Source of the DNA: Branchiostoma floridae
Lineage: Eukaryota > Chordata > Leptocardii > Amphioxiformes > Branchiostomatidae
Direction of reading: 5' to 3'
Assembly (NCBI RefSeq): GCF_000003815.2
Contig: NC_049993.1
Location: 6,116,183 to 6,180,182 of the forward strand
DNA length: 64,000 nucleotides
Part shown: piece by piece, positions 1 through 64,000 of the stretch
How positions within the stretch are numbered: position 1 is the first letter of the stretch
Layout: each line of letters begins with the position of its first letter
The notes under the pieces: model-generated
Seen by the model: only the letters and a program-made list of their open reading frames with translations
What the model was told of the DNA's origin: nothing
The model's database searches: none
Translations under genes and position numbers: made by a program

Positions 1-665
1 GACATCCGCGCTCGCACCAATTTTCGGCCATTTCCAAAAAAAAAAAAAAAAGTTTCCGACCACACAATAAATTGTGCAAAGCAGCTGTAAAATGAGCACA
101 AATATTCCGTAGATTGAAAAAAAAGTATCAGAAAACAGATAACTAATGCCATATATAGAATGCCAAAATGAATCTAAAGTCAAAGAATAAGATGTGAAAG
201 GACGGAAAGAAAAAAATCTATTGTTGGTTGGGGGAGGTACCAGTACAGAAAATTCAGGTCCAGGGGATCATGGTATACCATGTGTGTTTAGTCCTATGTT
301 CAACCTTCCTGACCACTTTGATTTCATACTGAAGGCAACTTTTTTTTTTGGCCAAACTTTTTTTTTATTCGCTCGCTCGCATCAGTTCTGGAGTTCCCGG
401 AGGATGTCATCCATATAATCAAATCAACATGGCCTAACTTCAGTACAAAGGACAGGGATGTCTAAGTTGTAAGCTAGAAGGCTAAAATAATCTATTGGCA
501 CATCAGATACCTTTGTTGATATTACAAGCTAGGATCACTTTTGAATATAGAAACACATTAGAAATTTGGTGTAAATCATGCTTTGACCTCACTGTTACTG
601 TATGGTGAAGTTAGAAATCCATAGTTAGAATAGCAAACAGGATATGTCCTACCACATGTACTTAC
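1..665. other. No gene recognised; 3' flank or intron of OvoA copy 2
   Basis: This AT-rich stretch with poly-A and poly-T runs lies 3' of the last visible exon of the second OvoA copy. The next expected exon (104 nt in the complete gene, encoding the start of the FGE-like domain) was not found here, so it would lie left of the window or be lost. Confidence 0.5.
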
Positions 666-3600
666 TTGAATGTTTGCTGTCCATACTCCATACACCAACC
701 GTAAGAGGGAAAGTCCTCTGGTTTGCCAAAAGTCACCTCACCCCCCTCCACTTGAACAAGGGGGTTCTCTTGAATTGCAGTACCTTGCAGGGGGGTGGGG
801 GTGGGGGTGTGGGTGGGTGAGAGAAAATCGTAGACTGATAGTAACACAGGTACAAACCAATACAATCAAGATCCATAATATGAAGATATCATCACATTAC
901 TTAAAACCTTGTTTGCCCAGGGATAGGCATTTGAGCTTTTGTTTACTACAGTTTATGTTTAACATTGGTTTATATACAAAGAAGGAAATACTGATGAAGA
1001 AATTAGTCCTTGACCTAAGCGATTTGCAGCTACCATATAAAACAGACAATATGAAGCATACCATTCTATTCATGTCATGTACAATGTAACGTTAGTACCT
1101 GTGCTTGCTGGAGCGTACTTCCACTTGGGCGGGGTGGTTACCATGGTGATGGGCATCTGCCTGATCAGCACGGAGGACGTCTCGATGTGGATTTTCTCAT
1201 GCTCAACACCCATCATCACCGCCCACTGTGGACAGGGCAGCTGCAGTTAGACTTACACCTGATAAGTCCTTTCTCCTGCACAGAGCCTCCACCATGGCCC
1301 ATACATACGTTCTGCTAAATCGGCCTGAGGTTTCCCCTTTGGTTACCCTGGGAGCCAGACAGGACCGGGTAGCTAGCGATATAGCTAGCGAGTTTTGTTC
1401 GGGGAGCCAAGGCAGCCAGCCCGCCGACCTCACATTAGCGCTCCGTGGGAGTTTAAGCCCAAAGGAGTTATCGCTAGCCTCTCCTGGGATAGGGCATGTG
1501 GACCTAAGCATTAAACTCCCCTGGATGGTAATAGGAGCTTGGCGGGCATGACTGTCTTGGGCTACCGATAAACTGTCCAAGATGCCCGACCCCGGATGGC
1601 CCCCAGGGTACCCTTTGGTGGGTGTGGCCTTTGACCAATGATATCAGCCAATCAGAGAATTGTCTTTACCCTAAGAGCACTTTTAGGTAAATTACTTCCT
1701 GTTTAGGGGCCAAAAGTGGCGTCTATGTTTTTCATGTTTGTCTTTGTGTCATATGGGCCAGTGAAAGCTTAAAATAAATGATAAAAGTAGACATATTTAA
1801 AAAATATTATGTCAAGGAACAATTAACCAACAATTTGATATCGACCTTGACCTCTGACCTACCCATGGGTTGTCCTGGGTGATTGGCAGCTGGAGGGGCG
1901 TGTCCTCGATCAGCTGACGGATGCGATTGCGGACCAGGCGGCGAAACTCCACTGCCTCTGCCAATGGGGGCCACTGGAACCTGCCTCCCATACGGTAGTT
2001 CTCCTGTAATACATGTCAACAAGAAATTGACTATCTGATTTCTAGCCATTCGTCGGGAACCAGCGGGTATTCAATTTTAGAAGGAGGATGTTGAATGTTA
2101 TGTACCTGAAAATATTGCCCCAAGTCGTCATGTTTCCTCACAACATTAAAAGTACATGTAACTCATGTAACAAAATCATACAAATGCATAAATTATAAGT
2201 TTTTAGAGTAATATAGAGTCGATTCCGAGTCACCGAGAGGGTTTTGAAATAATATTTGTAATAAGTTTGAACTATCTAAGCAAAAGAATATTTCAGTCAC
2301 TGTAGTTCTAAATGTTTCAAACAAATGAAAATGAAAGTGTGAACATGTTTGAACCTATCTATATATGTTGGAAACATTGGGAAATTAATGGTACAAATAT
2401 CTCTTTATTTAGAACAATTTAGAAACATCTATGTGTTTTTGTTATTGTTGGAACATGTGATCATATGTTCCAACAATTTGCGTCATTTTTTTCCTCCATA
2501 AAAACTTTTATTACCCCAATAAACAAAGCTGCTTAGATGGGCCTTTTGTTTGGGTCTTGTATTCTTAGTAGACACTAGTGGCTCTTTTGTGAAAAGCTGT
2601 CAGACAGACACAATTTCCTGTACTTGGCAGGGATGTGTGAATTGCCCTCTTCCTAGCCCACTGACTCAGTTTCATCATTTTGTTTCACTGTTCGAACATA
2701 TGATCACATTTGATCACAAATGATAAATCTATGTTGGAACAGTTTAGAAACTAACAGAAATAATGGATTTGATGTTAGAAATGTTTCTAACATGTATGAA
2801 CACTATAGAAAATATTTAGAACATCACACAGATATTATAGATAGTTCTAAACAGTTACCTATCACATTTAGAATGTTATAAAGATTTTCAAAATGTTGGA
2901 ACAAAAGGCAAGAAAGACCCTCTTGGTAATGTGGAATCGACTCTAGGTCACACAAAGACAAACAAAAACCCCTGTTGTAGGTGACCTTCCTACCCGGACA
3001 TAACGAAATGTAACATTGATAACTCTGATCTCACACAAATTGCAGACAGTTGAAACTATATAATTCTTGTCTCAACTTATGGCAAAGGAATTCCTGATTT
3101 GATTGTCTTTATACCCCCCTAACATTAGGTGAAAATTGATCGGACGACGAGTCTGTGAGCTCTAAATTACGAGGAGGCATGACCCTGCTGCCGATGAAGA
3201 AATGGCAGAGTTTCCCCCTCCCGTCAGGGTCATGCCTCCTCGTAATTTAGAGCTTGCAGACTTAAAATGGCAGACTCGTCCGATCAATTTTCACCTAATC
3301 TGAGGGGGGTATTAAGACTCTGGTATTCAATTGAGGGATTGACCAACCAATGAAGGCCCTAATACTTTAAGATTGACGATGTAATCTCACCGTGTCATCC
3401 CAGGACATTTCGTCCACTCCGAGCTCGAACATCGTTTCAAAGTCCAGGTTGACCCTCTCTGTCATGAGCCCTGCCAGCATCAGCTTGTTCACATACACGG
3501 TGGCCGTGTGGGCGTAGTAGAAGATCAACGGCAGCCTCAGGCGGTCAGGACACTTGTAGAAGGCATCTTCATCTGCAAGCAGACGTTAGAGCTCTTTTTC

Positions 3601-4441
3601 ATAAAAAATGTTCCTAACTTCAATACTGTACTGAAAACACGGATTACTTTAGGCAAATCACACTGACTTCAAAGTGAGTGCCAAGAAAAAGTGATGAAGA
3701 CTAAAATTTCTTGGGAAATGCAAACTCACCCTTCAGACCGACAAATAGGCTTTCATTCAAATCATAGCTGGCTTCAAAGTACTTCAGGATGTCGCTGGAG
3801 AGAGCACAGAAGATGAAAACTTTAAAAGCATTAACGTTAAATCCTATTAACCTCCTAAACAATTAGAATTGTAAATTTGGTGACAAAAGACTACATGAGC
3901 AGGGATTAAGATTATAACTGATTTTTTAAAAAAGTAATTAAAAGCCTTTTTGTCATGTGTAATTTTGTCTAGCCTGACAAGACCGCAGCAGTTTGGAATT
4001 TTGGCATTCTGTGCAATTAACAGAAGTGTGCCCTAATCCGTTGTGCAATTGACCAGCTTCTACTGTAAGGCTATGTACGCCTTAAATGGTACATTCGGTG
4101 TGCAAACTTGGTAGGATCAATCTCGCTCCTTAGCAGCCAGTCTGACTGACCGGCCTCCTGCAAGCTGGCAGTTAAAGATTCCGGTAGCCAAAAATATTCC
4201 TAGCAACCTGCCGGCTTCATTCCTGACTGCCAGCTTTTGATACTATCTTATGCTAGCGTAAGATCTGCTTGGAGATTAAAAGATTATATTAGGTCTTGAC
4301 ACCACTAATTCAGTAACCGAAAGGTTAATGCATATCAAAACATTTTTGAACTCTTACTTACCCTTTACTACAGGAGGAGAGGTCCAGAGGGGTTGTGCCA
4401 GTGGTGCGGTACTTTCCGGTCAGCACATTGGTCATCGCCAT
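666..4441 (-). CDS. ovoA: Second OvoA copy, first six coding exons (partial)
   Basis: Six exons read on the minus strand: 4362-4441, 3730-3794, 3391-3572, 1863-2003, 1099-1225 and 666-783. Their lengths (80, 65, 182, 141, 127, 118 nt) are identical to the first six coding exons of the complete OvoA gene at 15.5-29.5 kb. Joined, they give about 237 residues in one open frame. The frame covers the DinB-like iron-binding domain, including the EHEKIHIET segment (HX3HXE), and the start of the FGE-like domain (GKPEDFPSYGW). Most differences from the complete copy are silent or conservative; the exon at 1099-1225 differs at about 6 of 127 bases. No frameshift or stop is seen. Proposed start is ATG at 4441, matching the other copy. 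The 3' half is outside the window or missing. It could be a true tandem paralogue, a truncated copy, or a badly placed second haplotype. Confidence 0.85.
1226..1862. other. Intron of OvoA copy 2 with unique GC-rich insert
   Basis: The first 35 or so bases next to the exon (1226-1262) are nearly identical to the matching intron of the complete gene at 26067-26103, then the two diverge abruptly. The segment 1263-1650 is GC-richer than its surroundings and holds open frames on both strands (for example 1203-1580 minus) that resemble no family I know. It is probably an inserted repeat. Confidence 0.4.
2214..2945. mobile_element. Inverted-repeat DNA element, TAGAGTCGATTCC ends
   Basis: The left end at 2214 begins TAGAGTCGATTCC and the right end at 2945 is its reverse complement. 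Similarity extends inward through a GAGAGGGT / AAGAGGGT block. The 732-bp interior is AT-rich and rich in GTTGGAAC/GTTCTAAA-type words, with no coding frame. No clear target duplication is seen. It lies in an intron of OvoA copy 2. Confidence 0.6.
3112..3311. mobile_element. Foldback MITE, TTA target duplication
   Basis: The 200-bp element starts TACCCCCCTAACATTAGG and ends in the inverted form. The two arms match over about 80 bp, so it can fold into one long hairpin. It is flanked by TTA on both sides, which fits the PIF/Harbinger superfamily. Inserted in an intron of OvoA copy 2. Confidence 0.7.
4140..4290. mobile_element. MITE fragment, CTCCAAGCAGATC-type end
   Basis: The right half (TTTGATACTATCTTATG followed by a CTGCTTGGAGAT end) matches the right half of the complete element at 59715-59874. 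The left end is too degraded to place. Confidence 0.45.
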
Positions 4442-4537
4442 TTCATCAACAACTTTCTCCTCAACTTGTCTTAAATAGAAAACTCGGGAACTGTTCGATA
4501 CCCCCTAATGTATGAAGATAAGATAATAACGAATCAA

Positions 4538-4689
4538 TCTCCAAGCAGAAGTCATATAATAAGTCGCGGAGATATAGTAGTACTGTAGTCGGAAAATTCC
4601 TGACTACTACTGTAACAGTAAGTATCTGTAGTCAGAAAATTCCTGACTACTACTATTAATATCTCCACGACTTAACCTCTGCTTGGAGA
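4538..4689. mobile_element. Palindromic MITE, CTCCAAGCAGA ends
   Basis: ATCTCCAAGCAGA at 4538 is mirrored by TCTGCTTGGAGA near 4689. Between them two arms containing AAAATTCCTGACTACTACT repeat as an inverted pair. No coding capacity. Confidence 0.55.
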
Positions 4690-5530
4690 GCAGGTAGATA
4701 CGACATAATCCAGGACCAAGAAAACCATTGGTAGAGATGAGATAATAATCAATCAGGCCTTGGACCCACTGGACAGACATACAAGTTATGTAAGCCAAGC
4801 TTTTACCCTACTTGCCAGGTATTTATACGTTTTGTGTGGTGTGTCTTCACGACTGGCTTTACCGGTTCTTTATGATGAACTGTATAAAGGGACCATGTCA
4901 TATGGCCATTTTTTCAGGTCAACAAAGCGTAACTCAACTTTTCCCTGCTACTACTTAAGTCCTCTAATGCTGTGCATACTTTCCACAGCAAATCACTTCC
5001 TTTTGCAATTGCCTTAGAGTCCTGGCTGATCTGGAAAATGTTGTTGATATGATGATACTGCCCCTCCCCCCAAAAAGATCACATGCATAATACAGCAGTC
5101 TAAAACCAACAAATTATTAAGAGAGGACTACATGCCACATATTTAAACTTATACAAAGACAGATCTAGATACATTTATGTAGGAAATCTGTGATTCAGGA
5201 GCAATTTGTATTGCTATGTATTCCTATATGGAATCATCATAATCTGATCATGATCTGCTAACAACAAAGAGTGACAACTATAGTTGTTGCCAAATATGTG
5301 TAACACCCATTAACCTTAACTTTAACCTCCTTGCCTACAAGCAGACAGCAAGCAGACAAACAGTTGCACATATGACAGATAAGATGTAAAAGGATTCTAA
5401 ACTCACCTGGCTGTTGATAACAAAGTAAACAGTGCAGGTCATGTAGAGCTGACAATGCTCAGGTCAATACACCAGATTATAAAATGCGCTTTTAATAGGC
5501 AGCCGCATGATTTTGCTGTCTCCGCCTAAG
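4690..5530. other. Intergenic, nothing recognised
   Basis: AT-rich DNA with short chance frames only. It separates OvoA copy 2 from the LINE and may include 5' flank of copy 2. Confidence 0.4.
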
Positions 5531-5959
5531 GGCCTCTTTTAAGAGCGAATGTCTGTAAGGGTCAAACAATGGTGGCACCGGTCAAAAAATAGATTTGGCT
5601 CCTTTTTTGCACAGTGATAGTACTTGGTACACAACCCCTCAAAATAGCTTTCTTTCTTCTCAGAACCCCTCGTTGCCATGGCAACAGGCCAAAGAAGTTT
5701 GGGGGCCATTTTGCCGGATTTGAGCATTTCAAAAACATGAAAATTGGCCAACTTAAGGGCACTATCACTCCTGAATCCCGAATTGAGATCGACCTTGCAT
5801 GGCCTAGGCATCCTGAAGTGGAGGAGCAGACCTAGAGGATGTAAAGCCGGTAGGAACCATGCACGACACATACAAACAGTCATTGGGAATAGACCACCCG
5901 CTAATTACATCCAATCAAGGCATGTACCCCAGCTGCTTCCTGTCAAGACAGAACAATAG

Positions 5960-6741
5960 GTGAAAACATTCCGCCGGCCACGGCACATGCCCCGAATTCT
6001 GCTTACCAACACCAGGTCGCTTGTAAACAAGCTTGATGAGTTTCAAGCGATCCTGTCCACTTCCAGTGTTGACATCGCAGTTGTGACTGAAACATGGTTT
6101 ACTCCACAGCTACCAGCCGAACTGACATCCATACAGGATTTTAACCTCTTTTCTAAATGCAGAAGTGACAAGCGAGGAGGGGGAGTGGCGGTGTACATTA
6201 AGGAGAACATTCCCTCGAAGCCTATGAACATTGTCGTCCCAACAGAACTTGAGTGTGTTTGGATGCACATCCGTCCCCACTGGCTCCCGAGATCTGTGTC
6301 ATCTATCGCTCTGTGCGCGGTATATCATCCACCCAACTCACCTCATGAAGAGGCATTACTGGATTTCTTGGCTACGTCGATTGATGACATTCGCAGACAT
6401 ACCCTGACGTCGGCGTGGTTGTCCTCGGCGACCTTAACCGCCTGGATGTTACCGGCCTGTGCTCGCAGCACTCACTGACACAACTCGTGAAGGTGCCGAC
6501 TCGTGACAATGCCATCCTCGACCAGATACTTGCGTCGGACTGCTTAGCCACTTGTTACCAAGAGCCAACAACAGTTCCCCCGATTGGCGACAGCGACCAC
6601 AACTGCGTTATCTGGGAGGGAAGTCCAACTTCTAATACCGGAAACGAGACACATAAGAAACAGGTACGACCCCTGCGTGAGTCAGACTTGCGGGCCTTTG
6701 GATGTTGGATTACCCATCCGATAAGTGTACTGTGCAGATAA
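5960..6741 (+). pseudogene. LINE endonuclease domain, frameshifted
   Basis: 5960-6478 reads as the start of an APE-type endonuclease: an LLTNTRSLVNKLDEF N-terminal strand, then VVTETWF and a region ending near 6395. The frame then moves to 6415-6741, where VVLGDLN and SDHNCVIW provide the later catalytic boxes. A second shift near 6705-6725 leads into the linker. The family cuts target DNA to prime reverse transcription; this copy cannot make an intact protein. Confidence 0.8.
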
Positions 6742-6885
6742 CACACAGGAGAAGTACTCAGCGTTCTACACCACTCTCCTTCGTGCTGTGGACAGTTTCT
6801 TCCCTACCAGGACTGTACGAATCCACAAGCAAGATAAGCCCTGGATAACTCCACATCTAAAAACTCTGATCAGAGACCGACAGAG

Positions 6886-6917
6886 TAGCCTCCATAGAGA
6901 GCCTGCTATGGAGGCTA
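6886..6917. mobile_element. 32-bp terminal-repeat-only DNA element, 9-bp target duplication
   Basis: The element begins TAGCCTCCATAG and ends CTATGGAGGCTA. It is flanked on both sides by CCGACAGAG (6877-6885 and 6918-6926). Removing the element and one flank copy restores the LINE frame across the site, which confirms an insertion. Its ends and target-duplication size match the larger element at 8000-8530. The 9-bp duplication suggests a Mutator-like superfamily, by inference. Confidence 0.85.
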
Positions 6918-7038
6918 CCGACAGAGGGCCTTTGCGGAAGGGAATCACCCTAAGTGGAAGCACCTTCGTAACAAGATCAGCAAAACCATTCAGTCCTCGA
7001 AGAAAGCCTTCTACAGGAATAAGATCGAGCACCTTAAA

Positions 7039-8007
7039 GTGGCAGATCCAAGAAAATGGTACAAAGCCATCAAAGAACTAACTAATAGCAGCAAGGGACA
7101 ACTTTGTGTTGAAGTGCCCGGCGTTCCGTCTTCATCGCCCAAGTCTGTAGCAGACGCCATCAACATGCACCTGGCAGCGGCATCACAGCAACACGCCCCT
7201 CTGCAGCTCCAGGATCTCCCAGCGTACCTGCCTGCCCCAGCCCCACCACCCACTGTCTCCCTCTGGTTTATGTGGCACAGGCTCAAGCAGGTGAAGATCG
7301 GTAAGGCTACTGGCAGTGACAACATTTCCCCCAGAATTGTCCGGGAGTTCGCGTTTGAGCTGAGCCAACCGCTGTGCGATATTATAAACACATCGCTCTG
7401 CCAAGGTGTTGTTCCTGACGCTTGGAGGGAAGCGGACGTCATACCGGTCCCGAAGGAAATGCCGCCAAGTCTGTCAAAGTTAAGACCCATCTCACTGACA
7501 TCAGTTTTTGCCAAGGTGTGCGAAGGCATCATTACGGACTGGTGTCTCAAGGACATACTTCCTAGTGTAGACCCGCGACAGTATGGATCCCTGCGTGGCC
7601 GGTCCACGACACACTACCTTACACTCCTGACACACAAGCTGCTGGAAACAGCTGACAAACGAAGCCATATGTCCACACTAGTACTTACGGATTTCTCACG
7701 TGCTTTTGACTCTGTCCATCACCAAACTGCCGTCAACAAACTGATCGAGCTCGGGGTGCGCCCGTCCGTCGTTCCGTGGATTATCAGCTTTCTCTCTGAA
7801 CGGCGCCAGCGCGTTAAGTACCAAGGGGAAGTTTCTGAATGGCAGACACTAACATGTGGAGTACCACAAGGCACCAAGTTAGGTCCACTGATCTTCTTGG
7901 TACTGGTGAATGACGCGGTTCCTGTCGACCAATCAACAGCAGACACCTTTAAGTTTGTCGACGACCTGTCTTTGTTGGAGCCACGACACGTGCTCAGTGT
8001 AGCCTCC
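7039..8007 (+). pseudogene. LINE reverse transcriptase domain, N-terminal part
   Basis: The frame carries successive reverse-transcriptase blocks: KATGSDNISPRIV (block 1), RPISLTSVFAKVCE (block 2), VLTDFSRAFDSVHH (block A, catalytic Asp), CGVPQGTKLGPLIFL (block B) and FKFVDDLSLL (block C with the DD pair). It stops at the element inserted at 8000 and resumes at 8540. Confidence 0.9.
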
Positions 8008-8530
8008 ATAGCAGGCTCTCTATGGNNNNNNNNNNNNNNNNNNNNNNNNNNNNNNNNNNNNNNNNNNNNNNNNNNNNNNNNNNNNNNNNNNNNNNNNNNN
8101 NNNNNNNNNNNNNNNNNNNNNNNNNNNNNNNNNNNNNNNNNNNNNNNNNNNNNNNNNNNNNNNNNNNNNNNNNNNNNNNNNNNNNNNNNNNNNNNNNNNN
8201 NNNNNNNNNNNNNNNNNNNNNNNNNNNNNNNNNNNNNNNNNNNNNNNNNNNNNNNNNNNNNNNNNNNNNNNNNNNNNNNNNNNNNNNNNNNNNNNNNNNN
8301 NNNNNNNNNNNNNNNNNNNNNNNNNNNNNNNNNNNNNNNNNNNNNNNNNNNNNNNNNNNNNNNNNNNNNNNNNNNNNNNNNNNNNNNNNNNNNNNNNNNN
8401 NNNNNNNNNNNNNNNNNNNNNNNNNNNNNNNNNNTCTATCAGAAAAGGCCAGCAATCAGCGACCCAGTACAAAAAGAAATGGCCAGCAAAAGTGCCAAAA
8501 AAGGCCATAGAGAGCCTGCTATGGAGGCTA
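8000..8530. mobile_element. Mutator-like non-autonomous element, 9-bp target duplication, interior unsequenced
   Basis: It starts TAGCCTCCATAG and ends CTATGGAGGCTA, with terminal repeats of at least 26 bp. TGCTCAGTG occurs at both flanks (7991-7999 and 8531-8539). Most of the interior is the N run 8026-8434. Removal of the element plus one flank restores the LINE frame between the FVDD box and the next block. Confidence 0.85.
8026..8434. other. Assembly gap (N)
   Basis: A run of unknown bases inside the DNA element at 8000-8530. Open frames drawn through it have no meaning. Confidence 1.
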
Positions 8531-8539
8531 TGCTCAGTG

Positions 8540-8682
8540 CGCCCACCATCCAAGATGATGTCGACGGCTTGGCCCGATGGACCGAAGATAACCTCATGAC
8601 TTTGAATCCGTCGAAATGTAAAGTCCTTGTTTTTTGTTTCATGAAGAACCCCCACCCCCACCTGTGATCACAGTTGGTCCTA
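8540..8682 (+). pseudogene. LINE reverse transcriptase, middle part
   Basis: Continues the reverse transcriptase after block C, with DDVDGLARWTEDNLMTLNPS and then KCKVLVF, the usual thumb-side motif of CR1/L2 enzymes. The frame slips within a C-rich run near 8650-8662, then the next DNA element interrupts it. Confidence 0.8.
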
Positions 8683-10277
8683 GAGGGTCTGCATGGAGGG
8701 TCCTGACAACGCTTTACGCTAAATTCGGGACGATCGACAACGCTTTACGTTAAATTCACGAAGGCCGGCAACGTTTTACGCTAAATTCAGAAAGGCTGGC
8801 AACGGTTTTCGCTATTTAAAGATGTTGCCCAAGTTTCCTGTCAAGCATAAAGATGAACCACATACTAGAGTCGGCCTGAATGTTCTGTCTTGCTGTTTCT
8901 GTTATTGACTCAAATAGAAATCAACGAGTAGATACATGTAGGTGTTGTTATAAACACATGTACACGTAAGCCTACACAGGCTTTGACTCATTCTTTGCAT
9001 TCTCAGGCATTCGGATGTAGGGATTGGGAGTGACCAAGTTAAGCCGGGCAAGAAAATCCGGATACATAAAGAACAAGTTACAAATGTTACCGAATTGGTG
9101 TTACCGATTTAAACATTCTGTAGAGTACGAAACTACTACAATGCAAACAAATAGTGAAGATAAACGTTTGACTGCAGTTTTACCTGTCAATGCCGAGAAC
9201 AGCCCGTGTCGATTTAGATGGTCTGGTATGTAGGAAGTAGGACTCGGAGCTGCCTTTATGCCTAAAAACTGGTTAGACCGGTGATTATGAATCACAAATG
9301 AACAGACCGAATCACGAATGAACAGACTGAAGGAGATAATAGCCTTTTGCATATGTAACTATAGTAGTCTGTCCGTAATTAGATGGAAATTTTCAACAAC
9401 TTAACGTATCTGGTTAGTACTCGTGGTGAACGTTTTCATGTCACACAGTGACGTTACACAGGCCACCAGAAACTTAAACCCGAAATGATAGGTATGTTTT
9501 GATTTATGATATTGAGAAAACTGTGGCTGCATTGACCACTCGATGCACAGTTCAGTGTGGGTGAGGCGTCGCAAGGGAAGTCCGGGAAATTTGTGAAATC
9601 CTTACCCCTGAAACGCCGCGTTCTGAGTTTTTGTAAGAAAATTTTGATTTGATGGATATTATATAAAGCTAAATCTAATGACATTTCTATCAGCAAAAAA
9701 GGTGTTTGAGGTTGACACGTCACATCCCCAACATATTTTCAGCATTTCGAGCGCCAAAGGCACGAGGCGGCGCAACGGGAGGACCATGGAAATTTTGAAA
9801 TCTTGAACCTCTAAGATGATATTTCCTGCATTTTGATAGGCAAATTTTGCTGCCAGACTAAGCTAGCTACCTTCAATAACATTCCCATTAACGGCAAAAG
9901 GTGAGGGCGAGGCCTCCGATACATATTTTGGCTTGTCGATGACCGAATGTGAAAGGATTTGCAAGGGAAATTTTGAAATCTTGATCATCTGAAACGCAAT
10001 TTCCCATGTTTTGAGGGGCTAAATTCACTGGTAGACTACCCTTCGACTTATGAATTTTGGGAGACCAGGCTACGATTTACGGGTAATTTTTAGGCTAGAT
10101 TACGCTTTACGTGAAATTTTTAGGCTAGATTACGCTTTACGTGAAATACACTGGCTACGCTTTACAGTCAATTTTCCATCCTCACTACGAATTACGTGAA
10201 ATAAAATAGCTTCCCTACGAATTACGCGAAACTAAAAGGCCTGCCTACGCCTTACGGAAAAGAGCATACAGACCCTC
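8683..10277. mobile_element. 1.6-kb non-autonomous DNA transposon with subterminal ACGCTTTACG repeats
   Basis: Ends are GAGGGTCTGCATG (left) and, inverted, GAGGGTCTGTATG (right). GTCCTA flanks both sides (8677-8682 and 10278-10283), a 6-bp target duplication. Joining the flanks restores the LINE coding frame. Near the left end a unit with ACGCTTTACGCTAAATTC repeats about four times; near the right end ACGCTTTACGTGAAAT-type units repeat about six times in the same orientation. The middle (about 9540-10040) has three degenerate copies of a block of roughly 190 bp. No transposase frame is seen. Superfamily not assigned. Confidence 0.85.
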
Positions 10278-10840
10278 GTCCTACACAGCTGGAGGTCGTC
10301 GAGTTTGCCCGCATTTTAGGTGTCATCCTCCAAAGCAACCTGAAGTGGTCTAAACAAGTCGAAACGATGGTTGGGAAGGGAAACAAAAGACTGTACATGT
10401 TAAGAACACTGTCCAAGTATGGCCTAACTACTGGTGACCTTGTACTTGTCTATATTGGTTTTGTGCGCCCGGTATTGGAATACGCATGCCAAGTGTGGCA
10501 TCCAGGATTGACTGTTGCTGAATGTAAGTCAATTGAAAGAGTGCAGAAGAGAGCTTGTAGGATAATCCTCGGACAGAACTATACCTGCTACAGCTCGGCA
10601 CTGACTGAACTCTCCCTCACATCACTGTCTCAGAGACGTCATGACCTATGCAGATCTTATGCTCGTTCACTGTATAGATCCCCGACCTACAGGGACTGGT
10701 TCCCTCCCTGTCGTAAGGAGATTACTGGCAGAAATACACGTTCAGCCAACAAACTGCAGGTCCCCAGAGCCAACACCTCTCGTTTAAGGAAAAGTCCAAT
10801 ATACTATATGGTCTCACTACTCAATGACGACATTGTATGA
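10278..10840 (+). pseudogene. LINE reverse transcriptase, C-terminal part
   Basis: After the inserted element the frame runs to a stop at 10838-10840. It shows LGVILQSNLKWSKQV, then YIGFVRPVLEYACQVWHPGL and IERVQKRACRIILG, typical of CR1/L2 reverse transcriptase tails. The 3' UTR follows to about 11040. Confidence 0.88.
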
Positions 10841-11562
10841 ACTATGTGTTTCTACCTTCCCAGTTTGTAAATAAGTCTGCGTAATGATGTGATTATTGAT
10901 GTACATATGTATATAGTTGGAACAGTTTTTAAGCCATTTTTAACTGTTAACAAGCCCACCAATTCAGCCCTTGGGCTGCTATCAGAAGCTTGTACGTTTT
11001 TATTGTTTTGAACGAATAAACCTGTCATTCATTCATTCATAATACCAAGTCCCCCCTACATTTCTGACATGCCATTGCATAATTAAGTTATGCTTGCATG
11101 CAGAATCTCTCAACAATAGTTGAACACAGGACCAAAATGACAGCATTTACCTTCTAGTAGCCACAGAGAATGCCACAGTGACTGCAATCCATAATCATGT
11201 AAGACTACAGAGATTAACTATACACCATAAATCTGGGTTAGGAGGCTGTTTTGAATGTTTTATGGAGGTACTAGATAGGATTTGGGGTATGGTCTGTACA
11301 GCTTTATCATTCAAAACCTATGATTATTCACTCAACAGCACTCGTTCACCCCTGCCAAACATTCTAACTTACATACTTTCCAGCCATGTAAATCAGCCAG
11401 ACTCTTACAATTAAGTCAATTGCATCCCGTCTTCTCATATATGCCACATAAACTTGATGTCATAACCCAGTGTTGTAACCTCTGAATTAGAAATTTTGAT
11501 TTTTGACATTTCTGTTCTGTTTAGTATACGTAGTTATTGATTATGTATCCTTTGTTCACTTA

Positions 11563-11961
11563 GGCCACACCAATTTTATTTGTTGTTTGTTGGATTTTTT
11601 CAGAAAAAAATTGGGTCAGTCGGTCGAAAAAAGAAATTAAAAAATACTTTTGCAAAAAGTCGGGGGTAGATTCTAGGAGAGATTGAGGGGCTTACTCAAG
11701 CTACACAACAGAAATAACATTTAGGGGGGCCCTGGTAGCAAAGTTCAAAGTTTGAAGAAAAATGATAAATGTACCATCCAAAATATAGGCATGAACAGCT
11801 ACTGGAATTTGAGGCCCTTAGTTAATTTGAGAAAGGAAAAGCAGTGAAAATTTGTCAACACAAGGTGTGGCCATCAATTTGATAAGTTTTTTTTTTTCAA
11901 ATCAGAACAAAAAAAAAAGGGTCGGGAAATCTGAGAAACAACAAATGAAATTGGTGTGGCC
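11563..11961. mobile_element. MITE, GGCCACACCAATTT ends, TTA target duplication
   Basis: Left end GGCCACACCAATTT and right end AAATTGGTGTGGCC are inverted copies that extend through a TTTGTTGTTT-type block. TTA occurs on both sides (11560-11562 and 11962-11964), fitting PIF/Harbinger. 399 bp, no coding frame. Confidence 0.75.
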
Positions 11962-12583
11962 TTATGTTGTAATATCCTCTGTTCATTTACATTATATGTT
12001 GGTGCATGTTTTATTAGCATGAAGCCGTCTCACACGTGTCATACAGTTGTGTCCCTGTGAGACTTAGTGCTCCAGTAGACGAGAGGGTGGAGAAGGAATT
12101 GCACACCCCTCCTTCACCATAAAAAGTCATGTGCAGGTCAGGCAAAACAGGTAAAAATGCCTGTCTGCCTGCTCATCTGTCGAAACGACGGGAGAACCAC
12201 ATATTAGCATGCGGGCTGGGCGTTTCTGAAACACACCTTAATAAGATATCAATCATTCATTCATATAAATGAGATTTCAACAAGCACGATATATATGCGC
12301 TGAGGATTTGCCTGGTGGATATTGATTCATGGTTTTAATTTCGTTTGATGTAAAGAAGAACATTGCAGTATAGTAGACTGTTTCACATGTATGCCTACCA
12401 GCAAATCTTATTACCTCCATAATATCATGGAGGTTATATTTTCAGTAACATTTGTATGTCTGTCTGATTGATTGGCTTTATATCGGTGTGTTGGTAGGGT
12501 GTGACAAAAACTGGAAATTATTAATAGATTTCAGACCCCTTAGCAGCTCGGATAGGTACTGCAGCAGGACTTTTGGCTTGGAT

Positions 12584-12887
12584 NNNNNNNNNNNNNNNNN
12601 NNNNNNNNNNNNNNNNNNNNNNNNNNNNNNNNNNNNNNNNNNNNNNNNNNNNNNNNNNNNNNNNNNNNNNNNNNNNNNNNNNNNNNNNNNNNNNNNNNNN
12701 NNNNNNNNNNNNNNNNNNNNNNNNNNNNNNNNNNNNNNNNNNNNNNNNNNNNNNNNNNNNNNNNNNNNNNNNNNNNNNNNNNNNNNNNNNNNNNNNNNNN
12801 NNNNNNNNNNNNNNNNNNNNNNNNNNNNNNNNNNNNNNNNNNNNNNNNNNNNNNNNNNNNNNNNNNNNNNNNNNNNNNNNNNNNNNN
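12584..12887. other. Assembly gap (N)
   Basis: A run of unknown bases. Confidence 1.
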
Positions 12888-13189
12888 CTTCAGACATTTG
12901 AGTGACAGCTTTTGACATAAGGACAAAGTGGGGCAGGTTTTGGCCCCGTAACATTCAATTTTGCAAGGGTGTTTTTGTAAAAAAAATTGTCCAAAGAGGT
13001 CTCTACATTGGGATAAATCTAAAAATGGCCAGAAAGAAATCGAAATAATTAGATAAAAACTGACTTAAGGCCCGTTGGAATCAGTTAAGATGTTTTAAAC
13101 ACCTTTATTCGCTAGCAGTGATGTACATGTATGTTGGGATTCTGCAAGTAGCCGATCAGAAAACACTACGATTTTTCCTGTAAGCTATT

Positions 13190-13325
13190 CCATTCAATAA
13201 TTCATCCAACCATTCATTCCTTCATTTGTGATGGTCAGTTATTCATCCATCCATCCATCCATCAATCCATCCGTTCATTCATACATCGATCCAGTCATTA
13301 ATCCATATGTCCATTCATTCAATAA
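13190..13325. repeat. Microsatellite (ATCC/ATTC)n
   Basis: Imperfect tandem CATT and CATC/ATCC tetramers, with the cleanest run at about 13243-13262. Confidence 0.8.
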
Positions 13326-14462
13326 AATACTATTCAGTACATACAAAAACACCAGTGACTATATTTCACTGAAGGACAACATCTTAGAATTCAAAGCACA
13401 TCTTGTACCTTTAGGATTATTTCACATATTACTTCACATACATGTTGTCTTTAAAGTGCAAAACTTATACATCACAAAAATCCGATTACATTGTAACCAT
13501 TGGCTAGGTGTACATATACACGAGGTATGTCAGAAAAGTAAACTATAATAACTGAACCACAACTGAACCAAAACCTAACCTAAACAATTGTCAAAAAAGG
13601 ATTGCAGTAAACATTAGAAAATGGAGAGAGGAATCAAAGAGAGAGTTTACAGATTGACAATAGAGACAGGAAAAATACGGAAAATTGAGAAGAAAGAAAA
13701 AAATTACACATAGTTCACACAAATGAAGGATATCTTATAATTTGGCAGTACAAAAAGCTGCTCAATTCCCTGTGTACAATACACAACTGTACTATGACAA
13801 ATATCTACCCGTGTCACTTATAATCAATATAACATCACAACAAACAAGTTGCCATCTAACAAGTCATGTTTTGCTTGCACTGGCCTCTTCTAATCCTTAC
13901 AATTCAAGTAGAAACAGAACAAGTAAAATCAGCCCCTTTACTACCTTCATGCCCCTTCAGTTATAGAAAATCGGTGCTCTATCTATATAGTAATTGATAA
14001 TTTAACAGTCTACATTCTGTCAAACGTAAAGAATTGTCAATGTTTAACACATACAAGTCATCATTGCACTCATCTCTAGTTACCTGTAAAAGCTCCAGTT
14101 GCCTGTAAAATCATCAGATCTTTTTCTTTTACAAAGATTTTCGATATCACTGATTCCATGTGTCTAATACGTTTATGAAGGTTAGATGTGTCTAATAATT
14201 TACCTGAATTGTTCAGATGGTACTACATGTAGTAAGATTACAAATAACCAATTGCAGCACACCATATAATGCACTGCCAGAAAACTGGCTGTGAGGTCAA
14301 ATGTTAAAAAATGAAATTTGCTTTGCAACTTACTATTCACAGATTGTCAACCAGCAAAACAGCACTTAGTGACTGTCAAAATACTGTAAAGCTACACGAC
14401 TTGGTGCACCTGAATTTGAGAGATTTAGAAAAGTTGTAAAACTTGACCACAACAGATCATAT

Positions 14463-14878
14463 TAGGGCTGGGTACCGGTACAGAAAATTCAGGTCCAGGT
14501 CCGGTTCAGGTCCAGGTCCGGACCTGAACCTGGACCTGATGCAGTATGACTCGTACCAATGGTCCATTTCACTACAAAGAAATCTGTTTGGTGGAGTTAG
14601 ACTTACACTGGCGTTTTAAAATCCTACAACGCTAACTGCACCTGTACGATTGGCTGTAAAACTTGGTAGAAATTACTATAAACTCTACACTACTTAACTC
14701 TTGTTATTTTCTTCCACCTGCAAGCGCCAAAACGTGTGAATGTCTGATAAAATAATCTGTTAATTTTCTAATCGGTCCAACATCCGGTCCACCTATTTTT
14801 TTCAGGTCCGGTTTTTCTGGACCGGTCAATAAGAAAAACCGGTTTTGTACCGGTACGCTGTACCGATACCCAGCCCTA
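14463..14878. mobile_element. hAT-type MITE, 8-bp target duplication GATCATAT
   Basis: The 416-bp element begins TAGGGCTGGGTACCGGTACA and ends with the inverted form. GATCATAT flanks both sides (14455-14462 and 14879-14886). Near both ends GGTCCGG/GGTCCAGG words repeat. The 8-bp duplication and TAGGG end fit hAT. No coding frame. Confidence 0.9.
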
Positions 14879-15170
14879 GATCATATCTTTCCAGACTTCC
14901 CAGTAGATTATGTGACACTTAAAATGTACATCATGTAGATAGGACACATATCTGCAAATTTGAAGAATACCTGAAAGGTCACCACATTACAAAATACCAC
15001 ATTTTTCAATCATACACAAGAGGAATGAAAAGAAGAAGGCTACATGTTCCTATCTGAAGATGATATTCACCAGGTAAAATATTGTCTTCTTTGTTACTCA
15101 TCTGTTATACATGCCATTACTTAATCAATGCTAAACAACTGCTCATACAAAACTCCAGGACCTATTTTCT

Positions 15171-15256
15171 AGCTCGAGTACCGTCCTCCGTAGTGAGAGC
15201 CGGCTCAATCCTTTCCCTTACTAACCATGGTCACTACAGAGGATGGTACTCAGGCT
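15171..15256. repeat. Short foldback repeat, GAGTACCGTCCTCCGTAGTGA arms
   Basis: GAGTACCGTCCTCCGTAGTG is mirrored by CACTACAGAGGATGGTACTC about 50 bp away. Related copies lie at 36208-36301 and 49365-49499. Confidence 0.5.
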
Positions 15257-15515
15257 ATCTCTGTTCTGTTGTTGCATCTGATGGTCACAGCCTTAGAGTT
15301 GTAGAGTCAGCAGACATACAGATCATATGACCATTATTATAAATAGAAGATTTTTTAAGGTTCCCTTGAGTAGTTTTTTTCAAAGTCCACAGCAGAAGTG
15401 CTGACACCTCAATCTTACAGATGTTACCAGGGTGTCATAACTGCCTGTTAAGAGCTAAAATCTATCAATTTGATTGATTGATAAGCCACTGGTTGGAAGC
15501 CATCTGTTGCCATAG

Positions 15516-18500
15516 TTACAGCTTGAGCTTCCAGATGGTTGCCATAGCAACCTTGGACTGTCCCTGAGAGTCCTGGAACGGGTACTCCTGTTCCTCTAGC
15601 AGATTAAACCTGGAGCAAACAAACAACAGAATGGCTATATTTGTTAAAATTTAATTACACATTTCAGGTCAGCCGTTTTGTCTTAATCCAAGGTCCAAAT
15701 CAGTTAAGCCAGTGCCTTATGCCGGTCCAATTGTAATGACTTTGACTTCTTGTGGTTTAAAGTCTTATAAAGGTGGTGGTGTGTCACACTAAGGTACAAG
15801 TAAAAGTAAACTCACTTCTTGCTCAAGTCAGCCGAGAGTTCCTCTTTCCCAATCTTCTGTGAGATCACCACGGCGATCCCGTTGTCAGTAACGATCTCCC
15901 ACAGCCGCAGCCACCAGGCTAGTGGAGACAGAACAACATGTCAACAACAACATGTCAACAGTGTGGGAACAACAAGTCAACAATACACGAACAACATGCC
16001 AATGATGCAAGAACACCATATAATTATACAACTCCAAAACATTCATCCAGGGAAAAGTATACTTAGCCAATCGAACTGTCTCACTGTCTCACCAGAAAAC
16101 TCATACTTACTGATAATATTTTGTTATTCTGTATGTAGCCTGCCTTGTAGTACCATTGTCTATATAGCTAGTAGTTAGTTGCCATAAATTGTACCTTGTG
16201 TGATTGTTGAGCAATAAAGTCATTCATTCATACATTCATTCATAGAAAGCAAAGCACCTTTGCTCAAAATGCAGCAATTTTAAACTCTGACCTTTAGGGT
16301 TGGTGACCCTGTCCAGGAAGTCCAGCAGGACCAGGTCAGATTTGGGGATCTCGTTGGGCACCCAGGTCATCTGGAGAAGACAGCAACATTTATCACAGTC
16401 AAGATTCAATTGAAATACTGCAACAATCTCCCACTACCTGGTATCTGTAAGCTTCCCTGGCTATCTTACAGTTACACTGTAATCAGTACGAATTCGAGGT
16501 TCACTTCTGTTTCAATCAACCATTTGTCATTACATAGATATAATAAATGAAACAAATTTAGTTCTGCTTTGCACACTGTAGGGAGAGGTACATGTATGTG
16601 TGTGTGTGTGTGCAAGTGTGTCTGTGTGTGTGCATGTGAGTGTATGTGTGAGCGTGTGTGTGTGTGGGGGCAAGTGTGTATGCATAATATGTATATGTGT
16701 GTGTGTCTGTATGCGCATGTGTGAGTGTGTGTGTGTGTCTGTGTGTGCATGTGAGTGTATGTGTGAGTGTGCATGTGTGTGTGTTTGCGCATGTGTGAGC
16801 ATGTGTGTGAGTGTGGGGGCAACATCTTCCTGACCTGTTTGAAGGTCAGCCTGTCCCTCTGCACGTCCGCTGGAATGCTGACAGTGACGGTCCCGTTCTC
16901 GGTACAAGGCTTCTTTGCACTGTTCTGCGGAATAGGCATCGGCCAGTGAAACTCCCCTGTCTTCTGCAGCGTAATAGCAGCATCCAGGCATCGACCACAG
17001 TAGTCCACACCTATCACCTGCATCAACATTAGAATAAAATACGATTAGTGAGAAAAAACAAATTATATAACCTCTCTGTAGACAAGCAAAGGAAATAATT
17101 ATTATGTTTAATTATGTGATATCTGTCGGTTAATGACTGGATAACAAAGTTTGTTATTCACAACCAGGGCTTTAGCCAGCTCGAAACTTTTTTCCGTCAG
17201 CCAATCGTCGCGAAAATTAATTAGAAGGACCAACGTCCTTGGAAGGACTGAACTGAGACCTTGAAAAACGGGTTTTAATGAGATTATCGTATGCGAAAGG
17301 GCACCGACACACATTGTCAACAATCATAACAATAGCAAAACAAACAGTGTGTGGCTTTTACGGCCGTGGATGGCATCCCCAAGCCGCCTGAAGCTTCCAC
17401 CAAGGATTTTTGTCCGTCAAGGTTGACGGATTGGTTTGAAAATTTTTCCGTCAGACGCAACAAATTTCCGTCAATTGACGGAAAAACGGAATCTGGCTAG
17501 AGCCCTGTTCACAACCAAATGTTTTTTCAACTTAAGTAAATGAAGAAGATGAGAGATGGTCATTGAAACATGGGCTCTCGTAAGAAAAAGTGGTAGTAAA
17601 TAAAGACCACTGATATCTAATCAGTTATGGTAAAAATTGGCAGATGCAACTGAGGCATCTACGCTACGCATAGCCCTTTGTTGCGGACACATGCTAGTTG
17701 GGCAGCCTTGGCTGTGCATGCTGAACAGTCAAACCAATAAATAACTAAATGAATAAATACTACACTACTCTTTCAAGCATTCAATGGAAGCTTTGACTCT
17801 TAAACATAGATGTCAAAACTGGTGAGGAAACTATGAATAAGTGTTTAATACAAAAAGGTGAGGACAAACCTCCTTGTAAGTTTTGGCCAGCTGGTACGTC
17901 ACTCCTCCTGTCCCACATCCCAGCTGTACAACCTTCTGGAGTGGACAGCCGTAATGGATCGCCTTCTCCACACAGAAATCTGCCAGCGCCTTGGAGTAGT
18001 TCTGGCCACCATCCCCGTACTGCAGGGCCAACATGGCCGCCAGGGCCTCTTCTGTTTCCTGGTGGAACTGTCTGTTGGTGCTCGCCATCGGGACGACCTC
18101 CAGACCGACTGTTTCCGGCACAGTCAGATCATTTTCTGGAGACCATAGGAATAGATCAATATGATTAGCATCCCTGAAATGTGTGGTGGGGAGAAGGCTG
18201 TGGTAAACATTTTCTTTTGGCGACACTGGAACAAATCTAAAACAGTAGAGTTATTCTACAAAGGAGCATCCACATTGATTGCTGGGTCAAAATATGAAAT
18301 GCACAACAGTGTATCTGTACAGCCTCTCAAATGAGGGCACAATACCTTGCAGATTTCTTCCTGAAAAGAGTAATTTTCTAAAAACAATCCTGTACTTCCA
18401 GCAATGGTTTCAACGAAGAATTTTGCCACAAATTACAGAAAATTTACCTAGGAACACAGAATGTAATTGGGAGCATGAATATAGGTACTTCCACCAAAAT

Positions 18501-21500
18501 GTAGTGCAAGTAACCCCTCTTCAAACAATGTGGAAGCTCTGTCAGAAAGGAAAACTGGAGCAGAAAAACTGCAAAAATAACAAATGTCCACAGAGTAAGG
18601 CGTGTCCCCTTTTCCTGCCACAAACAGAACATTGCTTAAAACAGGCCTGGACAGTTACTTGTCCTGGTACAGTTAGAATATCCTTTTCTTGCTGAAAAGC
18701 AGCAGACAGCCCCAAATAGTAACAGCATCACTTCAAACAAATATGTCAATTGCTCAATGATCAACAAATGCTTGACACCAGGAACGCAGACACCAATGCA
18801 GCTTGTTGGTTAGGATTAGGAAGGCAGAAATGAAAAGCAGACAATGAGCAAACATGAAGTTTCTGTGCAGCTTTTGTAAGTTTGAAAAAAGCAATAATCA
18901 GTCAACATGCTCCAGTGTTTGGAAGCATTTCATGAAGATGATATGCACACACAATGTAAATGGAGGCTGTTCTACAAGAGATATCATCATCAAACTGGTT
19001 CACTCTGGTTATCAGAAGGACCAGTCCATCTTTTTTAACTTGAAACAGCTAATCCAAGTCCAAATGAACTTAAGAGGGTCAAGGTTCAGACAGATGTTAA
19101 AATTATGATCTACAGGTTTGCTTGAAATGGGCCAGAAAATAAACTCTAAAATACTTTGATTCCATCATATTATAAAAGTCCTTCAAAGAAAGATCCCTAA
19201 AACATCAGTTTTGGGGTTCCCAGAAGATGTCAACATGGCCTGATACAAGAACTGTGCCTATTCACTTCAGCAATGATCTAACACTTGACTTTCACTATGA
19301 TTTCTGAAATCTACAGGTAGTACAGTCAAAATGATCTTACTTTTCTGTAAAAAAATTGTTATAGAACACAACATTGAGCTGACAATTGGAGCCAACGCAT
19401 TTTCAAAACGATTTCAACCAGTAAATATAAAGAAACATCACACAATGTATCAAACAACGCTGACTGTCACAACAAAACAGTCAGATTCAGGACGGCTCCA
19501 TTTTGCCTGCAGGAGTGAGTAGATTACGTCGAAGACAACTTGTCAGTGTCATCGACGTTACATGTCTACAAGCTGCTTGGATTTCTGGAAACCAAAAATG
19601 ACATATCTAGAAATACCTGCACAGGAGATTTTGATCGGGATGAGTTTGATCGGGATGTAAAATTAGGATCCTTTGGGGGAATTCTTCGCAAGTCTGGAAA
19701 CGGGCCTCGTCACAGGACCAGCGCAACCTGTTGGGTACAAACTGGACAGACAGCATAGAGGTGTTTAGTGAACCCAAGGTCTGCCTCAAGCCTATATACG
19801 GACCAAACATCAAGGTGAGCAGACATGGGTGTCAGGAAATACAGTCAAACCTGTCTGTAACGGCCACTGAAGGACTTCATAATCATAGGAAAAAGCCTTA
19901 GGAAAAATCTGGTTATTTTACTTTTTGTACTAGTGGCCCTGACAAAAAGGTGGCCTCTTGTATCAACAAGTTTGACTGAATAAAAAGAACAGAAAACAAG
20001 AGTTTTTATTGACATAATGGACAATGCTGCATTGCCATGAAGCTTCAAATGTCTGAAGTACTCCCAAAATTTTTACAGAGTTGCTAGTTATCAATAAGAC
20101 ATCTTGTTATGGGGACCAGAATTGAATATCTGCAAATACAACAGAAATCATGTTGAAGTAAGATGTGATCTTTCTCTTCCTTTTTTTTGGAATAAAGAAA
20201 TTAGTTATTGGCCTAAAAATTGGTTATGTAGCTCGTGTCATTTGCAAGCAGTGGCAACGCCACATTGCAGTATTCAATAGTTTTAAAGCCAACAGGAGCA
20301 GCATCATGTTTAAATCTCAATAGAAAATGAATACCTAACCCTTCTATCATTTGCTCTTTTTCTAGTTTCCTTTTCTGTAGATTGTAATTTTTTTCCCTTC
20401 TCTTTCTATTGATTTTTTTTCATATTTACATGTACTTTCAGTCCCATCAAAATCTTTCTGCTTCAATTCTTCAGTAATCTTTGTTCTCAGACCTGAGTTT
20501 TAATTTTTTAAATATTAATCATACAACAGATATGGCAGCACATGCTGTCACTTTATAACAAACATGACAATGCAGGATGTAAAATGGAGGCATACATTTA
20601 GGTTTAACCTGAATATTTCAGACTGGGAAGAGACAAGAGGGTTCATTTACAAAAACAGTCTGAAGACTTCTCCCAGTTTTGCTTTTGTAAAAAATGTAGC
20701 ATTGGTTTCAAAAAGAGACAAAATATGAATATCTTTTCCCATACATTATGGATGGTAATGTCAATAAAACGCAATTCCATAGTGTATAGGTAGTGTATAG
20801 AAAGACAGGATCCAAATTCCAAGCTACATGGAATACAGATAAATTCAAGAAAATTACAGAAAAAGAACAGGAGAAGGTTGCAAGAAGCTGTTCATTCTGT
20901 CTTCTTACTCTGTCTTGAGCCTGTAGTAGAGAACTTTGTGAGTTAGCATGCTACAAGTAGATAGCAGATGAAACGGGTGGTTTCACAACTCAACATGCCG
21001 TTTCCAATCAAACAGAATTTTCCTCTTTTGCACCTCATGTAAGAAGGGAATAGGGGATGGGCAGGAATGCTGTGCACTGTGACATTGGCTCTACCTGGTC
21101 TTCTTTGCCGGTAGGTTTGAGAGCAAAACAATTGCCTACGTTATGCAAAGCTCTTCGAGGGAATTTAAAACTATTTCTAAAAATCTCAATTGCAGTTTCA
21201 AATGCTAGAAGATTTTACTGTATCAGTGATGTTTAACGTTTCTACTTCAGTCATCAAAAAGAAATGTTATAAAGATACATTTGACCTTCTTTACTCTCTT
21301 GTAAATCATCTTGCTAAGTGCTTTTTTTCCAAATGTGGTCAGGGTAGTTGTAAGTCTTTCTGTGGGAATTGCACAAAGTTGTGATACCATTCTAAGTGTG
21401 CGGAGTTCTTGACAAGCAAGAATCAAATTTACAAACTTGCCATTTGTCTTACCTTCCACCCCCGCTCCTAAAATGTACACTTCCGTATTCACCATGACTA

Positions 21501-24500
21501 CGGGCGACTTCCCCCCACCGGGCAGAGTCCGTGCCACACGGAAGCCAGCGTGTTGGTAGAAGTGGCGGCGGAAACCCATGCGAGAGAAGCGGGAGTTGTA
21601 AGTACCGTCAGAGGCCCAGGAACCACCCTGAAACAAACATACAGTAAGCCTTTTGATAGGACACAAGTTTGAAAGGTTTTCTCTTAAGAAATTTGACAAG
21701 ATTTTAAAGTCTGATTACATCATCCCTCTTGACACATATCAACTAAAGGTAATGTGGTACATAATGTATGTCTGACATTTGAAGGTTTAAACAAATTCAG
21801 TGGTGAGAAATCGTAACGTTCTTTGTAAAGAACCAGGTGGTAGGAAATTTGTACAAATATTATTGATCAATAATGCTAGTTCACCTTCATCTGTGGGGTA
21901 ACCTATATCCGTTGAATAAAAAACAGGGTACTTTGGGATATCAAATTGAGGGACGGTGGTTTCAAACTGTAATATTTTAAATGCATTCCCAAACCACCGA
22001 CCGTCAACTTCTTATCCATAAATCCGCTTTTAAAAACAGCAGATTTAGCTTACCCCACGGATAAAGGTGAACTAGCGCTAATAAGTTTACTGGAGCTATA
22101 TTTACCAACATGAGCCCATGGCGGGAATCGAAGCAGGGAGAGGCATAGTCGTCATACAGGTGGTGCTGCTTGTAGCCAGGCAGGCCGTTAAAGTGGTCCT
22201 CCACCCACTCCCAGACATTCCCGTACACATCGTGGAAGCCAAGGTCGTTTGGAGGGTAAAAATCGACAGGCTAAGGTGGTAAGACAGTATGTGAGAAACT
22301 GTACATGAAACCATTTTCAATATGATGACTTCTTCTCTAACTATTCTGACAAAAACCAGAACCAAGTCTTCAGTACATTGAGAAATGTAGAAAATAAATA
22401 AATCCAAATATCATTCATTTGTCCATCAAGCTGACCCATTGCTGCATGGACATAAGAAATACATGTACAAATTAAAGCTCTTGTTAGAAACGCAAGTCAA
22501 CACATTTCTCCGGCTGGACATTCTCTTGGTCCTTGGTTTTCCCATCGTTACAACGGATAAGTGTCTCTCCCACCTTGACATTAAATCACCCCAATATGAC
22601 TTCCATGCTAAATGATAGGAAGCACCAGTGCCTAACCGATGATGATCCGAAGGTCAGCCTAAAGTTGGCCTGTGGATCCTTGTGGAACACAGGGTCAGAG
22701 GTCACGCCCTTGCTGGGGTCGCCCAGTACAACGCCCCGGATCATGTTGAACTCTGCCTCCGTCAGCATGCGGAACTCCGGACCTTTCCAGGCGCAGAAGG
22801 CGCGAGCTTCATGGTAGTTCACCACCACCGGCCAGTCCCAGGGCATCTCCATTACATCAAATATCACTCGCAGCCTGGGAGGAGGAGAGAGCATTTGAAT
22901 TTAGCAGGTTAAAGCATCAGAGCCTTACAACCATCCAGGGCTCTAGCCAGCATCCGTTTTTCCGTCAATTGACGGAAATGTGCTGCGTCTGACGGAAAAA
23001 TTTTAAAACCAATCTTGACGGACAAAAATCCTTGGTGGAAGCTACAGGCGGCTTGGGGATGCCGTCCACGGCCGTAAAAGCCACACACTGTTTGTTTTGC
23101 TATTGTTATGATTGTTGACAATGTTTGTCGGCGCCCTTTCGCATACGATAATCTCATTAAAACCCGTTTTTCAAGGTCTCAGTTCAGTCCTTCTAATTAA
23201 TTTTCGCGGTTTTCGCGACGATTGTAATTGGCTGACGGAAAAAAAATTCGAGCTGGCTAAAGCCCTGCAACCATCCCTGAGTGGGCGCCATACGCTTCCT
23301 GTAACTTATGATCCACTGCTCACCAAGTCATGTGTGCTATCTACATAACGTGACTCATAGAAGCAGTGGATTGTTCACTCCTTGACAAAGACTAGAGCCG
23401 TTCAGTCGAAAATTTGGGAAAGTCCAATTTTCATGTTGGAGATTTAAGTTAAACTTTTCCAGAAGGTCTTTTACCAACACAGATGAACTTTCAAGTTAAG
23501 GTTAAAGCATCACTATATATTTACAATAGAGTTATACCAAAGACTCTTGTTTAAACAAATGGTGCATAAAGCTTTCTCTGTTAAACACTCTGTTAAACAG
23601 CATCATGAAAAGGCCGCGTTTGGCAAGGCCAAGGACAAGTCATTCCAAACTGTTGGATGTTGAAGGAAGTGAAAAATACAAAATACATTCCAGACATTTA
23701 CCTGAAATCTGGATTACATTCATCTTCCTTCTGGTGTCCATTGGCTGTGCCATTCTGGTGTCCATTGCTGGTACCGTTCTGGTGCCCGTTGCTCGTTCCA
23801 TTCTGGGCCCCGTTTTGAGGACTACCATTCCCATTGGAGTGCCCGATACTTGGGTCAGTGTAGGTTGTGGAGAAGTGCTCTGGCAGGCAGTGGGAATGGG
23901 AAGAAATGACAGCCCCACAGCCAGACTTGCATCCTGGAATATTGAAAGCAAATTTAATAAAATACCAAGAACAACAAATAGTAGTTCTCTTTACACCAAT
24001 TTGTAAGTTGCTCAGATTTGATACTACTCAGGGCTCGAAATTCATTTATGGGATTAGGTGCACTGGTGCACCCAACCTAGAAAATTGGGTGCACCAAATA
24101 TTTTTTGGGTGCACCACATAAAATAAAGTAAAATATCACACAGTTTTTGGGCACTAAAAAGATCGATGAACACAGATTCCAACTTCAAATTCTTAAACAA
24201 GTACTATGACAGACATTTTATTATCTTTTTTAACACATAGATGATAAGAATATGGTGTTTACTAGTATATTGACATCTTTACATACATAAGCCTATGAAG
24301 ATATTTGGGTGCACCCTGTGCACAGCTCCAATTTTGGGTGCACCTGGGTGCACATGCACCCAGTAATTCGAGCCCTGCTACTGGTAAGTAAAAAAATCGA
24401 TCACAGGGTAAAGATACCTTCTTACCTTTGGTACAAACCCAGAATGTGGGATGTCGCGATTGACGGAAACATCGCCAGTTCCAGCCTGAAACAGGAGAAA

Positions 24501-27500
24501 GGTTCGGGGCTCAGTCACTGACAAAACCTAAAGATGATGCTATATAAAACATCTGACACTTATTATCTTAACCAGCTATTTGATTTCTTTTATGTCAGCT
24601 ACTAGTAATTTTGTACCTGGATGTTTAGACTTCATCAACATATCAATAACTTGTACGGTGTTTTTCGAGGGGTAACTTCTCTTGCCACAACCAGGGACTA
24701 ATTATCAAGGAGCTTAAAGGTAAGGTCATATTCCTGGTTAACTATTTTTGTTACAGGATTTTCTCAAAGGCTTCAACGGAATTGACAACCAACAAATTAG
24801 GATCTATGACAATACTCCCATCAGAAAACAGTTGAATTTTGCACAACACACCTGCAACTGAAAAGTATTTGCTGTCAATAATCTCTTGAAAGACGGATAT
24901 TACAGGGTTCTTATGATTGGTGGGGTTGAATAGTCAGAGATAGATTCTACCGCAGATATCATCATCATCGTCATCTTCGCCACATAGTTCAGCCAGGCCC
25001 TGATGCAGGCCTCCACAGCCTTTCACTATATTCTGTCAAGTGCCTGCTTTTTTGCCCCTTCCAAAGTGTAACCAACCTCTTCCAAAGCCCTCATGACAGT
25101 TTTTCCCCCCAGGTCATTTGCTACCATCCCCTCTTTCTTGTACAGAAAGGATCTGACCTCTGCCCTTTGACCTACCTTCCTTTGTCCAATAGGAGGAGTT
25201 CTCGTACCCTCCTGCCTTCACAAAGTGCAGGAACTCACGGTTGGTCACATTGAACTTGGATGCCTCAAATGTTGGAACACTGCGAGAGAAATTCAAAATG
25301 TTAGTTAAAAAGTTAAAAATTCCCTTTTGAACAGAATAATTGAACAGATATACCACTAGACAAAAGAAAAGCCTCCGCTCCATCTTTCATGCTCTTAGAG
25401 AATTAAATATAGTATTGCAATATTGAGTACACCATACATTTACTGTCTTGGTCAATGTGGAAAAGACATGTCTCCAATAGTTTCTACACTCACTTGAATG
25501 TTCTCTGTCCATACTCCACACACCAACCATAGGAAGGGAAGTCCTCTGGTTTGCCAAACGTCACTTCTGCCCCCTCCACACGTTGGAGGGGATTCTTGTT
25601 GATACTGGTGCCTGAGGGCAAAAGGGGTGAGGGTAGGAAGAGTGAATAAGTATGAACAATCATAAAAAAGCAATGTGGACATAGTATCATTATCGTTTTC
25701 ACTTGTGATTGTAGATTGCTTTTTACCATAAGAAGGCTAGCACAGTATTGAATAATCATTGAAGATACATGGTCCCCAGATGTAGTGAAAAAAGAATAGA
25801 GCAACAGATAATAGATGAGATAATTTGTGTACTACTATCACTAATTCTTAAGAATTTGATTAGACTGAGAGTTCAGATTTCCTCCTGTTATGTCGACGTA
25901 TAAAACAACCTGAAGGAGAATTGTTGATGTTCAGCTTACCTGTGCTAGCTGGAGCGTACTTCCACTTGGGCGGGGTGGTTACCATGGTGATGGGCATCTG
26001 CCTAATCAGCACGGAGGACGTCTCGATGTGGATCTTCTCGTGTTCAACACCCATCATCACTGCCCACTGTGGACAGGGCAGCTGCAGTTAGACTTACACC
26101 TGATAGGAGGCGCTACAAGCAAGCTGCCAACATTTGTTGGTCAATGAACAGAGTTGCCCAAATTTTATATATGGCAGATAAAAGTATAAGTCAGTGCTCA
26201 CCAAAGGACACTATGGTGAAATACACTGAAAAAAAAGTTTTTAAAAAGTTGCCCGTACATCTGTAACAGATGCTTAGGGGTGTTGCCCATCTCAATTTCT
26301 GTAGCCCTGGGCCACACCTTTGTGCAAGCTATTACAACAGGGGGCTAGTTGGCTGGAAACACTGAAAATGGCTTCATATAATTACAACCCAAATTTCAGT
26401 CATAAATATTCTGCTCTACCAGAGTCACAAGGGTCCAGTTAATAAAATTTAAAGAAAAAGTGGGCTTGTCCAGTTCAAATATGTAGACTAGCATATTATG
26501 ATAAATGAATACAAATCACACAACTCAGATCAAAACAGTGGTGAACTGGACAAATTTTACCAAAACTGGAAAAGATCAGACCCTTCCTGTTTGAATTCTT
26601 CTGACACAAAAGTCTCTGAATTGGGCCAAATGTTTAAGGACAGAGAGATCATATTCAAGGTTGTTGAAGTAGGCACTACAATCATTTTCCCACCAGCCCT
26701 CTACTGCATAAGGTCTCATACCGGACTTATGCCTTCCCCTTTATAACAATGCTTAATTATGCAACTTTAATGGGCGAAAATCCAATAAAGAAACAGTTCG
26801 GCCGGAGACGTTTTAATTTCTATTTCAAGATCACATATCCAGTAATCAACAAAAAAATTGTTTCCAAAATCTGACCGGACAATCGATTTTTATAACATCT
26901 ATAACTGCACATAAATACTATCCAGAAAGTGGGGCTTTCCTTCAGTGACCCGCTGACCACATTACTCAGGACAAATAAACGTACACGTCCGAGAATCGCC
27001 CGAATGCCGAAACTTTTCCACCCGATCCTGTCAAAAATACACAACCTTTCATCTCAAATCCTTCGATATGACATGGGAGCGATAAAAGGCAATTTACCAT
27101 CTACATAAACACACGATTTTGGGGCCCCATTCATATTTCAGAGGGAATACTTCTGAGTGCCAACCGGCGGAGTAATACCGGAACGAGACCATAATGCAAC
27201 TGTGGTGTGAATCCTACATTTCCCATAACCCTTGACCTTTGACCTACCCATGGGTTGTCCTGGGTGATTGGCAGCTGGAGGGGCGTGTCCTCGATCAGCT
27301 GACGGATGCGATTGCGGACCAGGCGGCGAAACTCCACTGCCTCCTCCACTGCGGGCCACTGGAAGCTGCCTCCCATACGGTAGTTCTCCTGTCAAAGAAG
27401 GCAGCCGAAAGTCTGTGACTGCTTTCCTACAATCTTCTTGGGATTTGTACTCTAACTACGAGTAATATAGAGAAACTAGTTGTTTCTTCACTATTCTAGG

Positions 27501-29468
27501 TTGGGCAGAAGTAACTGTTACTTATTGACAGCAAATATTCAACTTTCCTGCCAAAAATCTCACAAATTTGAAAAAGGACCAAGATCTTTTACCGTGTCAT
27601 CCCAGGACATTTCATCTACACCAGTCTCGAACATCGTCTCAAAGTCCAGGTTGACCCTCTCTGTCATGAGCCCTGCCAGCATCAGCTTGTTCACATACAC
27701 GGTGGCCGTGTGGGCGTAGTAGAAGATCAGCGGCAGCCTCAGGCGGTCAGGACACTTGTAGAATGCATCTTCGTCTGTAAACACATTATAACAAAATGAA
27801 TATGATTCACTTTTGCTTACTGTCAAGCTGAATTAGTCATGATAGAATACAGCATTTGATCGGCAGCACTATCTCCTAAAATTTTTCCACACGTAATAAA
27901 CAGAAGTTCAACGGTTAACTTACCCTTGAGCCCAGTGAAGAGGCTTTCGTTCAAGTCATAGCTGGCTTCGAAATACTCCAGGATGTCACTGGAATGAGCA
28001 GCAAACAGTTTTACAATACATGATGCAATATCAATTCACCATACACACAAAAGCAATTACTGATGATGACTTAACTTGCACACTGCAAACAAGGCATTGT
28101 ACATGTACAAACGGAACCAGTAGTGAAATTTATGATTCTATGTTTTGGACAGAGCCTCTTGAAAGTGCAGTGTGATTAGCTGACTGATGCCACCCATGTG
28201 TCAGAGACCGCCACAGCAGTACATGCATAATCAAATACTGGATTGTCTGATACTACTAGTACTAGTACTTCTTTGGTGATACAGACAGCAAAGATCACAG
28301 ATTATGAGAAAATATAAGACAGACTGTAAACCTCCTTGCTAAAACTAAGGCCCTGTTCATGATACAAAAAATGAAACGGTTCTATCGGTTAGGCCTGGAA
28401 ATCCGACAGCAAACGACAGGAAACGGTTTGCATTTTGCGTTCACGATGCAAACTTGCAAACCGTTTCAGTTCCTTGAAAAGGCATGGTAATGCACGGAAA
28501 TGCGACCTCTGACCCCTGAGGTTGTTGTGATCTTGCCCAAACTTGTACTTCTGAGTCAGATTGTTGGTCTTTGATCGAAATTGAACCAATGTCTTACTGT
28601 ATTCGAAGCTGGGTTCTGTTATGACATTGAAAATGCCTCTGAAAACATTGTGGTCCTGATATATGCCATGCTATGACATTTCCACTGGATCTCCTGAGAC
28701 ATTCCCCTTGCGATATCAGGACTGCTGGCTCCTCACTCGACTAGGTGGCGGCCCGATAATAAAAACGAATTTTACAATTGAAAACACGGCCGAAACACCC
28801 GAATGACAGATTAAAAATTGTACTTTTCCCCCGTGGCGCCCTCAAATATGAACGCACATGCCCGGATGTAAAACGGATCGCGCCGCTTTTGCGTTCATGA
28901 TACAAATTCGCAATTCCGGATAAGGAAGAAACCGTTTCAATACTACCTCGCGAGGTGGTTCCGAACAAACCGTTTCCTATCGCTTCAGATCCGTTTCGGA
29001 CCGTCCATGATGACAAAACTTATCCGTTTCAGCTGGCCTAACCGATAGTAACCGATAGAACCGTTTCATTTTTTGTATCATGAACGGGGCCTAAGGGCCA
29101 TGCATACGTTGCTATGAGTATGAAGGCTATATGATATACTGTAAATGCAGAAATGTTCGTGGTGGATTTATGTTCGCGGTTTTCGCGTTGGCCGTTTCAC
29201 TGCGAATTTAAAACCACCGCGAACATTTTTCCAGGGCATCAAGATACTACAGTGCATGGTGCTACCGCGAAATTAAAACCACCGCGAAAAGTCCTTTTTC
29301 CCGCTACGGCGAAATTAAATCCTCGCGAACTTAAATGCATTTACAGTATCTAACCCTTCTCAGTTGTTCCTAATCAATCAATCCTTACCTTTTGCTACAG
29401 GAGGTGAGGTCTAGAGGGGCCATGCCAGTGGTGCGGTACTTTCCTGTAAGAACTTTCATCATCGCCAT
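15516..29468 (-). CDS. ovoA: OvoA: 5-histidylcysteine sulfoxide synthase / mercaptohistidine methyltransferase (ovothiol synthesis)
   Basis: OvoA joins histidine and cysteine through an iron-dependent oxidative C-S bond and later N-methylates mercaptohistidine, making ovothiol, an antioxidant thiol. Seventeen coding exons on the minus strand, 5' to 3': 29389-29468, 27924-27988, 27593-27774, 27248-27388, 25940-26066, 25494-25611, 25176-25279, 24426-24485, 23702-23933, 22637-22874, 22106-22270, 21453-21627, 17870-18135, 16835-17017, 16292-16370, 15816-15918, 15516-15609. Phases close to 2412 nt, 803 residues. Domains: DinB-like iron site (H70; H165/H169/E171 in EHEKIHIET), FGE-like catalytic domain (about 200-560; GNVWEWVEDHFNG, FRRHFYQHAGFR), then a methyltransferase with VVQLGCGTGG at 631-640. 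An Asn-Gly-rich repeat (about 325-360) enlarges an FGE loop. The start at 29468 is chosen because the second copy shares this Met while upstream codons differ. The donor after 17870 (GTTTGT) is weak. Confidence 0.95.
16135..16243 (+). mobile_element. LINE 3' tail with ATTC repeat
   Basis: GAGCAATAAAGTCATTCATT followed by more ATTC units resembles the 3' end of the LINE at 11000-11040. It lies in an OvoA intron and opposes the gene's direction. Confidence 0.55.
16597..16815. repeat. Imperfect (TG)n microsatellite
   Basis: About 220 bp of TGTG tracts broken by CA, AG and GGGG. On the OvoA strand it is a CA-rich run starting about 20 bases into the intron after the donor at 16834. Long His/Thr or Cys/Val frames across it are artefacts. 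Confidence 0.9.
17165..17507. mobile_element. hAT-type MITE copy 1, TSD TTCACAAC
   Basis: The 343-bp element starts CAGGGCTTTAGCCAGCTCG and ends CTGGCTAGAGCCCTG. TTCACAAC occurs at 17157-17164 and 17508-17515. Near one end CCGTCAATTGACGG palindromes repeat. An inverted relative lies at 22936-23267. Located in an OvoA intron. Confidence 0.9.
17508..17869. other. OvoA intron remainder
   Basis: Includes AGTTGGGCAGCCTTGGCTGT at about 17697-17716, which is shared with 41584-41600 in an AP1M1 intron, so it is probably a retroelement tail remnant. Nothing else recognised. Confidence 0.4.
18136..21452. other. Large OvoA intron
   Basis: The 3.3-kb intron between the FGE-like and methyltransferase parts. 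Apart from the small inverted-repeat element at 19842-19978 it is AT-rich. Open frames such as 18279-18695 plus (138 codons) look like chance: they have no recognisable family and no splice context. Confidence 0.6.
19842..19978. mobile_element. Small MITE, CAGTCAAACCTG ends
   Basis: CAGTCAAACCTGTCTGTAAC at the left and an inverted GTTTGACTG at the right, with GGCCAC/GTGGCC words inside. A degenerate relative of the left end occurs near 57802 in RAD54L. Confidence 0.55.
21874..22077. mobile_element. MITE in OvoA intron, GCTAGTTCACCTT ends
   Basis: GCTAGTTCACCTTCATCTGT at the left is mirrored by a GATAAAGGTGAACTAGC end at the right, both continuing through GTGGGGTAA. A TAA-like flank on both sides suggests PIF/Harbinger. 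It sits 28 bp from the exon 22106-22270. Confidence 0.65.
22936..23267. mobile_element. hAT-type MITE copy 2, TSD CAACCATC
   Basis: Same family as 17165-17507 but inverted. It starts CAGGGCTCTAGCCAGCATCC, ends CTGGCTAAAGCCCTG, and is flanked by CAACCATC at 22928-22935 and 23268-23275. 332 bp. Located in an OvoA intron. Confidence 0.9.
24029..24377. mobile_element. CAGGGCTCGAAAT-type MITE, TSD CTACT
   Basis: Starts CAGGGCTCGAAATTC and ends in the inverted GAATT..CGAGCCCTG form, with CTACT on both sides (24024-24028 and 24378-24382). Both ends carry repeated GGGTGCACC words. 349 bp, in an OvoA intron 48 bp from the small exon 24426-24485. Confidence 0.85.
26100..27247. other. OvoA intron, nothing recognised
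   Basis: After about 35 bases shared with the second OvoA copy the intron is unique-looking AT-rich DNA with only short chance frames. The last 25 bases before the exon at 27248 again resemble the other copy. Confidence 0.5.
28349..29091. mobile_element. 743-bp PIF/Harbinger-like element, TAA target duplication
   Basis: Left end GGCCCTGTTCATGATACAAA; the right end is the inverted form. Terminal repeats of about 50 bp contain AAATGAAACGGTTC and GGTTAGGCC. TAA flanks both sides (28346-28348 and 29092-29094). No transposase frame, so non-autonomous. In an OvoA intron. Confidence 0.8.
29137..29348. mobile_element. TACTGTAAATGCA MITE, copy 1
   Basis: TACTGTAAATGCA at the left is mirrored by TGCATTTACAGTA at the right. 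The interior is rich in TTCGCGG and ACCACCGCGAAC words. Related copies: 39600-39806, 52914-53151 and 62115-62316. It ends 41 bp from the first OvoA coding exon. Confidence 0.8.
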
Positions 29469-29879
29469 GGTGATCAATGACTTTGTGTCCTCGAAATGCT
29501 GACAATATCAGGGAAGATCCACTGGAAGGACAAGAGATAAAACTTATGACAAATTTATTCTGACAAAACCACAAAAAATTTGCCAACAGAGAACAAATTC
29601 ACTTCAACAAATCAATAATGTTAATAGTATGTATCGAGGTAAAGTCCTTCTAAAATTGAACCAGAACACTACACTCAAAGCATGGGTTCAGGATAAACAA
29701 TGCATTCTTTACTGCTTATACTACATGTAATAACATGTACACCAATAATGAGGTACTGAGATTTTGAGCAATGCATTTTGCTGGCTCAAAAGATCTCCAC
29801 CAGAAAACTTCTGCCTTTGTTCACAAAACGAGCAAATTAATTTTATTGCCCTTGCATGTAGCAGCAACATTACACAAGG

Positions 29880-30090
29880 CAAAGAATGACTGGTCCTAAA
29901 AATGTCCTACGACGTTCGATGCGTGGCGTGTGACGTGTCCTAGGACATTTTTTTGCCCGTGTTAAAACGAAAATGATGTGCTGTGGCACACCGCATTGTT
30001 GCACCTCCAGTTGCACAGACAAAAAAGTGTCCTAAGACACGCGCCACCTGTCGAAGGACATTTTTAGGACAAGTCATTTTTTGCCTCATG
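29880..30090. mobile_element. Foldback MITE with GTCCTAAAAATGTCCT arms
   Basis: GAATGACTGGTCCTAAAAAT at the left is mirrored by a TTTTTAGGACAAGTCATTTT segment at the right. Inner arms with GTCCTAGGACA / GTCCTAAGACA also pair. It lies in the presumed first intron of OvoA. Confidence 0.65.
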
Positions 30091-30099
30091 TAAACCGGC

Positions 30100-32145
30100 C
30101 CAAAGTTCAAATTGTGAAAGGATGGCCAAACAAGGACGTCCTAATGTAATTGGATATGATACTATAGCCCCCTGTTTGCTCACTCAGTGGTATCGCCCGT
30201 CATTCAGTAGCAAGCGTCACCGAGTGAACACGCTTCTGTCTCCTAGCTATACCAGTGAAGTTGTGACACCCTTCCAGCTGACTGATGCCCCAGCTAATTA
30301 TCCACCCTATTTTTGCAGAATCCAACCCCTCAGGCTAATGGACGATATTTTGCTGGATATAATGGGCATTCACTAAAAAGTAAAAATACCGGGCGTTTAC
30401 TAAAAAGTCAGTTGAAAATCGTAAACTTTGATTTTTCTTCGGATTGATGGATTGACATGGCAGCACAACATGGACATATTCCAAGCAAAATATTGAGATT
30501 AATGCAGTGTGAAATTTTTCAGGGCATTTGTGGGCACTTGCTAAATAGTTGGTCAGGGACTGTTCCTGCGCAACACAAAACAACTTGCTGAATCACGGTG
30601 GGGCAAACAGCCAGGGTTTGCTTTTTCATCAAATACCTTATAATAGATTTGAAAAAAAGACAAACTTTCTTGTTTGATTACCCATCTCTTTCTAAAAGGG
30701 TTCCCCCAAAATATTTGCCTTTTTCTTTCATGTAACCGCAGTTTTGTTTGAACGCAACACCTCCCAAGAAGTGCCAAAAGGTCAAAACGTTTAACCATGA
30801 CAAAGCATTTTTTATTATTTACTTTGTCCTTTTCAGTCAATATCGATGATTTACAGGCACTCAAAACCGAGTTCCGCTAGAGTTCGGTTTTGCAACCTTT
30901 ACCGGGTATGCCAAGATACATTGTATTCACAATAAAAAGACAAAAAGTAAAGCCAAGAACTACAAAAAAGGACTTGTCCCAGTGCAGTACTGAATGTTTT
31001 GCAACTTGCAGGGAGTGTATTACCCATTGTGTGTTACTTTTCACCCAAGAGTCATTCATCATTCATTGTGGAAAAGTTTTGTCAGGATTCCTCAACATCT
31101 CCGTACAAATCCCTCTGAGACTGAAACCAACACAAGCACTTCTAACAGAAATGGATCAGGTGACAGTTGTGTTTCTTCATGTTGACAAACATATCTGTTT
31201 TCAGTACCAATTAGCCATAGGTAAGTGTAACAACACTTCATTAAAAGCTTGCAGCTCAATCTAATGATCAGCTTAGCAAAAACATGGGGGGGGGGGGCTA
31301 AACACCTGAAGCAACTCCAGGTGACCATGAGAAACAGTCTCACCTGCACAATCCTCTGCACAACAAAAGAATGAGGACAGTGGTTACCTTTAGGTACGTT
31401 TGTCACATGTGTCATGTTTATTTAGCCTGGGTCAGTAACCAAGTAGGATGTACCATACAGACCCTCATTGGGGGAGGAGACACAATTTTATACATTGCAA
31501 AATGCTATGATCAAATTTTTAGATCTACGTTTATTTCTTTATACAAGGGTAGCTTCCTAAGTGGCTGGAACTGCTTTTTAGAGAAGCCCAAGGTATACCA
31601 CAATAATGACATTGTTGATGTACAGGGCAAGAACAGATTTGCGCATCAAAATTCTGTTATATTGATAATATCCATGATCATGATGTTAGCCATCATCTCT
31701 GACTAGTCACATAAAACCCTATACAAGTTGCCAATTTGTATATATATAGGGTTTTATGTCAGAGGTGAAAACTGCCCTCTATATCAGTGGATTTGAAAGA
31801 TCGTATAGACGATGCAGCTCTCACAGCTAGCGAGAGTTCATTCCAACTCTCCACACCATTATATTATAAGTAAATGTAATTCTTCTGCATTGTAGCCTTA
31901 CTTTAATGGGCAGTTGCATTAGGATTGATTTAAACTGTATTGGGTTAAATAAGTGCAACGTACTACAAGTTTCTGAACGTCTACTCAAGAAGCTTAGTAC
32001 AAGTACAAGTTACAACTGATGATACATCAACCTGCAACAGCACAAAGATGTTTCAGGGAAGAGATGAAGAGCAAACTATACTTTCAAAAATGTAAATGCT
32101 ATTAAAATTCTTTTTCAAAACACTTTCTTCTCTAACACCAACACG
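30100..32145. other. Presumed first intron or 5' flank of OvoA, no gene recognised
   Basis: AT-rich DNA with a G10 run at about 31287-31296 and a small hairpin, CATAAAACCCTATA against TATAGGGTTTTATG (31708-31759). Open frames (for example 30890-31264 plus and 31092-31415 minus) have no family resemblance. Confidence 0.45.
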
Positions 32146-32469
32146 CAGGGATAAACAAGTCCACTAGCCCTATTGTCCAGGGCAAGTGAAAGTGCTGTTC
32201 GGGCAAGTGCATGTCCTACCCCACTTGTCCGATCGGGCAAGTAAGATTTTTCCATTGATTTTAGTGCAATTTTGATATACTTGTTACTTCTTACAGTCAT
32301 GACATCAAGCAATTGTCTACAGAGAATTACATTGCTGGAAGTGAAAATGCATATACTAGTAAAAGTGACATTTGAATTTTGGGCAAGTGAAAAATTGGTT
32401 CGGGCAAGTACATTTTTTATGTGCTTGCCCGATAGGACAAGTGGATTTTAGAAAACTTGTTCAACCCTG
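32146..32469. mobile_element. CAGGG-type MITE, GGGCAAGTG repeats, copy 1
   Basis: 324 bp. One end reads CAGGGATAAACAAGTCCACT; the other, inverted, reads CAGGGTTGAACAAGTTTTCT. AACACG flanks both sides. The interior repeats GGGCAAGTG/CACTTGCCC words at both ends. An inverted copy of exactly the same length is at 32929-33252. Confidence 0.8.
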
Positions 32470-32928
32470 AACACGTAAATGTTCTTTTCCCCTGCTGCAG
32501 ACTTCAGTGGTTTATCTCAAGTAGGTTAACAACATGTGACTGTTCCATCATGTGACATGCCTTGATGACTTATAACCATTGTTAAATAGGGTAATTGTCC
32601 TTTGTACCTACAGAATGTGACCTACAAAATATATCAATCATGTAAAGGGGGTCTGCATGGGGATGGAGCTTTACATATTACACAAATTTCATTGCATGAA
32701 ATTACACAAATTTCTTAGTACATTGCATTAAACCACCTAAAGAATGACAAACTAGACTGGTTCAATTGTGATTTTAGAAATCAAAACAGTTGATAAGAGG
32801 GTATGGAAAAAAAAGAAAGGCCAGAACAAATGTGCATGTACTTTGTACCTACACGGTAAACAGGTACGACCAGTCAGTCATGTTTTGAAGGTTATGTAAC
32901 CTTATGCAAATGAAGGTCACATACCAAT

Positions 32929-33252
32929 CAGGGTTGAACAAGTTTTCTAAAATCCACTTGTCCTATCGGGCAAGCACATAAAAAATGTACTTGCCCGAAC
33001 CAATTTTTCACTTGCCCAAAATTCAAATGTCACTGTTACTAGTATATGCATTTTCACTTCCAGCAATGGAATTCTCTGTAGACAATTGCTTGATGTCATG
33101 ACTGTAAAAAGTAACAAGTATATCAAAATTACACTAAAATCAATGGAAAAATCTTACTTGCCCGATCGGACAAGTGGGGTAGGACATGCACTTGCCCGAA
33201 CAGCACTTTCACTTGCCCTGGACAATAGGACTAGTGGACTTGCTTATCCCTG
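32929..33252. mobile_element. CAGGG-type MITE, GGGCAAGTG repeats, copy 2 (inverted)
   Basis: Reverse-oriented, near-identical partner of 32146-32469, also 324 bp. Flanks are CCAAT and CCAAC, so any target duplication has one mismatch. The two copies are 459 bp apart and could pair into a long stem. Confidence 0.8.
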
Positions 33253-33766
33253 CCAACAGTGCTATTGGTACCCATTTAGATTGTTTTGCCACTGTATCTA
33301 CAAAACCTGGCAACATTTTCTATTGTCTTCTTGGTATTTACTCTTCTATCTATTTGATCCAAAGAGCTCAGATGTCTATTTATGATAATATTGTGCCACA
33401 ATGAAGTGACTGAAGAAACCTGTTGAGCAAGTACAAATACAGCGTTGGATACAAATTCCTCACATACTAATTCCCATAAAACGTCAAACCTGGCTGACCA
33501 ACCACCTGGCCCCAAAAACCTGTACCTCCATTCACATAAAAACAGTCCCATCCAATTTTTGCTCTTAATAAAACATATAATATTCCAATTCACCTTAGCA
33601 TTGATCATAAAGACCAAGGACAGCACAAAATCCACATAAGTATACAAAATTCCTGGAATCAGCTGCAGTCGAGCAGATTTGTCTGGTCCAAATTCATGTC
33701 AATATTTTCCCTATTCTAATGAAAAGCAATCAACTATTTCATCTCTCATTCAGTTATCAAATCCCC

Positions 33767-34099
33767 CAGGGTTCTAGTCAGGATTTTATTTTAGCGTAGT
33801 GGGAATGGCATGGTAGCGAAGCGACTAATAAGGAGATTGGTGTGGAAGGGGGGTCTTGGTCCTTCCACGGTGAGATTTGTAGATGTAGAGTTAAAAGTTA
33901 GGATTTTTTGGTCAGTTTTGAGTGGCATATCATCAATTTTCATTGTTCAGACATTGATAAGTCATTGTTGAACAAGCAAATGACAGCAAAGCACCACTAC
34001 ACTAGTTAAAAATTAGCGTAGTGGCCCTTATTTTAGCGTAGGGGTCACAAATTTTAGCGTAGTGACCCACTACGCTAAAATGCACTAGCTAGAACCCTG
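33767..34099. mobile_element. CAGGGTTCTAG MITE, TSD TCCCC
   Basis: 333 bp, starting CAGGGTTCTAGTCAGG and ending CTAGCTAGAACCCTG. TCCCC flanks both sides (33762-33766 and 34100-34104). The word TTTTAGCGTAGTGG or its complement recurs four or more times near the ends. Confidence 0.85.
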
Positions 34100-35262
34100 T
34101 CCCCTTGGTAACCTAAGTACAACAACACAGTTCATTCTGTTTGCTGTTATCAGGCTTAAAAGCTGAGTGTTGACAAGCAGGTTACTTGCATTCACTTCAG
34201 TGTTGTGCTTAACAATTAGCCTTGCCACATCAAGAAAACCACATACCTGTACAGAACCTGTGCAGCTATAAAATATTACACACCTTTGTATGAGTAGTGG
34301 GATATGTCACTGGGTCCAATTCTGTTACTGTACCTCCTTCCTCTACCTTCCTGGACAATACCTTTCTACCACACCCCTTTCATACTCCTTTCATTCATAG
34401 GCACTCACTTGGGCAGCTGCCAAGTAATGTGACACTCCAGTCCCTGACCCCAATAGGTACAGACTGCAAAGTCACTGCATGTATAGGCAGCAATGACTAG
34501 GCAATTTTTCTTACTCGTTTATGCATAAGAATAGACTGTGGCTTATAGTCTTTGGGTACTGCATAACCCTTGTTTTTCTCTCTTTACCAAATATTTAGCT
34601 TCCTACTGCAGTTTACAGACACAACTTAGTTTAAGTTTAAGTTTAATACAAATTTTAACTGGCAGCTGGTCAATCATTGCTTCGAAAACACATCTCCACA
34701 TAATTCCAGTTACGATGTATTATTCAAGGCTATTTGTATTTCTTCTTTGTCGCAGCATAGATCTACGATAATTGATCTAATTACAAACTTGGAGTACTTT
34801 TTCTTCTTTCTTTTGAGGCTACATCGTCATGTACCAACTTCAACATGCTGAAAAGAAGGCTGTTAGTGTTAGAGATAGGTCAGGCAGGTAAATCTAAAAT
34901 CGTTTGCTTTTACGATGGGCAATTCAGAATATGCATCTTAGTTTAAAATATGATATTAACTGTATCAACTGTAAATTAATATAAGTGTTTTACAAGTGAT
35001 GTTACCCCAGTAACCATGGTTGATGCATCAGCATCGCCTATTACTTTTAAGTATTTTTTCTATGGTATCAGGCAGTGCAGAAAGAAGAACAATCTCATAG
35101 TCATACAGAGCTTACACTACAGCAAAGACTTGGAAATATCAACAGTACCTTTGCAACAAGTCTCTATGGTGCTCAACCACAGCTGCATACAAACATGCAT
35201 GTAGAAACAGAAACTGGTTTGTCCTCTGCTCCCAGAGATTATAAAAGAACATGCCCAGAGTT

Positions 35263-35472
35263 AGCCTGAATACCAGACCCACTGGGCTAGTAGAAACCCT
35301 TTTGGCCTGGGGAAGTCACATTGCTACCAAACTTGGCACCCAATTTCTAATACCACTTACACTGGCTGGGACTTAGGAGGGCCTGTAGTAAGATTACCTT
35401 AGAGCATTTGGTCCCTAGAGCAAAAGAATCTGGCCTGTGTAGACCCTGGAAATAGTCTGGTATTGAGGCTAG
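35263..35472. mobile_element. Short MITE, AGCCTGAATACCAGAC ends
   Basis: TAGCCTGAATACCAGAC at the left is mirrored by GTCTGGTATTGAGGCTA at the right. No coding capacity. Confidence 0.55.
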
Positions 35473-36207
35473 CAAAGGTTGTGTAACTGAAAGATGCACG
35501 TGACCTGGTTTCCAATGGTTATAGAAGGAGGAGGAGGGAGAGGCCACTAATAACCCGGCAATGGAGTGACCTACATATATTGATTCCTAATATAAATCAC
35601 TGGAAAATATTAAACCGATTCAGTTTTTCAGTACTGTCAGGAATGCTACTTCAGAATCAGAAATATTGACAATAAGAAGAAACAATGAGAGGGCAAAATT
35701 TCTGTTTTTTTTTTTTTTTTTGTGAGGCCAAACAATGTATCATAAATGCCTCCCTCCACACACACACACACAACCACACACATTGACACACCCCCACCAC
35801 ACACAGTGACACACCCTCACAAAACAAACATGAGGGATCAACTCCCTCCCTCAAGTTGCCACTGAAATTTCCCCAAACTTCATTGCATAATAGCCATTGA
35901 CATAGTTACGTAAGAAATTCATAATCAATATTGAAAACCTTAGCAAGTCATTTGGGCTATTTCAATTAATTGGTTGTTTCTTAGAAAACATAAGTCGTTT
36001 AGGCTATTTCACTTAAATTGGTTGTTTCTTAGACAAACTATTAAGTCTATGACACTATGTGGAATCTTTACTGCAAGGAAATCTACTGATGATTTTTATT
36101 ATTTAAGAGTCACTGTTACAGGCTGTTAGAATTTATTAGGCCATTGGCCTGAAGGCATCAGGGTGAGAAGGTCACTACATAATTCTAACTGTAACAATAC
36201 TACTGTG

Positions 36208-36301
36208 AGCCTGAGTATCATCCTCCGTAGTGACTGCTGGCTTTTTTTTTAGGGAAGTGAGTGTAAGGAGCCCCGGTAGAAATAGGATGGTACCCAGGCT
36301 A
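36208..36301. repeat. Short foldback repeat, AGCCTGAGTATCATCCT ends
   Basis: AGCCTGAGTATCATCCT is mirrored by AGGATGGTACCCAGGCT. Related to the repeats at 15171-15256 and 49365-49499. Confidence 0.5.
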
Positions 36302-37900
36302 CATTTGCCCCTACGCTGGGAAAAAATTCTAGAGATACACTGTGCATGAAATATGTAACTTGTGTTCCATTTCATTAGAAAAACAAGAAACACAGAAATT
36401 TTGTGAAAGCCCTGTTGCCTCACATATGAAAGGTAGTTCAGAACCCAGGCTACCTTTATATAAATAGTCTGGTTAGGTCATGATTATATAAATATAATGT
36501 TGTATTATGTAACCAACCATGGATGGACTATGTTATACAAGACTACCCTAAAACATGTATTGCCAACACACAATTGGCATACCGAATGCAATGGTACATT
36601 CTGTAATTTATGGACAGCAGTCTCCCTCAGTAAGTCAAATAATCAATCATTAACCTTTACCTGCACTGGATGACCTTTGGTTTTTTCTGGTTTTATGGAG
36701 AGGGCTTGGCCCAGCGTCTGGGCTGGCTAAAATACCTGCACAGCCCAACTTTCACCTGCACTAACCTACATCGTATATAATGCATGGGGTATTTCGAGCC
36801 CTGCAACTTGTCTATCGCACCATCACCTGCTACAGTGATGAATGAGGGTCGTGACCGCCAACTTGTAGAATGTGGCGTTAAGTCTACCCAGGTTCCAGGG
36901 GCCATGACATCTCATGAAACTTGTGTAATATTTATTGCAATGTTTTACAACGTAAATAACACATTTATAGTTTTAGTACACTGTATTAGTGTATAAAAAA
37001 AAATATGAATTGAGTTTTGAATGGTACATCTGATGGTAAACTGGTCCTGCAAGTTCACAAGTAAACTTGCGTTAGGTTTAACTGTGTTTACTCAAGCCGA
37101 TCATCTGGGTGGAGACATTCAACTGTCACAAAACTAGATAGTACAATATTGAATAAAACGTTACCGCAGTTTAAACTTGACAGGTTGCTTTTTTTTAAAT
37201 ATAACCAGTTACTTGTCAAATGAGAATTGTGGCAGTTTGGAGAGCTTGCTCTGGGACATTCTGAATGACAGGTTCACAAAAAGAACCCAAGGGGTGGTGC
37301 CTACGTGCGTTTTGGTCGGTCTTCGAGCTTTCATAATATTTGCCTGGGTGACTCTGCAGGTTTAGTTTGATTTCCAAGCAAGAGATTTTTGTGGAAGCAT
37401 TGGCTGAAAAAATTTAACATTTGTGATGCACAATGAACATCACGATCTATCCTCATCGTTGTTATCTTATCAGAAAGATAGTAAAGTAAAACCTGGAGGG
37501 CTCACATGTCTTGTCATAAATAATTTATGAATTTTATCCAGCATGGACACACTGCCAACCACCCCCCTCCCCATCCCAACCCAGCTAGTAAAAGCCGGCT
37601 AAATACCAAACCATCTCATCTGTATTGATTATGACATTAATACGATCGTATGAGCAAGTGTATGCATAGATCAATGTCTTTCCTACATACTTGTCGCACA
37701 GATTTGTGTGATCTCCCCTCGCGCGCAAAAAAATATATAAATTTATACTGGGCACCGCGCACCGATCACGATCGTGCGTGAGACCCAGCTTCTGGAGTAG
37801 TCTACCAGGCCAGATGCCCTAAAACATCCTTGCACGTAACGTTACGTTACAATACACTGCTATCGGTTTTATGCATGCAAAAAATTGTAGTAAATTTTAC

Positions 37901-38068
37901 CTGTGCCTTCGGCGCCTGAATTATTGGTCGGTTGAACGTGAACTGATTTCCCGCGGCCGTTGCTTCCGTGACAGGCAAGACCGTCCAGTGTCCCAACAAA
38001 AGCTGCACCGCGTGTGGCGCCCTAGCTCGAGTAGCTGGACAAATGAATGAAACATAGAGGGGCGTGGT
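37901..38068 (-). promoter_or_regulatory. Possible untranslated first exon of OvoA
   Basis: On the minus strand this GC- and CpG-richer block ends in a good donor, ACAG followed by GTAAAATT at 37900. It could splice to the acceptor at 29498 just before the OvoA ATG. Read in the OvoA frame it has no ATG and meets a stop further upstream, so it would be 5' UTR. Its 5' limit is unknown and it may belong to another transcript. Confidence 0.35.
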
Positions 38069-39156
38069 CAAGAAGGGGTCATCCTCTTACCGACCTCTTC
38101 TGCCCTCTGATTGGACAAACCGGAGTGACACCAATAAGGGTGGGAAAGAAAAAGACAGTAGGCTTACCTGGTCGGATTTCCGTACTATCCAAAAACAAAA
38201 GGCTGAAGCATCAACAGAGCTTTCAACAGGATATCCGTAGGATTTTCTGCGTAATGAATTTGTAAAGCACTGGAAGACAGGACACCATGCCCGCTAGCTG
38301 TTCCTGTCAAGCCTGAGGATGGGACCAATTTGATGGCACAAACCAAGGAGCTCTTTGCACAAACTCACAAAGTAACTAAAGGCGAGATCCTGTTGCCCGG
38401 TGTCACAGTCAGTTTTCCTCTTGTTCCTCTAACGTTAAGGAGCTGATATATTGGTGGATGCCAGGTTATATTTCTTAGACTATTTAACTAAAAAAGGCGG
38501 ACAGGTGTATCTTTATGAGTAGCTTCAAAATCAAAGCTTAGGATAGACTTATTAATGAGATCAGTGCACTGTGCTAATCACATAAAGATAAACGTTATGA
38601 GAGTTAGCTGACGTTAGCCGGTTAGAAAAAGTTCACCCGGTTCAAGTTCACGATTTTTCAAATCCCCCCCCCTTTTTGTCAATGAGTGATTGACGTAAAA
38701 AAAACCATAATGGAATGCTTTAATAGCTTCTAGTAATTCTCAACAGACTGAAAACGATTTTTTTCTTCTGTCCAAGTTGTGCTTCGACCGAGCATGATTT
38801 CCGTCTTCATTAAAGTTACCAATGTCATGACGTGAAAAAAACAAAAACATTGCGGATTCTAGTACTAGTAATTCAAAATATACTTTAAAACATTGCCGGG
38901 TACTTTGATAGATTCTAGTAATTCAAAATATACTTTAAATGATTATTTTCTTCCGTCAAAGTTGTGCTACCGACTGAGTTTGATTTCCATCTGCAATGAT
39001 CGACAGGCTGATATACAGCTGCAAGAGGCGAGACGTATGTAACCTTTGACCTACATTTCCGCTCCGCCATCTTGGAAAAGAAGATAGTACAGTGGGGGGA
39101 CGTGGAAGTTTTGGCGATTTTGCGGAAGAAAACGGCAAAGCGGACAAGATTTCAAG
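38069..39156. promoter_or_regulatory. Head-to-head intergenic region and AP1M1 promoter
   Basis: Separates the putative OvoA 5' exon from the AP1M1 start. It contains an imperfect direct repeat (about 38705-38810 against 38895-38995, sharing TTCTAGTAATTC and GTTGTGCT words). GCCATCTTGG, a YY1-like core, lies at 39066-39075, about 90 bp before the ATG. No TATA box stands out. Confidence 0.45.
39066..39075 (+). promoter_or_regulatory. YY1-like motif upstream of AP1M1
   Basis: GCCATCTTGG matches the YY1 core often found near starts of TATA-less housekeeping genes. Position about 90 bp upstream of the ATG. Motif match only. Confidence 0.4.
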
Positions 39157-42100
39157 ATGTCTTGCTCTATGCTGTATATTCTAGACCTGAAGGGGAAGGT
39201 AAGTGGGGAAAACGGTGGTACTAAGTGAAGTAAACTGCTGAGATGTAAAATCTGATTTTCGCAACCACTTGCTTGTCAAAGAACGCGGCAACAACTGCTT
39301 TACGTTTTCTTTCTTAAAAATTACTAGTTAAAGCTAGTACTGCGTAATTCTTCTCTTTGTGCGTTAGGGCATGTAGTTGCCTTTAGGATTGTTGGTACAA
39401 ATCACTATATTAGTTTATTATCGCTCGTATAATGTATAGAAAATTTCAACAAAGGGGAGGGGCACTGCAAGATTTCAAACGTTTTTCTGCTTGATTTGTA
39501 CGTTATTATGTGCCAAAGAATCGAAATAAAAAATAAATGATATTTGTAACCGTTTGACTCCCTTAGCCGGCTTTACTCCTTGGCAAGCTTTGATACTACT
39601 GTAAGTGTTTGCGGTAGATTAATGTTCACAGTTTACGGGGCGACCACTTAACCGCGAACTTAAAACCACCGCGAACATTTTCTATTATGGTATTAGACTG
39701 CAGTCTATGGTGTTAACCCAAACTTAAAACCACCGCAAAAAGTCCTTTTTCCCACTACCGCGAAATTAAATCCTTGCGAACTTAAATGCATTTACAAATG
39801 TACAGTATCTTATGGCACCGTAGGATCTGCTTGGAGATTACACATCATGACTACGTCTCTTTTCCCCCAGGTGATGATTTCCCGTAATTACCGTGGGGAC
39901 ATCGAGCCGTCGGTGATCGATAAGTTCATGCCACTGCTGATGGAACGTGAGGAGGAGCTGCAGACGTCTCCCATCATCAGCACCGAGGAGGTCACCTTTG
40001 TGTACATCAAGTACAACAACCTGTACAGTATCCTTTCAGACTGCGCAAAATCACTTCATGGGTGTAGGTGCACTGGTGCTCCTAGCCTTAAAATTTAGGT
40101 ACACAACATAGCTAAGGTTACATTCGTGTACATCAAGTACAACAACCTCTATAGTATCCTTTCAAACTGCACCACAGTGCCAGGTGCAAAAATGTGAGAT
40201 CGCGTGGTGGCAGCGCATTGGGTTTAGACCCAAGAGGTCTCGAGTTTGAAACCTGCCATGTCACTGATGTTGTGCACTTGGGAAAGGGCCTCAGATAGTA
40301 CTCTCCAAGCAGAGGTTGGTGGGAAAAATCGTGACCTATTCCTATCATATTTTTTTTTTCGACTGGCCTTCCCTCTGTAATGGTATAGCTAAGATCACCT
40401 TTGCAGTGCTCACCTTTGTGTACATCAAGTACAACAACCTGTACAGTATCCTTTCAGACTGCGTAAAATTCCTTCATGGGAGTAGATGCACTGGTGCACC
40501 TAACCTAAAAATTTAGGTGCATAGAATTGATAGTAATAGAAAAAAAGTTGTAGGATTAAGTAGAATGCTGGTAAAACGTAATTACAAATTTAACTGCCTG
40601 TAATTATATAGCTAACTTCAAAATTTTAAACAATCAGTACAACAAACAAACTACAATATAGCTTTTTCTGATGCTTAATTTTCATGAATATTCTGCGTTC
40701 AAAAAGTTTGGGTCCACAAAGGTGCACATGCACCCAGTATTTCAAACCCTTCAGTAGGCTTGTGGTTGTTTTGACTATAAATTCATGAAAGTTATAACCA
40801 AGGGGACATAATTTTGCAGTATGGGATAAAGGTAGCCTGTGTTTACACAGTCTTTTGCTGGCTGACATTTACTACTGTAATTATAATGGATATCAGTAGT
40901 TTCAGTACTGTGTATATTACCAAACCAAACCAACCAATTACGTATCATGAAGACAAGAAGGTATGTGAGATGCAAGAGACCTTGTAAGCTGCTTTAGTTG
41001 TCTAGAGAATCAGTTTGTCTTAACTCTCTCTCAGTGGTTGCCACCACCAAGAAAAATGCCAATGTGGCACTGGTGTTCAGCTTTTTGTACAAAGTTGTAC
41101 AGGTGGGTTGTCTTATTGTTGATCTAAGTAAGAAAAGATATACTGCAATTGTTTTTATAGATTGAAGTTGAAAACATCAATTTGAAGTTGCCCCATTTTT
41201 AGAATATCTCACCCTGGTGCCTTGTTCTTTGTCCACAGATTTTCATGGAGTATTTCAAAGAGCTGGAAGAGGAGAGCATCCGAGACAACTTTGTCATCAT
41301 CTACGAGCTGTTGGATGAAGTTATGGACTTTGGCTATCCACAGACAACAGACAGCAAAATTCTGCAGGAGTGAGTAGTGGACTTGTTAACATTTTTACAG
41401 GATTACAGCTTTATACTATGGATAAAGAAGTAGGGATGAAGACACTGTATGTGCTATTTTAGATCATGAATAGATAGTGTTTATGGAGTTTCTACTTGTA
41501 TTGTTATTGATTATTATCCTGTCCATGTCAACTTCCATTTGTATTGTCTTTGTCAGTAGGGCTGGCATGTAATATCCACAGGCCAGTTGGGCAGCCTTTG
41601 CATGCTGCATAACCAAACCAATAGATAGATATAGATAAATACTAAGGATATGTGTCTAACTCTAAGCATGGTTTCATACTGATTTGTCCCACCGTGTAGG
41701 TATATCACACAGGAGGGCCACAAGCTGGAAACCCAGGTACGACCACCCATGGCTGTCACCAATGCCGTGTCCTGGAGGTCAGAGGGCATCAAGTATCGCA
41801 AGAACGAGGTCTTCCTGGACGTGATTGAGTCGGTCAACCTACTCGTATGTTGGGATTCTTTTTTTAATGCAAAATCACACTGTAGTGTAGAACACAACGT
41901 ATATAAATGTAGCCCTGCCTACCTCCACAAAAACTTAGAAATGTAAATCAAAATTGTTGAAATGATCAAAGTGTGACAGGCCTGCATCTAATAAATGTTG
42001 TTGGTTGAATTGCTTGATACATGTACTTTGATTGGCAGAAGAGTGCTCTAGTCACTTTGAATATCTACCAACTTGGTACTGTAGGTGGATTCAGCAGGTT

Positions 42101-44819
42101 TAGCATATAATGGATGAAATTGTACTTAATTCACTTGTTCTATTGTGTGGCATTTTGAATATTGAGCTGTTTTTAATCTCCCCAAACGAGGTGAGCTTAA
42201 ACGGTCACGTACTGCAGAGCGAGATCGTCGGGGCCATCAAGATGCGTGTATTCCTGACGGGCATGCCCGAGCTACGTCTGGGGCTCAACGACAAAGTCTT
42301 GTTCCAGAATACCGGAAGTAAGTCTTGTTTTTTTTTTTTACGCCAATCACTTACAGGTCAGCGTAAACGGAGTTGTCTTAAGGAGCGAAATAGTTGGCGG
42401 GATCAAGATGCGGATTTACCTGAGTGGGATGCCCGAGCTCCGCTTGGGACTGAATGACAAAGTTCTGTTTGAAATCACTGGCAGTAAGTAAAGTCTCTGC
42501 CTGGTGGGGTCATGTTCATGGATATCTGACTGTCATTCTGCTAATAAAAATTGCTGGGCTCCTTTGGATAACAAAGTCTTGTGGCTTCAAAATAAGAATT
42601 GTTCCTCTTACAAAAATGTGGTATTGCCGTTTCATTCCCGGGAGCATTGTACTGTAGATTGTGTTTTGTATCTCTTCCTGTTGGCATTAATGTACAAGAC
42701 TGGGTTTTCATCTGTTTTTCAAAGATGCTTGAGGTTAAAGTATCAGCTTGTCTTCTGCTACATGTACTGCCTCTCTTGCATCCTCATTGTGGTTGTGGTA
42801 GAGTGCTAACTTGTCTGTAACAAGTCTTCAGTCTGTGCCTGCATCCTTTGTTAGGGATATACTTTCTGATTGTATCACAAGAACATCAGGATACTCTGTT
42901 ATTTGGGCTGGCATTGGTGGGAATAGGAAGAAAAAGAAAGGCATTTTCAAGCCCTGTACAGGTTCAAGCACGTATTTCTGCCCCCCCCCCTCCCCACCTA
43001 CAGGAGGGAAGAGCAAGTCTGTGGAGCTGGAGGATGTGAAGTTCCATCAGTGCGTGCGGCTGTCCCGTTTTGAGAACGACCGCACCATCTCCTTCATCCC
43101 GCCGGATGGAGAGTTCGAGCTGATGTCATACAGACTCAACACACATGTACGAAAAATTGTCCCATTTTTATTTTCTGTTAGATTGGTTAATTGCTTCAAA
43201 TTGTTTCTCTGGTAAAATTGTTTCTCTCTTTGTTTCTGTTGTAGTAGTAGTGAATTGCTTCAAATAGTTTCTCTCTTTGTATCTATTGTGAAATTGTTTC
43301 TCAAACAGTAAAAGCTGTATTTTCCATCTTGTTCCTTACCGGTTATTTCTAGGTAAAGCCACTGATCTGGATTGAGTCTGTGATCGAGCGGCATTCCCAC
43401 TCCCGTGTGGAGTACATGATCAAGGCCAAGTCTCAGTTCAAGCGCCGATCCACTGCCAACAACGTGGAGATCATCATTCCCTGCCCGAGCGACGCCGACT
43501 CCCCCAAGTTCAAGACGACTGTAGGGAATGTGAAGTGGGTTCCGGAGAACAGTGCAATGGTTTGGTCCATCAAGTCATTCCCTGTAAGTAACTATTAAAG
43601 ATTAGTCTTAGAATCCATCTCAATGTGACCAGGTGTATTTTGTACCTATAAGCCTGTACTTAGCCCAATGGGGCATGAATTAAGGGTTAATGACCCGCCC
43701 CGAGGTGTATATGGTGTCATAACGCCTGGTCCTTTGCTATAACCACCGAATAAAACCACCGATGTGAGCGAAGCGAACGAGGTGGTTTTATGAGGTGGTT
43801 ATAGCAAAATACCAGGCTTTATGACACCATGTACACCGAGGAACAGGCCTTTATCAGACATTATCATATAGCCAGGGCGTCGCGGACCAATCAGAAGGCC
43901 CCGTTCCACGTTGGTTATGACGNNNNNNNNNNNNNNNNNNNNNNNNNNNNNNNNNNNNNNNNNNNNNNNNNNNNNNNNNNNNNNNNNNNNNNNNNNNNNN
44001 NNNNNNNNNNNNNNNNNNNNNNGCCTGTATTTTTCATGTCCAGAAATTAGTTTACCAAACTTGTGTACTGTTACCGCTCTTCCCAGGGAGGCAAGGAGTA
44101 CCTGATGCGGGCACATTTTAACCTGCCGAGTGTTGAGAGAGAGGAGACAGAGGGACGGCCGCCCATCGCTGTCAAGTTTGAGATTCCCTACTTCACCACC
44201 TCTGGGATCCAGGTGGGTGCTCTTGCCTTTGATGTCGGGAATCATGGGCAATGTTTTGTATAGTATTACTGGATGCTTCAACTTCTGCTTCAGCTTATAA
44301 GCTTAAATATTTTCAATGTGACCCAAGATTCTACCATAGAAAATGAGCAAGTTTCTTCCAAAGACAGAGATTGATTCCAGTATTTTGCAAATTTTGAAGT
44401 CATTTAGAATTATCAGTAAAATTGGCCAAACAGCTTTTAACCTTTATGATCCATTTTATCTGATAGGTACCATGGTTAATGTATGTGGTCATGTATGGAA
44501 GGTGATGATGAATTTCTCTCAATATATTTTCAGGTTCGCTACTTGAAAATCATAGAGAAGAGTGGCTACCAGGCACTACCATGGGTCAGGTACATCACAC
44601 AAAATGGAGGTGAGTCTCCCCTATACTTGTTTCAATTTGGTTGGGTTGCTTTGGCAGTCAAATACATTAAAAATACTCTTTAAAGGGTGGAAGTTAACGT
44701 GGGTTTAATGAAACTCTCATTTCATTATTCAGTCTTATTACTGTGACTAACATGTTGAGGTCCCCATGTAACATTATCCACTCATTCTGTCCACAGATTA
44801 TCAACTAAGAACCAGCTAG
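39157..44819 (+). CDS. AP1M1: AP-1 complex subunit mu-1 (clathrin adaptor medium chain)
   Basis: The medium chain of the AP-1 clathrin adaptor recognises YXX-hydrophobic sorting signals at the trans-Golgi network and endosomes. Exons: 39157-39198, 39871-40027, 41035-41102, 41239-41369, 41700-41844, then either 42191-42317 or 42357-42483, then 43004-43146, 43353-43583, 44087-44212, 44534-44609, 44797-44819. With one of the paired exons the frame is 1269 nt, 422 residues, against 423 in human. It starts [14 protein letters not shown] and ends DYQLRTS. An N-terminal longin-like domain (about 1-140) is followed by a mu-homology domain, with [15 protein letters not shown] entering its cargo-binding fold and [28 protein letters not shown]-type and [14 protein letters not shown] blocks later. 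The paired exons encode residues 182-224. The gap 43923-44022 falls in an intron. A polyadenylation signal lies at 45295. Confidence 0.97.
39573..39838. mobile_element. Nested MITEs in AP1M1 intron 1
   Basis: Outer pieces (CGGCTTTACTCC..TTTGATACTACT and TATCTTATG..AGGATCTGCTTGGAGAT) match the right half of the element at 59715-59874. They are split by an inner TACTGTAAATGCA-type element (about 39600-39806) with the usual ACCACCGCGAAC words. The inner element therefore arrived later. Confidence 0.65.
40011..40520 (+). repeat. Three tandem copies of the AP1M1 exon 2 end
   Basis: The last about 30 bases of exon 2 plus the donor and intron start recur near 40119-40165 and 40408-40470. Copies 1 and 3 continue into a fragment of a GGTGCACTGGTGCACC-type MITE end. 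The extra copies keep the GTATCC donor, and copy 3 has a possible acceptor TTTGCAG at about 40400-40406. Confidence 0.8.
40195..40310 (+). mobile_element. tRNA-derived SINE fragment
   Basis: TGGTGGCAGCGCATTGGG (A-box-like) and GGTCTCGAGTTTGAAACC (B-box-like, 40236-40253) are spaced as in a tRNA promoter, followed by TGATGTTGTGCACTTGGGAA, a common SINE body word. It lies inside the exon-end repeats. Confidence 0.6.
42191..42317 (+). other. AP1M1: AP1M1 alternative exon 6a
   Basis: 127 nt bounded by CGAG acceptor and GTAAGT donor. Encodes [20 protein letters not shown] and on to NTG. Same length and phase as the next exon, 39 bp away. Confidence 0.9.
42357..42483 (+). other. AP1M1: AP1M1 alternative exon 6b
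   Basis: 127 nt bounded by CTTACAG acceptor and GTAAGT donor. Encodes [20 protein letters not shown] and on to EITG. Differs from 6a at several surface positions but keeps [15 protein letters not shown]. Confidence 0.9.
43700..43842. mobile_element. Foldback element in AP1M1 intron
   Basis: GTGTATATGGTGTCATAACG at the left is mirrored by a TTTATGACACCATGTACACC stretch at the right. Inner GCTATAACCACC / GGTGGTTATAGC arms flank an ACCACCGATGTGAGCGAAG turn. The repeat probably extends toward the gap at 43923. Confidence 0.6.
43923..44022. other. Assembly gap (N)
   Basis: 100 unknown bases in the intron between AP1M1 exons 43353-43583 and 44087-44212. Confidence 1.
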
Positions 44820-45294
44820 AGGGCAGAGAACTCGAGCCAACTACCCCATCGTAATAGCCAAGACATGCAGATATTAGTAATAGATATGATGATGTTATAT
44901 CAGTATAGCTTACCATTATTTCATTATATAAGATAATTACACTTGATTTTGACAGATTAAGAATAATTGGTTTTAGACATAGCCAAATGCTTGAAATTGA
45001 AATGATGGTAGAGCTATCGATATTGGGGTACCGTACCTTAGTTTTATAGCTACGACAGTTTTGGTATTGTAACTATGATATCTGTGAGATGTAATTGTAT
45101 AAAAATTGGGTATCGTAATGATTGAATGTGAGATGGTTTCATTCATGTATCTTCAAATGAACAAGTTATTTGCAGCAAAACTATGAACAGATGGAGTTTA
45201 AGTGAACGATTTTGATTTTCCTGCAATCAGAAGCTCCTGGTGTCAGTATTTGCTATATTCTACTGTTATACCCAACATGATGAGTTACTTTTCC

Positions 45295-45300
45295 AATAAA
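45295..45300 (+). terminator. AATAAA polyadenylation signal of AP1M1
   Basis: AATAAA about 475 bases after the stop codon, a plausible 3' UTR end. Confidence 0.55.
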
Positions 45301-46040
45301 TGAGTATATGAAATCTTTTTTATGCCTGTATCATTTCCTGTCAAATAACAAAATTGATATGATTATTGCGTCTTTAACAAAGTCTATTATCAATGAACTC
45401 TGTTATCAATGTACTGCTGGCTTATTGCAACCATAAAACTAAACATTTTCAGACATGTCCAAAGATATTTGTGACACACTTGTAACCAAAACATTGTTGA
45501 CTTGCATACCACAGCTTCTGGAAAAGGCACATGCACTTATTGATGAAAATACTCTGGCAAACTGATGTAATTATGAATAAAAACATCTCCATTTTTAGTC
45601 AGGAATACTATAAGTCTGATTTTGCAATGAGAACAATAAATCATATCCTCAGTAACTTTGTCAGTCTCTTCTGCTTTGCACAACGGTCATTTATTTGAGC
45701 AGATATTCGTCCTATTTCATCTTTAGACAAATATAATGGATACATGTTGTAAGTTCTCAACCCCAAGTGGGTAACATACTTTCCCAAACAATGTCCTTGC
45801 TTTGGTTCTTGCAAGCGTTGCAATTAGTTCTTGGCATTCTTTTATTTTTTCCTATGATTAAAGTTAGAAATATTTCCTTTCTCAGCATTCCTTTTCTCTT
45901 GAAGACTTGAAAACAAAATGAATAGATCTTAAATAGTTAATTGTCAATATAACAATTGATATGACATCATATCTAAAAGTAAAGCAAAATGTTTGGATAT
46001 GGTACATGAATACCATGGTTTGGATTCCTCAAGAAGTTGG
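45301..46040. other. Intergenic, AP1M1 to RAD54L
   Basis: AT-rich DNA with no recognised gene or repeat. Confidence 0.5.
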
Positions 46041-46052
46041 CAGGGCCGCTAT

Positions 46053-46086
46053 GCATTCTGGGTAGTATATGTAACAAAATGGCGCG
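46053..46086 (+). promoter_or_regulatory. Likely RAD54L promoter motifs
   Basis: GCATTCTGGG at 46053-46062 is the reverse complement of CCCAGAATGC, the ZNF143-type core. AAATGGCGCG at 46077-46086 resembles YY1 and E2F sites. Both lie 160-195 bp before the ATG. Motif matches only. Confidence 0.4.
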
Positions 46087-46245
46087 TGTTTCGAAGAGAA
46101 GAATAGTTCACTCGTAAATTCATTCGAGATTCTTCGACAGTTTGTGGTTTATACGAACCGCAGATGGCTTGCATACAGAGAATATAGTCTTCCACGTCTC
46201 CGGAAAACATTTTGGTCCTTCTGTTGGACGTCTGAAGCTGAAATT

Positions 46246-49200
46246 ATGGTGAGTTTAGCGCAAATCGTGGGAGGGGGGCACATTTGTATGATATATTTTT
46301 GCCAGGCCAGGGAGGAGGGCGGAGCTGTGGGAGCTTTCGTGACGTCTTTCTTCGTTCTCTGCAATAAAACATTGTATTCTAACAGTTAATTTGGGTGCAA
46401 AACTACGAAAGCTTCACCCTCCTTTTTCAGCACTGGAAACCAGTGCTGAATATGGCTTCAGCACTGGAAACCGAGTGCTGAATGTTCGTCAGCACTGGAA
46501 AACCAGTGCTGACGCGCTCTCAGCACTGGAGACGCCGGCTTCAGCACTGGAAACCGAGTGCTGAATGTTCGTCAGCACTGGAAACCGAGTGCTGACGCTC
46601 TCAGCACTGGAAACGCCGGCTTCAGCACTGGAAACCGAGTGCTGACGAACATTCAGCATTGGAAACCGAGTGCTGAGAGAAGACCCTGAGAGAGCGGGAG
46701 ACTAGACTCTGACATACTAGTATACAGTAGTGCACTTCATAGTTGATTGCGATATGTATGTCAATGATAGAAATACTCTATTTAGTTATATAGAAAGTAG
46801 ATTCCCTCATTTTAGACACATGAGTAGCACTGACAAGTTTATATTTCTCATGCGTTTTGACAAACCGACCATAGCGAAACCCATACAGTCCTACATTTTC
46901 ACTATTACCAAGAAGCGAGAAGAAGCCGAACTTTTGTGTTAGACTAGATTTGTGATACTTTTATATGTATATATCTTGACTTGTTGTGACCCGTACTTAG
47001 CTCGGTTGGGCAAAACTGTACAATAAAGGTCTTCATTCATTCAGTATTATAAATTTGGAGTTACGACACGTCCTTTGCTCGACTCAAGGACGTTATATAA
47101 CGTCCTTGCTCGACTAAAACGTAAGATTGCTGGATTATAAACGTCACCTATCGTTACATTCTGCTCTATAACACCTCTATAACTCTATAACAGTTTTCAT
47201 TTGTCGATTACCTTCGGGGATAATGGAAAATACTCGCGATCGTCGTGACGCTTTCTTTACGTGGGCGGTAATAATAATAAAGTTGTTTGCAATCCCGTTT
47301 TAATGATATCCATTCCTTATACATTTCAATTACACAAAACAACACAAATTCAGGCTTTTTTGCATCTGTATCTATCTTACGTTATATAGCCGGTATTACC
47401 GCCGTTCGGCGTAACACACCAGCTAAAACTGCATAAACTTGAAAAATCATCTTTATTAGTATCGTATATAGTACCGCTTTCAGTACTTTGTATCTATACT
47501 CTATACATACACCAAGTTACACATTAAATTGAATAGCACAACCAAAAGTTTAACTTTATTTTTAATCAGTATACGTCAAGTACCGCTCTCAGCACTAGGA
47601 CACTCCAGTGCTACGTCAAGTACCGCTCTCAGCACTAGGACACTCCAGTGCTCGAAAGACTTCAGCACTGGTTTGAAGAACGTTCCAGTGCTGAAAAGAT
47701 GTCAGCACTCGTTTTCCTGTGCTGAAGATTTCTCAGCACTGGTGTTCCAGTGCTGAAGTGCCCCTGAGCACTGGAAAATCGAGTGCGGAAGGCGAAGCTT
47801 TTGTATATCAGCACTCGGTTCCAGTGCTGACGGCGGTTTCAGCACTGGGTAACCAGTGCTGAGTGACCTTTGACCTGACCCGTCGCCGCCCGGGCCGCGA
47901 GTTCAGCACTGGAGCCGAGTGCTGACGAACATTCAGCACTGGAAAACGTCTTTTCAGCACTGGAAAACGAGTGCTGACGTCTTTTCAGCACTGGAAAACG
48001 AGTGCTGAGGGAGCTTCAGCACTGGAGAAAGGCCGATCAGCACTGGAAAACGAGTGCTGAACATTCTTCAGCACTGGGCGCCGAGTGCTGAGGCCGATTC
48101 GACCATTGTTTTCAGCACTCGGTTCCAGTGCGGAAGGTGAAGCTTTCGTAGACTTGCAATTTGGGTCTCAAAAATGCTCCAACAGTCCAATAATTTTGCT
48201 TGTATAATGATTCACAATTAATTTAATTATATGAGGGTGCACCTGTGTACTGTAGTGTCTCTGTATAGCTGTGTGTTAGTTACTTACTAAGTTACTTGGC
48301 TTGGGTGGAAAACACTGAATATCCAAACTGCTGTGTCTTCAGAGACGTAGCCAGGCTCCAAGCCAGCTGGCTGCAGCCAAACGTAAGCCTGGGGAGGATG
48401 CTGATGAAGACTGGAGACCAAACAAGGTTGGTATCAGGCCGAGGGTAACTTGCACATTATAAAAAATTGTAAATAATAAGAGCTTGTGTAACTGTTATAT
48501 TTTTGTCTTATAAGTTATATGAATTATGAGCCAAAAAAGAATCCGTTGGTGCAGCAACTGCATTGAATCGATGAAAGGACTTCACAGTCACTTAAAATAA
48601 AAGTTCATGATTCTAGATGAGTTGACAATGAATGACTGTGAAGTTGCTAACGTAGACTGACTTACCCAGGAGGTTTTATCAAGATTTGTGTCATCCTATA
48701 ATACATAGAATGTCTGTGTGGCGTAACGGCTAGAGCGTTGGAATCAGAATCAGTAGGTCCCGAGTTCGATACTCACCATGCCCCTGCCCCCATGACAGTG
48801 GAGTGACGCCCACCGAGCCTCACGGCTAATCTGTCTGAAGGTGCCAAAAAACACCTACGGATTTGGTGCTGCCAGTGTGTCAACATCTGCACACTTGCCA
48901 CTAAGACCCGTGAATTTTTTTTTTTTTTTATTTTATTTTTTTTTAATAATAAATAGAAGCAGCTAGGTTTGCCAGAGCATGCTCGGTCAGCAGCTATCCT
49001 CTTTATTACATCCTTCCTGGTCATGTTGCCTGCTTGGAGATTCCTCTCGATGGTAGACTGAGTGTCTGTAGGTCATCTACCATGATCTCTAGATATAGAT
49101 AATAGATGTTTATAGTATAATAAAATTAACAGTTAGCAAGTTACAATGTATCAATAATTATATGACATGTCTATATCATCCTGGCATCTTCTTACTCAAC

Positions 49201-52200
49201 AGGTTGCTAAGAGGAACAAAGCCAAGTCTGATATCGATGATTCTCCATCCAGTCAGTTTATGTCGCCGTACCGACGACCACTGACCCCTATCACCAACCA
49301 GTCTCGTTTCCCAGACTCTTCATCGCATGTGAGTTCTCTTATGTGCATTATTTCAGCTCAGTCTGCCTGGCCTTGGTGCCATCCTATTTAGTTTACAGGA
49401 GCTCCTATACTTTCTCCCTCATACTATAAGTCATAGAATATTTCGTGAGGGACTGAGTATGGGAGCCCCTGTCAACTAAATGGGATGGCACCCAGGCTAA
49501 GAAAAGCTTGCAATCAATTATGGAAAATCGAATTTGTTCATTCATGTGATTGGAAACTTGAGTTTGACACACTCTGCCTTGTTCTTCAGTCTCTGATCAT
49601 TGAATTTCTCCCAACAGGAGGCCTTTATCAGATCAATCCTGTCCAAACCCTTCAAGATTCCTATCCCTAATTACAAAGGTTAGTGTGAAGGTTTTTACTA
49701 AGTCTTGTTAATTCAAAGTTTTGAAGTCAAGCATGTTTCAAGAGGTTACTACTGCAGCACTGCAAGGTTTTATGTGATATAACATTATAATTTTGTATTC
49801 TGAATCTGTCTTTCTCGCAAACTCTCTGCAAGTGACAAGGTCCAAGGGAAAAGCTGTACATAACAGATTTTCTGAGAAAATGTTGGTCTTAAGTCAGAAA
49901 AACTTGTACACTTTACTACAAACTTGTTTGAAGGAAGATCTTTTGGATGATGTATCATCACAGTATAATGTTGTCGTATTGCAATAGTGAAGACTTGTCT
50001 TTATGCGCTCAGGTCCCACATTAAAAGGATCACTAGGCATCCGCAGACAGGGAACTCGGCGGGCGCTTCATGACCCTGAAGAGGAGGGAGCTCTTGTTCT
50101 GTACCACCCTCCACAGCTGTCAGCTCAGGAGGCTCTGAAAGTAGACCTGTGAGTTGTCATGGCTTCTCATCTATTCACTGAATCAGTTGCATGGTAAGAA
50201 AAAAGCCATGGTTATCCACTATGTGGTGAATGATGCAGCAGTACTTTAGTCAGAGGTTGTTTTCAAAAGCTATGAGTATGACAATAAAAAATCAGATAAG
50301 AAAATGTGAGCTAAATTTTTTCAAAAAGACAATTGAACAATCTACAAATGTGTTACAAAAAAAGTTAATACCTAATGCTAAGTCTTCAACATCTTGATGA
50401 TAGCTTTTTGACAAGGCTGATGTTTTGTGAAACTTTGACTCTATAAACATGTATTTTGTATACTTGTACTGATACCGTTCTCTGCATTCTTGTATGGTTA
50501 TAGTTATGTATGTATGTATCTATGATGTTACTATACTTTCAATACTAATTATTCTTTCATTTTTTTATTTGTTTAGAGAAAAGCATCCTGTTCATGGTAA
50601 GTGATGTCCTTCCATTTTTGCTAATTTGAACATAGCTTGGCTTGTCTTTTCATAGCAAACTGGATTAATTCTTCTGATCCCATACCTGGTCTCATGACTC
50701 CAGGAAGACTAATGATGCAGTCTGAATTGTAATCACTAATGGAGATCTTTTGAATAAACAATAAACATGCAAACTGTTGTCTAAAATGTGCCACAGGTGT
50801 ATCTTATTAGATTGAATTATCAGTAGATAAGAATAACCATCCCATCTGCCCCCAGTTGTTGTAGACCCTGTCCTGTGCTGTGTGCTGCGGCCTCACCAGA
50901 GGGAGGGGGTGAAGTTCATGTGGGACTGTGTGACGGGAGAGAGGATCCCCGGCAGCCAGGGGTGCATCATGGCTGATGAAATGGTAAAAGAAAATGTTTA
51001 TTTGTACGTGAAATACCAATACGTCTACTTGGAGCAAAGATGGCATGTGGTTTCCTCGCATATTTGCACATTCTCGCATTGTAAGATCAACAATGGATAC
51101 TCCTGTAATGTAATCTGTGGTTTGAAAGGAGGTTTTTTTTATGGAATCACAAAGTTTAAATCACCTCTCCTTTAGGTCCTGGCTTTCCTACAACTTGAAA
51201 TGATAGAAATAGAATGTTTCTTGGCATTAACCTTTTTAAATGTGTAGGGATAGGCTATCTGACATTCTGTTCTTTTTTCTTCAGGGTTTAGGCAAGACTC
51301 TTCAATGTATCACTCTCCTCTGGACATTACTAGTGAGCATTCTGATTTATATTTGCAAATCTCTAACTTGCATACATGTATAATAAAGTCTGAATAATTA
51401 CTTAAAGACTTAAACACAGATTGCAAATTTCCATAAGGTTTTCTTTTGTTATCACTCAGTTAGATTAATCCCCTTGATTTCCTTGTGTGTTTCTAACATT
51501 TCCCTTTTATTTTCTTACAGAAACAAAGCCCTGATGGTAAGTACTGTTTACACTTAGCTGTTGATCTGCTTTATTTCAAATTATTTGACTTTCTGCGTCA
51601 GTTGAATATCATGCTGTGACATTTATGGTGATGCTGATATTCAAAATTTGTGTCTAAAACAGCCAAGCCAACAATAGACAAAGCCATAGTTGTGACACCA
51701 TCCAGTTTAGTCAAGGTAGGTTACCATGATTTATTTTCTATTATGGATTTACATTAAGATATGTGTGAGTTTTTAAGCTTTGGTGAAATTTTCTGTGGAC
51801 TGTAGTGTTTCTCTGGATAAAATGTGTGTCAAACTATAACATATGTCTGTATGCCACTTATTTGTTGTATTGTTTTGTCGATTTCTTTAATTAAGTTTTA
51901 AATTTCTTATCCCATCCATACTTCAGAATTGGTACAATGAGATCAACAAGTGGCTGGGCACCAGGGTCAATGCCCTCGCTATTGACTCTGGCTCCAAGGA
52001 CCAGATAGACAGGAATCTTGGTATGTGAAGATTTATTATAACATGAGTGTGGACTATATCAAGGTCTTGTTTTTGGTTTCAAAGTTTAACACATTAACAA
52101 CAGCCACATCATTTCACACTGTTGTAAAACTAGAATCAAATAAGATACAAATGGATTAGTTCCGCTGCAGTTCCGTATAAGTAGTTATGCTGTAGTACCA

Positions 52201-55200
52201 AAACAAGGCGCTAGGGGGCCAAAAATGTCAAGGTCAAGGCTTCAAGGTCTACCCATTTACCAAATATCAATCCAACCCATTCAGGTAGAGTTATGCTGTT
52301 CATCCACATACACACAATGCACACATACAAACACTACCAAAAACATAACCGTCTTGTAGAAGGTAACTAGAGTAAGAAGTCTCTGATGCAATTACTTCCT
52401 TCAAAAATTGATTGACTGATAACTGCTAGACTGGCATTGTGTAGTGTGCTGCCAACTAGAAAGATAACTGCAGCTGCAACCTGTTCATTGTAGTGATTGG
52501 GTAAGGACAGTGCACCTAGCTACTGTTTCCATTTTTACTACAGTACTACTACTATTACTGTCAGTCAGTATATGCAGACTATGACTCTACGCAACGGTAG
52601 TAAACGACAATAGATACTACAATATACAAATATCTGTCAGTAGTAGTTCAGTTGTACATTATCATTTGTAATCATTGCCATTTGATTTCCCTATTTACCA
52701 GTTGCAAAAATACCAAAAATAGATAAATTTAATGTATTTCTTTCCCTTTATAGACAGTTTCATGTCCCAGCAGGGCAGGCGTGTTTCCTCCCCTATCCTC
52801 ATCATCTCGTACGAGACATTCCGGCTCCACGCTGCTGTTCTACACAGGGGCCCGATCGGACTGGTTATATGTGACGAGGTACAGATAAGTTTTATGGTTT
52901 CCTCCAAACATAATACTGTAAATGCATTTAGGTGAGGATGGTGGGGATTTAATCTCGCCGCAGCGGAAAAGTGGAGTGTTGGCGGTGGTTTTGAATTCGC
53001 GGTAGAGCAATCCCGTAAACTTAGTTACAGTACTGTACTGTAGTCGCACATTGTATTATAAATATTCAAAGTGGTTTTAAGTTTGCAGTTCAGCGGCCAC
53101 CGCGAAAACCAGGAATATGAAACCACCGCGGAAGTTTCTGCATTTACAGTATATCAGCAGTGTTTTTTCATTAGTATTACATGAACTAGTAGGGAAATTG
53201 ACTGACTTTGCCGACAAATTCTATACCTTATCTCTTTCAATGATAACATTGTATTTAGTACAACAGCAGATTGAATGGAGAAGACAGAAATGTTAAATAT
53301 TGGTGGTTGTTAAGCTTACTATTCTTTTTCCACATTGAGGTGTAATCAGCATCTTTAGAACAAGCTGCAGTACTCCCTTCTATGACAGGAGGCACTATTA
53401 ACAGGTTGTTGATGTAGTGGTCAATAGACAGCAGTTTTGGAAAAGTTGTAAGAGGGGAGTATTCAGTATATGCTTATCAGGGCTCGAAATACCACCTGCA
53501 TATGCATGTTAGTGCAGGTAAAATTGGAGCTGTGGAGGTATTTATGGCGTCTACCTGCACCTAACCTGCACACCCAACTACATAAATGTCCTATGATGAA
53601 GGTGTATTGTGGATTGTTCTTAGCCTTATTGGCTGTTACCTGTAATGTATAAACGAGAAAAAAAAGTGGTTCCTGAACAATTTTAGTATGATCTATACTT
53701 CCTAAGTTCAAAGTGATGCAGGTAAGATTTGTCTGGTGCAGGTAATTTTCAATGTTACCTGCACCAGTGCAGGTATGCAGAAAAAAGTATTTCGAGCCCT
53801 GCTTATGAATGTTAGCTTTCTAAAGTAACCTCTGTTTTTTCCTGTTGCAGGGCCACCGGCTAAAGAACTGTGAGAACCTGACGTACCAGGCGCTGAGTGG
53901 GCTGAAGTGCAGGAGACGGGTGTTGCTATCGGGCACACCCATCCAGAACGATCTCCTGGAATACTTCAGTCTGGTGCACTTTGTCAACACTGGTATCCTG
54001 GGTAGGTGTAGCGGGGTTCGAAATGATTTTGTTTATTATTGTTATTATTATCACCATCTGATAAATGAAGTTTGTGCTTACCTAATAAATAACTCTTCAG
54101 ATAGAAGGAAAGATCTCGCACAAGTCATTAAGCGTTTTGCCTACTTTCTGTTGTTATTTCTATCTGTCATTATTTTGTACAATGTTTTATCTTCATGTAA
54201 ATAAATGAAGTGAAATCGAATCAAAATAATTGAAGTTTCATCTGATTGGTAACTAAATCATTTAAATGGATGATAATTTTTTTTCTTGCGCAGCCAAAAG
54301 GAATTACACACCATGTAGGCTAACATTTCAGACGGCTTTCCACTATCTCTCTCAGGTCAATAATGCATTCAACAACATTGGCGGCTGCCTTTTTCTTTGC
54401 TTCTTGATTACAATTTTACCTTGATATTCTTGAAACTCTGATGCACTTGACTTTTCAGGCACAGCACAAGAGTTTAAGAAGCGATTTGAGACGCCAATCT
54501 TACGCGGTCGAGATGCAAGCGCCTCGGATAAGGACCAGAAGAGGGGAGAAGAAAAACTCAAGGAGGTAATCTTATTCTACCAATGCAGCTAGTCAAGTGA
54601 TAGTAGTATCCAGAAGTAGTATCCAGTATGATACTACTGCTGGGGTCCCTGACATAGGGTTGGGCAGCAGTCAACTAGTCTTCACACTGCACATCTATGC
54701 AGATCTGTCTAGCGGGCTCACCCTCATTGGAAACCCCCCCCTGAAGTCGCTACTTACACGTTCCATCCAGGATATCCTTGGTCTGTGCTGCCAACATCTT
54801 TTACACAAACCTCTATTTTTGATCTCTGGTCTTCACTTAAATAATCACATGAATATGAAGAATGTTGTTGTTTTTGTTAACAGCTGTTGGACATTGTTGA
54901 CCGCTGCATCATCAGGAGAACGGCCTCCATCCTGTCCAAGTACCTGCCAGTTAAGAGTACGTACAACTAGACATTCTATGGATAACAAAGTTGATCTGTA
55001 CACAAGCTGTAAGTTCTTACATAGTTGATATTTTAGTGACAGTGTGTCACCTTCTTCAGGGCAATACTGCATGGCACTGTAGCTGTTCTACATGGCACTG
55101 TAGCTGTTCTACATGGCACTGTAGCTGTTCTACATGGCACTGTAGCTAGGTGGGGCTGCTGCAATATGCAGAATGTGATCCCAACCATGAATGAGATTAC

Positions 55201-58200
55201 ATTCCTGATCAATAGACATTCTGTGTTAACTGTGTCTATCAACATAGTACCTACAGTACTGCTTTGTTGGAAACAAATAATGAATAATGATGTCATTAGC
55301 AAATTGGATTCAGTAGTTATTTTACTTCTTAAACTAGACTGGAAACTTTTTGAGGTCAGTCAAGTCATGAAGGAATGTTGTACAAGTTAGTATTTTGCAT
55401 TTTAGCATTTGTGTTGAGATGCCCATGTTGTTACATGTATGTCACATGGACTTTCTTCTCCTCTGTAGTTGAGCAGGTGGTTTGTTGTCGACTGACACCC
55501 CTACAGACTGCTCTTTACAAGCACATGGTACAGTCTAAACTGGTGCAGGCTCAACTGGACAAGTCCAAGTCAGGGAAGGTGACGGGGTCCGCCTTCACTG
55601 CCATCACCCAGCTGAAGAAACTCTGCAATCGTGAGTGCAACCAGTCCTTCAGACTACAAGTTATTGCCTTTACAAGTGAAGTTATCGTCACCATTCTTGC
55701 TGTATTTCTAGGTTTACATGGTATCAGAATGACCCAAATAGTTGTGGATGTTAACTTAGTTATGTGCGAATGTGTGGGCTTGGCCCAAGAACACACTCAA
55801 TGATCTTATATTAATGTTGATTTGACTGCCCTAGCATAGTCCTCTCACACTGCAGTTTACAAGCAAGTTAACTCTGCAAAGCAAAATATTGAGCACACTG
55901 AGAAAACTAATCTATATCTACTGAGTGCTAGGATAGTAATGCTAAATCCATTTTCTTTTTATAGATCCTTCATTGATTTATGAGAAATGTCTGGAGGGTG
56001 ATGAAGGGTTAGATGGAGCTCTGGATCTGTTCCCAGAGAAGTATAGTCCCAAACACATCCAGCCAGAGCTGTCAGGTAATGGTTTCTTTATTGTACCTAC
56101 CTGTTAGTTAACTGGAAAAAAACAGACTGGAATGTGTAATGTGCAGCTCTACTACTGTTGTTAGAGTTGGACTAAATCAAGCTAAGAAGTGAGTAACTAT
56201 ATGTTTACTAAGATGATAGGATAAAAGGTTGGCAAATTCCCATTATAATGTTAGCACTAACTTTATGAATAATGCACCCTTGCCTTAGTAACACTACTAG
56301 TATGCTAAAATGTCATCACCCTGACCCCCAGGTAAGATGCTGGTGTTGGATTACATCCTGGCCATGACGAAGAGTAAAACCTCAGACAAGGTCGTCCTGG
56401 TCTCCAACTACACACAGACGCTGGACCTGTTTGAGAAGTTGTGCCGATCCAGAGGGTAAGTGATGACGTCTTTGAAAATACAGATATCAAAAGCTGTGTT
56501 GTTGGTCCAAGCTGATCAGTGAACTCTACATGCTGTCCCAAGTCCACTCCCACATGTAAGTTGTGTTTTGGAAAGTGTAGCCTGGAAACCCATACAGTCC
56601 TGGACTCCAGGTCTTCGGCTTCAGTAAGTCCTCCAAAGAAACTTTCACTGGATGCCCCTAAGGAAAGCCTGAAAGTTTACCTGGCTAAAGTCTGGCTTCC
56701 ATGTTATGGAAGCTGGGGGCATGTAGGGCATTGATAACACAAGTTGTATTTCTTTATGAACTTACTGAAGTGAGGCTTACATACATTATTGCCTCTGTCC
56801 ATTTGCAGCTACCTGTATGTGCGTCTGGATGGATCTATGACCATCAAGAAAAGGGCAAAGGTTGTGGAGAGGTTTAACAACCCCAGTGTGAGTACTTTTA
56901 CTGAACAGAACATTGTGAAAGTGATCTTGAACCAGTTTACCAGAACATAAAAATTTCAATAGATAGCTAAGCTTGTGACTTTTCTACTTGCAGGGACAGA
57001 GAAGACAGGTTTATTGTACCAAGGAAATTCCTCAAGCTCTTTTTGACGAGTACAAAGCATAGTGGACCCTGGCTTAGCAACCTGTCTTACAGACTGCAAC
57101 CCTTTCCAGTTGCTCATAACTAGAACTGTCATAGTTGAAGATATTAAAGAATTATTTTTAGCCTGGTTTAAAACTCCTAGTAAGAGATACACGTAAAAGT
57201 TTGTGAAATAAGTTGATTGAGAACCATGTTTTAAGCAGTTTTCATTTGCTGACAATTCTTTAAAGCCAATATCCTTATTATTCTCATTCTATAACAACCA
57301 AGCATTAAGCATTGGATTCAGGAGAGCACCTATTTTGTAGGAACTGATTTATATCAAATATTTCATTTATTGTTGTTTTTTCTTCATTTGCAGAGCCCTG
57401 AGTTCATCTTCATGTTGAGCAGTAAGGCAGGAGGCTGTGGGCTGAATCTGATTGGTGCTAACCGACTGGTGATGTTCGACCCTGACTGGAACCCAGCTAA
57501 TGATGAGCAGGCCATGGCACGGGTGTGGCGTGACGGCCAGAAGAAACAGTGTTATATCTACAGATTACTAGCAGTGAGTACAAACTGATGAACTGATAAG
57601 GAAAGTAACATGCTGTAGATTAAAGTTTGTGGCATGGTGAGATCTACAGTCTGTAATATCTTTGAGTTTGTCATTGAAACAATGGTAGCAGCACAATGGA
57701 AGACAGATTATATGTTTACAATCTACCTTTTGATGAGCTTTTATAATGAGAGGTCCTCAGTTGGAGTTTGCAAAGAATGCACACTTAATTGTAACAATTG
57801 ATACAGTCAAACCTGCAGAAGTGAGCGCCTCTGCTTAAGGTATAATCATCACCTAGTTACCACTTTTTGGTGGTCCCATACTAGTTAATTTTTTATACTG
57901 GCACAAGCATTAAGAATCCTGTCTATATGGTCCCCCGTCCACATCGACAAGATTTTATTGGTTCCCTCAGTCAGTCTTACTCTTAGTGGGCAGCGTTAAC
58001 CGGCACTGGTACTTTGTTTCCAGACTGGTACGATAGAGGAGAAGATATTCCAGCGGCAGGCGCACAAGAAGGCGCTGAGCAGCTGTGTGGTGGATCAGGA
58101 GGAAGACGTGGATCGCCACTTCTCATTGGACGAGCTGCGGGACCTCTTCCCGTTAAACGAGGACACCATCAGCGACACGCACGACAAGTGAGGATCTCTT

Positions 58201-58789
58201 GCCTTACCTTGTTCTCCAGCAAATTTGATTAAAACGTTTTCTTCTTTAGCAGGAAAGCTCATCTGTGTTGGTACGATCTATGTTGGAGTTTATAATATTC
58301 ATTCAACACTAACAAATTGCTTACCTCAAATTTTGTCAGACATCCGTTTTCCTCTTTGTTTGTATCTGTAAACCACCCTAAGTCTTAACACACCAGTTTT
58401 TGTTTGTTGTACAGATTGTGCAAGACAAGACTTTTATAATATTTATCCCCTTAGCCTAGGAAGGAGCCCTACTCTTATGAATAAGTGTGATGGATTTTTT
58501 TCATGCTCAAGATGTGACAAGGGGCGTCAAGGAGGACATCTTGATCTTATCGTCTGTAATTGACACCTCGTCCATGCCTCCCTCTAGGTTCAAATGTCGT
58601 CGCTGTGTGAACAGAATCCAGGTGCGGCCGCCGCCCGACGACTCGGACTGCAACAGCGACCTCTCGCAGTGGCATCACGCGGCAGATAAACGGGGGCTTC
58701 AGGACCTCATGCTCAAGGCATGCTGGGATGCAGCTGTGACCTTCACCTTCCATCACAGGTCACACGAAGAACAGAGGGGTGTGGTGTGA
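46246..58789 (+). CDS. RAD54L: RAD54-like DNA repair and recombination ATPase
   Basis: RAD54 is a Swi2/Snf2 double-stranded-DNA translocase that works with RAD51 in homologous recombination in the nucleus. Exons: 46246-46248, 48343-48426, 49203-49328, 49618-49678, 50013-50148, 50577-50596, 50856-50983, 51285-51332, 51521-51536, 51663-51715, 51927-52020, 52754-52878, 53851-54001, 54459-54565, 54884-54956, 55469-55630, 55965-56075, 56332-56455, 56809-56887, 57394-57573, 58024-58187, 58588-58789. The frame is 2247 nt, 748 residues (human 747). Features: N-terminal [10 protein letters not shown]; helicase motif I GLGKT at 187-191; motif II DEGH at 297-300; motif [27 protein letters not shown]; motif [17 protein letters not shown]; motif [14 protein letters not shown]-terminal [10 protein letters not shown]. 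The initiator ATG is alone in its exon; two exons are only 20 and 16 nt. No stop or frameshift seen. Confidence 0.97.
46428..46680. repeat. Palindromic CAGCACT array, left
   Basis: About nine units of roughly 28 bp, each containing CAGCACTGG, a few A residues, and CCGAGTGCTG or CCAGTGCTG. CAGCACT pairs with AGTGCTG, so each unit can form a hairpin. Some units lack the second arm (ACGCCGGCT instead). Confidence 0.9.
46700..47045 (+). mobile_element. LINE 3' tail inside the hairpin-array transposon
   Basis: The frame 46730-46942 has the [17 protein letters not shown] type of Cys/His motif seen at the C-terminal end of LINE reverse transcriptases. It is followed by AATAAAGGTCTTCATTCATT, the same style of 3' end as the LINE at 11040. 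A 5'-truncated insertion. Confidence 0.65.
47592..48131. repeat. Palindromic CAGCACT array, right
   Basis: About twenty or more units of CAGCACT..AGTGCTG hairpins with variable loops and spacers. A perfect tandem duplicate of about 38 bp (TACGTCAAGTACCGCTCTCA and on) starts it at about 47573-47650. An internal copy of the GAAGCTTTTG end motif occurs near 47793-47803. Confidence 0.9.
48706..48955 (+). mobile_element. tRNA-derived SINE
   Basis: TGGCGTAACGGCTAGAGCG (48719-48737) is a good A box and GGTCCCGAGTTCGATACTC (48756-48774) a good B box. A 130-bp body and a T-rich tail (about 48909-48950) follow. The tRNA fold downstream is not complete, so this is a SINE and not a working tRNA gene. 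Confidence 0.75.
49365..49499. repeat. Foldback repeat in RAD54L intron, GCCTGG..GTGCCATCC arms
   Basis: GGTGCCATCCTATTTAGTTT is mirrored by AACTAAATGGGATGGCACC; inner GGAGCTCC / GGAGCCCC words also pair. Confidence 0.6.
52914..53151. mobile_element. TACTGTAAATGCA MITE, copy in RAD54L intron
   Basis: TACTGTAAATGCATTTAGG at the left and TGCATTTACAGTA at the right, with ACCACCGCG-type words inside. Same family as 29137-29348. It begins 35 bp after an exon end. Confidence 0.75.
53478..53801. mobile_element. CAGGGCTCGAAAT-type MITE, TSD CTTAT
   Basis: Starts CAGGGCTCGAAATACC and ends GTATTTCGAGCCCTG. CTTAT flanks both sides (53473-53477 and 53802-53806). The ends carry repeated GTGCAGGTA words. 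324 bp, 49 bp before the next RAD54L exon. Confidence 0.85.
55070..55147. repeat. 21-bp tandem repeat in RAD54L intron
   Basis: CATGGCACTGTAGCTGTTCTA occurs three times in perfect tandem, plus a partial fourth copy. Confidence 0.9.
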
Positions 58790-60049
58790 GGACACAGTCT
58801 GTGATTGGTTGCTTGTGTCACATGACCAGTGCAGAAAAGAACCAATGATTGGTTGGATGGAGTTCAGCAATGGACATTTCAGTATCACATGTTGAGTACA
58901 GAGAACTGTGATTGACTGTCGCTTGGTGGAGCAAGACTGAGTATCTATAGACCCTGGGATGGGCCAGTTGAGGATTGAATCAAAAAGTGCAAAGATGAAA
59001 CACACAGTCTTATGATTGGCTGTTTTGATAAGAATGACATGGCAGAGAACACACTCCCAGATTGGTGACACAAGAAAGAAACTGCAGACATTTACCAAGG
59101 ATGACAGCTAGAATGGTTAATGCTTTGCTGTTGCTGTTTGTAGACAGAACCTGAAACCTTCAACAAAACACTGTAGGTATCAAAAAGACTAGTTGTTGGC
59201 ATCTTTTGGTACATTGAACGGTAAAAAAAGAAGTCATGAAAAAAGCCAGTATCATTGATTCCCAGAAAATAATCTACAGTTTCAACCCAGATACATACAT
59301 TAGGTCTCTTAGATAGGCATATTATTTATTGCAGACTGTTTTTCATGTAAAAGAGCAATATACCTCATGTACGTAGTTCTAGTTACCATTACATATGTGA
59401 AGAAAAATCTGTACTGGACTTTTATCCCTGCTGCAGAACAAAGTATGATGGAAATTTCAGCGTGGAGAAGTGAAATTTGATCAGTAATGTGAGGATAGGT
59501 TTTCCAGTTTTTAACATGGAAGTGACTTTTCCATTACTGATAGCTGGCTTTGTGCTTATTAGAACAGGACAGGAAAGATGAAAATGTGGAATAAACCTCT
59601 TCAATTTTAATCTATAATCTGCTCCAGACAGTGACATATTTTCCTCACAGCACAGATGCATGTTGGGATATAGATTTTAAGCTTTCTGTAATGACACTGC
59701 CCCATAATATTCTGCAAGCAGATCCTATGGTAGCATAAAATAGTATCAAAAGCTGCCAGAGGAGTGAAGCTGGCATAGGAGTGTGTATGCTCCGGTAGCC
59801 AAACACACCCCTAGGCCGGCTTCACTCCTCTACCAGCTTTTGATACTATCTTATGTTACCATAGGATATGCTTGGAGATCAGACCCATCAGACAAAGTGT
59901 CTGTTAAGGCAGCAGTTTTGAGACAGTGACATAACTTCCTCAAACACAGATGCATGTTGGGATATGGATTTAAAACTTTCTGTAATTGCACTGTTTGATA
60001 AGACAAAGTGTCTGTTAGTGTTAAGGCAGTAGTTTTGAGACAGTCACTG
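58790..60049. other. Tail-to-tail 3' regions of RAD54L and MBLAC1
   Basis: RAD54L 3' UTR follows the stop at 58789; AATAAA at 59590-59595 on the plus strand could end it. A MITE lies at 59715-59874. No further gene is seen. Confidence 0.5.
59715..59874. mobile_element. MITE, CAAGCAGATCCTATGGTA ends
   Basis: CAAGCAGATCCTATGGTAGC at the left is mirrored by GTTACCATAGGATATGCTTG at the right. The arms continue through TAGTATCAAAAGCTG. Related pieces at 4140-4290 and 39573-39838. Confidence 0.7.
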
Positions 60050-62573
60050 TCAGCTTGGCTCCGTCTCCTTCTGAACCTTAAACATTGCACCGTGCCCAGG
60101 GACGATGAAGTCAGCCATGGCCAGCACACGCTTCCGCCCCTCGGCCTGCTGGGAAGGATTCTCGCTCACATCCTGCCACAGGGAGGGGTCAGTCTGGTCA
60201 GCCTCCTTTTCAAACAGGTCACCTAGATACAGTAAGATATCGATAAAGCAACGTTAACCTCCCTGCAGCCTAACCCAAATGGCTACTTCAGTGTGCTTAA
60301 GGTTTAAAAAATTCAAATGTAGAAAGAGCAAACACATACTCACACATACATACGAATATCTGTCCTTGGTGCTGAACACTTGAAATACACAAATACATAC
60401 ACACACATATACATAATAATATCTGTCCTTGGTACTGAACACTCTAGATACACACAAAAACATACACACGCATGCATACTGACATCTGTCCTTGGTGCTG
60501 AACACTACTTAAATGCACACATCATCATCATCCAGGCGTGCTGGTTGCACAGATGGACATGACAAACATACTAACATCTGTCCTTGGTGCTGATTGCTGT
60601 CTAAACACAACCAGTCACACACACTTACTAGTGATGCCTAATATCCACCATCTTTAGCAAGCAAAGTCTCTCCCTAGGTCTTTACCACAAATGCACCATG
60701 TAGTAAAAAATGGAAAAGATGAAGATATTTTAAGTCCTTCAAATGCATTTTGCATCCTAGAAAATCACCTCTGGGTTCCTGTTTTGCAGATAGTATAGAT
60801 CAGAAGAAAATGATTTCCAGAAACAACTAATTTGACTGATGTGGCCTAATGGTGCTTAGTTATGACGTGCTGTCTCTCCAGGCTTGTGAAGAAACATTCC
60901 CGCTGGCATGGTGGACTTTATACGATATTCTCACGTGCCTGGTGAGGCAAACTGGGTGAAGTGCGCTTCACACGGAATTCCACATCTCTCAAGTTCGAGG
61001 CACGTGATGACAAGAATCTCTTCATGGTACACTCGGGGCCATTCAACAAAATTGGCTATATATTTTAAGGATGCACTAATAGACCCTCCATTCTAATAGG
61101 CTTGAAAGGCATACCCTCACACTATCTTGCACATTTTTATTGCAATGCTGAATGAGCTGCTCGCGGTTTAACGAAAGTGATAATTAAATAATTTGTAGAT
61201 TAAAGAAAGGTGATCATTCTGGTAAAGTTCTTTAGAAGGACTAGCAATAGATTGAATGTTGTTTTGGGATATTTTATTTTCAAAGTGCTCACCTGCTACA
61301 ACTACTGTCCCCTGTGTTTCTGTTCTCACCACCAGGCTGACATCTGCACCTGTGTGGCCAGGTGTGGGGATCACTGACACCTGCTCATCAATGGTGTACG
61401 CTGCCCCCTGGTTGAGAAATGTTGTATTGCATCACTACTGTTCTACTATTTTTTCTCCAAGGAGCTTTTATCGTCAACATCATATCTTGCACAAAAAATG
61501 GCTCTACATCCTACCACAACTAGACACAGATTGTGCAGCCTAGATTGTATGATACACTCAGCCAAACCAACAGTTAAATCTATGAGAAGAAATCCCTGAC
61601 CTGTTTAAAGGGATGGTCTGTGTAGACATCCCCCTTGCATATATCGAAGGAAACGATGTGTGTGGCGTCAGGGAAGAGGTTGAGGTTGCCCACGTGGTCC
61701 ACATGGCCATGGGTGCACACCACATACTGTACATCCTGGGGGTTCAACCCATGGAACGCTAACTGCTGGAGCAGGGTGTCCTTGTCCTGCAAAATCATTC
61801 ATTCCGTAGGGCCTAAATGTCATAGAATTTTGTTTGTCCTTGCAAGTGGCATGGCACTAAATGACATGTGGTCCACCTCTATGGTATCACAGTATACTAT
61901 GGGTTATAGAGAAAGAGGGTGACACTGAGCTTTTACAGACATCCTTGTCTTTGTCTTGTGTCTAGTGTGAACTTTGTTACAAGAAACAAGACTATACAAT
62001 GTTCCAGACAAAAGATACAAAAAGCAAAAGTTCTGCCTATGTGCCAAGGACAGCGGTAACAAGATCCTTATCTACTTTGACATTTGTACTCCCAAGAACT
62101 ACACACATACCACATACTGTAAATGCATTTAAGTTCGCGGGGATTTAATTTTGCACTAGGACTTTTTGTGGTGGTTTTAAGTTCGCGGCAGCGCCATGCA
62201 CTGTAGTCTCTAACTACTGTACCATGGAAAAATGTTTGCAGTGTTTTTTAATTCACGGTGACCATCACAAAAACCGCGAACATTAAACCACTGCGAAAGT
62301 TTCTGCATTTACAGTATCATTAGAATCCATCCAGAGTTTGTATTTAAAGGTATTGCAAATACCTAAAACCTACCTACCTACCTAGTCCCTTGACCCCAAT
62401 TTATGGAGGTAATAATAACCCACAAATACCTGAGGACCACCTGTGTCTACCAGGATGACATGCCTCCCCTGTACGAGTGTGATGGTCCCATCAGCACGGA
62501 ACTGTCCGCCATCATCCAGATAAGAGTACCCTTCCTTCAACACTGTCACCTTATATGGAGACCCATCCTCCAT
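60050..62573 (-). CDS. MBLAC1: Metallo-beta-lactamase domain-containing protein 1
   Basis: A small metallo-beta-lactamase-fold hydrolase. Vertebrate MBLAC1 has been linked to histone pre-mRNA 3' cleavage and to binding of ceftriaxone; its role here is unknown. Four minus-strand exons: 62430-62573, 61601-61786, 61293-61407, 60050-60222. Phases close to 618 nt, 205 residues, shorter than the 266-residue human protein. It starts MEDGSPYKVTVLKEGY. Metal-binding residues are all present: H74, H76, D78 and H79 in THGHVDH; H128 in PTPGHTG; D150 in the VVVAGD segment; and H192 in VPGHG. No signal peptide or membrane segment is seen. The tandem repeats at 60330-60600 are in its last intron and a TACTGTAAATGCA MITE at 62115-62316 is in its first. 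The 3' end faces RAD54L. The start is the first Met before a normal fold; a longer N-terminus from an upstream exon cannot be excluded. Confidence 0.93.
60330..60600. repeat. Tandem repeat in MBLAC1 last intron
   Basis: ATCTGTCCTTGGTGCTGAAC-type blocks at about 60357, 60419, 60483 and 60574 are separated by CA-rich ACATAC stretches, so the unit is about 62-91 bp, four copies. Confidence 0.8.
62115..62316. mobile_element. TACTGTAAATGCA MITE, copy in MBLAC1 intron
   Basis: TACTGTAAATGCATTTAAG at the left and TGCATTTACAGTA at the right, with TTCGCGG and AAACCGCGAAC inside. Same family as 29137-29348. Confidence 0.75.
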
Positions 62574-62599
62574 AGCCCTGTAGCAGAACAACAGACAAC

Positions 62600-64000
62600 A
62601 AAATTTTGAGTTAAATGTTACAGAAGTGGCATAAGTGTGTGTTGAGGTTGTCTACTTCTACATTGCCTATATTCAGTTTGAAGGATATATAAGAAGTAAT
62701 CAACAATGTATGACTTGTTTCTGAATATATATCTTTTCAGCTTGTTGTAAATCTTTCATGTTTATCTTTTTATTTTCTGAAAGCCTGACTTTGAGATTTT
62801 TTGGGTCTTGCAAGTCCGTGGGACCAATTATAAAGTAAAGTTACAAATGTAATGACTGATATCAAGGAGGTCCTTGGTGATATACAGTATATATGCTTAG
62901 CTTGTGTAACATGAATACCATGCAGGAAGATGCAGTGATAAAGGCAGCTTCAGCTTGTTTTAGTTACTTTGGAGTCTGCTTTTACAAAACGTTCATGGAC
63001 TACAGTTCTTGACATTCTTATAAAGAAGTGGCTTTTGATACCTTGTACATCAGTGGATTGATACATGTACAGATGGTAGCCTTCACCTAATGAGCTCAAC
63101 CTTTACTTGTCTGTGGTTCTTCCTTGAAAGGTCAATGGAAGGACTTCTGCATGACCTTTCCTGACTAATCAGGCTCAACAAACGACTCCAAGTGCCGTGC
63201 TCAGGTGACTGGGTCATGATCAGCCATGCAGAAGTCTCAGCCCATATTGTGCTCAGCTGCCTCGATGCATCACAGGGAGTATTAATTATAAATAATGACT
63301 TCCGCACATCATTTAAGGGCCTGCATGACTTTTTTCTGAAATATGTTTTCACATGTTTTAATCTTTTGTTATTCTTAAAAGGACTGCTGCAAGCCAACAT
63401 TTTGTGGGAGGTTGAATGAATTACTTTGCTGAGCTTATTGTAATGATAAAATGTGCTGTAAGTTCTGAGAATCTTGTGTAATTCGTAGTGTAGAACCCCC
63501 ATGCAGACCCCCATCATTCAACATCATCATGCCAAGGAAATTAACCTCCTTGATCATACATACAGTCTGTAGTATGTAAAACAAAGTCATCCGGAAGTCC
63601 TTTTTCATGCACATCTGCAGGAAGTCTACTATATTTGGTTCTATCGTATATGACATCTTGGCTTCCACATCAATGGCTGCTATACCCTTTGAAACTTTGC
63701 AGCATCCTCTTTGAATGACATCTAATGACTCCTACACCCTTTGAAAGTTTGCAGCACCAGTCTATGTTTTACTGATTTCAAATAAAACATTGTTAAGTTT
63801 TCTTTCTTTCTTCGTTTGGCTGGCATTTACAGTGAGCCACTGGCTAGCTAGGTCACCCAACTTAAGCTGTGGGTATTATATAGGGCTGGCCTTGGGAGAG
63901 AAATACAAAATACATTGAGTTACATATCAAGTGCATTGATATATAAAATTCACAAGGTACAACATCACCATCATTCACTGATCTTCATTGTGCTCTGCAT
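62600..64000. other. 5' flank of MBLAC1, no gene recognised
   Basis: AT-rich DNA. Minus-strand frames at 63083-63517 and 63435-63668 have no known family and no clear splice partners. An AATAAA at about 63781 on the plus strand has no visible gene before it. Confidence 0.45.

Follow-up and report, generated by a model that had tools for sequence, protein, structure and literature searches.

A tandem pair of probably mutually exclusive exons in the AP-1 mu1 gene of the lancelet Branchiostoma floridae

Tandem exon pairs that are kept from being joined by steric constraint are already known. In alpha-tropomyosin and OGDH the distance between the donor and the branch point is below approximately 50 nt, which is the spacing that passages of PMC6692369 and PMC7969005 give as needed between a 5' splice site and a branch point. 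In OGDH, according to PMC7969005, the branch points that prevent the joining of exons 4a and 4b lie 25-41 nt from the donor. In PMC6692369, assembly on one substrate was lost when the 5' splice site lay 35 instead of 50 nt from the branch point, and the minimal distance estimated from structure is about 52 nt. Among human mutually exclusive clusters, parts of a survey list 57 (9%) with potential steric interference, and among frame-incompatible clusters they report joined reads in 83 (22%) (PMC5740500).

We describe here a pair of exons in the AP-1 mu1 gene (AP1M1) of the lancelet B. floridae that appears to fall into the same class. The window analyzed was a stretch of 64,000 nt (contig NC_049993.1, positions 6,116,183 to 6,180,182 of the forward strand). 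When exons are placed by their GT/AG junctions, AP1M1 is complete with either of two copies of exon 6, designated 6A and 6B, and encodes 422 amino acids in both cases. The original prediction had placed two 127-nt exons of equal phase 39 bp apart, each with GT/AG sites, and the full gene model verified both these exons (42191-42317 and 42357-42483) and the outer junctions at 41844 and 43004. The features of the gene are as follows.

39157..39198, + strand: exon 1, start codon and 42 nt of coding sequence (GT/AG gene model)
39871..40027, + strand: exon 2 (GT/AG gene model)
41035..41102, + strand: exon 3 (GT/AG gene model)
41239..41369, + strand: exon 4 (GT/AG gene model)
41700..41844, + strand: exon 5, ending in VNLL and holding D173 (mu1 D174 of the tyrosine pocket; gene model, pocket residue from a figure legend of PMC6770538)
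42191..42317, + strand: exon 6A, 127 nt, 42 residues, acceptor CGAG, donor GTAAGT (gene model)
42318..42356, + strand: 39-nt gap between 6A and 6B, with the 6A donor GTAAGT, a T12 tract, the YTNAY candidates and the 6B acceptor
42357..42483, + strand: exon 6B, 127 nt, 42 residues, donor GTAAGT, matching the exon type of B. lanceolatum isoform X2
43004..43146, + strand: exon 7, with the codon of R224 (mu1 R225) split as A and GA at its 5' junction
43353..43583, + strand: exon 8 (GT/AG gene model)
44087..44212, + strand: exon 9 (GT/AG gene model)
44534..44609, + strand: exon 10 (GT/AG gene model)
44797..44819, + strand: exon 11, coding part and stop codon (GT/AG gene model)

By its domains and nearest relatives, the gene can be assigned to AP-1 mu1. 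Pfam recognized PF01217 (longin-like N domain) and PF00928 (mu-homology domain) in the A-form protein, with E-values of 6e-95 and 2e-9, and a search of the PDB with the B-form protein returned AP-1 mu-1 chains at E ~1e-244 and mu-2 at 1e-105. Protein identity was 97% with B. lanceolatum mu-1 and lay in the range 79-91% for 119 other matches (from the best 120 of 6555).

Several other features were observed in and around the gene. Intron 2 holds two repeats of the 3' end of exon 2 and its donor, located at 40410-40532 and 40115-40170 (96% and 89% over 56 nt). The copy at 40407-40445, after TTTGCAG and before GTATCC, makes a possible 39-nt in-frame mini-exon that encodes 13 residues and would duplicate part of the N domain. 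A downstream plus-strand gene (~50837-55800) contains SNF2-related helicase pieces and looks RAD54-like by eye; PF00176 matched at 53824-54201 (1.6e-14) and, below the curated cut-off, at 55354-55800 (2.5e-4). On the same strand, an endonuclease-type domain at 5960-6475 (PF03372, 6.5e-7) looks like a piece of a non-LTR retrotransposon, and an open frame without a Pfam match at 10205-10837 is reverse-transcriptase-like by eye only. Short alternating repeats cluster at ~46425-46680 around CAGCACTGGAAACCGAGTGCTGA, again as judged by eye.

Each of exons 6A and 6B has AG directly before it and GTAAGT directly after it; the two share identical phases (0 in, 1 out) and are separated by the sequence GTAAGTCTTGTTTTTTTTTTTTACGCCAATCACTTACAG (42318-42356). 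Conceptual splicing agrees with the earlier claim that including both exons or neither breaks the frame: the reading frame stops after 256 residues when 6A and 6B are joined, after 192 residues when both are skipped, and after 269 residues when the gap is retained between them. Transcripts with such stops are degraded under the general rule of nonsense-mediated decay, and since several further junctions follow these stops, degradation of transcripts with both exons or neither would be expected.

A scan for YTNAY over the 100 nt before 6B, which reaches into 6A, found two branch-point candidates, both inside the gap. One, at 42353, is merely 4 nt from 6B, and the other, at 42340, is a candidate for a usable branch point, 22 nt away from the 6A donor and 17 nt away from 6B. 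Because 22 nt is less than the limit of about 50 nt, which derives from systems other than lancelet, 6A and 6B should not be joined, and steric exclusion may be expected to operate in vivo. The mutual exclusivity that had originally been proposed is favored by the frames, by a gap below the published limit, by the constraint on the pair described below, and by an annotated B. lanceolatum isoform carrying exon B. Together these make exclusive splicing likely as a prediction from sequence, and we hold with considerable confidence that 6A and 6B are a mutually exclusive pair of which both copies have been retained.

The two copies are identical at 88 of 127 nucleotides and differ at 39 (71% identity when aligned as a 135-nt repeat). 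The differences fall at the three codon positions in the ratio 8/6/25 (chi-square p = 2e-4), dN is 0.125 with dS saturated, and 14 of the 16 four-fold sites in codons common to 6A and 6B differ. Nine of 42 residues are changed, which are, in the order 6A/6B, 184 L/V, 187 H/V, 190 Q/R, 196 A/G, 201 V/I, 202 F/Y, 204 T/S, 220 Q/E and 221 N/I; the example differences given earlier, including FQNTG/FEITG, agree with this list. Since change is mostly at third positions and four-fold sites with few residue changes, the duplication appears to be old and the protein constraint long-lasting. When neutral drift was simulated in sets of 4000 runs, at most nine residue changes and no stop were obtained in 1% of runs at 0.2 substitutions per site and in none at 0.3. 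With drift of 0.1 per site the pass rate was 67%, so a recent inactivation of one copy would be compatible with the data. The 293-nt stretch comprising 6A, the gap and 6B had one match, itself, when the 513-Mb genome (513,431,437 bases, 431 contigs) was searched at the DNA level, at which distant relatives would escape. The codon-position bias and the single match argue against a chance resemblance and against a collapsed assembly.

A second lancelet species bears on the age of the pair. The best protein match (P0001) was 'AP-1 complex subunit mu-1 isoform X2 [Branchiostoma lanceolatum]', in which 7 of 422 residues are changed relative to the B. floridae B form. Its exon 6 is of the B type and departs from B. 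floridae 6B only at positions 201 and 202 (2 of 42 residues), where it has V and F; V/I201 and F/Y202 are consequently no isoform markers. In trees of 50 distinct exon-6 segments, without mu1B, and of 105 distinct 42-residue segments, which included the Liparis tanakae fragment P0257 and were taken from the 200 of 269 matches readable without gaps (69 were dropped), the two B exons grouped apart from A with a support of 99 in both, and a group of A with B was found in neither. Exon 6B is thereby annotated as a used exon, and because the B exons of the two species group apart from A, the A/B split would predate the split of B. lanceolatum and B. floridae.

The exon-A motifs SLNGH and HVLQS occurred in 0 of the 269 proteins fetched, which were drawn, for full-length matches, from the best 120 of 6555 and, for fragment matches to 82-residue queries, from the best 120 of 903 and the best 120 of 964; likewise, no lancelet exon-A fragment was recognized in these last two sets. 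Names such as 'isoform X2' belong to computed models. The label X2 implies an X1, which could differ elsewhere than in exon 6, and, the database being clustered, the six-member cluster of P0001 may conceal an A-form protein. Among the matches listed, FQNTG was present in four fragments (P0222, P0230, P0234 and P0239). P0222 and P0239 were ruled out as lancelet exon A, as they carry SANGNV upstream and read unbroken through the junction of VNLL with VS. P0222 and P0234 were the rows nearest to A in the tree of 105 segments, and P0222 carries T204, Q220 and N221; part of the character of A is therefore found elsewhere.

How would the choice between the exons be made? Of the 11 acceptors in the gene, that of 6A alone has G at -3 (CGAG), a base that is seldom used at this position. 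This poor acceptor suggests that 6B is probably the default form, with 6A regulated or minor and needing help, although 6A is presumably used in transcripts. We propose that a tandem duplication of exon 6 arose, probably in the lancelet lineage and earlier than the separation of B. lanceolatum from B. floridae, and that both copies were kept as exclusive exons. U1 on the 6A donor and U2/U2AF on the 6B branch point and T-tract would have no room together within 39 nt; exon 5 would join 6A or 6B, and the chosen exon would then join exon 7. Leaked products with both exons or neither would be cleared through their shifted frame, early stop and degradation. Use of 6A may be helped by factors on the T12 tract that adjoins its donor. 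The outcome would be two 422-residue mu1 proteins in which nine residues of the mu-homology domain differ and the tyrosine-signal pocket is common to both. By eye, the 6A acceptor also resembles a donor (CGAG followed directly by GTGAGC, 42187-42196), making it a possible dual-use splice site.

The original prediction held that the exon encodes part of the signal-binding face of mu chains and that the two forms might differ in cargo preference. As listed in a figure legend of PMC6770538, mu1 contacts the tyrosine signal through D174, R201 and R410 and, through R225 and R393, the MHC-I tail at an acidic residue; a D174A mutant loses tyrosine-signal binding in the portion of PMC4018625 that describes it. 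Residue numbers in B. floridae equal the mu1 numbers minus one. R200 (mu1 R201) lies inside exon 6 and the codon of R224 (mu1 R225) is split at its 3' junction, which bears out the first part of that claim, but both residues are identical with 6A or 6B. D173, R392 and R409 are encoded by constant exons, and the pocket residues D173, R200 and R409 are present in both forms. Because the contact residues are identical or in constant exons, the known pocket is unchanged, and a swap of the pocket between isoforms is not supported.

A change beside the tyrosine pocket is possible. By analogy with the mu fold, a hairpin turn would be made by residues 184-187 and the strand that returns from it by 190-204, with 220-221 adjoining R224. 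Residues 190, 196, 202 and 204 should then face the side of R200 and residue 201 the core, and strand alternation by itself suggests that most of the nine differing residues are probably exposed. When P0001 was modelled together with 33 homologues, the mean pLDDT was 52.9, and approximately 22-27 over exon 6, and this poor prediction was set aside. Different cargo preference of the two forms is possible but unproven.

How unusual the two exons are was assessed against the 119 other full-length matches from the best 120 of 6555, an arthropod-rich set with many unnamed rows and with one row, labeled Sphagnum, that may be a contaminant. Departures from the consensus of these matches numbered 14 in lancelet exons 7-11 (median of the others 13) and none in residues 157-181 (median 0). 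In exon 6, A departs at 7 positions and B at 5, with a median of 3, values reached by 3 and 19 of the 119 rows, respectively. Four residues of B (V187, G196, I201 and I221) were unseen in the 119 listed rows (Fisher p 0.0024), as were three residues of B. lanceolatum B (p 0.025) and two of A (L184 and Q220; p 0.08), the reference being three unseen residues in the other 378 positions of the B. floridae protein. Pooling A and B, which are not independent, gave p 0.0016. When each of the 119 listed rows was treated as an isolated lineage, the maximum was two unseen exon-6 residues, in 6 rows. Among the wider set of 199 readable matches, V187, G196 and I201 were still unseen for B, with I221 present in P0257, and L184 only for A; Q220 was found in 5 of 124 readable fragments. 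B is clearly unusual in these comparisons and A much less so, and the case that they make for functional divergence is mild.

One alternative to exclusive splicing is that one of the copies, more probably 6A than 6B, is an old duplicate in decay, skipped in favor of the other and without a protein product. The acceptor of 6A, unique in the gene for its G at -3, would fit such decay, as would the finding of a B-type protein in B. lanceolatum and of no 6A-type protein among the 269 fetched, and a very recent inactivation would escape the drift test. Both copies, on the other hand, have an open frame and a GTAAGT donor, and the pair has been under long-term constraint. The 6A residues H187, Q190 and T204 occur in 1, 3 and 3 of the 119 listed matches, and these and Q220 look tolerated; the name 'isoform X2' also implies another isoform. 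Decay of one copy thus seems improbable to us. That two haplotypes or a misjoined paralogue were assembled side by side would be in keeping with a window that is draft in places, with an N gap at 43923-44022, but a nucleotide difference of 31% with a conserved protein is far above that expected of alleles, the pair has a single DNA match genome-wide, and exon B is an exon of the annotated B. lanceolatum protein. We reject this artefact, for which only the slightest chance is left.

A further possibility, which is compatible with exclusive splicing and is a rival only to two functions, is that both isoforms are made but are interchangeable, having been kept by chance or for control of the amount of mu1 through splicing. 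The two published contact residues that fall within the exon or on its boundary are the same in both copies. Of the nine differing sites, eight vary in at least 3 of the 119 listed rows and the ninth (201) in one, and A is within the range of the other rows, 6 of the 119 listed also having two unseen residues. B fits less well, with four unseen residues compared with a maximum of two in any of the 119 listed rows while its flanking exons are average, and V184, V187, G196 and I221 are retained in the B exons of both lancelets. Interchangeable isoforms are a serious contender, though we would bet against them.

In vertebrates, AP1M1 and AP1M2 (mu1A and mu1B) are two mu1 forms from one ancestral gene. 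The exon swap could provide two adaptors that do the job of this vertebrate pair, with 6A mu1A-like (N221) and 6B mu1B-like (FEITG), in polarized epithelia versus other tissues. Among the matches listed, vertebrate AP1M1 proteins have N at 221, as does 6A, and the fish fragment P0257, mu1B-like in our judgment, has FEITG, as does 6B; human AP1M2 has FELTG. Residue 221 in the 124 readable fragments was S in 54, N in 23, M in 22, A in 9, L in 7 and I in 1, with others in the remainder, and no group of B with P0257 was found in the tree of 105 distinct exon-6 segments. As FEITG is a match at one site, it is compatible with common descent as well as with convergence, of which the latter is the simpler reading. 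We regard an equivalence with mu1A and mu1B as unlikely, including its boldest form, in which the pair is older than the vertebrates and one copy passed to each of the two vertebrate paralogues.

The original prediction knew of no report of such a pair. In agreement with this, the open-licence literature searched yielded no account of the lancelet pair or of exclusive exons in any AP mu chain, AP1M1 included. AP1M1 is also absent from the main text of the human survey (PMC5740500). The pair may already be implicit in the NCBI lancelet annotation, given the two annotated B. lanceolatum isoforms. What is unexpected here is the gene, an AP mu chain, and AP-1 mu1, which acts in protein sorting, is highly conserved. 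If both forms are made, this single lancelet gene would be a natural setting in which to ask which residues of mu1 count beyond those of the tyrosine pocket, and whether splicing preceded gene duplication on the way to two chordate AP-1 complexes.

The lancelet pair shares tandem exons and a short spacing with alpha-tropomyosin and OGDH and departs from them in layout, since those genes have a distant branch point and a longer intron, whereas AP1M1 has a 39-nt gap with a near-acceptor candidate that is predicted from sequence. It also concerns another gene in another animal group. Exons 3 and Ab of U2AF1, as described in the abstract of PMC5224494, are likewise duplicated exons that give two isoforms of a conserved housekeeping gene, although U2AF1 is a different gene from lancelet AP1M1. 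In vertebrates there are two whole mu1 genes, whereas in the lancelet there would be one swapped exon, and to our knowledge cell-type choice of mu1 is otherwise known through gene duplication, as with mu1A and mu1B.
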